Below, in pieces: positions 1-42,532 of a DNA stretch of 42,532 nt. The translations under genes were made by a program, and so were the position numbers. This stretch comes from Nocardioides sp. (GTDB lineage Bacteria; Actinomycetota; Actinomycetes; Propionibacteriales; Nocardioidaceae), in assembly GCA_025965125.1 (NCBI GenBank), contig JAOPXM010000007.1, positions 1 through 42,532 of the forward strand. Reading direction: 5' to 3'. Below the pieces are notes generated by a model. The model saw nothing but the letters and a program-made list of their open reading frames with translations. It ran no database searches and was not told the DNA's origin. How positions within the stretch are numbered: position 1 is the stretch's first letter; each line of letters begins with the position of its first letter.

Positions 1-1975
1 CCGTCTCCGTGTCGACCTCCATCGCGCACAGGTGGGTGCCGTGCGGGTAGTTGAAGTTCACCGGGTCGTAGGTCGCATCCGAGTCCAGCGACGCCTCCAC
101 GCCGTCGGGGAGGTTGTTCGCCGCGAACGTCGCGAGCGCGATCTCCGCCAACGCGAGTCCCTGGTCGGTCCCCTTCACCGAGAAGCGTCCGCCCGTGTAC
201 TCGATGTCGTCGATCGAGGCCTCGAGCAGGTGGGCCGCGATCGGCCGAGCCTTCTCGATGACCTTGTCGACGGCCTTGACGATCGCCTCGCCGCCGACGA
301 CCAGTGAGCGTGACCCGTAGGTGTCGAGGCCCTTGTGGCTGATCGCGGTGTCGCCGTGCAGCACCTCGACGTCCTCGTAGGCGACCCCGAGTCGGTCCGC
401 CACGATCTGGCTGAAGGCGGTCTCGTGGCCCTGGCCGTGTGCTGAGGCACCGGTGAGCACCTCCACCTTGCCGGTCGGCAGCATCCGGACGCTGGCGTGC
501 TCCCAGCCGCCCGCGCCGTAGTCGAGCGAGCCCAGCACCCGCGACGGCGCGAGACCGCACATCTCGGTGAATGTCGACACCCCGATGCCGAGCTGGACCG
601 GGTCGCCGGAGTCCCGACGCCGCTTCTGCTCGGCGCGCAGGTCGTCGTAGCCGAACAGCTCCTTGGCCCGGGCCGTGGCGGCCTCGTAGTTCCCGGAGTC
701 GTACTCGAGCCCGGCCACCGTGGTGAACGGGAACTGCTCGTGCTTGATCCAGTTCTTCTCCCGGATCACCAGCGGGTCGACACCCACCTCGGCGGCAAGC
801 TCGTCCATGATGCGCTCGATCGCGTACGTCGCCTCGGGTCGCCCGGCGCCGCGGTAGGCATCGGTCCACGTCTTGTTGGTGAGCACGGTCTGGCAGTTGA
901 ACTGGTAGGCCGGGAACTTGTAGATCGCGTTGAACATGAACGCCCCGAGAACCGGGACGCCACCGCCGACGAGGGCGACGTAGGCACCGAGGTCGGCCAG
1001 CAGCTCGACCTTGAACCCGGTGACCGTGCCGTCCTTCTCGGCCGAGAGCGTCAGCTTCTGCCACTGGTCCCGGCCGTGGTGGGCCGACATCAGGGACTCG
1101 GACCGGGTCTCGGTGTACTTGACCGGCTTGCCCAGCCGACGCGCCAGCAGGAACGTGATGAACTCCTCCGGCGTCGTCTGCAGCTTGCCTCCGAACCCGC
1201 CGCCGACGTCGGGCGCGATCACCCGGATCTTGGCCTCCGAAACGCCGGTCACCGCAGCCAGCAGGAAGCGCAGGATGTGCGGGATCTGGGTGGCCGACCA
1301 CATCGTGATCTGCTCGCCGGTCGGGTCGACGACCGTGGAGCGCGGCTCCATGAACGCCGGGATCAGGCGCTGCTGGCGGTACTCCCGCTCGATGACGATG
1401 CCGTCGCCGCGGGCCTTCTCGATTGCCTGGTCGACGTTGCCGCCGGTCCCGGCCTGCTCGGAGTCGAAGACCCAGAGCGCCGACTTGTTGGTGCCGAGGT
1501 CGGGATGGGCAAGGACCTTGTCCTCAGCGGCTTCCTTCAGGTCGAGCGCGGCCGGCAGCTCGTCGTAGTCGACGTCGACCAGCTCGGCGGCGTCGCGCGC
1601 CTCGGCCGCCGTACGCGCCACGACCACGGCGACGATCTCGCCGGCGAAGGCGACCCGGTCGACGGCGATCGGCGGGTGCGCGGGAGTCACCTGGTCGGGG
1701 GTGATCGGCCAGGCGTTGGGGAGCCCGCCCTGCTCCTCGGCGACGTCCTGGCCGGTGATGACGGAGACGACGTTGGTGGCCTGCTCCGCGGCCGACTTGT
1801 CGATGTTGGTGATCGTCGCGTGGGCGAAGGGGCTGCGGACCATCGCGACGTGCAGCATCCCCGGCAGGGTGATGTTGTCGGTCCAGCGGGTGCGCCCGGT
1901 GATCAGCCGCTGGTCCTCCTTGCGGCGGCGGTCCCGGCCGATCTCCTTGGCGGGGGCGTCCTGGACGGCGGTCAT
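1..1975 (-). CDS. coxL: Form II CoxL-like molybdopterin large subunit (partial)
   Basis: Catalytic molybdenum-cofactor subunit of a xanthine dehydrogenase/aerobic CO dehydrogenase family hydroxylase. Read from the ATG at 1975, about 658 residues are open and the gene runs off the left edge, so the C-terminus is missing. The N-terminal part is the aldehyde oxidase/xanthine dehydrogenase a/b-hammerhead domain, and the molybdopterin-binding domain follows with a GGGFGGK motif. The active-site loop reads AYRGAGR at residues 373-379. In the literature that marks form II CoxL-like proteins, whereas form I CO dehydrogenases have AYRCSFR, so CO need not be the substrate. The start overlaps the stop of the 2Fe-2S subunit (ATGA). 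Form II clusters are usually ordered S-L-M, so an FAD subunit is expected just beyond position 1. The family call is firm; the substrate is unknown. Confidence 0.9.
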
Positions 1976-2442
1976 GACGCGCTCCCTGCGCCCGCAGCGT
2001 GCTGCACGGACTTCACGATGTTGTGGTACCCGGTGCACCGGCACAGGTTGCCCTCGAGGCCGAGCCGGATCTCCTCCTCGGAGGGATGTGGGTTCTCCTT
2101 GAGCAGGTCGACGCTCTGCATGATCATCCCCGGGGTGCAGAAGCCGCACTGGAGCCCGTGGCACTCGCGGAAGGCCGCCTGGACCGGGTGCAGCTCCCCG
2201 TTGACGGCGAGTCCCTCGATCGTGGTGACCTCGGCTCCGTCGGCCTGGACGGCCAGCACGTTGCACGACTTCACGCTGGTGCCGTCCAGGTGCACCGTGC
2301 AGGCACCGCAGTTGCTGGTGTCGCAGCCGATGACGGTGCCGGTCTTGCCGAGGCGCTCGCGGAGGTACTGCACCAGCAGCATCCGCGGTTCGACGTCGTC
2401 GGACACCTTGGCGCCGTCGACGGTGAGGTTGATCCGGGTCAT
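1972..2442 (-). CDS. coxS: [2Fe-2S] small subunit of molybdenum hydroxylase (CoxS-like)
   Basis: Electron-transfer subunit carrying two [2Fe-2S] clusters between the molybdenum centre of CoxL and the FAD subunit. The 156-residue protein is of normal length. Cys40, Cys45, Cys48 and Cys60 form the plant-ferredoxin-type cluster site (CDTSNCGAC). Cys99, Cys102, Cys134 and Cys136 form the second, helical-domain site (QCGFCTPG and CRCTGY). I chose the ATG at 2442 because AAGGGAGA lies just upstream and the protein then starts at the beta-grasp fold. A longer reading from 2484 adds 14 residues without a ribosome site. It is translationally coupled to coxL by an ATGA overlap. Confidence 0.93.
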
Positions 2443-2529
2443 GACTCTCCCTTGGGTGGCGACCTTGAGGCAACGCTGTGACACCAGTCACGCTAGGGAG
2501 GGCGGGTTGGGCAATGGTTGGGAGCCCTG

Positions 2530-2567
2530 CTGGTGGAGGAGGGTTGCGTGGCAACCGTCTCGAAACC
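2530..2567. repeat. REP-like dyad repeat, copy A
   Basis: A 38-bp stretch between the GAF regulator and coxS with the central dyad GGTTGC-GTG-GCAACC (2542-2556), flanked by TGGAGGAG on one side and TCTCGAAACC on the other. A second copy in opposite orientation lies at 22173-22209. The pattern resembles the gttgaggag...ctcgaaacc intergenic repeats I recall from Nocardioides-type genomes. It sits in the leader region of coxS and could also form an RNA hairpin there. Confidence 0.65.
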
Positions 2568-2577
2568 GGGTGAGGAG

Positions 2578-3813
2578 TCAGCGCACCGCGACCGCAAGGC
2601 GGCCCTTGAGCAGGGGAACGACGGGGTGGGCCCGCCCGCCCAGCGAGGCGAGGCAGACCTCGATCACCTCGGCGTCGTACGGTGCGAGCTCGCTGTAGCG
2701 CACGACGGCGTCGGGCTCGGGGTTGGCGAGCAGCGCCTCGCGAACGGCCACCGCGACGTACTCGGCCAGCTCGTTGAGGGCCGGCGAGTTGGTGCCGGGC
2801 AGGAGGTCGCCGCCGTACGCGTCGACGGCGGCGCCCACGTGGCCGCGACGCAGCAGCGCCAGCACGTGGTCGACGTCGGTCGCGACCGGCATCTGGAGCC
2901 GGTAGGGGCGCGAGGACAGCTGGCCGCCGAGGGCCTGCCGCAGGTGTGAGACCTCCGCCTTGAGGGTGGAGAACGTGACCGCCTGGTCGCCGTAGACCAT
3001 CGCGTGGAGCTGCTCGAGAGACAACCCCTGCGGGTGCATCGCGAGCAGGGCGAGCACCTCGGTCTGGCGCCGGTTGAGCAGCAGCCGTTGCCCGTCGAGG
3101 CGGGTCTCGGCGGTCCCGAGGAGCGTCATCACCAGACCCGGGTCGCCGGTGTCGTCGGCGCCCTCTGCGGACGGGTGGTATCGAGAGGTCGGCATCGCGG
3201 TCTCGATGAGCCGCGCAAGCACGCGGGCCGTCGCGAGCCCGATCGGGTGGCTGCGGTCCCACGTGGTCGAGAGGTCGATCACGCCCAGCTTGACGCCGGT
3301 GGCGGGATCGAAGACCGGGGCCGCCCAACACACCCAGTTGTGCACGATCGAGGCGTAGTGCTCGGCGCTGAGGACCATCGACGGCGTCGCCAGCCGGTTG
3401 GCCATGTCCAGGGCGTTGGTGCCGACCGACTCGTCGTCCCAGCGGCCGCCGGGCACGAAGTTGACGGTCTCGGCCTTGCGCCGCATGACACGGCCGCCGT
3501 ACGTCCACAGGATGCGGGTGTCCGCGTCGGTGACGGCCAGGACGAGGTCGCCGTCCTCGGCGGTACGCCGCAGCTCGGACTCGACCCGCTCGACGGCGGT
3601 CTGCAGGGGCGAGTCGCGCCACATCGCGGCGATCTCGGACTCATCGGCCAGGGGCGCCTGCGTGACGTCGGGCGAGATCGCTGCCTCGGAACGCGTCCAG
3701 CTGGTGAGGATCTCGGGGCGAACCAGCTGCTCGGCGGAGTCGCCGTGCTCGACGAACGAGGTCCATGCGCGCACCGCGTCGAATCTCAGGTCGTCCAGCT
3801 CACTGCGCGTCAT
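2578..3813 (-). CDS. GAF-domain transcriptional regulator with C-terminal winged helix
   Basis: Probable regulator of the adjacent molybdenum-hydroxylase genes. The 411-residue protein has an N-terminal helical segment and a GAF-type sensor region at roughly residues 70-190 (segments RRKAETVNFVPGGRW, SVGTNALDMA and VCWAAPVFDP, as in AcoR-type GAF modules). A C-terminal winged-helix DNA-binding region at about 235-330 carries RRQTEVLALLAMHPQGLSLE and TLKAEVSHLRQALG. No AAA+ sigma-54 domain is present. I chose the ATG at 3813; an upstream start at 3870 would add 19 residues of low-complexity sequence. The gene lies between xdhC and coxS on the same strand, 63 bp after xdhC. The ligand is unknown, and control of coxSL is inferred from position only. 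Confidence 0.8.
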   Translation of the reverse strand: MTRSELDDLRFDAVRAWTSFVEHGDSAEQLVRPEILTSWTRSEAAISPDVTQAPLADESEIAAMWRDSPLQTAVERVESELRRTAEDGDLVLAVTDADTRILWTYGGRVMRRKAETVNFVPGGRWDDESVGTNALDMANRLATPSMVLSAEHYASIVHNWVCWAAPVFDPATGVKLGVIDLSTTWDRSHPIGLATARVLARLIETAMPTSRYHPSAEGADDTGDPGLVMTLLGTAETRLDGQRLLLNRRQTEVLALLAMHPQGLSLEQLHAMVYGDQAVTFSTLKAEVSHLRQALGGQLSSRPYRLQMPVATDVDHVLALLRRGHVGAAVDAYGGDLLPGTNSPALNELAEYVAVAVREALLANPEPDAVVRYSELAPYDAEVIEVCLASLGGRAHPVVPLLKGRLAVAVR

Positions 3814-3876
3814 CTGCACCCCCGGACTCGGTGCCTTCAAACCTAACACCGGGCGGGTGACGCCGGTCACACGCGT

Positions 3877-5055
3877 TCAGCGGTGGATCCGTCCCTCGGT
3901 GACGCCGAGCGGCTCGCCGCTGCCGCCCCAGCGTCCGGCGATGATCTCGGCGGCGATGCTGATCGCGGTCTCCTCCGGAGTGCGGGCTCCCAGGTCGAGG
4001 CCGATCGGGCTCGACAGCCGGGCGATCTCGGCGTCGCTCACCCCGGCCTCGCGCAGCCGGGCCAGTCGGTCCTCGTGGGTCCGACGCGAGCCCATGGCAC
4101 CGACGTACGCCACCTCCGGCAGGCGCAGGGCCACCTCGAGGAGGGGTACGTCGAACTTGGGGTCGTGGGTCAGCACCGTGACGATGGTCCGAGCGTCGAT
4201 GTTGCCGGCGTCCGCCTCGGCCGCCAGGTAGCGGTGTGGCCAGTCCACGACGACCTCGTCGGCCTCCGGGAAACGCGATGTGGTCGCGAAGACGGGCCGG
4301 GCGTCGCAGACGGTGACGTGGTAGCCCAGGAAGCTGCCCACCCGGGCCACCGCCGCCGCGAAGTCGATGGCACCGAAGACCAGGAGCCTCGGCTTCGGTG
4401 CGAACGCCCACACGAACACCCGCATCCCCTCGCCTCGCCGCTCCCCGTCGGGCCCGTAGCTCAACGTCGCGTTGTGGCCCGCCGCCAGCAGCCCGAGCGC
4501 GTCGTCGCGGACGGCGTCGTCGGCCCGGTCGGAGCCCAACGATCCGGATAGTCCGTGACGGAACTGCTGTGAATCCGGGGGATCGACGACAGTTCCGTCA
4601 CGGACTATCTCGATCTCGTCCGGACGTACCACGAGGCGGCGGCCCAGCCAGGCGGGTTCGGGATGCTCGATGACGGTGGCAAGGGCGACGGGGCGGCCGG
4701 CCTCGATGTCGGCGGCGATGTCGGCGAGCTCGGGGAACGTCTCGCGGTTCACCTTCTCGACCCAGACGTCCAGGATCCCCCCGCAGGTCAGGCCGACCGC
4801 GAACGCGTCATCGTCGGAGACGCCGTAGCGCTCGAGCACGGGCTGACCGGACTCGACCACAGACTCGGCCAGCTCGTAGACCGCGCCTTCCACGCACCCC
4901 CCGGACACCGAGCCCACGGCGGTGCCGTCCGCACCGACCAGCATCGAGGCTCCGGGTGGGCGGGGCGCGGACTGGAACGTCGCCACGACGGTGCCGACGC
5001 CGATCGTCTCGCCGGCCTCCCACCACTTCATCAGCTCGGGCAGCACGTCACGCAC
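3877..5055 (-). CDS. xdhC: XdhC/CoxI family molybdenum-cofactor insertion protein with in-frame palindrome insert
   Basis: Accessory protein that binds and sulfurates the molybdenum cofactor and delivers it to xanthine dehydrogenase/CO dehydrogenase-type enzymes. Of 392 residues, the N-terminal XdhC_CoxI domain contains SGGCVEGAVYE (about 50-60) and TCGGILDVWVE (about 90-100). The C-terminal Rossmann-like XdhC_C domain has LLVFGAIDFA, YVGAMGSRRT and DLGARTPEETAISIAAEI. Between the two domains, residues 150-170 (IVRDGTVV...QFRHGLS) are encoded entirely by the 63-bp palindromic element at 4547-4609, so the linker is longer than it would otherwise be. The reading frame stays open. The gene overlaps coxE by 8 bp and should be cotranscribed with it. 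The family call is firm; whether the insert affects function is unknown. Confidence 0.92.
   Translation of the reverse strand: MRDVLPELMKWWEAGETIGVGTVVATFQSAPRPPGASMLVGADGTAVGSVSGGCVEGAVYELAESVVESGQPVLERYGVSDDDAFAVGLTCGGILDVWVEKVNRETFPELADIAADIEAGRPVALATVIEHPEPAWLGRRLVVRPDEIEIVRDGTVVDPPDSQQFRHGLSGSLGSDRADDAVRDDALGLLAAGHNATLSYGPDGERRGEGMRVFVWAFAPKPRLLVFGAIDFAAAVARVGSFLGYHVTVCDARPVFATTSRFPEADEVVVDWPHRYLAAEADAGNIDARTIVTVLTHDPKFDVPLLEVALRLPEVAYVGAMGSRRTHEDRLARLREAGVSDAEIARLSSPIGLDLGARTPEETAISIAAEIIAGRWGGSGEPLGVTEGRIHR
4547..4609. repeat. 63-bp palindromic element, copy 1 (intragenic, in frame)
   Basis: Perfect 20-bp inverted arms (left arm GATAGTCCGTGACGGAACTG, 4547-4566; right arm 4590-4609) around a 23-nt centre. 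The centre contains a symmetric ATCC/GGAT dyad. The length is 21 codons, and the copy lies inside xdhC in the element's only open frame. Two further copies with identical arms lie at 17782-17844 and 20284-20346. Confidence 0.95.
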
Positions 5056-6175
5056 GAGAGACCACCCCCACGAGCTCGGCGTACGTCGCCAGCGAATGGC
5101 CGGCTACGAAGTCGTCGACGTGCGGCAGGACCGCGAGGACACCCTGCTGGACCGGCTCGTAGCCCGCCTTGCCGCGGTGCGGATTGACCCACACCACCCG
5201 GTGGGCGATGCGGTGCAGCCGCTGCATCTGCTGGGCGAGCACCGTCGGGTCCCCGCGCTCCCAGCCGTCGCTGAAGATCACGACAACGGCCCCGCGGGCC
5301 ATCCCGCGTTGACCCCACCGGTCGAGGAAGAACCGCAGCGTCTCGCCCAGACGGGTGCCGCCGGACCAGTCGGGCACGGTCTCGCCGGCCGCCACCAGCG
5401 CCCGCTCAGGATCGCGGATCCGCAGCGCCCGGGTCAGGTGGGTGAGCCGGGTGCCGACCGTGAACGTCTCGACCACTCCCCCGGATGCTCGGCCCGCCAC
5501 CGTGAATCGGTGCGCGAGTCGCAGGAGTGCGTCGGCGTAGCCACTCATCGAGCCGGACACGTCGACGAGCAGCACCACCCGGCGCGGCTTCACACCGCGG
5601 CGCCGCCACTCGATGGCGGCCGGCTCCCCCATCCGGCGCAGGCTCGCTCGCAGGGTGCGGGACGCGTCGACCTGGCCGCGATGCCAGGGCTGGTGCCGGG
5701 CGGTACGACGCAGCGGCGGCCGCGGGTGCAGCGTCGCGAACATCGCCGAGAGCCGGTGCTTCTCCGCAGCCGACAGGGACGCCACATCGCGGTGCCGCAG
5801 GACCTCGGTCGCGCTGGCCATGGCCCGGACCAGCTCGTCGGCGTCCTCGGCCTCCTGCGAGCCGTCTGGGTCCGTCTCGGGGAAGTCCGAGAAGGCCGGC
5901 AACGACGGCTGCGCAGGGCGAGCACGTGGCAGCCCGTCCCGGGCGTTGAAGTAGGCCTCGAAGACCTGGTCGTAGCGCTCGAGGTCGTCGGGGCCGCCGC
6001 ACAGGGTCGCGCGCCCGGCGCAGTACGTCGCGCGCTGGTCGTCGAGCCCGAGCATCGCGACCGCCGCGAGGAAGCCCTGGCTGCGGTCCGGGGTGACGCG
6101 CACCCCTGAGGCACGCAGGGCGCGGGTGAATCCGAGCAGGATCTCGTCGGGCTCGCTGAGCGTCACGCTGCTCAT
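5048..6175 (-). CDS. coxE: VWA-domain protein CoxE
   Basis: A von Willebrand factor A protein that works with the MoxR ATPase CoxD in maturing the molybdenum (or Mo-Cu) active site in cox clusters. It has 375 residues. The N-terminal half is a helical CoxE-type region. The VWA domain carries the metal-ion-dependent adhesion site Asp205-x-Ser207-x-Ser209 (VDVSGSMS), the later SGGTRLGETL threonine segment and VVIFSDGWERGD. It starts within the coxD stop (ATGA, 6172-6175) and overlaps xdhC by 8 bp, so D-E-XdhC are translationally coupled. The start is fixed by the overlap with coxD. Confidence 0.92.
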   Translation of the reverse strand: MSSVTLSEPDEILLGFTRALRASGVRVTPDRSQGFLAAVAMLGLDDQRATYCAGRATLCGGPDDLERYDQVFEAYFNARDGLPRARPAQPSLPAFSDFPETDPDGSQEAEDADELVRAMASATEVLRHRDVASLSAAEKHRLSAMFATLHPRPPLRRTARHQPWHRGQVDASRTLRASLRRMGEPAAIEWRRRGVKPRRVVLLVDVSGSMSGYADALLRLAHRFTVAGRASGGVVETFTVGTRLTHLTRALRIRDPERALVAAGETVPDWSGGTRLGETLRFFLDRWGQRGMARGAVVVIFSDGWERGDPTVLAQQMQRLHRIAHRVVWVNPHRGKAGYEPVQQGVLAVLPHVDDFVAGHSLATYAELVGVVSRA

Positions 6176-7044
6176 CTCGTCAGCATCCGATCGAGCGCCT
6201 GCCGGACGCGGTCCGCATCCTCGCGGTACTTCACCAGCGCACCCAGGGTTGCCGAGGCCGAGGCCAGGTCGAGCTCGGCAGTGCCGAGATGGTGCAGGGC
6301 CCGCGCCCAGTCGAGGGTCTCTGCCACACCCGGGGGCTTCTGCAGGTCGTCGCGCTCACGCAGCTGCTGCACGAGGGTCACCACCTGGCGACCGAGCGCC
6401 GCGGACACCTCGGGAGCGCGGGACCGCACGATCTCGACCTCGCGCTCGAGACCGGGATGGTCGATCCAGTGGTACAGGCAGCGCCGTTTGAGCGCGTCGT
6501 GCAGCTCGCGCGTGCGGTTGGACGTCAGCACGACGATCGGCGGGGTGGCCGCCCGGATGGTGCCGAGCTCGGGGATCGTCACCTGGTACGTCGACAGCAC
6601 CTCGAGCAGGAACGCCTCGAACTCGTCGTCGGCCCGGTCCACCTCGTCGACGAGCAGCACGGCCGGGCTCTGCTGCAGCGCGGCCAGCACCGGACGGGCC
6701 AGCAGGAACCGCTCGTCGTACAGGCTCTTCTCGGCCTCCTCCGCGTCGGCGCCACCGGAGGCCTCGAGCGCGCGGAGGTGCAGGATCTGCCGCGGGAAGT
6801 CCCAGTCGTAGAGCGCCTGGGTGGCATCGATCCCCTCGTAGCACTGCAAGCGGACCAGCGGCAGCCCGAGGCTCTCCGCGATCGCCTCGGCCAACGCCGT
6901 CTTGCCCGTGCCGGGCTCGCCCTCGAGCAACAGCGGTCGCTGCATGCGCAGCGCCAGGAACGTCACGGTCGCGAGGGCGTCGTCACACAGGTAACCGGTC
7001 GCGGCCAGGCGGCGGACCACGTCGTGGGCGGACTCGGGCTCCAT
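6172..7044 (-). CDS. coxD: MoxR-family AAA+ ATPase CoxD
   Basis: AAA+ chaperone-like ATPase of the MoxR family, needed in cox-type operons for active-site assembly together with the VWA protein downstream. Walker A is GEPGTGKT at residues 42-49. Walker B is VLLVDEVDRAD, sensor 1 is VVLTSNRTRELHDALKRRC, and the C-terminal lid helix contains PPGVAETLDWARAL. At 290 residues it is a typical CoxD length. The start is uncertain: the ATG at 7044 is used here, and a GTG two codons upstream (7050) is possible. Neither has a clear Shine-Dalgarno sequence. The stop overlaps coxE by 4 bp. Confidence 0.9.
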   Translation of the reverse strand: MEPESAHDVVRRLAATGYLCDDALATVTFLALRMQRPLLLEGEPGTGKTALAEAIAESLGLPLVRLQCYEGIDATQALYDWDFPRQILHLRALEASGGADAEEAEKSLYDERFLLARPVLAALQQSPAVLLVDEVDRADDEFEAFLLEVLSTYQVTIPELGTIRAATPPIVVLTSNRTRELHDALKRRCLYHWIDHPGLEREVEIVRSRAPEVSAALGRQVVTLVQQLRERDDLQKPPGVAETLDWARALHHLGTAELDLASASATLGALVKYREDADRVRQALDRMLTR

Positions 7045-7088
7045 GTCCACGAGGCTAGCCGCGGGGGCGTTGGACGGAGGTTGGCGGC

Positions 7089-7652
7089 TCAGTCAGCCGT
7101 CGGACGGCTGTCCACGTCACGACCGGTGGCGAGGTCGCCGCACTCGACGAGCTCGACGTCACGGGCGGCCAGGTAGTCCCGGGCGCCCCGGTCGCCGGAC
7201 GTCTCGGCCACGATGCCCGCCCACTGCGCGCGACCCAGGAGCACCGGATGGCCGGGGCGGCCGTCGTACGTCGCCCGGCGCAGCACGGCCGCGTCGGCTG
7301 CACCGGCGATGATCCGGGCGACGACCCGGCTGCTGACGTCCGGAAGGTCCACCAGGGTGACCAGCGCCGCGGTGGCGGAGCCGCCCAGCCCGGTCAGCCC
7401 GGCCCGCAGCGAGGCGGACATCCCTTCGGCCCAGTCGTCGGCCACGACCACCGAGACGTCAAGCTCGCCGACCAGCGCAGCGGCCTCGGCGGCCGACGCC
7501 CCGAGGACGACCGTGACCTCCTCGCAGCCGCCCTCGTGCAAGGCACGGACGCCCCGGACCAGCCAGGAACCGTGCTCGTCGTGCACGAGCGCCTTGGGCA
7601 TCCCCATCCGGCTGCCCGCGCCGGCCGCCAGCAGCAGCCCGTGGATCGTCAC
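7089..7652 (-). CDS. MobA/MocA-like nucleotidyltransferase
   Basis: NTP-transferase-fold protein of the molybdenum cofactor cytidylyltransferase group, expected to attach a nucleotide (CMP in MocA) to molybdopterin for hydroxylases like the one downstream. It has 187 residues with the signature LLAAGAGSRMGMPKAL at residues 6-20, followed by VTLVDLPDV (the metal-binding LxDxP-type motif) and GRPGHPVLLGR. It begins with GTG at 7652, 14 bp after the membrane protein of the ECF sigma pair, and precedes coxD by 44 bp. The whole accessory block may be one transcript. The cofactor assignment rests on family and neighbours. Confidence 0.83.
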   Translation of the reverse strand: MTIHGLLLAAGAGSRMGMPKALVHDEHGSWLVRGVRALHEGGCEEVTVVLGASAAEAAALVGELDVSVVVADDWAEGMSASLRAGLTGLGGSATAALVTLVDLPDVSSRVVARIIAGAADAAVLRRATYDGRPGHPVLLGRAQWAGIVAETSGDRGARDYLAARDVELVECGDLATGRDVDSRPTAD

Positions 7653-7666
7653 GACCCCAGCATGGC

Positions 7667-8317
7667 TCAGCCGGGGAACGCCTTGGCATACATCGCCGTC
7701 AGCGCCGGCGTGACGGGGCCGCTGAGCCCACAGACCGACACGCGGCCCCCGGTCGCCGAGACGAGGTAGGTGCCACCCTGCTCGAACTCGACCGCGCCGA
7801 TCAGTGCGGTCAGCTGCTCGGGCGGTGCCTTGACCGCCACGAGGTCGGTCGGGCTGCCGGCGTAGAACGTGCTGGCCTCCAGGGTGACCACGCTGTCGGC
7901 GATCGTCTGCACGGTGCCCTCGAAGGCGATCGACTGGTTGGCCAGCATCTCAGCGGTCGGGACCATGCACCTGGCGGCGGGGGCGCCGCCGGTGAGCTCG
8001 GTGACGGTTGGCTCGGTCGCGGCCGTCGGGCCCTGCGCGGAGGGGACCTTGTCGTCGTTCCCGGTGAGGCTCTCGAACCCGAAGAACCCGACCCCCGCGA
8101 TGATGAGGACCGCGGCCGCGGCCACCAGCCAGGTGAGCGGGCTGCGGTCGTGGGTGCCGGTCTCACGGGACTCGGTCAGGTGGTCGGTGCTCATGGCGTC
8201 CTCCAGGAGTCTGGCCGCCCGGTCGGGATCGGCCGGTGGCAAGGAGGAAGCCGGGTCGGCGCCGCGCAGTCGTGCGCGGAGCTCGTCGTCCGAGTCGAAC
8301 GCTTCGATGTCGGTCAC
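7667..8317 (-). CDS. Single-pass membrane protein, probable anti-sigma/sigma-associated
   Basis: A 216-residue protein of unknown function, translationally coupled to the ECF sigma factor by a GTGA overlap (GTG at 8317). The N-terminal ~65 residues are charged and cytoplasmic-looking, with ADPASSLPPADPDRAARLLED. One transmembrane helix follows at about residues 64-82 (LTWLVAAAAVLIIAGVGFFG). A C-terminal exported domain of ~120 residues contains two cysteines. I see no classical zinc-binding HxxxCxxC anti-sigma motif. The anti-sigma role is inferred from position and topology alone. Confidence 0.7.
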   Translation of the reverse strand: MTDIEAFDSDDELRARLRGADPASSLPPADPDRAARLLEDAMSTDHLTESRETGTHDRSPLTWLVAAAAVLIIAGVGFFGFESLTGNDDKVPSAQGPTAATEPTVTELTGGAPAARCMVPTAEMLANQSIAFEGTVQTIADSVVTLEASTFYAGSPTDLVAVKAPPEQLTALIGAVEFEQGGTYLVSATGGRVSVCGLSGPVTPALTAMYAKAFPG

Positions 8318-8868
8318 GGCCTTCTCCCCTCTCTCGACTCCTCATGTCCGGACACCGGCCCCATCTTTCGCAGCTGGTCCTTGAGCTTCCCGCGGGCCCG
8401 GTGCAGCCGGATGCTCGCGGCGTTAGCCGTGATGTCCAGAACGGTCGCGATCTCGGCCGGGCTGAGCTGCTCCCAGGCCCACAGCCGCAGCAGCTCCGCG
8501 TCGTTTGGCCGCAGCGCCGAAAGCGCCTCTCCCACGGTGGTGTCAGGCGGCTCCGGGCCGTCCGTGGCGGCGGCGGGCGGGTCGACCGCGGAGATCTTCG
8601 CGGCGACACGCTGCTGGCGGCGCGCGCTGCGCTCCGCGTTCGCCAGGCAGTTCCGCGCGACGCCGTACGCCCACGGCAAAGGGTCCTCCGGTAGGTCCTC
8701 GAGACGCCGCCAGCAGACGAGCAGGGTGTCGGCGAGAGCATCCTCGGCCGTGGCCGGGTCGGTACGGCGGGCCAGGAACCGCCGGAGCGGCTCCAGCAGG
8801 CCGGGCACGAGATCCTCGAAACGGGCCCGGCGTTCCGCTGCCTCATCCTCGACCGACACGGCACTCAC
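8314..8868 (-). CDS. ECF-type RNA polymerase sigma factor
   Basis: Group 4 (extracytoplasmic function) sigma-70 factor of 184 residues. Region 2 spans about residues 15-85 (FEDLVPGLLEPLRRFLARR, TAEDALADTLLVCWRRL, PWAYGVARNCLAN). Region 4 spans about 113-165 with the helix-turn-helix LSPAEIATVLDITANAASIRLHRARGKLKDQL (shown across two helices). It starts with GTG at 8868, where no strong ribosome site is visible. Its stop overlaps the membrane partner downstream, and the molybdenum accessory genes follow on the same strand, so it could drive their expression. The stimulus is unknown. Confidence 0.85.
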   Translation of the reverse strand: MSAVSVEDEAAERRARFEDLVPGLLEPLRRFLARRTDPATAEDALADTLLVCWRRLEDLPEDPLPWAYGVARNCLANAERSARRQQRVAAKISAVDPPAAATDGPEPPDTTVGEALSALRPNDAELLRLWAWEQLSPAEIATVLDITANAASIRLHRARGKLKDQLRKMGPVSGHEESREGRRP

Positions 8869-8933
8869 GCTGTCACATGTCCGGGAACAAGCCGATCCTT
8901 TCGCCGGAGGGCGGGCGGGGCTCGAGGCTCTTC

Positions 8934-8988
8934 GCGCGCACGTATCCGTTCAATTGCTGGGCGCGCACGTATCCGTTCAATTGCTGGG
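8934..8988. repeat. 27-bp tandem direct repeat
   Basis: Two adjacent copies with 27-bp period (8934-8960 and 8961-8988), unit GCGCGCACGTATCC followed by GTTCAATTGCTGG. They lie in the 314-bp gap between groL and the ECF sigma gene. The second copy is also the left arm of the hairpin at 8967-9045. Confidence 0.9.
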
Positions 8989-9045
8989 AAAGGGACCGTC
9001 CGCACCCGGATTCAGGTCCCGAACCCAGCAATTGAACGATTGCGT
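8967..9045. repeat. Large imperfect palindrome (hairpin) between groL and the ECF sigma gene
   Basis: The core is a symmetric 63-nt hairpin, 8975-9037. The 14-bp arms GTTCAATTGCTGGG and CCCAGCAATTGAAC enclose a second, concentric stem GGGACC/GGTCCC (8992-8997 with 9015-9020). Weaker pairing extends the outer stem to about 8967 and 9045. It is upstream of the ECF sigma gene and downstream of the groL terminator, so it could be an operator, a leader hairpin or a dispersed repeat. Confidence 0.8.
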
Positions 9046-9069
9046 CCGCCAGCGCGCCCGGACAAGGCA

Positions 9070-9099
9070 GCAGGGCCCCCGCCGAAGCGGAGGCCCTGC
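9070..9099 (-). terminator. groL: Probable groL transcription terminator hairpin
   Basis: A 30-nt stem-loop with 13-bp arms (one C/A mismatch) and a 4-nt loop, reading GCAGGGCC-CCCGC, CGAA, GCGGAGGCCCTGC on the plus strand. It lies 84 bp past the groL stop codon. There is no long U-tract, as is common for actinobacterial terminators. Confidence 0.65.
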
Positions 9100-9182
9100 T
9101 GGTGAATCGGTGGTGCCTGAAGCGGTGGAGCGGTGGCCTTCGAGGCACGCCAGACGGGCCTTGCGGCCCCTCAGGACATGGC

Positions 9183-10829
<1,647 letters not shown>

Positions 10830-10933
10830 CTAGAGAGTTGGATCCGATTCGTTGCCCGCGACGGACGACCTGACCGTTCCGGCGGACCCTTCCCGCCGAC
10901 GCTGCAGACCTCAACCAACCGGTCCGGATCTGG

Positions 10934-10958
10934 TGGCACTCTCGTGACGAGAGTGCCA
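10934..10958. promoter_or_regulatory. groL: CIRCE operator, proximal copy
   Basis: TGGCACTC-N9-GAGTGCCA, a perfect inverted repeat with the 9-nt spacer of HrcA-binding CIRCE elements. It lies about 125 bp upstream of groL and just downstream of the predicted -10 box. Confidence 0.9.
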
Positions 10959-10964
10959 GCATCA

Positions 10965-10993
10965 TGTTTAGCACTCGACCCCTGAGAGTGCAA
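10965..10993 (-). promoter_or_regulatory. groL: groL promoter (sigma-70 type)
   Basis: Read on the minus strand, the -35 box is TTGCAC (10993-10988), then 17 nt, then the -10 box TAAACA (10970-10965). The distal CIRCE element overlaps both boxes, so HrcA binding would block polymerase directly. Confidence 0.65.
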
Positions 10994-10994
10994 G
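10968..10994. promoter_or_regulatory. groL: CIRCE operator, distal copy overlapping the promoter
   Basis: TTAGCACTC-N9-GAGTGCAA, matching the CIRCE consensus TTAGCACTC-N9-GAGTGCTAA at all but the last positions. It is a binding site for the heat-shock repressor HrcA. Confidence 0.93.
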
Positions 10995-11006
10995 AATTCG
11001 GGGCGC

Positions 11007-11852
11007 TCAGACGTACCCGGCGACCAGCTCGGCGAAGCGCCCCGCGTTCTCGGGGATGACGTCGAGATAGAGGCCGGGCTCGATGAGCTCGAGCTCGCTC
11101 ACGGCGAGGCGGCCGTCGTACCGCATCATGTCGACGCGCGCGTACGCCGGGACGGAGCCGAATCGGTCCGCGACCGCCTCCACTGCCCGCTCGGCGAGCG
11201 CCGCGGACTCGTCACCGAGGACACCCGGCCGCGACCCCCCGCCGTACTGCTCGTGCACCCGGATCTCGTCGCCGACGGGCAGCTTGTCGACCTGGCACAC
11301 GGCACGGCCGTCGAACGCGTACACGGAGCTCTCGCCCTCGGTGCGCACCGACTCGACCAGCGGCTGCACGATCCAGGGCGCCGTCGTCAGACCTTCCAGT
11401 CGATGGTCGCTGGTGCTCTGTGCCACCACCACGCCCACGCCGCCAGCCCCGGTGCGCGGCTTGATGACGACGGTCCCGAAGCGGTCCACCGCGGCCTGCA
11501 GCCCGGCGACCAGGTTGGCGTCATCGAGCAGAGCAGTGGGTACGACGGGCAGGTCGCCGAGGTCGGTCAGGTAGGCCTTGTCCCTGTTCCAGTCGAAGAG
11601 GTCGGCGCCGTTCAGGAGCCTGGTCTCCTGCTCGACGGCCCGGGCCCAGGCCAGGAACTCGGCGGCCCGGCGGTGGTAGTCCCAGGCGGACCGCACGGCC
11701 ACCAGGTCGGCCGCGGCCCAGTCGACCGTCGGGTCGTCCCAGCTCACCCACCGCGACGAGATGCCCTTGTCTGCGAGGGCAGCCACCACCAGGCCGCCGC
11801 CGGGCTCGCCGCGGGGGAGCAGGGCAAACGTGACCAGCAGAACGGTCCTCAC
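11007..11852 (-). CDS. ATP-grasp ligase, glutathione-synthetase/RimK-like
   Basis: An ATP-grasp enzyme that should join a carboxylate to an amine or thiol using ATP; the substrate is unknown. It has 281 residues. The N-terminal pre-grasp domain has VRSAWDYHRRAAEFLAW. The central region has LFDWNRDKAYL and the ATP-binding segment VVIKPRTGAGGVGV. The metal-binding C-terminal segment includes ARVDMMRYDGRLAVSELELIEPGLY. This WDY...KxYL pattern is that of the DcsG/glutathione-synthetase-like group, not of the graspetide ligases. The start overlaps the membrane-protein stop by 4 bp, so this is the last gene of a coupled five-gene operon. It ends just before the groL CIRCE elements. Confidence 0.85.
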   Translation of the reverse strand: MRTVLLVTFALLPRGEPGGGLVVAALADKGISSRWVSWDDPTVDWAAADLVAVRSAWDYHRRAAEFLAWARAVEQETRLLNGADLFDWNRDKAYLTDLGDLPVVPTALLDDANLVAGLQAAVDRFGTVVIKPRTGAGGVGVVVAQSTSDHRLEGLTTAPWIVQPLVESVRTEGESSVYAFDGRAVCQVDKLPVGDEIRVHEQYGGGSRPGVLGDESAALAERAVEAVADRFGSVPAYARVDMMRYDGRLAVSELELIEPGLYLDVIPENAGRFAELVAGYV

Positions 11853-12463
11853 CCGAGGAGGCTATGCGCAACCAGCACCAGGACTGCGGGGACCGCCGCC
11901 ACCGCGAACAGGACCGGCTGCTCTCCCCGGTGCCGCCACCCCACCCCGCCCGCAACCACGGCCACGATCAGGCCGCCGACCCACATCTGGCCCCCCACCG
12001 CATTGGTGCCCCAGGTGGCGCCGACCGCGACGGCGAGCACGTAGGCAACCGGCCATCCGGGCCGCGGACGGCCGCGCATGGTCGAGGCGAGCCCGACCGC
12101 CACGACCACCACACCGGCGTACCAGAGGTAGTGACCGACGTACTCGTCCCACAGGTGGGCGGTCTCGCCAGGCTCGGCGTTGCCGATCGAGTTGGCGGCG
12201 AGGTGGATGCCGTGTCCCGAGGCGTAGAGCCAGGACCCCACCGCGAAGAACGCGTACGCCGCCCGCTCGGCTCGGGCGGCCACGAGCGCCAGGAGCGCGG
12301 GCGACAGCACGAGGAACGGTGCCAGGAGGTCGACCCAGTCCGCGACCCTGGTGCCCGACCAGGCCGGCCCCAGCCCGTCCGGCAACGCGCCGACGTGATG
12401 GCACACGGCGTAGGCCAGAGCGGTCAGCGACAGCCAGGTGGCGTGGCTCCGGGTGTCGGGCAC
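11849..12463 (-). CDS. Polytopic membrane protein of unknown function
   Basis: A 204-residue, very hydrophobic protein with about six or seven predicted transmembrane helices (for example WVDLLAPFLVLSPALLALVAA, YLWYAGVVVVAVGLAS and WVGGLIVAVVAGGVGW). Conserved-looking histidines occur in AYAVCHHVG and YASGHGIHLAANSIGN near the membrane boundaries, followed by HLWDEYVGHYLWY, which could bind metal or haem. I do not recognise the family. It starts with GTG at 12463, two bases after the stop of the 55-residue ORF, and its stop overlaps the ATP-grasp start. Confidence 0.8.
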   Translation of the reverse strand: MPDTRSHATWLSLTALAYAVCHHVGALPDGLGPAWSGTRVADWVDLLAPFLVLSPALLALVAARAERAAYAFFAVGSWLYASGHGIHLAANSIGNAEPGETAHLWDEYVGHYLWYAGVVVVAVGLASTMRGRPRPGWPVAYVLAVAVGATWGTNAVGGQMWVGGLIVAVVAGGVGWRHRGEQPVLFAVAAVPAVLVLVAHSLLG

Positions 12464-12465
12464 GG

Positions 12466-12633
12466 TCAGAGGTGTGTGCTGAGGGCGTCGGCCAGGGGCT
12501 CGGCGCCCTCGGGGGTGAGCGGCGTCGCGTGCTCGCTGCCGCCGTGCCGTGGGTGCACGCGGAGGTTGTCGTGGCCGGGTTCGCCCCCGGAACAGTCCCG
12601 CGTGGATGCCAGCGGGACCTGCGGATGGCTCAC
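12466..12633 (-). CDS. Small protein, 55 residues, translationally coupled
   Basis: A short ORF from GTG at 12633, which overlaps the stop of the coiled-coil gene in a GTGA, to TGA two bases before the GTG of the membrane protein. It would otherwise be an odd hole in a tightly overlapping operon, which is the main support for it. The protein starts MSHPQVPLASTRDC and ends EGAEPLADALSTHL, rich in His, Pro and charged residues, with no signal peptide or transmembrane helix. I do not recognise it. A longer reading of the same frame from 12873 is antisense-like arginine-rich sequence across the coiled-coil gene and is not believed. Confidence 0.5.
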   Translation of the reverse strand: MSHPQVPLASTRDCSGGEPGHDNLRVHPRHGGSEHATPLTPEGAEPLADALSTHL

Positions 12634-12947
12634 GAACGACGCAGGCGCTTGACCCGGGCCGGAAGCGCGACGACCGCGCGGCCTGCTTTCCAGGTGGCGC
12701 TGGACCTGATCGCCGCGAGCTCGGACTCGGCCTGCTCGGCGCGCGCGGTCGCTGTGCGCGCCCGGTCCTCTGCCTCGGCCACCTTCTTCTCGGCGCGCCC
12801 GGCGCGCTGCTCGGCCGCCTTCAGGTCGGCCACCACGGCCCGATGCATCTGCCGGGTCGCCTTGGCGCCCCAACGGCGCGCGACCCGGAGCTCACGCTCG
12901 AGGCGCTTCAGCCCCTGGTCGACGTCGCTCGACGGCGTGGAGGTCAC
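12630..12947 (-). CDS. Coiled-coil protein, 105 residues
   Basis: Small, highly charged protein. Residues ~10-82 form a long heptad-rich coiled coil (VADLKAAEQRAGRAEKKVAE, ARTATARAEQAESELAAI), followed by a basic C-terminus (LPARVKRLRRS). There is no membrane segment. Such coiled coils often accompany methyltransferases and glycosyltransferases in surface-glycan clusters, but no specific function can be given. The start overlaps the TylF-type methyltransferase stop (ATGA) and the stop overlaps the 55-residue ORF (GTGA). Confidence 0.8.
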   Translation of the reverse strand: MTSTPSSDVDQGLKRLERELRVARRWGAKATRQMHRAVVADLKAAEQRAGRAEKKVAEAEDRARTATARAEQAESELAAIRSSATWKAGRAVVALPARVKRLRRS

Positions 12948-13768
12948 GACTTCCTCCAGAAGACGCCCGCCCAGTCGATCTCCTCGATCGGATCGGTGAT
13001 GCCGTGAGTGTCACGGAAGTCGTGGATCGCCTTCGCACACGCGGGCACGGCGCCGTAGTCGTCGACGATCACGTAGCCGCCGGGCGAGACCTTGTCGTAG
13101 AGCGCATCGAGCGCGTCCATGGTCGAGGAGTACATGTCGCCGTCGAGGCGCAGGATGGAGAGGCTCTCGATGGGTGCCGTCGGCAGCGTCTCGGAGAACC
13201 AACCGACGAGGAACTTCACCTGGTCGTCGAGCAGGTCATAGCGGCGGAAGTTGTCCTCCACGTCCTCGACCGAGATCGCCAGCTCGTCGCGGGTGTGGTG
13301 CTGGTCGCCGGCGTCCGCCTCGTACCGGCCGTCGAACGCCGGGAGCCCCTCGAAGGAGTCGGCCACCCAGACGGTGCGGGCGGTGTCGCCGTACGCCTTG
13401 AGGATCGCGCGCATGTAGATGGTGGCCCCACCGCGCCACGCGCCGGTCTCGATCAGGTCACCCGGGACGCCGTCGACGATCACGCTCTCGACGCAGGCAC
13501 GGACATTCGCCATCCGCTTCATGCCGATCATGGTCTCGGCGTCGGCGGGCCAGTCCTTGCCGTCCTCGCGGCGGGCGGCGTCGAACTCGGCGGCCTCGAC
13601 CATCCGGATGTCGCGGCCCTGCATCGCCCCACGGGTCAGGTCCCACAGGTAGGACTCGTAGGACCGGGGCGGCAGCTTGACGGTGACGTTGCGTCCCTCG
13701 AAGCCGTAGCGGGTCAGCATCTTGGCCATCACGTCGAGATAGAGGTCGACGGCGGGGCTGGCGGTCAC
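12944..13768 (-). CDS. TylF/MycF-family O-methyltransferase
   Basis: SAM-dependent, metal-assisted O-methyltransferase of the macrocin O-methyltransferase (TylF) family, which methylates sugar hydroxyls in antibiotics and glycans. It has 274 residues, about the normal length. It shows the SAM-binding GDLIETGAWRGGATIYMRA, the VWVADSFEGLP segment, and the metal-binding LRLDGDMYSSTMDALDALYDKV and GGYVIVDDYG. It starts with GTG at 13768 behind GAGGAG. It heads the coupled operon that continues to the ATP-grasp gene. The acceptor is unknown; no glycosyltransferase is in the window. Confidence 0.9.
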   Translation of the reverse strand: MTASPAVDLYLDVMAKMLTRYGFEGRNVTVKLPPRSYESYLWDLTRGAMQGRDIRMVEAAEFDAARREDGKDWPADAETMIGMKRMANVRACVESVIVDGVPGDLIETGAWRGGATIYMRAILKAYGDTARTVWVADSFEGLPAFDGRYEADAGDQHHTRDELAISVEDVEDNFRRYDLLDDQVKFLVGWFSETLPTAPIESLSILRLDGDMYSSTMDALDALYDKVSPGGYVIVDDYGAVPACAKAIHDFRDTHGITDPIEEIDWAGVFWRKS

Positions 13769-13792
13769 ACGGGCTCCTCGGTGCGGTGCTGT

Positions 13793-13818
13793 GCAGTACT
13801 TCTGGGCAGTACTCCTGG
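13793..13818. repeat. 13-bp tandem repeat
   Basis: Two adjacent 13-bp units, GCAGTACTTCTGG and GCAGTACTCCTGG (12 of 13 identical), in the divergent gap between the TylF-type gene and the YCII genes. It could be a paired operator for either direction; nothing else supports that. Confidence 0.6.
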
Positions 13819-13903
13819 GGTCGCGCTGACCCTAACCGACCACGTCCGGCAAGGGCGCGGCCCCCGCGGTCGGGCCAGGCCCGATCAGAATCGTGGGAGG
13901 GCC

Positions 13904-13930
13904 TGTCGATTTCCCGGGTCCTCGCCCGTC
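13904..13930 (+). promoter_or_regulatory. Candidate ECF42-dependent promoter
   Basis: TGTCGA at 13904-13909, 17 nt, then CGTC at 13927-13930, 38 bp before the first YCII gene. From memory, ECF42 sigma factors recognise TGTCGA at -35 and CG(A/T)C at -10. This spacing and sequence fit autoregulation by the sigma factor encoded two genes downstream. Confidence 0.6.
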
Positions 13931-13968
13931 ATCTCGGTGACAGACTCACACCGACGAAGGGATCCACC

Positions 13969-14322
13969 ATGACCGAGTACGTCATCCTCCTGCCCGGCAA
14001 CGAGAGCACCTGGGAGAACGCGAGCGAGGAGCACCGGCAGGCGATGTACGCCAAGCACGCCGACTTCGCCAAGCTCCTCGAGGAGCGCGGCCACAAGATC
14101 AGCGGCGGCAACGAGCTGCAGAGCTCCAAGACTGCGAAGACCGTGCGCATGTCCGGCGACGCCGTGCAGATCACCGAGGGCCCGTACGCCGAGAGCGTCG
14201 AGCAGGTGACCGGCTACTACGTGGTCGACACCGACGACTTCGACGACCTGCTCCAGGTCTGCGGCGTGCTCGCCGGCGCCGAGGGCGCGGTCGAGGTACG
14301 CGGCACCGTCACCTACACCTGA
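13969..14322 (+). CDS. YCII/DGPF-domain protein, first copy
   Basis: Small alpha/beta (dimeric ferredoxin-like) protein of the YCII-related/DGPF family, 117 residues. It shows MTEYVILLPGNE, a helical ...FAKLLEERGHKISGGNEL segment, then VQITEGPYAESVEQVTGYYVVD (the DGPF-type GPYAES motif) and a C-terminal VEVRGTVTY strand. The ATG at 13969 follows GAAGG; longer readings from 13786 lack support. Its biochemical role is not established for the family. It is the first gene of an operon with a paralogue and an ECF42-type sigma factor, the conserved arrangement of that group. Confidence 0.88.
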   Translation: MTEYVILLPGNESTWENASEEHRQAMYAKHADFAKLLEERGHKISGGNELQSSKTAKTVRMSGDAVQITEGPYAESVEQVTGYYVVDTDDFDDLLQVCGVLAGAEGAVEVRGTVTYT

Positions 14323-14675
14323 TGAAGTTCCTGGTCCTGATGGCCGAGGCGGAGCACTTCGCCCGCTGGGACGCAGCGACCGATGACGAGCGGCAGGCGG
14401 TCTTCGACTGCTTCCGCGCGTTCACCGAGGCCGTTCGCGAGCGCGGGTCGGTCCTCGGCGGTGAGGCCCTGGCCGCACCCACCGAGGCCCGGACCCTGCG
14501 TCCGGGTCCCGGTCGGGCCGTGACCGAGGGGCCGTACGCCGAGACGGTCGAGCAGACCGGCGGTTTCTACCTCGTCGAGCTTCCGGACCGCGATGCGGCC
14601 GTCGAGCTTGCCGAGCTGCTGCCGTCGGCGTACACCGTCGAGGTCCGCCCGGTCATCGACGTGTCCTTCGACTGA
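14322..14675 (+). CDS. YCII/DGPF-domain protein, second copy
   Basis: Paralogue of the preceding gene, also 117 residues, with MKFLVLMAEAEHF, VLGGEALAAP, AVTEGPYAETVEQTGGFYLVEL and the closing VEVRPVIDV. The ATG shares its first base with the stop of the upstream gene (TGATG), so translation is coupled. The sigma factor follows 16 bp later. The function is unknown. The tandem pair may be heteromeric, or a duplication kept for dosage. Confidence 0.88.
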   Translation: MKFLVLMAEAEHFARWDAATDDERQAVFDCFRAFTEAVRERGSVLGGEALAAPTEARTLRPGPGRAVTEGPYAETVEQTGGFYLVELPDRDAAVELAELLPSAYTVEVRPVIDVSFD

Positions 14676-14691
14676 CGAGGCTGACCCAGGG

Positions 14692-15906
14692 TTGAGTGAG
14701 CTCGAGTCGGTACTGCGCGAGGAGTGGGGCCGGTTGCTGGCCCTGCTCGTCGCGCAGTACCGGCGGCTCGACCTGGCCGAGGACGGCCTCGGCGACGCCT
14801 TCGAGTCGGCCTCCCGGACCTGGCCCGTCGACGGCGTACCCACCAACCCGCCGGCGTGGCTGCTCACGGCCGCGCGGCGCCGCATCGTCGACCGCCTGCG
14901 CGCCGAGGTCGTCGCCGTCCGCAAACTGCCACTGCTGGCCGTCGAGGCCGGCCTGACCGAGGAGGCGCAGCGCACCATGGCCGACGCGGGCGAACATGTC
15001 GCGGACGAGCGACTTCGGCTGGTGCTGCTGTGCGCCCACCCGTCGCTGGCTCCCGAGGCTGCCGCCGCACTGACGCTTCGAATGGTGCTCGGCGTGCCGA
15101 CCGAGGACATCGCCCGACTGTTCCTGGTCAGCACCTCCACGATGGCCGCCCGGCTCACGCGGGCCCGCAAGCGGCTCGGCGGCGAACGGTTCGCGGTGCC
15201 GTCCGGGCCGGAGCTATCGGACCGCGTGGGCGTCGTCGGGGACGTGGCCTACCTGGCGTTCACCGCCGGGTACGCGCCGGGTTCGGGCGCCGACGTGCTG
15301 CGTGCCGACGTGGCGGCCGAGGCGATCCGGCTGGTGCGGGTGCTGCGCTCGCTGCTGGCGCCGGACTTCCCGGGACACTCCGAGCTCGACGCGCTGCTGG
15401 CGCTGATGCTCATCCAGCACTCCCGGCGGGACGCGCGGGTGCAGGACGGACGGCTCGTGCTGCTGCCCGACCAGGACCGCCGCCTGTGGCACCCCGACGA
15501 GGAGGCCGAGGCGCTCACCCTGTTGACACCGTTGGTGTCGGCGCCGCCGACGCCGTACCTGCTGCAGGCGCTGATCGCGTCCGAGCACGCGATCGCGCGG
15601 TCGGCCGGGGACACCGACTGGCCGCGGATCGCGGACCGCTACCGAGAGCTCGAGGAGCTGACCGGCTCACCCGTGGTCCGGCTGAACCGGGCCGTCGCGG
15701 TCGCCGAGGCCGACGGACCGCACGCAGGGCTACGGCTGCTCGCGGGGTTGTCGTTGCCCGGGCACCGGCTGCCGGCCGCCCGGGCCGAGCTGCTGGCGCG
15801 CGCCGGCGAGCCCGAGGCCGCGCGGGCGTCGTACGACGAGGCCATCGGGCTGTGCCTCAACGAGGCCGAGCGGGCGCACCTCGAGGGGCGTCGCGCCCGG
15901 TTGTGA
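14692..15906 (+). CDS. ECF42-type RNA polymerase sigma factor with long C-terminal extension
   Basis: Sigma-70 family factor of 404 residues, much longer than an ordinary ECF sigma. Region 2 is at about residues 5-75 (LLALLVAQYRRLDLAEDGLG, PAWLLTAARRRIVDRLRAE). Region 4 is at about 105-165 (LRLVLLCAHPSLAPEAAAAL, VPTEDIARLFLVSTSTMAAR). A ~230-residue helical, TPR-like extension contains PYLLQALIASEHAIARSAG, PVVRLNRAVAVAEADG and AEPEAARASYDEAIGLC-type helices. TTG at 14692 is the most plausible start, with GAGG about 12 nt upstream; in-frame starts farther up lie inside the YCII gene. The extension and the DGPF neighbours identify the ECF42 group. It converges on metO with abutting stop codons. 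Confidence 0.83.
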   Translation: MSELESVLREEWGRLLALLVAQYRRLDLAEDGLGDAFESASRTWPVDGVPTNPPAWLLTAARRRIVDRLRAEVVAVRKLPLLAVEAGLTEEAQRTMADAGEHVADERLRLVLLCAHPSLAPEAAAALTLRMVLGVPTEDIARLFLVSTSTMAARLTRARKRLGGERFAVPSGPELSDRVGVVGDVAYLAFTAGYAPGSGADVLRADVAAEAIRLVRVLRSLLAPDFPGHSELDALLALMLIQHSRRDARVQDGRLVLLPDQDRRLWHPDEEAEALTLLTPLVSAPPTPYLLQALIASEHAIARSAGDTDWPRIADRYRELEELTGSPVVRLNRAVAVAEADGPHAGLRLLAGLSLPGHRLPAARAELLARAGEPEAARASYDEAIGLCLNEAERAHLEGRRARL

Positions 15907-16182
15907 TCAGCCCCCGGCTACAGCCGGGATGACCGAGATCTGGGTGCCGTCGGGGGTGGGGGTGCCCAGGTTGTCGAGGAACCGCACGTCCTCGTTGCCG
16001 ACGTACACGTTCACGAAACGCCGCAGCTGACCGTTGTCATCAAGGATCCGCGCCCGGATCCCGGCATAGCTGGTCTCGAGGTCGTCGAGCACGTCGGACA
16101 GTGTCGCCCCGGCAGCGCTGACCTCGGACTCACCGCCCGTGTAGGTGCGCAGGATGGTGGGGATCCGGACGGAAACGCTCAT
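15907..16182 (-). CDS. MoaD/ThiS-like sulfur carrier protein (probable MetO)
   Basis: Ubiquitin-fold sulfur carrier of 91 residues ending in Gly-Gly (SVIPAVAGG), the tail that is adenylated and thiocarboxylated by an E1-like enzyme. It shows beta-grasp features SVSVRIPTILRTYTGGES, LSDVLDDLETSYAGIRARIL, RFVNVYVGNEDVRFLDNLGT and DGTQISVIPAV. It follows the threonine-synthase-family gene by 24 bp with a GAGGAG site. It is separated from the molybdopterin genes of this window by 8 kb, so a role as sulfur donor to its operon partner is more likely than one in molybdopterin synthesis. Mycobacterial CysO, the partner of CysM, is a well-known analogue. Confidence 0.88.
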   Translation of the reverse strand: MSVSVRIPTILRTYTGGESEVSAAGATLSDVLDDLETSYAGIRARILDDNGQLRRFVNVYVGNEDVRFLDNLGTPTPDGTQISVIPAVAGG

Positions 16183-16206
16183 GCGGATGGAACTCCTCGT
16201 GGTGGG

Positions 16207-17484
16207 TCAGGCCAGGCCGGTGGCGGCGAAGGCGGCGTACGACGGATCGATGGTGGCCGCGGGACGGACGCGGTCCGAAACCGCGTCAAGGGTCTTGAGG
16301 CCGTGTCCGGTGTTGATGACGACGGTCTCGAGCGAGGTGTCGAGCTGACCGGTGTCGACGAGCTTCTTGAGCACGCCGACCGTGGTGCCACCGGCGGTCT
16401 CGGTGAAGATGCCCTCGGTGCGCGCCAGCAGGACGATGCCATCGCGGACCTCGTCGTCGGTGATGTCCTCGACGGCGCCGCCGGTCTCGCGGCAGATGTC
16501 GAGGACGTAGACGCCGTCCGCGGGGTTGCCGATGGCCAGGCTATTGGCGATGGTGTCCGGCTTCACCGGGCGGATCGCGTCGACGCCGGCCTTGTAGGCG
16601 ACCGAGACGGGCGAGCAGCCGGTGGCCTGCGCGCCGTACACCTTGTAGGGCTTGTCCTCGACCAGGCCGAGCTTGATCAGCTCCTGGAATGCCTTGTGCA
16701 CCTTGGTCAGCTGGGAGCCGGACGCGACCGGGATCACGATCTGGTCGGGCAGCCGCCAGCCGAGCTGCTCGGCGATCTCGTAGCCCAGGGTCTTGGAGCC
16801 CTCGGCGTAGTAGGGGCGGACGTTGACGTTCACGAACGCCCAGCCCTCCTCCTCGCCGGCGATCTCGGAGGCGAGCTTGTTGACGTCGTCGTAGTTGCCG
16901 TTCACGGCGACCAGCGAGTCGGTGTAGACCGCGGAGTTGACCTGCTTGGGCGTCTCGAGGTTGCTCGGGATGAACACAACCGTCTTGATGCCGGCCCGGG
17001 CGCCGGCGGCCGCGACCGCGTTGGCCAGGTTGCCGGTCGAGGGACAGGCGAAGACCTTCGAGTGGAACTCGGTGGCGGCGCTGAGCGCGCACGCGACGAC
17101 CCGGTCCTTGAAGGAGTTGGTGGGATTGGTGCTGTCGTCCTTGACCCAGAGGTTGTCGATGCCGAGGGCCTTGCCGAGATTGTTGGCCTTGAGGAGTCGC
17201 GTGTAGCCGGGCTCCATGTTCGGGCTCTGCTCGATGTCGTCGGGCACCGGCAGCAACGCCTTGTAGCGCCAGATGTTCGGCGGGCCGGCCTCGATCTGCT
17301 CGCGGGTGATCTCGGGGAAGTCGTAGGCGATCTCCAGGGGACCGAAGCACTCCGGACAGGCGTAGTGCGGGCCGAGCTCGATCTCGTGGCCGCACTCGCG
17401 GCAGGCAAGGCCGGTGGCGTGCCCGAAGGCGCCCTCACGCAGGCCGGGGGTGGTGGTTGCCTTCTCGGCGACGACGGCGCTCAT
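16207..17484 (-). CDS. thrC: Threonine synthase-family PLP enzyme; probable sulfur-carrier-dependent homocysteine synthase (MetM-like)
   Basis: Fold-type II PLP enzyme acting on O-phosphohomoserine, 425 residues. An N-terminal zinc ribbon carries Cys28, Cys31, Cys43 and Cys46 (CREC...CPEC). The PLP lysine is Lys126 in NPTNSFKDRV, and the phosphate-binding loop is PSTGNLANAVAAAGA. Standard annotation would be threonine synthase. The operon partner is a sulfur carrier, and the leader is a SAM-I riboswitch, normally a methionine-regulon device. As I recall, a Streptomyces pathway has been reported in which a ThrC homologue (MetM) and a carrier (MetO) make homocysteine from O-phosphohomoserine; this locus fits it. 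The ATG at 17484 overlaps the leader ORF stop (ATGA) and is preferred over the upstream ATG at 17553, which is too far from the ribosome site. Confidence 0.88.
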   Translation of the reverse strand: MSAVVAEKATTTPGLREGAFGHATGLACRECGHEIELGPHYACPECFGPLEIAYDFPEITREQIEAGPPNIWRYKALLPVPDDIEQSPNMEPGYTRLLKANNLGKALGIDNLWVKDDSTNPTNSFKDRVVACALSAATEFHSKVFACPSTGNLANAVAAAGARAGIKTVVFIPSNLETPKQVNSAVYTDSLVAVNGNYDDVNKLASEIAGEEEGWAFVNVNVRPYYAEGSKTLGYEIAEQLGWRLPDQIVIPVASGSQLTKVHKAFQELIKLGLVEDKPYKVYGAQATGCSPVSVAYKAGVDAIRPVKPDTIANSLAIGNPADGVYVLDICRETGGAVEDITDDEVRDGIVLLARTEGIFTETAGGTTVGVLKKLVDTGQLDTSLETVVINTGHGLKTLDAVSDRVRPAATIDPSYAAFAATGLA

Positions 17485-17570
17485 GCGGCCACACCCGCGG
17501 CGGTGGTGGCGGCGGTCGGGGCGGGCCCGGGCAAAGCGGAGCGAAGCGAGCATGTGTCTGGGGTGGTCAT
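17481..17570 (-). CDS. 29-residue leader peptide ORF before thrC/metM
   Basis: Starts at ATG 17570, five bases after the strong Shine-Dalgarno AAGGAGG that directly follows the riboswitch, and ends in TGA overlapping the thrC/metM ATG (ATGA). The ribosome site is correctly spaced only for this ORF, so translation of the downstream gene probably depends on coupling to it. The peptide begins MTTPDTCSLRSALPG and is rich in Thr and Ala (TAATTAAGVAA). Thr-codon-dependent stalling is conceivable but unproven. A small functional peptide is less likely. Confidence 0.65.
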   Translation of the reverse strand: MTTPDTCSLRSALPGPAPTAATTAAGVAA

Positions 17571-17582
17571 GAAATCCTCCTT

Positions 17583-17710
17583 CTCATCTTCCCCGGCGCG
17601 TACTTCGCGTCCGGGACGGAATTAGCACCGTTTCCGCGACTGCTTTCGCAGGGAGCACGCGGCGGTTGCCGGGACTTCACTGGGCCGTACCCTCAGTCCC
17701 TCTTGATGAG
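17583..17710 (-). ncRNA. SAM-I (S-box) riboswitch
   Basis: On the minus strand P1 is CTCATC (17710-17705) pairing with GATGAG (17588-17583). Between them are the S-box landmarks ATCAAGAGGG, GAGGGTACGGCCC, GTGAAGTCCCGGCAACC and GGTGCTAATTCC in the right order. Immediately 3' is AAGGAGG, the ribosome site of the leader ORF. The 5' flank TCCT (17715-17712) can extend P1 across one G-A mismatch to pair with AGGA of that site. SAM binding would therefore be expected to hide the ribosome site and shut off translation. Confidence 0.93.
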
Positions 17711-17781
17711 CAGGACCCACCCTAGGGCAGCCGTCTCAGCATGTGTACATCGAGTCCGCATGCTGGGCGTCCTAAATGACG

Positions 17782-17844
17782 GATAGTCCGTGACGGAACT
17801 GTCGTCCTCGGGCCCGAGAAACAGCAGTTCCGTCACGGACTATG
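17782..17844. repeat. 63-bp palindromic element, copy 2 (3' of lon)
   Basis: Arms identical to copy 1 except that the last base of the right arm is G. Left arm 17782-17801, right arm 17825-17844, centre 23 nt with an inner 12-bp palindrome CTCGGGCCCGAG. It starts 15 bp after the lon stop codon and could act as a 3'-end hairpin for lon. Confidence 0.95.
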
Positions 17845-17859
17845 CCGTCCGGGGGGCGA

Positions 17860-20175
17860 TCAGGCCGCGGCCGTCACCGCGGCTTCCTCCTGGAGGGCAC
17901 CCCGGACCACGTCGAGGACGTCGCCCACGAGGTGCACGGTGACCGTCTCGAGGACGTCGGCCGGCACGTCGTCCAGGTCTGCCTCGTTGCGTTGGGGCAG
18001 GAACACCTCGGTCAGGCCGGCTCGCTGGGCCGCGAGGAGCTTCTGCTTCACACCGCCGATGGGCAGCACCCGACCGTTGAGCGTGACCTCGCCGGTCATC
18101 CCGACCTCGGAGCGAACCGGCCGACCGGTGGCGAGCGAGGTCAGCGCGGTCACCATCGTGACTCCGGCCGAGGGTCCGTCCTTGGGTACGGCGCCCGCGG
18201 GCACGTGCACGTGGATGTCCCGGTCGAGCACCGTCGGGTCGACGCCCAGCGCCGCGGCGTGCGAGCGGACGAAGGACAGCGCGATCTGCGCGGACTCCTT
18301 CATCACGTCGCCGAGCTGCCCGGTCAGCGTCAGGCCGGGCTTGCCGTCGCTCGCCGAGGCCTCGATGAACAGGACGTCGCCACCCAGCCCGGTGACCGCA
18401 AGCCCCGTGGCCACACCCGGGACCGAGGTCCGCTCGTGCGCCTCCGGGGTGAACCGCGGACGCCCGATGAGGTCCTTGAGGTCCGGCTCGTCGACAACCA
18501 GCGACTCGACCTGTCCGGTCGCGATCCTCGTCGCAGCCTTGCGCAGCGCCTTGGCGATCAGCCGCTCCATCTGCCGCACGCCCGCCTCGCGGGTGTAGTC
18601 GGCCGCGAGCTCGCGCAGCGCCGCGTCGGTGACCGTGACCTCGTCCGGGGTGAGCGCGGCCCGCTCCAGCTGCCGGGGCAGCAGGAAGTCCCGGGCGATG
18701 GCGACCTTGTCGTCCTCGGTGTAGCCGTCGAGGGTGACCAGCTCCATCCGGTCCAGCAGCGCCGACGGGATCTGCTCGACGACGTTCGCGGTCGCGATGA
18801 ACAGCACGTCGGACAGGTTCAGGTCGAGCTCCAGGTAGTGGTCGCGGAACGTGTGGTTCTGCGCGGGGTCGAGCACCTCGAGCAGGGCCGCCGCCGGGTC
18901 ACCGCGGTAGTCGGCGCCGATCTTGTCGACCTCGTCCAGCAGGACGACCGGGTTCATCGACCCGGACTCCTTGATCGCGCGCACGATCCGGCCCGGCAGC
19001 GCACCGACGTACGTCCGGCGGTGTCCGCGGATCTCGGCCTCGTCGCGCACGCCACCCAGCGAGACCCGGACGAAGTTGCGGCCCAGCGCCCGCGCCACGC
19101 TCTCGCCGAGCGACGTCTTGCCGACACCGGGAGGACCGGCCAGCAGGATGACTGCGCCGGAGCCGCGACCGCCGATGACCTGGAGGCCACGCTCGGCACG
19201 CCGCGTCCGGACCGCGAGGTACTCCACGATCCGCTCCTTGACCTCGTCGAGACCGTGGTGGTCGGCGTCGAGGACCGCGCGTGCGGCCACGACGTCGGAG
19301 AGGTCCTCGGTGGTCACGTTCCACGGCAGCTCGAGCACGGTGTCGAGCCAGGTTCGGATCCAGGCCGTCTCCGGGCTCTGGTCGCTGGAGCGCTCGAGCT
19401 TGTCCACCTCGCGAAGCAGCGCCTCGCGCACAGCGTCCGGGACCTCGGCCGCCTCGACGCGGGTGCGGTAGTCGTCTGCGCCCTCCGGCTCGCCCTCGCC
19501 CAGCTCCTTGCGGATCGCGGCGAGCTGCTGGCGGAGAAGGAACTCGCGCTGGCTCTTCTCCATGCCCTCGCGAACGTCCTCACCGATCTTCTCGGCGACG
19601 TCGATCTCCGCCAGGTGCTCACGCGTCCAGGCGATGACGGTGTCGAGCCGCTTCTCGACGTCCGGGGTCTCGAGCAGCTCACGCTTGCGGTCGTTGGAGA
19701 GGTACGGCGCGTAGCCGGCCGCGTCCGCGATGATGCTGGGGTCGGTCAACGTGTGGACCGAGTCGATGATCTGCCAGGCCTCACGGCGCTGGAGGACCGC
19801 GACCATGAGGAGCTTGTACTCCTCGGCGAGCTCGCGGGCGCGGTCGCTGACGACATCGTCGACGGGCTCGACCTCGACCCAGAGCGCGGCTCCGGGTCCG
19901 GTGACGCCGCTGCCGATCCTGGCCCGCTGCCCGGCCTTGAGAACGGCCGCGGCCGCCCCGCCGCTGAACCGGCCGACGCGCTCGATGGTCGCGACCACGC
20001 CGTACGACGCGTAGCGGTCCTCGAGTCGGGGGGCGACGAGCAGCTTGCCGTCGCTGCTGCTACGGGCCGCGTCGATCGCGGCCTGGGATGACTCGTCGAG
20101 CTCGAGGGGGACAACCATCCCCGGCAGCACTACGAGATCGGAGACGAAGAGAACAGGGAGACGCGTGACGGACAT
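17860..20175 (-). CDS. lon: ATP-dependent protease Lon
   Basis: Cytoplasmic ATP-dependent serine protease for misfolded and regulatory proteins, 771 residues. It has an N-terminal LON substrate-binding domain (from LPVLFVSDLVVLPGMVVPLE), a coiled-coil region with EFLLRQQLAAIRKELGE, an AAA+ module with Walker A GPPGVGKT at 347-354 and VLLDEVDKIG, and a protease domain with the catalytic dyad Ser669 (KDGPSAGV) and Lys712 (GGVKQK). The ATG at 20175 starts right at the LON domain; a longer reading from 20217 runs through the HAIR operator and is unlikely. HspR control is expected from that operator. The gene is flanked on both sides by copies of the 63-bp palindrome. Confidence 0.97.
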   Translation of the reverse strand: MSVTRLPVLFVSDLVVLPGMVVPLELDESSQAAIDAARSSSDGKLLVAPRLEDRYASYGVVATIERVGRFSGGAAAAVLKAGQRARIGSGVTGPGAALWVEVEPVDDVVSDRARELAEEYKLLMVAVLQRREAWQIIDSVHTLTDPSIIADAAGYAPYLSNDRKRELLETPDVEKRLDTVIAWTREHLAEIDVAEKIGEDVREGMEKSQREFLLRQQLAAIRKELGEGEPEGADDYRTRVEAAEVPDAVREALLREVDKLERSSDQSPETAWIRTWLDTVLELPWNVTTEDLSDVVAARAVLDADHHGLDEVKERIVEYLAVRTRRAERGLQVIGGRGSGAVILLAGPPGVGKTSLGESVARALGRNFVRVSLGGVRDEAEIRGHRRTYVGALPGRIVRAIKESGSMNPVVLLDEVDKIGADYRGDPAAALLEVLDPAQNHTFRDHYLELDLNLSDVLFIATANVVEQIPSALLDRMELVTLDGYTEDDKVAIARDFLLPRQLERAALTPDEVTVTDAALRELAADYTREAGVRQMERLIAKALRKAATRIATGQVESLVVDEPDLKDLIGRPRFTPEAHERTSVPGVATGLAVTGLGGDVLFIEASASDGKPGLTLTGQLGDVMKESAQIALSFVRSHAAALGVDPTVLDRDIHVHVPAGAVPKDGPSAGVTMVTALTSLATGRPVRSEVGMTGEVTLNGRVLPIGGVKQKLLAAQRAGLTEVFLPQRNEADLDDVPADVLETVTVHLVGDVLDVVRGALQEEAAVTAAA

Positions 20176-20197
20176 TTTTGGCCCAACTTTCCGAAGA

Positions 20198-20218
20198 CCT
20201 GAGTGTTCTCGACTCAAC
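20198..20218. promoter_or_regulatory. lon: HAIR operator for HspR
   Basis: CCTGAGT-N7-ACTCAAC, against the HspR consensus CTTGAGT-N7-ACTCAAG. It lies 22 bp upstream of the lon start, a position suited to repression. Control of lon by HspR is known in Streptomyces. Confidence 0.82.
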
Positions 20219-20283
20219 TCTTGCGGGGGCCGGGCTGTTCCGTCGTACGGCCGTGTTCGTCATGGGCGAACACGAGGAAGCTC

Positions 20284-20346
20284 GATAGTCCGTGACGGAA
20301 CTGTCGTCGATGGGCGCGTCGGACGACAGTTCCGTCACGGACTATC
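20284..20346. repeat. 63-bp palindromic element, copy 3 (3' of otsB)
   Basis: Arms identical to copy 1 (20284-20303 and 20327-20346) with a 23-nt centre. The first and last five centre bases (TCGTC/GACGA) also pair, making 25-bp arms here. It ends 15 bp from the otsB stop codon, between otsB and the lon promoter. Confidence 0.95.
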
Positions 20347-20361
20347 GCAAAAAACGGGACT

Positions 20362-21207
20362 TCAGGCTCGGAGCTCCCGGGCATCGGCGGTGAGCTGACG
20401 GAGCAGGTCGAGGACGCCCTCGGGGCCTTTCACGACCACGTCGGAGAGGTCGATGAGGGCGCTCTCCTCGGTGGAGGCCGAGCAGACGAGCAGCGTGGGC
20501 ATCCCGGCCCGGTCGAGGGCCCGGACCGCCTCGAACGCCTCGAGGTCACCCAGGTCGTCGCCGGCGAACATGAACGCGCCCGCCTGCAGCTCGGCCACGA
20601 TGGTCTCGACGGCCAGGCCCTTGTGCATGCCCGCCGAGCGGATCTCGATCACGTTGCGACCCGGCTCCACGATCAGGCCGTGCTGCTTCGCCAGCTCGCG
20701 GACCGCCGGCAGCAAACGCTCGAAAGCGGACTCGCGGTCGGCGAGCCGGCGAGTGTGCACCGCGACCGCCAGCCCCTTGTCCTCGACGAACGCGTCCGCC
20801 GCGTCCGCGAGCCTCAGGGTGCGGGGCAGATCCCGCTCGAAGGCCGCGAGCCCGGGCGGGGGACGCGGGGAGATCACCCGCCGGTTGGTCGAGCTCCAGC
20901 GCTCGTTGCCGTACTGGCCGAAGAGGTAGAGCTCCTTGCCCGCGTCACCGATCGCGCGGCCGACGTCCTCCAGGCCACCCAGGTCGAGCGCCTGTCGAGC
21001 GGGGCGCCCGGTGACCACGGCGATCGCGTTGACCTGTTCGGCCAGGTCGACCAGGACGTCACTCGCGTCGGGGTGGATGCGGGCCTCATCGGGATCGTCC
21101 ACGATGGGCGACAGGGTCCCGTCGAAGTCCAGCCCGACCACGGCCTCCGCCGCGGCGCGCACCAGCGCGGCGTACTTGCGCTCGCCCTCGCCAGAGGTGA
21201 ACTCCAT
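20362..21207 (-). CDS. otsB: Trehalose-6-phosphate phosphatase OtsB
   Basis: HAD-superfamily phosphatase that converts trehalose 6-phosphate to trehalose, the second step of the OtsA-OtsB pathway; otsA is at 24017 on the other strand. It has 281 residues. The catalytic motif is DFDGTLSPI (nucleophile Asp27, acid Asp29), motif II lies in VTGRPARQ, GQYGNERW is typical of the family, and motif IV is FAGDDLGDLEAFEA. The ATG at 21207 is preferred to the GTG at 21219. Confidence 0.94.
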   Translation of the reverse strand: MEFTSGEGERKYAALVRAAAEAVVGLDFDGTLSPIVDDPDEARIHPDASDVLVDLAEQVNAIAVVTGRPARQALDLGGLEDVGRAIGDAGKELYLFGQYGNERWSSTNRRVISPRPPPGLAAFERDLPRTLRLADAADAFVEDKGLAVAVHTRRLADRESAFERLLPAVRELAKQHGLIVEPGRNVIEIRSAGMHKGLAVETIVAELQAGAFMFAGDDLGDLEAFEAVRALDRAGMPTLLVCSASTEESALIDLSDVVVKGPEGVLDLLRQLTADARELRA

Positions 21208-21272
21208 GCCACAACCCAACCACGGCTGGGATCTCTGGTGTGCAGCACGTCAAAACGCGCAGGAGCGAACCG

Positions 21273-21779
21273 TCAGGAAAGCGCGCCGGTGAGGATGACC
21301 GTCAGCCGGTCCAGGCGCATCGGGTCGACCGCGGGAGCGACCCGGTGGATACCGAGGTCGAGCGCCAGCATCTTGCCCGCGGCCTTGAGCCGCTTCGGGT
21401 AGTAGACCGTGTTGGCTGGGAGGTTGCCGCCGTACCAGTTGTCGGTGCCGACGACCTGCCAACCGATCCCGGTGGCGGTGGTAGCCACCCGACCGGCAAG
21501 GCCGGTGATCCCGGAGTTGTTGTAGACCTCGACGTAGACCTTGCCACGCCGCACCGCCGGCTTCTCGGGCTTCGGGTCGGGCTTCGGCGTCGGCTTGGTG
21601 GTGGCCGTGGGGCTCGGCTCATTGCGGGAGACCGAGGTGATCTCGCGCTCGGTCGGAGGGCTGCTACGAGTGGCGACGTACGCGACGCCGGCCATGGCCA
21701 CGGCCACGATGCTGAGCATCACCACCGGGGAGGGGGCCACGACCCCGCGCTGGTTGCGTCGCCGGTCGAGTTGAGCCAT
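21273..21779 (-). CDS. LytR C-terminal-domain membrane-anchored protein
   Basis: A 168-residue protein with a short basic N-terminus, one transmembrane helix at about residues 17-36 (PVVMLSIVAVAMAGVAYVAT), a Pro/Lys/Thr-rich extracytoplasmic linker (KPTPKPDPKPEKP) and a LytR_C domain at about 80-168 (VYVEVYNNSGITGLAGRVA, VVGTDNWYG, TVYYPKR). Such stand-alone LytR_C proteins are common in actinobacteria and may assist wall-polymer attachment; no catalytic LCP domain is present. It follows the DUF3263 gene by 3 bp, a pairing usual in actinobacteria. Confidence 0.87.
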   Translation of the reverse strand: MAQLDRRRNQRGVVAPSPVVMLSIVAVAMAGVAYVATRSSPPTEREITSVSRNEPSPTATTKPTPKPDPKPEKPAVRRGKVYVEVYNNSGITGLAGRVATTATGIGWQVVGTDNWYGGNLPANTVYYPKRLKAAGKMLALDLGIHRVAPAVDPMRLDRLTVILTGALS

Positions 21780-21782
21780 CGC

Positions 21783-22088
21783 TCAGACCTCGAAGCCGAG
21801 CCGGCGGGCAGAGCGCTGCCGCTGCCGTTCGGCACGGAGCCGGCGCAGGCGACGGACCAGCAGCGGGTCGGCCTCGAGGGCGTCCGGCCGGTCGATGAGG
21901 GCATTGAGGACCTGGTAGTAGCGGGTCGACGACATGTCGAACTTGTCGCGGACCGCGGACTCCTTGGCGCCGGCGTACTTCCACCACTGGCGCTCGAACT
22001 CGAGGATCTCGCGGTCGCGGTCGCTCAGGCTCGGCGTGTCCGCGGCGCCATCTTCCTGGTGGCCGTGGAGGGCGTTCGCGGCGTCCAT
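21783..22088 (-). CDS. DUF3263 family protein
   Basis: A 101-residue actinobacterial protein with the DUF3263 signature: LSDRDREILEFERQWWKYAG, KESAVRDKFDMSSTRYYQVL, NALIDRPDALEADPLLVRRL. The small helix-turn-helix-like fold suggests DNA binding, but no function is established. The ATG at 22088 sits 8 nt from GGGAG and is preferred over the ATG two codons upstream. It is adjacent to the LytR_C gene and probably cotranscribed. Confidence 0.88.
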   Translation of the reverse strand: MDAANALHGHQEDGAADTPSLSDRDREILEFERQWWKYAGAKESAVRDKFDMSSTRYYQVLNALIDRPDALEADPLLVRRLRRLRAERQRQRSARRLGFEV

Positions 22089-22172
22089 GCGCATGTCTCC
22101 CGCTGTGTTCGAGGTGGGTCCGGAAGCCACTGTAGGCGACGAACCACAACGATGTCATTCGCCTCGCGGAAG

Positions 22173-22209
22173 GGTTTCGAGACGGTTGCTGCGCAACCTC
22201 CTCAACCAG
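22173..22209. repeat. REP-like dyad repeat, copy B
   Basis: GGTTTCGAGACGGTTGCTG followed by CGCAACCTCCTCAACCAG, the reverse complement of copy A at 2530-2567 with few differences. It lies in the divergent region between the DUF3263 gene and the Gfo/Idh/MocA gene, 21 bp before the latter's ATG. Confidence 0.7.
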
Positions 22210-22230
22210 CCTGGCGCCTAGGCTCGGACC

Positions 22231-23226
22231 ATGACCGACACCATCCGTTGGGGGATCCTTGCGACCGGCAAGATCGCGCACACCTTCGCCCGGGACCTGG
22301 CGCTCACCCCCGGCGCCGAGCTGATGGCGGTGGGGTCCCGACGGCCGGAAGCGGCCCAGGCGTTCGCCGAGCAGTACGGCGCAGGGTCGGCGCACGGGTC
22401 CTACGAGGCGCTGGTCGCCGACCCGGACGTCGACGTCATCTACGTCGCGACCCCCCACGCGTTTCACCTCGACAACGCCCGCCTCGCCTTCGAGGCCGGC
22501 AAGCACGTGCTCTGCGAGAAGCCGCTGACGCTGAACCTCGCCGAGGCCGAGGAGATGGTCCGTCGCGCGGGTGAGCACGACCGGTTCCTGATGGAGGCGA
22601 TGTGGACGGCCTGCCACCCGGTGGTTCGCGCGCTCGCCGCCGGACTCCGGTCGGGGCGCTTCGGAGCTCCGCGGCACCTGCATGCGGAGCTCGGCTTCCG
22701 CGTCGACGCACCCCCCAGCGACCGGATGCTCAACCCCGATCTCGGGGCGGGGGCGCTGCTGGACATGGGGATCTACCCGCTGACGTTCGCGCACCTGATG
22801 CTGGGCCCGGCCGAAGAGCTGCACGGGAAGGCCACGCTGTCCCCGGACGGGATCGACCTCGATGTCGCGTTCACGGGCAGGTACGCCGGTGGTGCACTGG
22901 CCACGATGTCGGCGTCCATGACGTCATGGTCCTCACGCGCGGCCGCCGTGGCCACCGACCTCGGCCGGCTCGACGTGCCCGACCAGTTCCACCACCCGCC
23001 GTACGCCGTGTTCACGCCGGCGGACGGGAGCGCCAGCGTGCGGATCGGCGGCGACGAGCCGGTGATCGGGCAGGGCTACGGCAACGAGATCGCCGAGGTG
23101 GGGCGCTGCCTGACGGCCGGGCTCCGCGAGAGCCCGATGGTGCCGCACGCGCAGACGCTCACGCTGATGCGCAACATGGACGACCTGCGCCGGCAGATCG
23201 GCGTCCGGTACGCCGCCGACGGTTGA
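22231..23226 (+). CDS. Gfo/Idh/MocA-family oxidoreductase
   Basis: NAD(P)-dependent sugar or cyclitol dehydrogenase-type enzyme, 331 residues. The N-terminal Rossmann fold has WGILATGKIAHTFARDL and the diagnostic EKP motif in HVLCEKPLTLN (about residue 95). The C-terminal alpha/beta domain contains GALLDMGIYPLTFAHLMLG, typical of the trans-1,2-dihydrobenzene-1,2-diol dehydrogenase-like branch. The ATG at 22231 is clear. It is a single gene, convergent with the next and separated by one base. The substrate cannot be told from sequence. Confidence 0.9.
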   Translation: MTDTIRWGILATGKIAHTFARDLALTPGAELMAVGSRRPEAAQAFAEQYGAGSAHGSYEALVADPDVDVIYVATPHAFHLDNARLAFEAGKHVLCEKPLTLNLAEAEEMVRRAGEHDRFLMEAMWTACHPVVRALAAGLRSGRFGAPRHLHAELGFRVDAPPSDRMLNPDLGAGALLDMGIYPLTFAHLMLGPAEELHGKATLSPDGIDLDVAFTGRYAGGALATMSASMTSWSSRAAAVATDLGRLDVPDQFHHPPYAVFTPADGSASVRIGGDEPVIGQGYGNEIAEVGRCLTAGLRESPMVPHAQTLTLMRNMDDLRRQIGVRYAADG

Positions 23227-23227
23227 C

Positions 23228-23893
23228 TCAGCCGCGGGAGGTGAGGAGCATCCGGGCCAGCCCGGCATGCAGCGCGGCGACGAGCCGGGTGGCCAGCGGG
23301 ATCGTGATCAGCGCGAACGTCCCGATCGCCAAGTTCAGCCAGATCTCGGGCGTGCGGCCCTCCCCCAGGCCGGTCAGCTCGGCCAGCGTGGTGTTGTTCG
23401 GACCGAAGTCGATGAACCGCTCCCAGTACCAGTAGCTCAGCCCTCCCGCGGCCGCCGCCCACCAGGCCAGCGTCACCGCGAACGCGAACGTGGCCGTCAC
23501 CCAGCCGACCAGCGCCCAGACCACGTCCAGCCACGACTGCGGGTCGCGCAGTGCGGTGAGCGCCCGACGCAGCGGCCCGGCACCGGCCTGCGACACGGCG
23601 TACGTCGGCGTCGGGTCGTCGACACCCTTCATCGAGCGCAACCGGGCCCGCTCGGCGTACGCGAAACCCCGAGCGACGTACGTCGTCACCACCAGCACGA
23701 AGAAGCCGGCGATCAGGATCAGGAGACCCGCCCCGAGCGCCAGCCCGACGGTGACGAGAACCAGCGCCGGGATTGCCAGGAAGAACGCCGAGATGCTGTA
23801 GCCACTGTCGAGCAGCACGCGGCGTACGCCAGCGGGCCGTTCCACGACGGTGGGCCGGGCGGTGGTGCGAGGGAGCTGCAAGGTCTCGTCCAT
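23228..23893 (-). CDS. Stand-alone sensor-domain membrane protein
   Basis: A 221-residue membrane protein with four to five helices (ISAFFLAIPALVLVTVGLAL, GLLILIAGFFVLVVTTYVA, DVVWALVGWVTATFAFAVTL, IWLNLAIGTFALITIPLATR). The arrangement, including FAYAERARLRSM between helices, matches the 'putative sensor' domain that usually forms the N-terminus of actinobacterial histidine kinases, but no kinase domain follows. I chose the ATG at 23893; a much longer reading through otsA antisense sequence is not real. It is divergent from otsA by 123 bp. The ligand and partner are unknown. Confidence 0.8.
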   Translation of the reverse strand: MDETLQLPRTTARPTVVERPAGVRRVLLDSGYSISAFFLAIPALVLVTVGLALGAGLLILIAGFFVLVVTTYVARGFAYAERARLRSMKGVDDPTPTYAVSQAGAGPLRRALTALRDPQSWLDVVWALVGWVTATFAFAVTLAWWAAAAGGLSYWYWERFIDFGPNNTTLAELTGLGEGRTPEIWLNLAIGTFALITIPLATRLVAALHAGLARMLLTSRG

Positions 23894-24016
23894 ACCAGGA
23901 ACGCTAGTCAGCGCGAGGACTGCGGACGATGGCCCAGACACCCGGGTCGATGGTGGTGCCAGCACCACCGACACCGGCCGATGTCGCCGGTCCGCGGCGG
24001 TGACTAGGGTTGGGGT

Positions 24017-25456
24017 GTGTCCTCCACCGGGTCCTCCGACCTCGTCATCGTCGCCAACCGGCTGCCGGTCGACCGGGTGGAGCTCAACGACGGGACGCCG
24101 GGCTGGCGTCGCTCCCCCGGTGGGTTGGTGACGGCGATCGAGCCGGTGATGCGTGCCAACGAAGGCACCTGGATCGGCTGGCCTGGTGGGACCGAGCAGG
24201 ACCTCAAGCCGTTCGAGGACGACGGCATGGACCTCGTGCCGATGACGATGACCGACCGCGAGATCGAGAACCACTACGAGGGGTTCTCGAACGGCACTCT
24301 GTGGCCGCTCTACCACGACCTGGTCGCCAAGCCGGAGTTCCACCGCGAGTGGTGGGACGCCTACGTCGCCGTCAACCGGCGGTTCGCCGAGAAGGCGGCC
24401 GAGCACGCCTCCGAGGACGCGACGGTCTGGGTCCACGACTACCAGATGCAGCTGGTGCCGCAGATGCTGCGGGAGCTGCGGCCCGATCTCCGCATCGGGT
24501 TCTACCTGCACATCCCGTTCCCGCCCGCCGAGCTGTTCCAGCAGCTGCCGTGGCGCCGGCAGATCCTCGAGGGCCTGCTCGGCGCGGACCTGGTGGGATT
24601 CCAGCTGCCTGGGGCCGCCGCGAACTTCGTGCGCCTGGTGCGCCAGCGAGTCGGGCACAAGACGCATCGCGACCTCATCTACCTGCCCGACGGGCGCACC
24701 GTCCGGGCCGGCGCGTTCCCGATCTCGATCGACGCCGCCGGCTTCGAGGAGCTGTCGCGCTCGGAGCCCGTGGGCAAGCGCGCGGCCGAGATCCGCGAGG
24801 CCCTGGGCAGCCCGCGCAAGGTGTTCCTCGGGATCGACCGGCTCGACTACACCAAGGGCATCTACGCCCGCTTGCGCGCGTTCAGCGAGCTGATCGCCGA
24901 TGGGCACTTCGACGTCGAGGACGCCGTGTTCGTCCAGGTCGCGGTGCCGTCGCGTGAGCAGGTCGAGCAGTACCGCATCCTCCGCGACGAGATCGACCGT
25001 CTGGTCGGTCGCATCAACGGGGACCTCGGCCGGATCGGGCGTCCCGCGATCAGCTACCTGCACTCGTCGTACCCCCGCGAGGAGATGGCCGCGCTGTACC
25101 GCATGGCCGACATCATGGTGGTGACCCCGTACCGCGACGGCATGAACCTGGTCGCGAAGGAGTACGTCGCCTGCCGGTTCGAGGACGACGGAGCACTGGT
25201 GCTGTCCGAGTTCGCCGGTGCGGCCGACGAGCTGCGCCAGGCCTGGCTGATCAACCCCTACGACATCAACGGCATGAAGGCCGCGCTCCTCGAGGCCTAC
25301 CAGGCCGACGACCGCGAGCTCGGCCGGCGGATGCGGGCGATGCGCAAGACGATCAGCCAGCACGACGTGGCGGCCTGGGCGGACAGCTTCATGGCGGAGC
25401 TCGCCGCCGTGCGCCCGACGCACGGCAAGGCCGTGCGCCCGGCTCGTCGTTCCTGA
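24017..25456 (+). CDS. otsA: Alpha,alpha-trehalose-phosphate synthase OtsA
   Basis: GT20 glycosyltransferase making trehalose 6-phosphate from a nucleotide-glucose donor and glucose 6-phosphate; 479 residues, full length. Motifs: [13 protein letters not shown] at the N-terminus, [48 protein letters not shown] and [14 protein letters not shown]. It starts with GTG at 24017. Its stop abuts that of the convergent FMN glutamate-synthase-like gene with no bases between. otsB is 2.8 kb away on the opposite strand, so the pathway is not an operon here. Confidence 0.95.
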
Positions 25457-27019
25457 TCAGGCCCGGGTGCCGGTCGAACCCTGACCCTCAGGTCGCTGCT
25501 GGGCCATGATCTCCTCCACCGTCGCCAACAGCGCCGGGCCCGGGCGACCCCACGTGGCGTCGTACTCGTAGAGGTCGCGCAGCGACACCTTGGACCGGAC
25601 GCCATCCAGGATGTCGACGTCGTCCGGAGTCAGCAGGGCCGGGTGGGCGACGCCCACGGCTTCCGAGACCTTGAGCAGGTCGCGGCGCAGGGAGACCACG
25701 TAGTTGCCGGCCCGCACCGACTTCAGGGCCGGATCGAGGCCGCGGACCAGCCAGGGGTTCTGGGTCGCGACGCCGGTGGGGCAGGCATCCGTGTGGCACC
25801 TCTGGGCCTGGATGCAGCCGATCGCGAGCATCGCTTCGCGGCCGACGCTGATCATGTCGGCGCCGAGCGCGAACGCGACCACCGCGTTCTCCGGGAGGCC
25901 GAGCTTGCCGGCGCCGACGAAGGTGAGGTCGTCGGTGAGGCCCGCGGTCGCGAACCGCCGGTAGACCTCGGTGAACCCCAGCCGGAACGGGTAGGCCACC
26001 GAGTCCGCGAAGACCATCGGGGCGGCACCGGTGCCGCCCTCGCCCCCGTCGACGTTGACGAAGTCCACGCCACGTTGCCGGTCGGCCATCTGCTCGACGA
26101 GCGCGTCCCAGAACTCCAGGTTGCCCACCGCGGACTTGATGCCGACCGGGAGCCCAGTCTCCGTGGCGACGAGCTCGACGAAGTCGAGCATCGAGTCGAC
26201 GTTGCCGAACGCCTCATGCCGGCTGGGCGACGCGCAGTCGACGCCTGGTGTGATGCCGCGGATCTCCGCGATCTCCTCGGTGACCTTCGCGCCCGGGAGC
26301 ATGCCACCCAGTCCCGGCTTCGCACCCTGCGACAGCTTGATCTCGATCGCCCGGACCGGTGCCGAGCCGACCAGGTCCTTGAGCCGGGCCAGGTCGAAGC
26401 GCCCGCGCTCGTCGCGGCAGCCGAAGTACGCAGTGCCGATCTGGAAGATGAGGTCGCCACCGTTGCGGTGGTACGGCGAGAGCGCGCCCTCGCCGGTGTT
26501 CTGCAGGCACCCGGCCAGCGCCGCACCCCTGTTCAGCGCCTCGACGGCGTTGCGCGAGAGCGCCCCGAAGCTCATGCCGGAGATGTTGACGACCGAAGCG
26601 GGCCGAAACGCCTGGGCGCGACCGCGGGGACCACCGAGGATCTTGGCGGAGGGCAGGGAGACGTCCTCCTGGGCGTGGCGGGCGGTGGCTGCGCCGGTCC
26701 CCGCGAACGTGCGGTGCTTGATGATCGGGTAGCCGCTCAGGTTCTCCACGTCGTTGTCGGTGCCGAAGCCGAAGTAGGCGTTCTCGAGCTTCGCGGAGGC
26801 GTAGACCCAGCGGCGCTGGTCGCGGCTGAACGGGCGCTCCTCGTCGTTGGACGTCACGATGTACTGGCGGAGCTCGGGCCCGAACCGCTCCAGCTGGAAG
26901 CGCAGGTGGCCCACCACCGGGAAGTTCCGGATGATCGCGTGCTTGCGTTGCGTGACGTCGCGCGCTGCGACCGCGCCGAGCACTGCGGCGCCGACAGCGG
27001 CCACCCGGGTCCACTTCAT
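25457..27019 (-). CDS. FMN-binding glutamate synthase-family protein
   Basis: Stand-alone protein matching the FMN/Fe-S synthase domain of glutamate synthase, 520 residues, without the N-terminal glutaminase domain. A short hydrophobic N-terminal helix (VAAVGAAVLGAVAA) may anchor it to the membrane. It shows the FMN/2-oxoglutarate barrel segments NISGMSFGALSRNAVEALN, NTGEGALSPYHR, EIKLSQGAKPGLGGMLPG, DFVNVDGGEGGTGAAP and VGAGKLGLPENAV. It also has the iron-sulfur motif CIQAQRCHTDACPTGVATQ. The reaction of these truncated forms is generally unproven. It is divergent from the PhaC-like gene. Confidence 0.9.
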   Translation of the reverse strand: MKWTRVAAVGAAVLGAVAARDVTQRKHAIIRNFPVVGHLRFQLERFGPELRQYIVTSNDEERPFSRDQRRWVYASAKLENAYFGFGTDNDVENLSGYPIIKHRTFAGTGAATARHAQEDVSLPSAKILGGPRGRAQAFRPASVVNISGMSFGALSRNAVEALNRGAALAGCLQNTGEGALSPYHRNGGDLIFQIGTAYFGCRDERGRFDLARLKDLVGSAPVRAIEIKLSQGAKPGLGGMLPGAKVTEEIAEIRGITPGVDCASPSRHEAFGNVDSMLDFVELVATETGLPVGIKSAVGNLEFWDALVEQMADRQRGVDFVNVDGGEGGTGAAPMVFADSVAYPFRLGFTEVYRRFATAGLTDDLTFVGAGKLGLPENAVVAFALGADMISVGREAMLAIGCIQAQRCHTDACPTGVATQNPWLVRGLDPALKSVRAGNYVVSLRRDLLKVSEAVGVAHPALLTPDDVDILDGVRSKVSLRDLYEYDATWGRPGPALLATVEEIMAQQRPEGQGSTGTRA

Positions 27020-27101
27020 GTCCCGTGTCTACCCGAGCCGGGGTCCCCTCAGCCAGTGACCATGCGGGGGGCGGCGGCCTCAAAAGGAGTACCTTGCGCG
27101 C

Positions 27102-28361
27102 GTGGACATGATCCCGAAGCCCGATCAGGTCGCCGCGGCCGCGAGCAACGTCGCGCACAAGGTGCTGTACGGGGGCCTGGCCGATCTGCGCCCGATGCCC
27201 CGCACCCTGATCGACGAAGGGACGCTGCGCGAGGTCTACCACTACCGGCCCCAGGCGACGGTGCAGGAGCACGGCGACCCCGTGCTGCTCGTCACCCCGT
27301 TGGCGGCGCCCGCCATCTGCTACGACCTGCGTCGCGGCTGCTCCCTCGTCGAACACTTCGTCAGCGGCGGACGACCGACGTACCTGCTGGAGTACGGCGA
27401 GGTGTCCTTCAAGGACCGGGCCCTCGGGATGGAGCACTGGATCGAGGAGGTCCTGCCGCTCTCGATCCGCGAGGTGTCGGCCCACGCGGGTGGTCGTCCG
27501 GTGCACGTGATCGGCTGGAGCCTCGGTGGGATCTTCGCCCTGCTGGCCGCTGCCGACAGTCCTGACCTCCCGATCGCCTCCATCACCGTGGTCGGCTCGC
27601 CGATAGATGTCAGCCTGGTGCCGCTGGTGGCGCCGCTGAGACCGTTGCTCAACTTCGCGGCCGGTCGCGGCCCGATCACCCGCGGCTACCAGGCAATGGG
27701 TGGTGCCCCGAAGCCGTTGGTGAAGTGGGCCTTCCAGCTCTCGTCCTTCCAGAAGCTCGTGACGAAGCCGCTCGCGGTGGCGACGCACCTCGACGACGCC
27801 GACTTCCTCGCCCAGCTCGAGGCGGTCGACCGGTTCACCGCGAACATGATCGCCTACCCCGGGCGCACGTTCGGGCAGCTCTATCACCGGTTCGTGAAGG
27901 GCAACGCGCTCGTCACCGGGAGCATCTCCTTCGGCGACCGCATCATCTCGATCGCGGACATCAAGGCGCCGGTGCTGGTGTTCGCCGGGGCGAACGACGG
28001 CATCGCGCCGATGCCGGCCGTCCGCGCGGTCGTGCCGCTCCTGACCGGCGCCGCCGAGGTGCGCTTCGAGATCGTGCCGGGCGGACACCTGGGGATGCTG
28101 ACGGGCCGGGCGGCGCGCGGATCGACCTGGCGGGTGATGGACGAGTGGATCTCGCAGTGGTCCTCCCAGGTGCCCGCCGCCAGGTCGGCGAAGAAGGCTG
28201 CAGCCGCGAAGAAGAAGACACCGGCACGGAAGAAGCCAGTGGCGAAGAAGGCCGCGAAAGAGGCTGCGAAGAAGGCCGCGAAGCCGACCGCCGACTCGAT
28301 CGGCGTCAACCCGGAGCGCCGGTACGGCTCGGCCAGCTCGCGCTCGCTGACCCGCGACTGA
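27102..28361 (+). CDS. PhaC-like alpha/beta hydrolase with histone-H1-like Lys/Ala tail
   Basis: Alpha/beta-hydrolase resembling polyhydroxyalkanoate synthases/depolymerases, 419 residues. Probable triad: Ser140 in GWSLGG, Asp299 in GANDG and His329 in PGGHLGM. PHA synthases have cysteine in place of Ser140, so this is more likely an esterase or acyltransferase. The segment VLLVTPLAAPAICYDLR is typical of the family. Residues ~358-395 form a strongly basic tail of repeated KKAA/AKK units (KKTPARKKPVAKKAAKEAA), like histone H1 or the tails of PHA-granule/nucleoid proteins, followed by a neutral C-terminus. It starts with GTG at 27102 (ATG two codons later). It stands alone, with no phasin or phaAB gene nearby. 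Confidence 0.85.
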   Translation: MDMIPKPDQVAAAASNVAHKVLYGGLADLRPMPRTLIDEGTLREVYHYRPQATVQEHGDPVLLVTPLAAPAICYDLRRGCSLVEHFVSGGRPTYLLEYGEVSFKDRALGMEHWIEEVLPLSIREVSAHAGGRPVHVIGWSLGGIFALLAAADSPDLPIASITVVGSPIDVSLVPLVAPLRPLLNFAAGRGPITRGYQAMGGAPKPLVKWAFQLSSFQKLVTKPLAVATHLDDADFLAQLEAVDRFTANMIAYPGRTFGQLYHRFVKGNALVTGSISFGDRIISIADIKAPVLVFAGANDGIAPMPAVRAVVPLLTGAAEVRFEIVPGGHLGMLTGRAARGSTWRVMDEWISQWSSQVPAARSAKKAAAAKKKTPARKKPVAKKAAKEAAKKAAKPTADSIGVNPERRYGSASSRSLTRD

Positions 28362-28498
28362 GCACGCCCATCCGGACACGGCGCCATGGTCCGGAAGGAC
28401 CAGAAGGTTCACCCGAAGGTCAGTCCGGAACGGCCATAGGCTCAGGGCGTCGCCGGAGGGGCGGTGCCGGGTCCGGTTCCGGCCGGGGGAGGAACTCG

Positions 28499-29920
28499 AT
28501 GACATCCGCGCTCACTCGCCTGCGCACCCTGCGCGAGCTCGACACGGATGTCCGAGGTGGCCGCAGCCTCGCCCACGTCTTCGACTCCGGGCTTCTCGAG
28601 GTCCACCGGATCGCCGCGGAGGCCGTCGCCATGTACGCCGACACCAACGGGCTGGACCCGGCCGCGTTCCCGAGCCTGCTGACCATGGAGAACGAGCTGG
28701 TCGGCTTCGGTTGCGACCTCGTCGACGCACCCGCGACCGCCGTCGGGACGGTCACCTCCGGCGGGACCGAGTCGATCATGCTGGCGGTCCAGGGCGCCCG
28801 CGACTCCCGCCCCGAGGTGGCGCACCCGAACCTGGTCCTGCCCGAGACCGCGCACCCGTCGTTCCTGAGGGCCGCGCACTACTTTGGGGTCACGCCGATC
28901 GTCACCCGGGTCGACGGGCACTACCGCGCGCAGGTCGGCGCGATGGCCGAGGCGATGGACCGCAGCACCGTCCTCGCGGTGGCCTCGGCCCCGTCGTACG
29001 CCCACGGGGTCGTCGACCCGATCGCCTGGATCGCGGCGGCAGCGGCCGCCAACCGGATCCCTCTTCACGTCGACGCGTGCATCGGCGGCTGGATCCTCGC
29101 GTACGCCGACCGGGTCGGCAGGATGAAGCCGGCGTGGACATTTGCGGTGCCGGGCGTCTCCTCGATCTCCATCGACCTGCACAAGTACGCCTATGCACCC
29201 AAGGGCGCCTCACTCCTGCTGCACCGCGCTGCGGCCGACCGGCGCCCGACGTACTTCACACTGGGTGAGTGGCCCGGCAACCCGATGGTCAGCACCACGA
29301 TGCAGTCCACCAAGTCCGGCGGTCCGCTGGCGGGCGCGTGGGCCACCGTCCAGACGATCGGCGAGGACGGCTACCTCGGGCTCGCTCGCGACTGTTTCGA
29401 GGCGGTCGACCGGCTGGTGGCCGGCATCAAGGAAGTGCCTGGTCTGGAGCTGGTGGTGCACCCGGACTCGACGCTGGTCGTGGTGCGCACCGACGGCAGC
29501 TGCGACGTCTTCACGGTGGCCGACGAGATGCTCGAGCGCGGCTGGCACCTGCAGCCGCAGCTGTCGTGGCACGGCGAGCCACCCACCCTCCACCTGACCG
29601 TGAGCGCGGCCACGTTGGCGCTCGTCGAGGAGTGCCTGGCTGCGCTGCGCGACTCCGTGGCGGCCGCGCGGGCCGCGGGGCCGACACGCGTCGAACGCAC
29701 GATCCTCAACCGGTTGAACCTGCTGCGCCCAGGCGACCTGACCGACGAGGTGTTCGACGACCTGATGGCCGCGGCCGGGCTCGCGGGGCAGGACGGTGGC
29801 GTGTCGGTGCCCGGGCGAACGGCACGGTTCAACGTGCTCGTGAACGCCGCCCCGGTAGCGGTGCGCGAGGACCTGATGGCGACGCACGTCGACCGGCTGT
29901 TCCGCCCGGTCCGCGCCTGA
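28499..29920 (+). CDS. PLP-dependent decarboxylase/sphingosine-1-phosphate lyase-family enzyme
   Basis: Fold-type I PLP enzyme of the group II decarboxylase superfamily, 473 residues. Motifs: VGTVTSGGTESIMLAVQGAR (phosphate-binding), ETAHPSFLRAAHYFG, HVDACIGGWIL with the PLP-ring aspartate, and the Schiff-base lysine Lys229 in SIDLHKYAYAPKG. The HxDAxxGG and DxHK arrangement is that of the sphingosine-1-phosphate lyase/tyrosine decarboxylase branch, so the substrate may be a phosphorylated amino alcohol or an amino acid. The ATG at 28499 follows GGGGGAGGA. It is monocistronic and convergent with the PfkB kinase gene. Confidence 0.88.
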   Translation: MTSALTRLRTLRELDTDVRGGRSLAHVFDSGLLEVHRIAAEAVAMYADTNGLDPAAFPSLLTMENELVGFGCDLVDAPATAVGTVTSGGTESIMLAVQGARDSRPEVAHPNLVLPETAHPSFLRAAHYFGVTPIVTRVDGHYRAQVGAMAEAMDRSTVLAVASAPSYAHGVVDPIAWIAAAAAANRIPLHVDACIGGWILAYADRVGRMKPAWTFAVPGVSSISIDLHKYAYAPKGASLLLHRAAADRRPTYFTLGEWPGNPMVSTTMQSTKSGGPLAGAWATVQTIGEDGYLGLARDCFEAVDRLVAGIKEVPGLELVVHPDSTLVVVRTDGSCDVFTVADEMLERGWHLQPQLSWHGEPPTLHLTVSAATLALVEECLAALRDSVAAARAAGPTRVERTILNRLNLLRPGDLTDEVFDDLMAAAGLAGQDGGVSVPGRTARFNVLVNAAPVAVREDLMATHVDRLFRPVRA

Positions 29921-29927
29921 GGCCGGG

Positions 29928-30854
29928 TCAGCGGGTGGGGGTGGCGGCGGCGAACTCGTCGATGGACTCCAGCGAGTAGGAGCCATGGTCGGTGCCCAGA
30001 CCCTGGGCGACCTGGGCGGCCGCGGCGCAGCCGAGCTCGGCGGCACCGCGGAGGTCACGGCCCAGGGACAGCCCACGCAGGAAGCCGGCCGAGAACGCGT
30101 CGCCGCAACCGGTGGTGTCGACGACCTCGATGTCGTACGCCGGCACCTCGATGATCTCGTCCGCGGTCACCACCAGGGCGCCCTGGGCACCCTGGGTGAC
30201 CGCCACGCAGCCGACGCCGGCGAGGACGAGGGCCTTGGCGCCCTCGACGAGGGAGGCTGCGCCGGTGAAGCCCAGCACCTGCTCGTCGTTGGGCAGCAGG
30301 TAGTCGGTGTGCGGCAGCGCGTCGGCGATCCAGGCCAGCATGTCCGGGTCGCCCGGTGCCAGCACGTCGACCGACGTGAACGCGCCGATATCGCGTGCGT
30401 GGGCGAGCAGCTGGCCGGCCGCCTCACCGCCCAGGAACTCCGGGCCGCCGAGGTGCAGGTGGGTGATCCCGTCCAGCTTCGACCGGTCGAGGTCGTCGAG
30501 GACGAAAGCGCCATTGGCGCCGATGCAGTGCCAGGCAGGCCGGTCGCCGTTCGGACGGACCGGGATCACGGATGCGGAGGTCTGCTGGCCGGGCTTGGGC
30601 ACCAGCCCGGTGACGTCGACGCCCTCGCGCTCCAGCATCGCCAGCAGGCTGTTCGCGATGGGGTCCTCGCCGACCGCACCGAAGCTCAGCACCTCGGCGC
30701 CGAGGCGGCTGAGGATGACCGCGGTGCCGCCAGCCGTGCCCGCCGGTGAGAACCGGATCGTCTCCACCAGCTGGCCGTCGGACCCCGCCGGGATCGACTC
30801 GATCCCGATCACGTGGGTGTCGAGCACGTGCACGCCGACGGTGGCGATCTTCAT
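29928..30854 (-). CDS. PfkB-family carbohydrate kinase
   Basis: Ribokinase-fold sugar kinase, 308 residues. It has the N-terminal GTAGGTAVILSRLGAEVLSFGAVG motif and the C-terminal signature VVDTTGCGDAFSAGFLRGL with the catalytic Asp in GCGDAF. The ATG at 30854 overlaps the stop of the class II aldolase gene; a reading from 30980 extends into that gene. A kinase coupled to a class II aldolase suggests phosphorylation of a deoxy- or keto-sugar before aldol cleavage, as in fuculose or 5-deoxyribose salvage. No isomerase is in the window, so the substrate is inference. Confidence 0.9.
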   Translation of the reverse strand: MKIATVGVHVLDTHVIGIESIPAGSDGQLVETIRFSPAGTAGGTAVILSRLGAEVLSFGAVGEDPIANSLLAMLEREGVDVTGLVPKPGQQTSASVIPVRPNGDRPAWHCIGANGAFVLDDLDRSKLDGITHLHLGGPEFLGGEAAGQLLAHARDIGAFTSVDVLAPGDPDMLAWIADALPHTDYLLPNDEQVLGFTGAASLVEGAKALVLAGVGCVAVTQGAQGALVVTADEIIEVPAYDIEVVDTTGCGDAFSAGFLRGLSLGRDLRGAAELGCAAAAQVAQGLGTDHGSYSLESIDEFAAATPTR

Positions 30855-31498
30855 GGGTTCTCCTGGGTGGATCCGTAGTTGCGCTGCAGGGCCGCGAGGA
30901 CGACGGCCTCCTGCTCGGCCGGGGTGAGGACGTGTGGAGTGCCGAGCGCGCTGGCCCGGTGGTGTAACGTGGCGAGCCACTCGAGCAGCAGCGCGTTCTC
31001 GACCGCCTTGTCGATCGATGCCCCGATCGCGACCGACCCGTGGTTGGCCATCAACGCGGCCTGCCGGTCGACGAGCGCGTCGCGGACGGCCGCCGCGAGC
31101 TCGGGCGTGCCGAACGTGGCGTACGGCGCCACCCGGATCGTGCCGCCGAGCAGCAGCTGCTGGTAGTGGATGACGGGCAGCTCGTCGAGGACGCAGGCCA
31201 CCGCGGTGGAGTACGGCGCGTGCGTGTGGACGACCGCCGCGGCAGTCGTCATCGCGTAGACCCCGAGGTGCAGGTCGAGCTCAGAGGTCGCCACGAGGTC
31301 GCCCTCGAGCGCCCGGCCGTCGGCGTCCACGACGGTCACCTCGTCGGCCGTGCAGCCCGCGAGCACCACGCCCGTGGCGGTCACCGCGATCCGGTCACCG
31401 TCTCGAGCCGACACGTTGCCCGCCGTACCGACGAGCAGGCCCTCGGTCGCGAGGCGGCGGGCGGCTGCTGCCACGACCTGGCGGAGCTCGTCACTCAT
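30851..31498 (-). CDS. Class II aldolase/adducin-family protein
   Basis: Zinc-dependent aldolase of the L-fuculose-phosphate aldolase family, 215 residues. It has TAGNVSARDGDRIAVTATG, the zinc-binding AVVHTHAPYSTAVAC with paired histidines, and ALMANHGSVAIG with the third histidine. Glu/Asp-type catalytic residues precede the His pair (SELDLHLGVY). Overlaps: TetR upstream by 4 bp and PfkB kinase downstream by 4 bp, so the three genes form a coupled operon. The expected product is DHAP plus a short aldehyde, as for the family. Confidence 0.9.
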   Translation of the reverse strand: MSDELRQVVAAAARRLATEGLLVGTAGNVSARDGDRIAVTATGVVLAGCTADEVTVVDADGRALEGDLVATSELDLHLGVYAMTTAAAVVHTHAPYSTAVACVLDELPVIHYQQLLLGGTIRVAPYATFGTPELAAAVRDALVDRQAALMANHGSVAIGASIDKAVENALLLEWLATLHHRASALGTPHVLTPAEQEAVVLAALQRNYGSTQENP

Positions 31499-32145
31499 CG
31501 CTTCGTCCGCAGTCCTGCGGGAGTCGCGTACCGCTCGAGGTAGGCCGTCACCATCGCGATCCCCTCCTCGATCAGCACCGGGTCACCGTCCGCGTCGTGC
31601 TCGAACGCCAGCTGGAAGACGCGGTCGCCGACCTCGACGGCGAGCAGCGCCATCGGCGCCGTGAGCTCGGCGCTGGCCAGTCCCGCTTCGCGCGCGTAGT
31701 CGAACAGCGTCTGCGCGATGCGGGCGTTGTGGTCGCGCCCGAACTCGTGGACCGCGGCGTTGGTCCGCCCACGCAGGTAGATCTCGACGAATGCGCGGCG
31801 CCGGTGGTAGACCGCGACGAAGGCGCGCATCGTGGTGCCGACAAGCTCGGCGACCGTGGGCTCCTCGAGCCCGGCGAGGTCCTCGATCACCTGGGCGTCC
31901 ATCTCGGCCATGTCGCGCTGGGCGAGCGCGAGCAGCACGTCCTCCTTGTCGGAGAAGTACTGGTACAGCGAGGCGACCGGTACGTCGGCGGCCAGTGCGA
32001 TGCCGCGGGTCGTCAACGCGTCGACGCCCTGCGAGACCACCAGGCGGGCGGCCGCGTCCAGGATGTGCTCGACCTTGCGACGGCTGCGCGCCTGCGCGGG
32101 AACCCGACGCCCGGAGGTGGTCTCGTGCGACCGTTCCGCTGACAT
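31495..32145 (-). CDS. TetR-family transcriptional regulator
   Basis: One-domain repressor of 216 residues. The N-terminal helix-turn-helix is at about residues 20-66 (RRKVEHILDAAARLVVSQG, TTRGIALAADVPVASLYQYF, SDKEDVLLALAQ); the ligand domain follows. The ATG at 32145 is the only sensible start; 15 further codons upstream run through the operator region. It is the first gene of the operon with the aldolase and kinase, and divergent from the flavin amine oxidase. A 15-bp palindrome in the shared promoter region is the probable operator, so it likely controls itself and the divergent genes. Confidence 0.9.
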   Translation of the reverse strand: MSAERSHETTSGRRVPAQARSRRKVEHILDAAARLVVSQGVDALTTRGIALAADVPVASLYQYFSDKEDVLLALAQRDMAEMDAQVIEDLAGLEEPTVAELVGTTMRAFVAVYHRRRAFVEIYLRGRTNAAVHEFGRDHNARIAQTLFDYAREAGLASAELTAPMALLAVEVGDRVFQLAFEHDADGDPVLIEEGIAMVTAYLERYATPAGLRTKR

Positions 32146-32172
32146 GCGACGGAGTGTAGAGTACGAAACCGA

Positions 32173-32187
32173 AACATGACACATGTT
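32173..32187. promoter_or_regulatory. Candidate TetR operator
   Basis: AACATG-ACA-CATGTT, a perfect 6-bp inverted repeat with a 3-nt spacer, in the 66-bp divergent region between the TetR gene (start 32145) and the amine oxidase gene (start 32212). Its AT content stands out from the surroundings. The position would block both promoters. Confidence 0.6.
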
Positions 32188-32211
32188 CATCTTTTGCCCT
32201 CAGGAGCCGCC

Positions 32212-33723
32212 ATGACCTCGCCCCTGCTCTCCCGCCGCACGCTCCTCGGGGGCGCCTCACTCGGCGGCCTCGCGATCGGCACCGGCGCCCTCTCCGGCCT
32301 GACAGACGCAACCGGCGCGACCCCCGGGCTGCGAGGCGGGCTGCCCCGCAACGTCGACGTGGTCGTCGTCGGCGCCGGCATCTCCGGACTGGTCGCGGCC
32401 CGCAAGGTGGCCCGGGCCGGCAAGTCGGTCCTGCTGGTCGAGGCGCGAGACCGAGTCGGCGGCCGCGTGCTCAACCACCACCTGACGGGCCCGGCCGAGC
32501 ACGGCGCCACGATCGAGTCCGGCGGCGCGTTCATCGGGCCCACCCAGGACCACATCGCTGAGCTGGCCCGGGAGCTCAAGGTCCCGACGTTCAAGGAGTA
32601 CAACACCGGCAAGAGCGTCTACATCTCGTCGCTCACGGGCCGGATGGAGTACTCCGGGACGGTTCCGCCCGACCCCACGATCCTGGTGGACGCCGCGCTG
32701 CTGCTCCAGACCATCGACGGGTACGCCGCCGAGATCAACGTCGATGCACCCTGGGCCCACCCGAAGGCCGCGCAGTGGGACGCCATGTCGCTTGGCGACT
32801 ACATCCGGGCGAACACGATCAACGCCCACGGGATCGGCAACCTGATCAAGTCGTGGACCCAGCCCGGGTTCGGCGCCGACCCCGACGAGCTGTCGTTCCT
32901 CTTCACCGTCTGGTACGTCGCGTGCTCGGGCAACGAGCGCCACGTCGGCACGTTCTCCCGCAACTCCGACACCGCAAACGGCGCCCAGGAGAGTCGCTTC
33001 GTCGGCGGCTCCCAGCTGGTCCCGCTGCGGCTTGCCGACCAGCTGGGCGACATCGTCGCGCTGGCCGCTCCGGTGCACCGGATCGAGCAGAAGGACCACC
33101 ACGCCGTCGTCCACACCGGGCGCGGCAACGTGACGGCCAAGCGGGTGATCGTCGCCGCGCCACCGCCGCTGGTGCTGGACATCGACTGGTTCCCCCAGCT
33201 GCCGCACCGGCGGTTGCAGCTGCTGCAGCACCTGGACATGGGCAAGCTCATGAAGTGCGACGCGGTCTACAAGAAACCGTTCTGGCGCGAGGACGGGCTC
33301 AACGGGTTCGGCATCAACGACTCCGGGGCCGCCCGCGCGGTCTTCGACAACTCACCCAAGCCCGGCGAGCCCGGCGTACTCCTCGCGTTCGTGGGCGGCG
33401 CGACGTGGCGCCGTTACGGCGTGATGACGAAGGCTAGGCGGCGCAAGCACGTGCTCGACGGGTTCGCCGCGATGTTCGGCAACGAGGCGCTGCACCCGAT
33501 CGACTACGTCGAGCACGACTGGACCCGGGAGAAGTGGACGCGGGGCGGCCCGACCGCCATCCACGCACCCGGCTCCCTGGTGCGGTTCGGACCGGCGATC
33601 CGTCAGCCGTTCGGCCGGGTGCACTGGGCCGGCACCGAGACCTCGACATACTGGTCCGGCTACATGGACGGGGCGGTGCGCGCCGGCAAGCGGGCCGCGA
33701 TCGAGGTTCTGGAACAGCTGTGA
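32212..33723 (+). CDS. Tat-exported flavin monoamine oxidase-family protein
   Basis: FAD-dependent amine oxidase of 503 residues. The N-terminus has a twin-arginine signal (SRRTLLGGASLGGLAIGTGA). The FAD-binding motif VVVVGAGISGLVAARKVARAG, the GG-doublet RDRVGGRV and the C-terminal GRVHWAGTETSTYWSGYMDGAVRAG are those of the MAO/putrescine-oxidase family. Start: the ATG at 32212 behind CAGGAG; an upstream ATG at 32176 lies inside the operator palindrome and lacks a site. The stop overlaps the GTG of the next gene. Oxidation of an amine outside the membrane with release of aldehyde, ammonia and peroxide is expected; the substrate is unknown. Confidence 0.92.
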   Translation: MTSPLLSRRTLLGGASLGGLAIGTGALSGLTDATGATPGLRGGLPRNVDVVVVGAGISGLVAARKVARAGKSVLLVEARDRVGGRVLNHHLTGPAEHGATIESGGAFIGPTQDHIAELARELKVPTFKEYNTGKSVYISSLTGRMEYSGTVPPDPTILVDAALLLQTIDGYAAEINVDAPWAHPKAAQWDAMSLGDYIRANTINAHGIGNLIKSWTQPGFGADPDELSFLFTVWYVACSGNERHVGTFSRNSDTANGAQESRFVGGSQLVPLRLADQLGDIVALAAPVHRIEQKDHHAVVHTGRGNVTAKRVIVAAPPPLVLDIDWFPQLPHRRLQLLQHLDMGKLMKCDAVYKKPFWREDGLNGFGINDSGAARAVFDNSPKPGEPGVLLAFVGGATWRRYGVMTKARRRKHVLDGFAAMFGNEALHPIDYVEHDWTREKWTRGGPTAIHAPGSLVRFGPAIRQPFGRVHWAGTETSTYWSGYMDGAVRAGKRAAIEVLEQL

Positions 33724-34760
33724 GGCGGATCCTGGGACGCTGCGTGGTCCTGCTGGTCGCTCTGCTGCTGGCGTCCCCGCCGGCACCGGTCGCCGCGGTG
33801 GCCCCCCACAAGTGGGAGACGCACGTCTTTGCGCGCGTGCCCGCACCGGGTTTCCCGGCGTACGTCTTCGTGCATCGCAACGGCCGGGTGTACGCCGGCA
33901 CGTACATCAACCCGCAGGCTGCCGGAGTGCCCTCGCGGGTCTTCGAATGGTCCTCGGCGGGGCAGCTGCTGCGGTCCTGGGCGGTGCCGAACCAGGTGCT
34001 CTCGGGGGACCACGGGGTCCAGGTCGCGAACCAGACCCGCGACGGCAAGCTGGTGCTGCTGGAGACGTCCACCTCCTCGGTACTGACCCTCGACGTCAAG
34101 ACCGGTCGATTCCACCGGGTGGCACACCTGCCCGGGGCGGTGCCCAACTACGCCACCTGGGGCCCGGCCGGCGCACTCTTCGTCACCGACTACGGGAACG
34201 GCGTGATCTGGAAGATCCCGTCCGGCGGCACCCCGCGGAAGTGGTTCGCGTCGAATGCGCTCGACGGGATCGAGTTCGGCACCACCGGCATCGTCTTCAG
34301 ACCCGGTCGTCGCGACCTGCTGATCACCCAGCAGACCTCGATCAGCGGGGAGTCGCTGCCGACCAACGGCCACCTGTACCGGCTGCCGATCCGCGCCAAC
34401 GGGCGGCCCGGAAAGCTGTCGACCCTGTGGACGTCCCAGCCGACAGAGCTCCCCGACGGCTTCGGGATCGGCCGTTCCGGCCACATCTACATCGCGATGG
34501 CCGGCCTGACCGCCCAGCTCGTCGAGCTCTCGGGCTCGGGCAAGGAGCTCGACCGCTTCCCCGACACTCCCTTCACCGGGGACAACGGGTCACCGATCCC
34601 GTTCGACACCCCGTGCAGCGCAACCTTCCTCGGCACCCGCGTCCTCGTCGCGAACCAGTCCGCGATCCTCGGCGACGCCACGCACCAGGCGATCCTGGCC
34701 GTCCAGGTCGGCGAGCGTGGCCGGGCGCCGTACCTGCCCACAGGTGCGTACTTCGGGTGA
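33720..34760 (+). CDS. Secreted SMP-30/gluconolactonase-like beta-propeller protein
   Basis: A 346-residue exported protein with a Sec signal peptide ([23 protein letters not shown]). Propeller-like repeats follow ([69 protein letters not shown]), as in SMP-30/strictosidine-synthase-like folds. It starts with GTG at 33720 overlapping the amine oxidase stop (GTGA), so both are made together. It may act on the aldehyde or lactone product of the oxidase, which is inference. A 24-bp palindrome begins 6 bp after its stop. Confidence 0.82.
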
Positions 34761-34766
34761 GGGCCA

Positions 34767-34790
34767 GTTTCACTGGTTAACCAGTGAAAC
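34767..34790. repeat. 24-bp perfect palindrome, copy 1
   Basis: Half-site GTTTCACTGGTT, exactly symmetric about TT|AA, 6 bp after the propeller-protein stop and 76 bp before ung. The same palindrome recurs at 37359-37384 and, with a compensatory change, at 37422-37445. It could be an operator or a 3'-end hairpin; no U-tract follows. Confidence 0.93.
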
Positions 34791-34866
34791 CGGCACTGAG
34801 CCCGGGGTATTCGCCACGCCAAGAGCGCAAAACCCTCGCCCAGTTCCGTCGGATAGCGTCACCGCC

Positions 34867-35559
34867 ATGAGCGCACTGGCCGGCCTGGTCGACCGGGGAC
34901 TGATGGCGCCGGACTGGGCCGACGCGCTCCAGCCCGTCGACGAGCGGATCACCCGCATGGGTCGGTTCCTGCGCGCGGAGCTGGCGGCCGGGCGCGCCTA
35001 TCTTCCCCACGGCGACAACATCTTCCGCGCGTTCCGCAAGCCGCTGGCCGACGTACGCGTCCTCGTCGTCGGCCAGGACCCCTACCCGACGCCGGGCCAT
35101 CCGATCGGGCTCAGCTTCGCGGTGGAGGCGCACGTCCGGCCCGTGCCGCGCAGCCTGGCGAACATCTACCAGGAGCTGCGCACCGACGTCGGCGTGGAGC
35201 CGCCCGCCCATGGGGACCTGACGGCTTGGTCGGATCGCGGGGTGATGCTGCTCAACCGGGTGCTGACCGTGCGTCCGGGCGAGTCCGCCAGCCATCGTGG
35301 CCGCGGCTGGGAGGAGATCACCGAGTGCGCGATCCAGGCGCTCGCGCGACGCGGCGGACCACTCGCTGCCATCCTCTGGGGGCGCGACGCCCAGGGGCTC
35401 AAGGCGATGCTCGGCCCGATCCCGTGGGTCGAGTCGGTGCATCCGTCCCCGCTGTCGGCCAGCCGCGGTTTCTTCGGGTCGCGCCCCTTCAGCCGGGTCA
35501 ACGGGCTGCTCGAACAGCAGGGCGGCGAAAGCGTGGACTGGTCACTTCCGATGGAATAA
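34867..35559 (+). CDS. ung: Uracil-DNA glycosylase (family 1)
   Basis: Base-excision repair enzyme removing uracil from DNA, 230 residues. The water-activating loop is [16 protein letters not shown] with catalytic Asp71. The leucine/minor-groove loop is [19 protein letters not shown] with His192. ATG at 34867. It lies 28 bp upstream of the LigB-family gene, which may be cotranscribed. The family 1 assignment is clear from both motifs. Confidence 0.96.
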
Positions 35560-35587
35560 AGTTGAATATGAAACCATTGAGGTGACC

Positions 35588-36361
35588 ATGAACGACCGCA
35601 TGCCCGCCCTGTACATCGGCCACGGAGCGCCGCCGCTGCTCGACGACCCGATCTGGTCCGCCCAGCTGGCCGACTGGGCCCAGCACCTGCCGCGGCCCAA
35701 GGCAATCCTGATCGTCAGCGCCCACTGGGAGTCCGCGCCGGTCAGCCTCACCGCCAGCGGAGCGCCGCTGGTCTACGACTTCGGCGGCTTCGCCCCGAAG
35801 TACTACGAGATGACCTACGAGACCCCGGATTCCACGGCCCTGGCGCAGCGCATCGCCGCGATGATGCCCGCCAACGAGCCGGTCCACCAGCACGCCAGCC
35901 GCGGTCTCGACCACGGCGCCTGGGTGCCGCTGAGGCTGATGTACCCCGAGGCCGACATCCCGGTCCTGCAGATGTCGCTGCCGACCCACGACCCGATCCG
36001 ACTGCTTGCGCTCGGCGAACGACTGCGGCCGCTGCGTGACGAAGGCGTGCTGATCATCGGCTCCGGCTTCCTGACCCACGGCCTGCCGTTCCTCAAGGAG
36101 TTCCGCATCGACGCCGACGCACCCGGCTGGTCCGTGGACTTCGATGCCTGGGCTGGCGAGGCGATGGCCCGCGGTGACGTCGACGAGCTCGCGAACTACC
36201 GATCGAAGGCGCCCGGGATGCCCTATGCCCACCCGACCGTCGAGCACTACACGCCGCTGTTCGTGACTCTCGGTGCGGCGACGGCGCCCGATCAGCCCGG
36301 CCTCCAGGTCATCGACGGGTTCTGGATGGGCCTGTCGAAACGCAGCCTCCAGGTCGCCTGA
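35588..36361 (+). CDS. LigB/DODA-family extradiol ring-cleavage dioxygenase
   Basis: Class III extradiol dioxygenase-like protein of the 4,5-DOPA dioxygenase (YgiD) group, 257 residues. Metal-ligand and catalytic histidines are seen in LYIGHGAPPLL, LIVSAHWESAP, RGLDHGAWVPLRLMYP and HPTVEHYTPLFV; GSGFLTHGLPFL is also family-typical. ATG at 35588 behind GAGG. The short upstream region (35559-35588) is unusually AT-rich for this genome. It converges on the aldo/keto reductase gene. The substrate is probably a catechol, not determinable here. Confidence 0.9.
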   Translation: MNDRMPALYIGHGAPPLLDDPIWSAQLADWAQHLPRPKAILIVSAHWESAPVSLTASGAPLVYDFGGFAPKYYEMTYETPDSTALAQRIAAMMPANEPVHQHASRGLDHGAWVPLRLMYPEADIPVLQMSLPTHDPIRLLALGERLRPLRDEGVLIIGSGFLTHGLPFLKEFRIDADAPGWSVDFDAWAGEAMARGDVDELANYRSKAPGMPYAHPTVEHYTPLFVTLGAATAPDQPGLQVIDGFWMGLSKRSLQVA

Positions 36362-36368
36362 CCCCCGG

Positions 36369-37325
36369 TCAACCCGCGATCTCGTCCAGCTCCACGAGAT
36401 CGGCCTCACCCGGCTGCCACCGCAACGCCGCGGCGTTCGCGCGTACCTGGTCGGCCGAGGTCGCCCCCGAGATAACCGACGAGACCCCGGGTTGCGCCGC
36501 GAGCCCGGCGATCGCGACGTCCAGAACGCCGAGGTCCCGCGCGGCGGCGTACGCCTCGAGCGCCTCGATCCGGTCCCAGTCGGCCTCCTCCAGCCACTGG
36601 GCACGCGCCGGGTCCTGGTCGGCGCGCGACCCAGCCGGCGCCGTCTCGCCGCGCCGGTACTTGCCGGTGAGCAGGCCGTACTCCAGTGGAAAGAACGGCA
36701 GCAGGCCGAGCCCGAACGTCTCGCAGGCGGGCACTACCTCGTCCTCGACTGTGCGGTCGAGCAGCGAGTAGCGGTTCTGCACGGACACGAACCGCTCCAG
36801 GCCGACCGAGCGGGCGGTCCAGTCCGCGTCGGCGACCTGCCACGCGGCGAAGTTGGAGCAGCCGAGGTAGCGGACCTTGCCCTCCCGGACCAGGTCGGTG
36901 AGCACCGACAGGGTTTCCTCGATCGGGGTCACCCCGTCGGGGATGTGCAACTGGTAGAGGTCGATGTGGTCAGTCTGCAGCCGCCGCAGGCTGCCCTCGA
37001 CGGCCCGACGGACATAGGCTCGCGAGGCGCGTACGCCGTGGTCCTGGCCGTATTCGCCGCCCATGCTCGCGCCGAACTTGGTGGCCAGCACGAACTCGTC
37101 GCGCTGGCCCTTGAGCGCCTCGCCCATCAGGGACTCGGCACCGCCGGGCGGGTCGCCGTAGGTGTCCGCCGTGTCGAGCAGGGTGACCCCGGTGTCGCGC
37201 GCCGCACTCAGGATGTCGGTCACCCCGTCTAGGTCCACCCTGCGGGTGAACGCGTTGCAGCCGATCCCCACGACGCTCACCATCAGGCCCGAGTCCCCCA
37301 GGGGGCGGTACGTCATCTCGCTCAT
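36369..37325 (-). CDS. Aldo/keto reductase
   Basis: NADPH-dependent TIM-barrel oxidoreductase, 318 residues. Catalytic elements: LLDTADTYGDPPGG (Asp and Tyr), LATKFGASMGG with the Lys, and DLYQLHIPD with the His. The cofactor site has VSSVISGATSADQVRANAAAL. The family resembles the general-stress/YhdN-like AKR group. ATG at 37325. Two palindromes (37359-37384 and 37422-37445) lie between this gene and the aldehyde dehydrogenase upstream, where its promoter should be, so it may be controlled by them. Confidence 0.92.
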   Translation of the reverse strand: MSEMTYRPLGDSGLMVSVVGIGCNAFTRRVDLDGVTDILSAARDTGVTLLDTADTYGDPPGGAESLMGEALKGQRDEFVLATKFGASMGGEYGQDHGVRASRAYVRRAVEGSLRRLQTDHIDLYQLHIPDGVTPIEETLSVLTDLVREGKVRYLGCSNFAAWQVADADWTARSVGLERFVSVQNRYSLLDRTVEDEVVPACETFGLGLLPFFPLEYGLLTGKYRRGETAPAGSRADQDPARAQWLEEADWDRIEALEAYAAARDLGVLDVAIAGLAAQPGVSSVISGATSADQVRANAAALRWQPGEADLVELDEIAG

Positions 37326-37358
37326 GACCCAAACCCTATGGGCAGGCTGGCAGGGGGA

Positions 37359-37384
37359 GGTTTCACTGGTTAACCAGTGAAACC
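37359..37384. repeat. 26-bp perfect palindrome, copy 2
   Basis: Half-site GGTTTCACTGGTT, the same core as at 34767-34790 with one more base pair. It is 33 bp upstream of the aldo/keto reductase start codon, a typical operator position. Its centre is 62 bp from that of copy 3. Confidence 0.93.
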
Positions 37385-37421
37385 CTCGCTGGACATGGGA
37401 AATACTCCATGTGAAGTGACA

Positions 37422-37445
37422 GATTCACTGGTTAACCAGTGAATC
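37422..37445. repeat. 24-bp perfect palindrome, copy 3 (compensatory variant)
   Basis: Half-site GATTCACTGGTT. Against the other copies, one base changes in each arm (T to A and A to T) so that perfect symmetry is kept. It lies 19 bp after the aldehyde dehydrogenase stop. Between copies 2 and 3 there is a lesser dyad ACATGG/CCATGT at 37393-37412. Confidence 0.93.
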
Positions 37446-37464
37446 CGGCGGTGCACGACTGCGG

Positions 37465-39024
37465 TCAGCGCAGCCCGGTCTTCCGCATCATCTTCAGGCC
37501 GGACAGCATGCTCTTGACGTACTTGTCGTAGTCCTGGCCGGGGCGGGCGCCCATGACCTGCTTCTTGAGGACCGCGAGGTTCTGGACGTCGGTGTACTTG
37601 GTCAGGCCCTGGTCGCCGTGCCGGGCGCCGACGCCCGACTGCTTCACGCCGCCGGACGGGGTGCCCTTGGAGGCGAACGCCGTGGCGAGGATGTCGTTGA
37701 TGTTGACGTTCCCGGACTCGATGCGCTGCCCCACCTCGGACGCCGCCTTGAGGTCGCCGCCCCAGACGGACGCATTGAGGCCGTAGTCGGTGTCGTTGGC
37801 AAGCGCCACCGCCTCGTCCACCGTGTGGTACTTGTGCAGCGCCACGACCGGCCCGAACGTCTCCATCGTGCCGGTGAGCATGTCCTTGGTGACCCCCTCG
37901 AGGATGGTCGGCTCGAAGAACGCGGGTCCGAGGTCGGGACGCGCCTTGCCACCGGTCAGGACGGTCGCACCCTTGGCCACCGCGTCCTCGACGTGCGACT
38001 GCACGCGGTCCTTGTGGTCCGGGGAGACCAGGGAGCCCATCTCGGGCTCGAAGTCGTACGACGCCCCGACACGCAGGCTCTCGGCGGCCGCGACGAACTT
38101 CGTCTTGAACTCGTCGTAGCGCGACTCCGGGAGGTAGATCCGTTCGATGTGCATGCAGATCTGACCCGTGTTGCCGAACACCCCGAACACGGCACCCTGC
38201 ACGGTGTCCTCCATGTCGGCGTCCTCGAGGACGATCATCGGGTTCTTGCCCCCGAGCTCGAGGCAGCAGCCGATCAGGTTGCGACCGGCGCGCTCGCCGA
38301 TGACCCGACCGGTGTTGGTGGAGCCGGTGAACATGACGTAGTTGGAGTTGTCGATGAGCGTCGGCCCGACGTCGGGCCCCTCGCCACAGACCACCTGGAA
38401 CAGACCCTTCGGCAGGCCGGCCTCCTCGAGCATCGAGATGCCGTAGAGCGGCGACAGCGCTGTCTTGTTGTCGGGCTTGAGCACGACGCCGTTGCCCGCG
38501 ATCAGGGCTGTTACGGCGTCCGACAGGCCCGTGGCGAACGGGAAGTTCCACGGCGCGATCACGCCGACGACGCCCTTGGGCTGACGGATCTCTGTCGAGG
38601 ACGACAGGAACGGGACCGGGCCACCGCGCTTCGTCGAGGCAAGCAGCTTCGGGGCCCGCTTGATGTAGTGGCTCATCACCATCGGCGGGTCGCAGCTCTC
38701 CTCGATGGCCATCCGCCGGTTCTTGCCGCTCTCGACCTGGATCAGGTCGGTCGTGGTCGTGGCGTTCTCGATGAAGAGGGCGTGGGCGCGCTTGAAGACG
38801 TCGAGCCGCTTGCGCAGCGGCCAGGCCGCCCATTCCTGCTGGACCTTGCGTGAGGTTGCGAACGCCTGCTCGATGTCGGCCGGGGTCGACTGCGGGAGCT
38901 CGACGAGCACCTCGCCGGTGTAGACCTCGGTGAGCTTCCACGTGCCGCCGCTGGTGGACGGGACGCGCGAGACGAGAGCCTGGAGGAACGCGTCGGTGAC
39001 GGAGGCCGGTCGCTGGAGGGTCAT
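37465..39024 (-). CDS. NAD(P)-dependent aldehyde dehydrogenase (succinate-semialdehyde dehydrogenase-like)
   Basis: ALDH-superfamily enzyme oxidising an aldehyde to the acid, 519 residues. Catalytic Cys290 is in NTGQICMHIERIY and general-base Glu256 in LELGGKNP. Cofactor segments GVVGVIAPWNFPF and MFTGSTNTGRVIGE are present. A C-terminal extension ending MLSGLKMMRKTGLR is longer than in many ALDHs. The ATG at 39024 overlaps the GMC oxidoreductase stop (ATGA), so the two are coupled: the GMC enzyme would make an aldehyde from an alcohol and this enzyme would finish the oxidation. The real substrate is unknown. Confidence 0.93.
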   Translation of the reverse strand: MTLQRPASVTDAFLQALVSRVPSTSGGTWKLTEVYTGEVLVELPQSTPADIEQAFATSRKVQQEWAAWPLRKRLDVFKRAHALFIENATTTTDLIQVESGKNRRMAIEESCDPPMVMSHYIKRAPKLLASTKRGGPVPFLSSSTEIRQPKGVVGVIAPWNFPFATGLSDAVTALIAGNGVVLKPDNKTALSPLYGISMLEEAGLPKGLFQVVCGEGPDVGPTLIDNSNYVMFTGSTNTGRVIGERAGRNLIGCCLELGGKNPMIVLEDADMEDTVQGAVFGVFGNTGQICMHIERIYLPESRYDEFKTKFVAAAESLRVGASYDFEPEMGSLVSPDHKDRVQSHVEDAVAKGATVLTGGKARPDLGPAFFEPTILEGVTKDMLTGTMETFGPVVALHKYHTVDEAVALANDTDYGLNASVWGGDLKAASEVGQRIESGNVNINDILATAFASKGTPSGGVKQSGVGARHGDQGLTKYTDVQNLAVLKKQVMGARPGQDYDKYVKSMLSGLKMMRKTGLR

Positions 39025-40655
39025 GCCGTTGCCTTCCCGAGCACGAAGTCCGCGCCCCGATCGCCGATCATGATCGCCGGCGCGTTGGTGTTGCCGCCGG
39101 TGATGGACGGCATGATCGAGGCGTCGCAGACGCGGAGCCCCTCGATGCCGCGAACCTTGAGATCGGGTCCCACGACCGCGAGCTCGTCGACGCCCATCCG
39201 GCAGGTGCCGACGCCGTGGTAGACGGACGTGGCGCGGTTGAGGATCGCATCGCGCAGGTCCTGGCCCTTGAGGTTGGCCCCCGGGTGGAGCTCCTCCTTG
39301 ACCGAACCGCCGAACGCCGCGCCGGCCATGATCTCGCGGACCATCTCCGAGCCCTCGGCGAGCACCTCGAGGTCGGCCGGGTCGGCGAGGTACTGGAAGT
39401 CGATCAACGGCGCCGCCGTCGGGTCGGCCGAAGCCAGGCGCAGGGTGCCTCGGCTGCGCGGGTAGATCAGGGTCGACATGACCGTGATCGACGTACGCGG
39501 GTCGACCTTGTGCTGGATCGGCTCGTCCTGGTTGGGCGAGACGTAGGACCACGGCAGCACGTGCAGCTGCAGGTCGGGTACGTCGGTCGCCTGCGACGTC
39601 CGCATGAACGCGACCGCCTCGAAGACGGTGTTGGCCAGGAACGACTTGCCGGGACGCATGATCTCCTTGGCGACGCCGCGGCCGAAGAAGAACGCGTTGC
39701 CACGCATCTTCGACGAGGTCGCGTGGAACGTCAGCGCATGGAACATGTGGTCGTGCAGGTTGTCACCGACGGGGAGGTCGGCGATGACCGCGATCCCCTG
39801 GTCCGTGAGGTGCTGGGCGGGACCGATGCCGGAGAGCATCAGGATCTGGGCCGAGCCGACGAAGCCGGCCGAGAGGATGACCTCCTTGCCGGCCCGGACG
39901 GTGCGCCTGCTGCCGTCCTTGTCGGTGACCTCGACGCCGGTGGCGCGGCCGTTCTCGATGAGGACCTTGGTGACCAGCACCTCGGCCTGCAGCTGGAGCG
40001 TGGGCACGTCGAGGTTGTGGATGTAGCCGCGCGACGCGCTGTAGCGAAGGCCCTTGGCAGCGTTCTGCTGCATCCGGCTGACGCCCTCCTGCGACTCAGC
40101 GTTGTAGTCGTCGAGGATCTTGACGCCCAGCGTGTCGGAGGCCGCCTGGATGAACTGGAGCGAGGCTTCCTGTGGAGTCTTGTTGCGAGTCACCTTGATC
40201 GGACCGCCGGCGCCGCGGTAGTCGTTGGGGCCGTCCTCGAAGTCCTCCATGCGTTGGTACGCCGCGTTCACCTCGTCCGCCGACCAGCCGGCGTTGCCCT
40301 CGGCCGCCCAGGAGTCGTAGTTGGCGCGGTTGCCGCGCACGTACACCATGCCGTTGATCGAGCTCGAGCCGCCGACGACCTTGCCCCGCGGGACCGGCAT
40401 CTTGCGGTCGAGGATGTGCTTCTGCGGGGTGGAGTAGTAGCCCCAGTCGACCTTCTGCTTGATCGACGGCACGGAGTGCATCGGGCCGATCATGCCGGGC
40501 TTCTTGACGAGGAACTGCTCGTCGCTCTTGCCGGCCTCGAGCACGATCACGCTCGCGCCGGACTGCGCCAGCCGGCCCGCCATGGCGGCTCCGGAGCTGC
40601 CGGAGCCGACCACCACGTAGTCGGCCTCGTTCTGGTAGGGCGCGGTCTTGGCCAT
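39021..40655 (-). CDS. GMC-family FAD oxidoreductase (choline dehydrogenase-like)
   Basis: Glucose-methanol-choline flavoprotein oxidising an alcohol, 544 residues. The FAD-binding motif is YVVVGSGSSGAAMAGRL near residue 15. GMC signature 1 is GKVVGGSSSINGMVYVRGN and signature 2 lies in AGFVGSAQILMLSGIGP. The C-terminal active-site segment is SVYHGVGTCRMG...PSITGGNTNAPAIMIG. ATG at 40655 behind ACGAGG. Choline oxidation to betaine is one possibility. A KstR-type operator upstream points instead to the steroid regulon or a related TetR regulon. Confidence 0.93.
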   Translation of the reverse strand: MAKTAPYQNEADYVVVGSGSSGAAMAGRLAQSGASVIVLEAGKSDEQFLVKKPGMIGPMHSVPSIKQKVDWGYYSTPQKHILDRKMPVPRGKVVGGSSSINGMVYVRGNRANYDSWAAEGNAGWSADEVNAAYQRMEDFEDGPNDYRGAGGPIKVTRNKTPQEASLQFIQAASDTLGVKILDDYNAESQEGVSRMQQNAAKGLRYSASRGYIHNLDVPTLQLQAEVLVTKVLIENGRATGVEVTDKDGSRRTVRAGKEVILSAGFVGSAQILMLSGIGPAQHLTDQGIAVIADLPVGDNLHDHMFHALTFHATSSKMRGNAFFFGRGVAKEIMRPGKSFLANTVFEAVAFMRTSQATDVPDLQLHVLPWSYVSPNQDEPIQHKVDPRTSITVMSTLIYPRSRGTLRLASADPTAAPLIDFQYLADPADLEVLAEGSEMVREIMAGAAFGGSVKEELHPGANLKGQDLRDAILNRATSVYHGVGTCRMGVDELAVVGPDLKVRGIEGLRVCDASIMPSITGGNTNAPAIMIGDRGADFVLGKATA

Positions 40656-40732
40656 TCGCAAACCTCGTTCAATCGTGCGGTGGGCGGCTGGGCAGACCGC
40701 CGGAATGTGTTCCCTCCCACAGGCGGCACAAC

Positions 40733-40746
40733 TGTAACTCGTTCTA
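40733..40746. promoter_or_regulatory. KstR-like operator
   Basis: TGTAACTCGTTCTA matches the KstR consensus TNNAACNNGTTNNA exactly. It lies 78 bp upstream of the GMC gene and 41 bp upstream of pdxY, in their divergent promoter region. KstR is the TetR-type repressor of cholesterol catabolism in actinobacteria; no kstR gene is in the window. Confidence 0.6.
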
Positions 40747-40786
40747 GTTTCGGCGTACAGGAATCCCAGACCCCCACAATGACGGC

Positions 40787-41638
40787 GTGCAGATTCTGTC
40801 CATCCAGTCCTCGGTCGCCTACGGCCATGTCGGCAACTCGGCAGCGGTCTTCCCGCTGCAGCGGTTGGGGCACGAGGTGTGGCCGGTGCTCACCGTGCAC
40901 TTCTCCAACCACACGGGGTACGGCGCGTGGCGCGGGCCCCTGCTGGCGCCCGACGACGTGCGCGAGGTGATCGCCGGCATCGCCGACCGGGGTGTCCTGG
41001 GGCAGGCCGACGCCGTGCTGTCGGGCTACCAGGGCGACCCGGCGATGGGCGCGGTGATCCTCGACGCCGTGCGCCAGGTGAAGGCGCTGAACCCGGACGC
41101 GGTCTACTGCTGCGACCCCGTCATGGGTGACGTGGGTCGCGGGATGTTCGTGCGCCCCGGGATCCCGGAGTTCATGCGCGACACCGTCGTCCCCCAGGCC
41201 GACATCGTCACGCCCAACCACTTCGAGCTCGACTTCCTGGCCGGCACCACCACGACGACCCTCGCCGAGCTGCTGGCGGCGGTGGACGTGGTCCGCGACC
41301 GTGGGCCACGCGACGTACTGGTCACCAGTGTCCAATGTGCCGAGACCGGCAGCGACCAGCTCGAGGTGGTAGCGGTGTCCGACCTGGGTGCCTGGGCCGT
41401 CACCACCCCGCTCCTGCCGATCGCACCCAACGGGTGCGGAGACGTCACGGCGGCGCTCTACCTGGCCCACCTGCACTCGACGGGCTCGCCGGCCACCGCC
41501 CTTGAACGGACCACGTCCTCGGTGTTCGCCGTGCTCGAGGCGACCCTGGCCGCAGGCACCCGGGAGATCCAGCTGGTCGCGGCGCAGGACTCGATTGCCC
41601 ACCCGCCCGCCACGTTCGAGGCGCGGCGTCTTCGCTGA
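40787..41638 (+). CDS. pdxY: Pyridoxal kinase PdxY
   Basis: Ribokinase-fold kinase phosphorylating pyridoxal in the PLP salvage pathway, 283 residues. It has the PdxY/PdxK N-terminus ILSIQSSVAYGHVGNSAAVFPLQRLG, then VHFSNHTGYGAWRG, CDPVMGDVGRGMFV and DIVTPNHFELDFLAG. The ATP/anion-hole motif PNGCGDVTAALYLAHL contains the catalytic Asp. It starts with GTG at 40787. It is convergent with the sulfotransferase gene by 8 bp. The window has at least two PLP enzymes, but no operon link to them. Confidence 0.94.
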   Translation: MQILSIQSSVAYGHVGNSAAVFPLQRLGHEVWPVLTVHFSNHTGYGAWRGPLLAPDDVREVIAGIADRGVLGQADAVLSGYQGDPAMGAVILDAVRQVKALNPDAVYCCDPVMGDVGRGMFVRPGIPEFMRDTVVPQADIVTPNHFELDFLAGTTTTTLAELLAAVDVVRDRGPRDVLVTSVQCAETGSDQLEVVAVSDLGAWAVTTPLLPIAPNGCGDVTAALYLAHLHSTGSPATALERTTSSVFAVLEATLAAGTREIQLVAAQDSIAHPPATFEARRLR

Positions 41639-41646
41639 CCGGGTCG

Positions 41647-42453
41647 CTACATCGCCATCTCGGTCACATCGCGCCACAGGCCGGAGTCGGCATGTCGGTC
41701 GATGAACGCAGCGTCCTCGACCGGCAGCGGCCTGGCCTTGCCGGCGATCGAGCTCACGTACCCCGCATGGGCGGCGTCGAAAGCGTGCGCGATCTCGGGG
41801 GTGGGATCCAGGTCGAGCCAGTCGAGGACGCGCAGCAGGCTCTTGCCCTCGGGATCGCCGAAGAACCGGGAGTGCTCGACCACGGCGACCAGGTCGGGGC
41901 GCTGCCGGCGGGCGCGACGGATCCGGCCGAGCCCGGTGTTCTGCCGCTCGACGGCCAGCCGGGCGTTGTAGGAGTCGGGCCAGGTGAGGTCATCCACGTT
42001 GCTGGCGCGCTCGTGCCACGAGTGAGCGACCTGCTCGATGTCGCGAACGATGCAGACGAAACGGGCCTCGGGGTGGCGACGCCAGATCTTCTGGATGCGG
42101 ATCGTGGTCATCTTGTCGCCGACGTAGCGAGCCGACTCCCACTTGTCGGCCATCCGGGCGTAGTGGTCACGCCAGCGCCGGGCGTCCTGCGGCCGGAGGT
42201 TCGTCAGCCCGTCCTCGAAGTCGAAGAAGCGCTCGCGGACGAAGAGCTCCGGGCCCATCTGGTCGAGGTCTCCCCAGAGCCCCTTGAACCGCTCGACGCC
42301 GAGCACGATCTCGGGGTGGGCGGCGAAGACGTCCAGGATCGCGGTGGTGCCGGAGCGCCCGAGGCCCACGACGAAGAGCGGACGCGGGGTGGGCACACCC
42401 ACCACGTTAAGCGATGCCGGCGCGTCAGGCGCGACGATGGCGATGGTGAGCAC
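41647..42453 (-). CDS. Sulfotransferase-family protein
   Basis: PAPS-dependent sulfotransferase-fold protein, 268 residues in this reading. The 5'-phosphosulfate loop is LFVVGLGRSGTTAILDVF. The 3'-phosphate-binding region is FVCIVRDIEQVAHSW with the Arg/Ser pair. The family modifies cell-surface sugars or lipids; the acceptor is unknown. The start is uncertain: GTG at 42453 is used, and GTG codons at 42402 or 42396 would remove an atypical N-terminus. None has a clear ribosome site. It lies 38 bp from the end of the tRNA-Thr gene. Confidence 0.82.
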   Translation of the reverse strand: MLTIAIVAPDAPASLNVVGVPTPRPLFVVGLGRSGTTAILDVFAAHPEIVLGVERFKGLWGDLDQMGPELFVRERFFDFEDGLTNLRPQDARRWRDHYARMADKWESARYVGDKMTTIRIQKIWRRHPEARFVCIVRDIEQVAHSWHERASNVDDLTWPDSYNARLAVERQNTGLGRIRRARRQRPDLVAVVEHSRFFGDPEGKSLLRVLDWLDLDPTPEIAHAFDAAHAGYVSSIAGKARPLPVEDAAFIDRHADSGLWRDVTEMAM

Positions 42454-42491
42454 CGGGTCGGCTCACTCGTCGCGGATCGGTCGCCGGATCG

Positions 42492-42532
42492 AGCCGTTGA
42501 CAGGAGTCGAACCCGCGACATCGTCTTTACAA
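42492..42532 (-). tRNA. tRNA-Thr (UGU anticodon), 3' part, cut by window edge
   Basis: On the minus strand the sequence from the right edge reads as tRNA positions 33 to 73. The anticodon loop is TTGTAA (anticodon TGT, positions 34-36), then the 3' anticodon-stem strand AGACG and variable loop ATGTC. The T arm is GCGGG-TTCGACT-CCTGT with two G-U pairs. The 3' acceptor strand is CAACGGC with discriminator T at 42492. No CCA is encoded. The 5' half lies outside the window. Confidence 0.88.

Follow-up and report, generated by a model that had tools for sequence, protein, structure and literature searches.

A 63-bp palindromic repeat in Nocardioides and a predicted nuclease gene bracketed by it

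The genome of a Nocardioides sp. (a MAG of 3.98 Mb in 257 contigs, 92% complete) carries a population of palindromic elements of fixed length. We propose that they belong to what is probably a two-part system, in which a resident nuclease gene is bracketed by its own ~63-bp palindrome and is accompanied by a population of solo copies of that palindrome, lying mostly behind stop codons. Bacteria commonly carry short palindromic repeats, and the enzyme partner that we know of for them is the RAYT of GTAG-type REPs.

The window, i.e. the whole stretch of DNA that was analysed (42,532 nt), holds three 63-bp elements. The first (4547..4609) is located in frame within xdhC (3877..5055, minus strand). 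The second (17782..17844) lies 15 nt past the stop codon of the lon protease gene (17860..20217, minus strand; Pfam Lon_C and others), which adjoins two elements, and the third (20284..20346) lies 15 nt past the stop codon of a trehalose-phosphatase (otsB-like) gene (20362..21219, minus strand; Pfam Trehalose_PPase), at a site common to G004 (L057) and G184 (L049). The coordinates and length of all three are as given in the original prediction. The invariant 20-bp arms that it described are exact except in the copy at 17782-17844, whose terminal base is mismatched (G instead of C, 19/20). All three copies have a 23-nt centre that differs in sequence, as had been claimed; however, the 4 nt at either edge of this centre (TCGT or CTGT) are semi-conserved, which leaves 15 nt as the freely variable loop. 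The element consists of a 24-bp stem, whose innermost bases are TCGT or CTGT, and a loop of 15 nt. Folding of the three copies as single-stranded DNA gave z-scores of -8 to -11. Two inverted conserved ends, a variable spacer of set length and the capacity to form a hairpin are REPIN-type traits, and all of them are present here.

Genome-wide, 23 elements of 63 bp each were found with the pattern (up to 3 mismatches, 23-nt centre) and none with the reversed-pattern control, and the three window copies are therefore not due to chance. The 16-bp arm alone (up to 2 mismatches) occurs at 46 sites, every one of which is an arm of the 23 elements (reversed control, 1); accordingly, this search revealed no half copies of the REP singlet kind in the genome. 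When spacings of 15-45 nt were allowed, the centre was 23 nt in 16/16 exact elements, and no centre that breaks the frame occurs among these 16. The view that constant length combined with divergent centres implies selection on length is supported. The possibility that the loop forms an additional stem was rejected, as its complementarity (0.351) is barely higher than that of shuffled loops (0.322, sd 0.015, n=133). The loops (element positions 25-39) and their flanks show a pattern of A/T-rich, G/C-core and A/T-rich segments with ~10 bp spacing in which the letters are not conserved, and this periodicity perhaps reflects bending of the DNA at the centre.

The position of the elements relative to genes is far from random. 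According to gene calls made by a simple script on codon-position GC, 19 of the 23 copies lie 0-19 nt past a stop codon or provide the stop, compared with 1.87% of random windows (699/37464; binomial P about 1e-29). Five copies lie between convergent stops no more than 60 nt apart, and two are wholly within a likely CDS. For 29 copies from six other genomes, the limit was relaxed to 30 nt; a stop is that near in 16 of them, five lie inside an ORF only and eight show neither. Of the five ORF-only copies, two (in CheB and patatin ORFs) probably precede the true start, and another is in an ORF without a Pfam match.

This placement is also what would be expected if the palindromes were owned by the host, as transcription-end or mRNA-stabilising hairpins or as supercoiling sites under host selection, with the nuclease-like protein regulating them or being bracketed for insulation. 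The strong hairpins and the conservation of arms with drifting centres at sites shared between genomes (see below) agree with this explanation as well. However, a T-tract is absent, the flanks are A-rich outward, and a simple terminator scan, which permits loops of 3-8 nt only, found none at two window copies; an intrinsic terminator was rejected on these grounds. Moreover, the patchy presence of the element at one gene (xdhC), the in-frame copies within proteins and the arms private to each nuclease are not what host-owned sites would predict, and we regard this explanation as unlikely.

The XdhC insert occupies about residues 150-170, between the Pfam domains XdhC_CoxI (11-78) and XdhC_C (224-371). 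For comparison, 34 genomes were searched, 31 of them matched, and 30 loci were compared. An in-frame insert in the same linker was found in 11/30 genus xdhC orthologues (one of them, in G137, decayed), and the other 19/30 have no such segment. The segment is therefore an insertion, and it lies in frame within the inter-domain linker, as had been claimed. The arms of the insert resemble arms elsewhere in the same genome in G002, G131, G156, G124, G146 and G051, and partly in G093 (G178 was left out). On a tree built without the insert, its distribution requires 8 changes, of which well-supported branches force 5 or more, and 156/500 shuffles gave values as low, suggesting that the insert is hardly clustered on the xdhC tree; the data fit repeated insertion or repeated loss, and the two cannot be told apart. 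In the one filled and empty pair compared (G178 filled, G182 empty; 89% identical in 4077 aligned columns), neither a duplication nor a clear insertion footprint was seen.

Only one frame of the element is free of stops, as predicted: in each window copy, the frame encoding IVRDG...RHGL can be read through in either orientation, and of the other two frames one hits TGA and one TAG. Besides xdhC of G002, a TPP-enzyme gene of G024, which we take to be menD-like, and a radical-SAM (CofH_C-type) ORF of the present genome, near its N-terminus, look like true in-frame invasions. The single open frame and the in-frame copies in xdhC (11/30), the radical-SAM ORF and the menD-like ORF are the observations in favour of a Rickettsia-like protein-invading element under selection for its frame and the peptide that it encodes. 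This explanation is, however, largely refuted by the placement of most copies outside CDSs, just past stop codons. In addition, the encoded peptide is not conserved but follows the arms, being IVRDGTVV in the present genome and VVPDEKHP in G002. Little credence can thus be left to it, and selection for frame, as originally suggested, or for protein invasion is not upheld: the length is the same within and outside CDSs, so that the divisibility of 63 by three looks coincidental. Since most copies sit right after stop codons, protein invasion is a side effect rather than the purpose of the element, and the xdhC insert would be a by-product tolerated in a domain linker.

The neighbourhood of the two other window copies varies between genomes. 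The lon gene is situated between the otsB-like gene and a thrC-like gene here and in several relatives, and is missing from that spot in others, e.g. G184 and G043. The latter neighbour, a PALP-family gene (16207-17553, minus strand) called thrC-like, has a SAM riboswitch upstream (RF00162, 71 bits; window 17581-17712, minus strand), and in G024, G177 and G164 (L247, L258 and L261) an element lies directly downstream of the thrC-like gene. G184 has a single element at the site where the present genome has element-lon-element, and recombinational gain or loss of lon was suggested by this. The idea of lon as a cassette between two elements was later rejected: lon lies beside thrC in G182, G010, G140 and G093 as well, where no palindrome was found next to its 3' end, and in G168 there is just a weak 55-nt palindrome of a different sequence (G209 was not judged). 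Therefore, lon content and palindromes vary independently. Integron attC sites were another candidate identity for the elements and were set aside.

With the outer motif of the element, several genomes were found to contain two elements about 1.2 kb apart, and one gene family lies in between. In the initial loci, eight homologues of the bracketed gene had an element on both sides in 8/8 cases. The member in the present genome (L040:795-1862, G000:C179) is located outside the window with a palindrome on each side, and the solo copies of this genome number 21, including the three in the window. A profile of the eight homologues matches 198/215 genus genomes and 153/394 class genomes; no match to the nuclease was found in viral contigs, phages or plasmids. 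When the flanks of nuclease loci were scanned for palindromes without any sequence motif, both sides were positive in 28 of the 30 best genus loci (20/22 when the eight seed loci are left out; L131 and L135 have none) and in 15/19 paralogous loci. Among the loci from the class search the figure was 10/23, made up of 5/10 in the same genus, 1/2 and 4/6 in two other genera of the family and 0/5 outside the family. In the controls, 138 ORFs in xdhC and thrC loci gave 10 one-sided and no both-sided cases, and letter-shuffled flanks gave 1/600; the background was 24 palindromes in 247 kb of control loci, some of which are true elements. A second member of the nuclease family in the present genome (L214, G000:C250:9500-14400) has a different palindrome (CGCGCGTGACGCC...), which was found downstream only.

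The protein (~350 aa) has an N-terminal region that is AbiEi-like and a nuclease domain of the Vsr/DUF559/EDxHD type. It has no significant match in Pfam or NCBIfam and no sequence match among solved structures. The AlphaFold model has a mean pLDDT of 85.5 and a pTM of 0.84. No Foldseek match reached E<=0.001. Above this threshold, the C-terminal domain matched phage Vsr/DUF559 proteins (probability near 1), I-Bth0305I (3r3p; probability 0.89-0.93, TM by target 0.64-0.69) and, less surely, NGO0050 (3hrl, probability 0.20). Residues E, D, H and D are invariant in 53/53 nucleases and presumably represent the EDxHD motif. According to a review (PMC3943268), I-Bth0305I, which is an EDxHD enzyme, seems to act as a dimer on a target site nearly 60 bp long. 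AbiEi models of PADLOC match the N-terminus weakly (2/8 members, best E 1.7e-4), and these matches, together with the rapid divergence that nuclease and sites show at syntenic loci, might point to a defence or addiction unit, in which an AbiEi-like nuclease is anti-phage or self-maintaining and toxic and is restrained by the palindromes of the chromosome, acting as decoys or self marks. Nevertheless, PADLOC gave no full defence-family match, there were no phage or plasmid matches, and the loci are stable in 198/215 genomes, all of which makes such a unit quite improbable.

The element type is genus-wide and its arms are species-specific. Under the strict pattern, the present arm type occurs in 4/215 genus genomes, own genome included, and a scan of named genomes returned 18 stretches, all from three Nocardioides MAGs, with a core of 57 bp in 17 and 58 bp in one; viral contigs, plasmids and phages gave no match to the arm pattern. 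A covariance model built from 40 copies matches at least 131/215 genus genomes at E<=0.01; as no more than 24 candidates per genome were scored, these are minimum counts. The exact outer motif (spacing 22-50) is present in 62/215 genomes, and the matches listed mostly span 59 nt, corresponding to the 63-bp element, with a minority of 50, 58, 60 and 61 nt. The inner stem varies between species and is common within some, as AAAAGCACC is found on at least one arm in 7/7 copies of G056 and 8/8 copies of G002; more than one element type is present in G024 and G058. In G209, at least 16 element matches were found and the nuclease profile gave no match at E<=1e-10, perhaps representing an orphan element population. 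Two outer-motif elements lie in tandem, about 90 bp apart, in G093 (C3:207336-207484). Three sites are shared between the present genome and G004 (L034/L046, L036/L047 and window 20284/L057), with flanks 84, 87 and 90% identical, respectively; the element length is kept at all of them, and the centre differences are few, moderate and strong in the same order.

The co-variation of arms and nuclease was analysed in the 53 both-sided loci. The arms of the two copies around one gene have a mean identity of 0.97 (lowest, 0.77), compared with 0.60 between loci, and the own partner is the best or tied best arm match in 51/53 loci. Arm divergence correlates with protein divergence (Mantel r=0.65; 0/2000 permutations). 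This correlation may come partly from species relatedness; however, G198 has four nucleases with four different palindrome pairs, which argues that relatedness is not the whole cause. In the raw scan, the bracketing palindromes are 63 bp in 64/106 cases and 56-71 bp in the remainder, with a centre of even length in 13. Identity was also compared in 104 pairs of syntenic loci; in every pair the value for the nuclease is below that for the flanks (median 0.53 vs 0.75), a contrast which is biased upward because the flank value is the best local match. Five syntenic groups hold 30 of the 53 loci, the largest one having 16. The gene therefore often stays put, diverging together with its palindromes.

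Based on the fold match, the invariant residues and the dimer of I-Bth0305I on nearly 60 bp, we propose a symmetric dimer on the 63-bp palindrome. On the double-stranded site, the predicted nuclease dimer would read both ~24-bp arms and hold its catalytic domains over the 15-nt centre. If the arms are read and the centre is only measured, this would explain why the arms track the protein, the centre is free in sequence and its length is fixed. Putative cutting followed by repair could spread the palindrome and/or keep the arms alike within a genome; the uniformity of the arms may stem from selection driven by the enzyme, from gene conversion or from turnover. Our interpretation is that enzyme and repeat form a partnership similar to REPIN-RAYT but with an unrelated nuclease, for which we infer recognition, cutting and mobilisation.

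The elements might instead be ordinary REPINs or MITEs moved by a RAYT or another transposase, the nuclease being an uninvolved but frequent neighbour. Their anatomy is REPIN-like (PMC3116915), in that the inverted ends are conserved, the variable spacer has a fixed length and the placement is extragenic. Against this, Y1_Tnp (PF01797) occurs in 1/215 genus genomes and is absent from the present one, by which a RAYT mechanism was rejected, and the nuclease is bracketed by cognate palindromes; this explanation is very improbable. It seems to us fairly likely that AbiEi-EDxHD nucleases, each reading a ~63-bp palindrome of its own, in which the geometry is fixed and the half-sites are almost free to evolve, and with solo copies, even intraprotein ones, following the changing specificity, are an independent counterpart of REPIN-RAYT. 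The partnership of this enzyme and repeat is apparently undescribed, and nothing describing a palindrome-nuclease system was found in searches of open-licence PMC papers. If true, it would be a second, unrelated enzyme-repeat partnership, implying that such a life style arose more than once. It would also provide many natural pairs of enzyme and site for reading the evolution of nuclease DNA specificity, and a series of matched long-site nucleases and targets. The in-frame copies are a case of protein invasion by palindromes outside Rickettsia, in which the inserted peptide is rewritten as the repeats change.

Among known systems, the two-part system proposed here shares with REPIN-RAYT, as described in PMC3116915 and PMC8049555, the inverted ends, the set-length variable spacer, the hairpin and the mostly extragenic placement, as well as repeats beside the enzyme gene, a single-locus, vertically inherited enzyme and an own repeat type per enzyme. 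It differs in that the enzyme is a Vsr/EDxHD-like nuclease whereas RAYT is an HUH tyrosine transposase, and in that the arms diverge almost fully between enzymes, the copies number about 2-40 and no REP singlets were found in the present genome. MITEs are likewise small and non-coding with inverted ends, but here one filled and empty pair shows no duplication, the present genome has no Y1_Tnp match, and the interior drifts at fixed length. I-Bth0305I and Vsr-like phage endonucleases have a similar nuclease domain fold, and the dimer target of nearly 60 bp reported for the former (PMC3943268) is comparable in size; in contrast, the present enzymes are chromosomal, have genome-wide solo sites and an AbiEi-like N-terminus, and, unlike in EDxHD homing endonucleases, the gene is bracketed by whole sites instead of splitting one. 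The GTAG and CGTC REPs, including RPE-4 and RPE-6 of Rickettsia, are also small palindromes found after genes and sometimes within them, and many arms here start with GGTAG or GATAG. The CGTC type, with RPE-4 and RPE-6, has stems of 8-9 bp, loops of 4-5 nt and, according to PMC3733652, no dedicated enzyme. The short stems with unpaired tags described there differ from the 24-bp stem and 15-nt loop of the present element, which also lacks an unpaired GTAG/CGTC tag: the GTAG letters lie within the paired arm and are missing in several bracketing pairs. The likeness to the Rickettsia elements that was originally noted thus holds for the occasional intragenic copies, but not for the size of stem and loop nor for the nuclease gene that is tied to the element.

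Follow-up and report, generated by a model that had tools for sequence, protein, structure and literature searches.

63-bp palindromes of Nocardioides and their association with a divergent nuclease-like gene family

The REPs of Escherichia coli are long-known examples of repeated palindromes at gene ends, and RAYT is one enzyme class with an established link to them. According to the passages on REPINs in PMC3116915 and PMC3733652, the repeats of REPIN-RAYT systems are scattered inverted pairs whose ends are conserved and whose spacer is less conserved but constant in length; they are described there as mostly intergenic, often located 3' of genes, accompanied by a cognate gene that is flanked by copies, and showing signs of vertical inheritance. 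PMC3116915 also reports compensatory changes for its hairpins, and PMC3733652, a survey of CGTC-tagged palindromes, mentions that these are apparently without a dedicated transposase. Rickettsia palindromic elements (RPE), as outlined in the review PMC10969869, are about 150 bp long and located mostly inside open reading frames. Among the open-licence papers listed in literature searches, none describes such palindromes as linked to AbiEi, DUF559, or actinobacterial nucleases, or concerted evolution of the kind reported below.

The window, i.e., the whole stretch of 42,532 nt that was analysed, belongs to the genome of a Nocardioides species (referred to as G000) and contains three copies of a 63-bp element at 4547..4609, 17782..17844, and 20284..20346. 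No strand is assigned to them, and each consists of inverted arms of 20–24 bp around a variable centre. The initial annotation had reported three copies at these positions with invariant 20-bp arms and a 23-nt centre that differs from copy to copy. All three copies and their distinct 23-nt centres were recovered; the arms indeed agree over 20 nt, except that the last base of the 17782 copy differs. A search of the window for the 18-nt arm core, with up to 3 mismatches allowed, returned 6 matches, all with 0 mismatches, against 0.02 expected by chance, and the window copies are therefore not a chance occurrence.

The first copy resides in xdhC (3877..5055, minus strand; XdhC_CoxI and XdhC_C domains), in the linker between the two domains. 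Read in frame on the minus strand, it is translated to EIVRDGTVVDPPDSQQFRHGLS, residues 149–170, which fall between the best Pfam stretches of XdhC_CoxI (11–78) and XdhC_C (224–371), just as had been proposed. The two other window copies (17782 and 20284) are located outside genes: one is 15 bp from the 3' end of the lon protease gene (17860..20217, minus strand), the other 15 bp from the 3' end of a minus-strand gene at 20362..21219, which we take to be otsB-like, and has orthologous elements in genomes G199 and G218. The window also carries a SAM riboswitch (RF00162, 17581–17712, minus strand, 71.2 bits) upstream of the gene at 16207–17553, presumably resembling threonine synthase. This riboswitch is the sole Rfam match, and no Rfam family was found on the element itself at the gathering threshold in the window and in loci L068, L064, and L033.

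As for the source genome (3.98 Mb in 257 contigs, 92% complete), the genome-wide arm search gave 23 paired copies, every one of them exactly 63 bp long, and frame-breaking lengths were not seen there; 2 unpaired arm matches with 3 mismatches are left out of this count. A copy is composed of the 20-bp arm GATAGTCCGTGACGGAACTG with a few substitutions, followed mostly by TCGT or CTGT and then by some 15 variable bases, after which the first half returns in mirror image. According to gene calls from a simple codon model trained on the window, 19 of the 23 copies begin no more than 20 nt from the stop codon of an adjacent gene, at least 5 of these overlapping it, and the others comprise one at 52 nt from a stop codon, one between divergent genes, and two inside genes. 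The exact arm pair is absent from the other 197 genomes of the family sample, and a scan of a named genome collection detected it in Nocardioides sp. RYN_190, the centre again being 23 nt. Derivation of the centre from the element's own flank was also considered and rejected (permutation p values of 0.13 to 0.99 over four comparisons).

Location, length, and phase were counted for 131 elements from eight genomes. Elements of G072, G105, G131, and G225 were fetched from exact-pattern matches, whereas for G199, G218, and G270 one mismatch was allowed in the outer 14 bases; because fetching used outer-arm patterns, identity of the outer arms is partly built in, and the inner arms are unselected. 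Elements between co-directional genes are the most numerous (61), followed by those between convergent genes (48), inside predicted genes (12), between divergent genes (8), and at edges (2). When a gene end adjoins the element (109 cases), the stop codon is typically no more than 25 nt away (94 of 109), and in 36 of the 109 the element's own TAG serves as the stop codon. Regarding length, 129 of the 131 elements have 63 or 64 bp (104 and 25, respectively), with one of 62 and one of 57 bp. The constant length had initially been taken to imply selection for length, frame, or RNA structure; the reading frame does not account for it, since the length is kept outside genes and in other species as well. 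By arithmetic, a length of 63 bp amounts to about six turns of B-DNA. In contig C2 of G218, elements with at most one outer-arm mismatch are absent from approximately 1.38–3.31 Mb and dense at 3.88–4.82 Mb.

All 12 copies inside predicted genes are read in one phase, and the arms leave no other open. Their hosts are xdhC in five genomes, an FO-synthase-like gene in three, and four further predicted genes of G105 and G218, with five in-gene copies in G105. In the source genome, the FO-synthase-like protein has Radical_SAM and CofH_C domains. The in-frame element of this gene was observed in three species (L020 1458–1520, L132 1485–1547, and L206 2073–2135), near residue 470 in the two longer open reading frames, perhaps in a linker between the two halves.

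The initial annotation compared the element to the protein-invading palindromes of Rickettsia, and being read in frame inside unrelated genes is what the two have in common. An element of this type, selected for an open frame, would agree with the single phase of the 12 in-gene copies and with the five of them in G105. However, only 12 of the 131 elements are inside predicted genes, and in the source genome the coding-sequence copies number 2 of 23; furthermore, the element has 63 bp, 25 of the 131 have 64 bp, and a cognate gene is flanked by copies. The three copies in the window do keep the frame open, as initially stated, but 9 of the 23 in the source genome have it closed in at least one orientation, and selection for the open frame was rejected. 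As the main role, protein invasion is largely refuted by the location counts, and we regard it as extremely unlikely. In-frame invasion of proteins is real but rare, a tolerated by-product.

RNA folds of the three window copies are very stable (z-scores of −9.3 to −11.0), which, along with the 3'-end and convergent location, is what would be expected of RNA hairpins working as intrinsic terminators or as mRNA-stabilising stem-loops at gene ends. A T tract is missing, however: the 9 nt downstream contain 1.13 T on average (1.26 expected), and 4 or more T occur in 6 of 262 flanks. A stem also needs no sequence common to different loci, a terminator inside xdhC would probably be harmful, and the arms vary without compensation outside G072 and G131, two genomes that hold two subfamilies each. 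Outside these two, the observed agreement between the two arms is 0.629 versus 0.618 expected (30 polymorphic positions). Over all genomes (49 positions) the values are 0.687 and 0.595, the excess coming from G072 and G131. Compensatory arm pairing was thus rejected, being absent outside the two-subfamily genomes, and the hairpin explanation appears highly improbable. Since the arms vary independently, we read them as two half-sites recognised on duplex DNA rather than as partners in a hairpin.

Similar elements are widespread in the genus. Of 147 genus genomes, 102 contain TAGTCC-N46-48-GGACTA, with 1,367 occurrences in total, in comparison with 57 occurrences of the reversed-pattern control in 42 of the 147 genomes, at most 4 in each. 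The pattern GATAGTCC(C/G)TGACG-N20-50-mirror is present in 25 of the 147, and among the matches listed for it nearly all have 62–65 bp, although 48–78 bp were allowed; the exceptions are found in G160 and G076 (51–58 bp) and include one 52-bp match of G263. REPs carry the tetranucleotide tag GTAG at their ends; many of the present elements end in RTAGTCC, where GGTAG copies contain GTAG and GATAG copies do not, and elements of other homologues of the gene described next have other tags.

In several genomes, two elements about 1.2 kb apart enclose a single open reading frame encoding a protein of about 345 aa. In the source genome this nuclease-like gene occupies approximately positions 792–1859 of contig C179, between elements at 669–731 and 1875–1937, and no other gene was called between these two. 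This key feature is outside the window. The initial interpretation of the element is supported in part. Members of the family with about 345 aa are encoded by G000, G199, G218, G072 (twice), G105, G225 (frameshifted), G237, G238, and G204, and a five-member profile detects homologues with E ≤ 1e-10 in 134 of the 147 genus genomes. Among 50 homologue loci, 39 have palindromes on both sides, 8 on one side, and 3 on neither. These loci combine the 30 best scorers and 20 hand-picked ones, mostly from multi-copy genomes, with both sides flanked in 26 of 30 and 13 of 20, respectively. A palindrome of 50–72 bp is present at 86 of the 100 flanks versus 8 of 120 control flanks of other genes (Fisher p 4e-36), the control flanks being a narrow set taken entirely from xdhC loci, in which the 8 palindromes correspond to 7 distinct ones.

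The two elements around a gene also match each other. For 17 genes with a TAGTC tag on both elements, the difference is 1.4 of 16 inner positions for the same gene and 8.2 for different genes. G072 has two paralogues: one is flanked by TAAATCAAGG-type elements, the common type there (14 of 17 fetched), and the second by AAATGGCCCC-type elements (3 of 17 fetched, two flanking the gene and one elsewhere). At least 3 TAGTCC elements are present in 86 of 134 genomes with a homologue versus 1 of 13 without (p 9e-5), the exception among the 13 being G270. The remaining 48 of the 134 homologue-bearing genomes have fewer than 3; the homologues of one of these 48, G177, have other tags, and further family members are accompanied by other tags of similar length, e.g., CGTCGTACC in G177, G230, and G233. 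The correlation between protein distance and inner arms is weak (Mantel rho 0.15, p 0.002), and none was found with the outer arms (rho 0.07, p 0.22).

Several individual loci are worth describing. The nuclease-like gene at L131 of G225 is split by a frameshift and its flanking elements persist, and the second homologue of this genome (L243) goes with a 57–58 bp element type. In G131, the pair L149, also about 1.2 kb apart, was rejected as a further case, since it encloses an unrelated gene, which looks like one for a beta-helix protein; the best homologue of G131 is L227, with palindromes on both sides. G270 contains 11 elements, and no homologue was found there. Arm decay after gene loss is unsupported, as the arms of G270 differ pairwise at 2.7 of 24 positions versus 3.9 in G199, which has the gene.

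Beyond the genus, 85 of 296 genomes of the class sample have a homologue with E ≤ 1e-20, 13 of them belonging to the genus itself. For 17 loci outside the genus, palindromes were counted with a looser length criterion and without a control: 5 have them on both sides (L305, L313, L314, L326, and L327), 8 on one side, and 4 on neither (L319–L322). At L327, from another family of the class, the homologue is situated between 84-bp palindromes of different sequence. No relative of the nuclease-like protein was found in viral contigs, plasmids, or phages.

The identity of the protein emerges from profiles. When the first proteins were scanned singly, one Pfam match at chance level was all that Pfam and NCBIfam yielded at E ≤ 1, and no PDB match was obtained for single sequences or for the profile. 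Among 51 members, the best Pfam family is DUF2726 (2 members, best E-value 0.0016), with MTES_1575 matching 1 member (0.18). With the PADLOC models and a threshold of E ≤ 10, 32 of the 51 members match one AbiEi model (best 7.3e-8) and 21 match a second (best 3.5e-8). Alignment by hhalign with four proteins of the source genome that pass the DUF559 cut-off yields a probability of 97.7 and an E-value of 1.7e-12 over 248 columns. Within the motif PD...(E/D)YDG..H...D, residues D247, H264, and D273 are present in all 51 members and E/D258 in 49. Because single-sequence scans gave no significant family, the nuclease fold rests on the profile comparison and the motifs, which together suggest a divergent AbiEi/DUF559-like protein, a putative nuclease of PD-(D/E)XK type. 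The protein is thus related by profile to AbiEi antitoxins, DUF559 (PF04480), and REase-type MTES_1575 proteins, but differs from them in that the scanned members have no significant Pfam or NCBIfam match. As for AbiE type IV toxin-antitoxin systems, a difference is that no second gene, such as one for AbiEii, was called in the interval between the two source-genome elements.

How the arms evolve can be followed at xdhC, for which a match was found in 145 genus genomes. The best 30 of the 145 loci were compared, one of which is the window itself, leaving 29 relatives. By our criterion, a palindrome with different inner arms occupies the same site in 11 of the 29, and several relatives have the short linker alone, without a palindrome. 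Relative to the latter, the 21 residues initially said to be added are indeed additional, but the filled site is not unique to the source genome. The linkers of L065 and L080 look by eye like degenerate or rearranged palindromes and are left out of the 11; L080 (xdhC of G263) shows an apparent duplication of the right arm, with two mirror halves in a row. The xdhC arms of G199, G072, G105, and G218 resemble each genome's own set of elements. Between species with replaced inner arms, xdhC DNA is about 80–85% identical.

Comparison of the flanks of all 131 elements reveals 47 cross-species orthologous pairs at 18 distinct sites. Outside the pair G000–G199, the arms are nearer to copies of their own genome than to the orthologue in 36 of 37 pairs, with a mean distance of 7.3 of 24 positions to the orthologue versus 1.9 and 2.5 to own-genome copies; the 37 pairs are not independent, as xdhC alone provides 10 of the 47, and the nuclease-like gene itself forms one of the compared flanks at 2 of the 18 sites. 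For G000 and G199, the closest pair, the concerted pattern appears in 1 of 10 orthologous pairs, because a single position, base 15, accounts for most of the difference between their arms (G in 43 of 46 arms of G000, A in 26 of 38 arms of G199).

The centres behave differently from the arms. In nine orthologous G000–G199 pairs (the tenth was dropped because one copy has 57 bp), the mean identity is 8.4 of 15 versus 5.2 for non-orthologous centres (permutation p 0.001), with per-pair values of 9, 5, 12, 8, 15, 11, 2, 2, and 12. L005 and L161 have an identical centre and changed arms. As the centre is shared by locus and the arms have changed, elements can stay in place while their arms change together. 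Turnover of sites looks slow: the joined flanks of four source-genome loci gave no clean empty site, and for three of these loci the matched flank has an element of G199 or G218 next to it. Direct repeats of at least 5 bases flank none of the 131 elements, and repeats of 4 bases about 1.

These results bear on the possibility that the AbiEi-like protein acts by binding DNA as a regulator or roadblock, the elements being its operators or insulators at gene ends and the nuclease-like domain being unused there. The arm changes would then reflect co-evolution of regulator and sites. The location of 19 of 23 source-genome copies within 20 nt and of 94 of 109 within 25 nt of a stop codon is consistent with this, as are the 48 of 131 elements between convergent genes against only 8 between divergent ones, the PADLOC AbiEi matches of 32 of 51 homologues at E ≤ 10, and the description of Mycobacterium tuberculosis AbiEi as a binder of several inverted repeats (PMC7319586). 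On the other hand, elements are rare at promoters, the PD-(D/E)XK-like motif residues are conserved, and the inner arms have been replaced even where the xdhC DNA of two species is still so similar. Arm replacement between such close species is unusual for regulons. Overall, a purely regulatory role is a doubtful but serious alternative.

Another alternative is that an unrelated transposase (RAYT/Y1 or an IS) copies the elements, which would then be miniature mobile elements like REPINs, with the nuclease-like gene as a passenger. Inverted ends, a spacer that varies in sequence but is fixed in length, a location at 3' ends, and a high copy number do match REPINs and REPs as described in PMC3116915 and PMC3733652, although the agreement in conserved ends (outer 14 bp) is partly built in by the search pattern. 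Against it, no Y1_Tnp (PF01797) was detected at E ≤ 0.1 in the source genome (92% complete), while 8 of 14 control genomes matched; the absence of flanking direct repeats of at least 5 bases from all 131 elements, the centres that stay with the locus while arms change, and the consistent flanked gene family do not fit either. Copying by an unrelated transposase therefore seems unlikely. REPIN-RAYT systems also differ in the protein, which is a Y1/HUH transposase there and AbiEi/DUF559-like here, and in that the present element is a single 63-bp dyad with arms that vary independently of each other and are replaced in place, with no excision seen. Because neither the enzyme (in the source genome) nor compensatory change (outside G072 and G131) was found, the system is not filed under REPIN-RAYT. 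With MITEs the element shares small size, non-coding nature, inverted repeats, and multiple copies, but no target-site duplication was seen among the 131 elements and no Y1 transposase was found in the source genome, the length stays near 63 bp, and the arms change in concert.

The explanation we favour, and hold to be rather probable, is that the element and the nuclease-like gene form a two-part system comparable in operation to REPIN-RAYT, except that the protein is unrelated and the half-sites are read at fixed spacing on duplex DNA. One part would be the AbiEi-like protein with a DUF559-type, PD-(D/E)XK-like C-terminal region, encoded between two copies; the other would be the dispersed pairs of inverted half-sites of about 24 bp, 63 bp (about six helical turns) from end to end and mostly just 3' of genes. 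The protein may bind each arm on double-stranded DNA as a dimer or a higher form, and the 63-bp spacing would place both arms on one face of the helix. Binding or cleavage, followed by repair or copying, might then remove ill-fitting arms, and the copies would thereby track the specificity of the protein; alternatively, selection could act at each site. A strong form of this mechanism is at odds with the weak correlation between protein distance and arms and with G270, whose arms are fairly similar although no homologue was found there. In-frame copies within proteins would be tolerated by-products of such a system.

A second palindrome family was observed in the window. The 20-mer TTCACTGGTTAACCAGTGAA is located at 34769–34788, 37362–37381, and 37424–37443, and the source genome has 25 copies of it within 2 mismatches, including seven places with two copies exactly 62 bp apart. 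At L262 of the same genome, a 78-bp palindrome with TTCACTGGTTAACCAGTGAA in it adjoins the end of the gene for an AbiEi_4/MTES_1575/DUF559 protein, in which DUF559 is the one family above its cut-off. The loci of two further DUF559 proteins of this genome, L264 (contig C216) and L266 (contig C145), have palindromes of 61–68 bp, and that of another, L265, has none. This suggests that the arrangement of gene and palindrome may be more general. More speculatively, and with somewhat less than even confidence, many AbiEi-DUF559 proteins of Actinomycetes could be two-part systems with private palindromes, several per genome, as the source genome seems to have with TTCACTGGTTAACCAGTGAA. In each of them a sequence-specific PD-(D/E)XK-like protein would keep dozens of half-site pairs of fixed spacing uniform throughout a genome, as it would cut or repair non-matching arms in place and leave the centres intact, a form of molecular drive.

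What appears new is that a nuclease-like protein family unrelated to RAYT is tied to its own palindromes in many species. The matched pairs of protein and site would provide a natural series for reading a protein-DNA code, and the element system may serve as a test case of how scattered sites change together.
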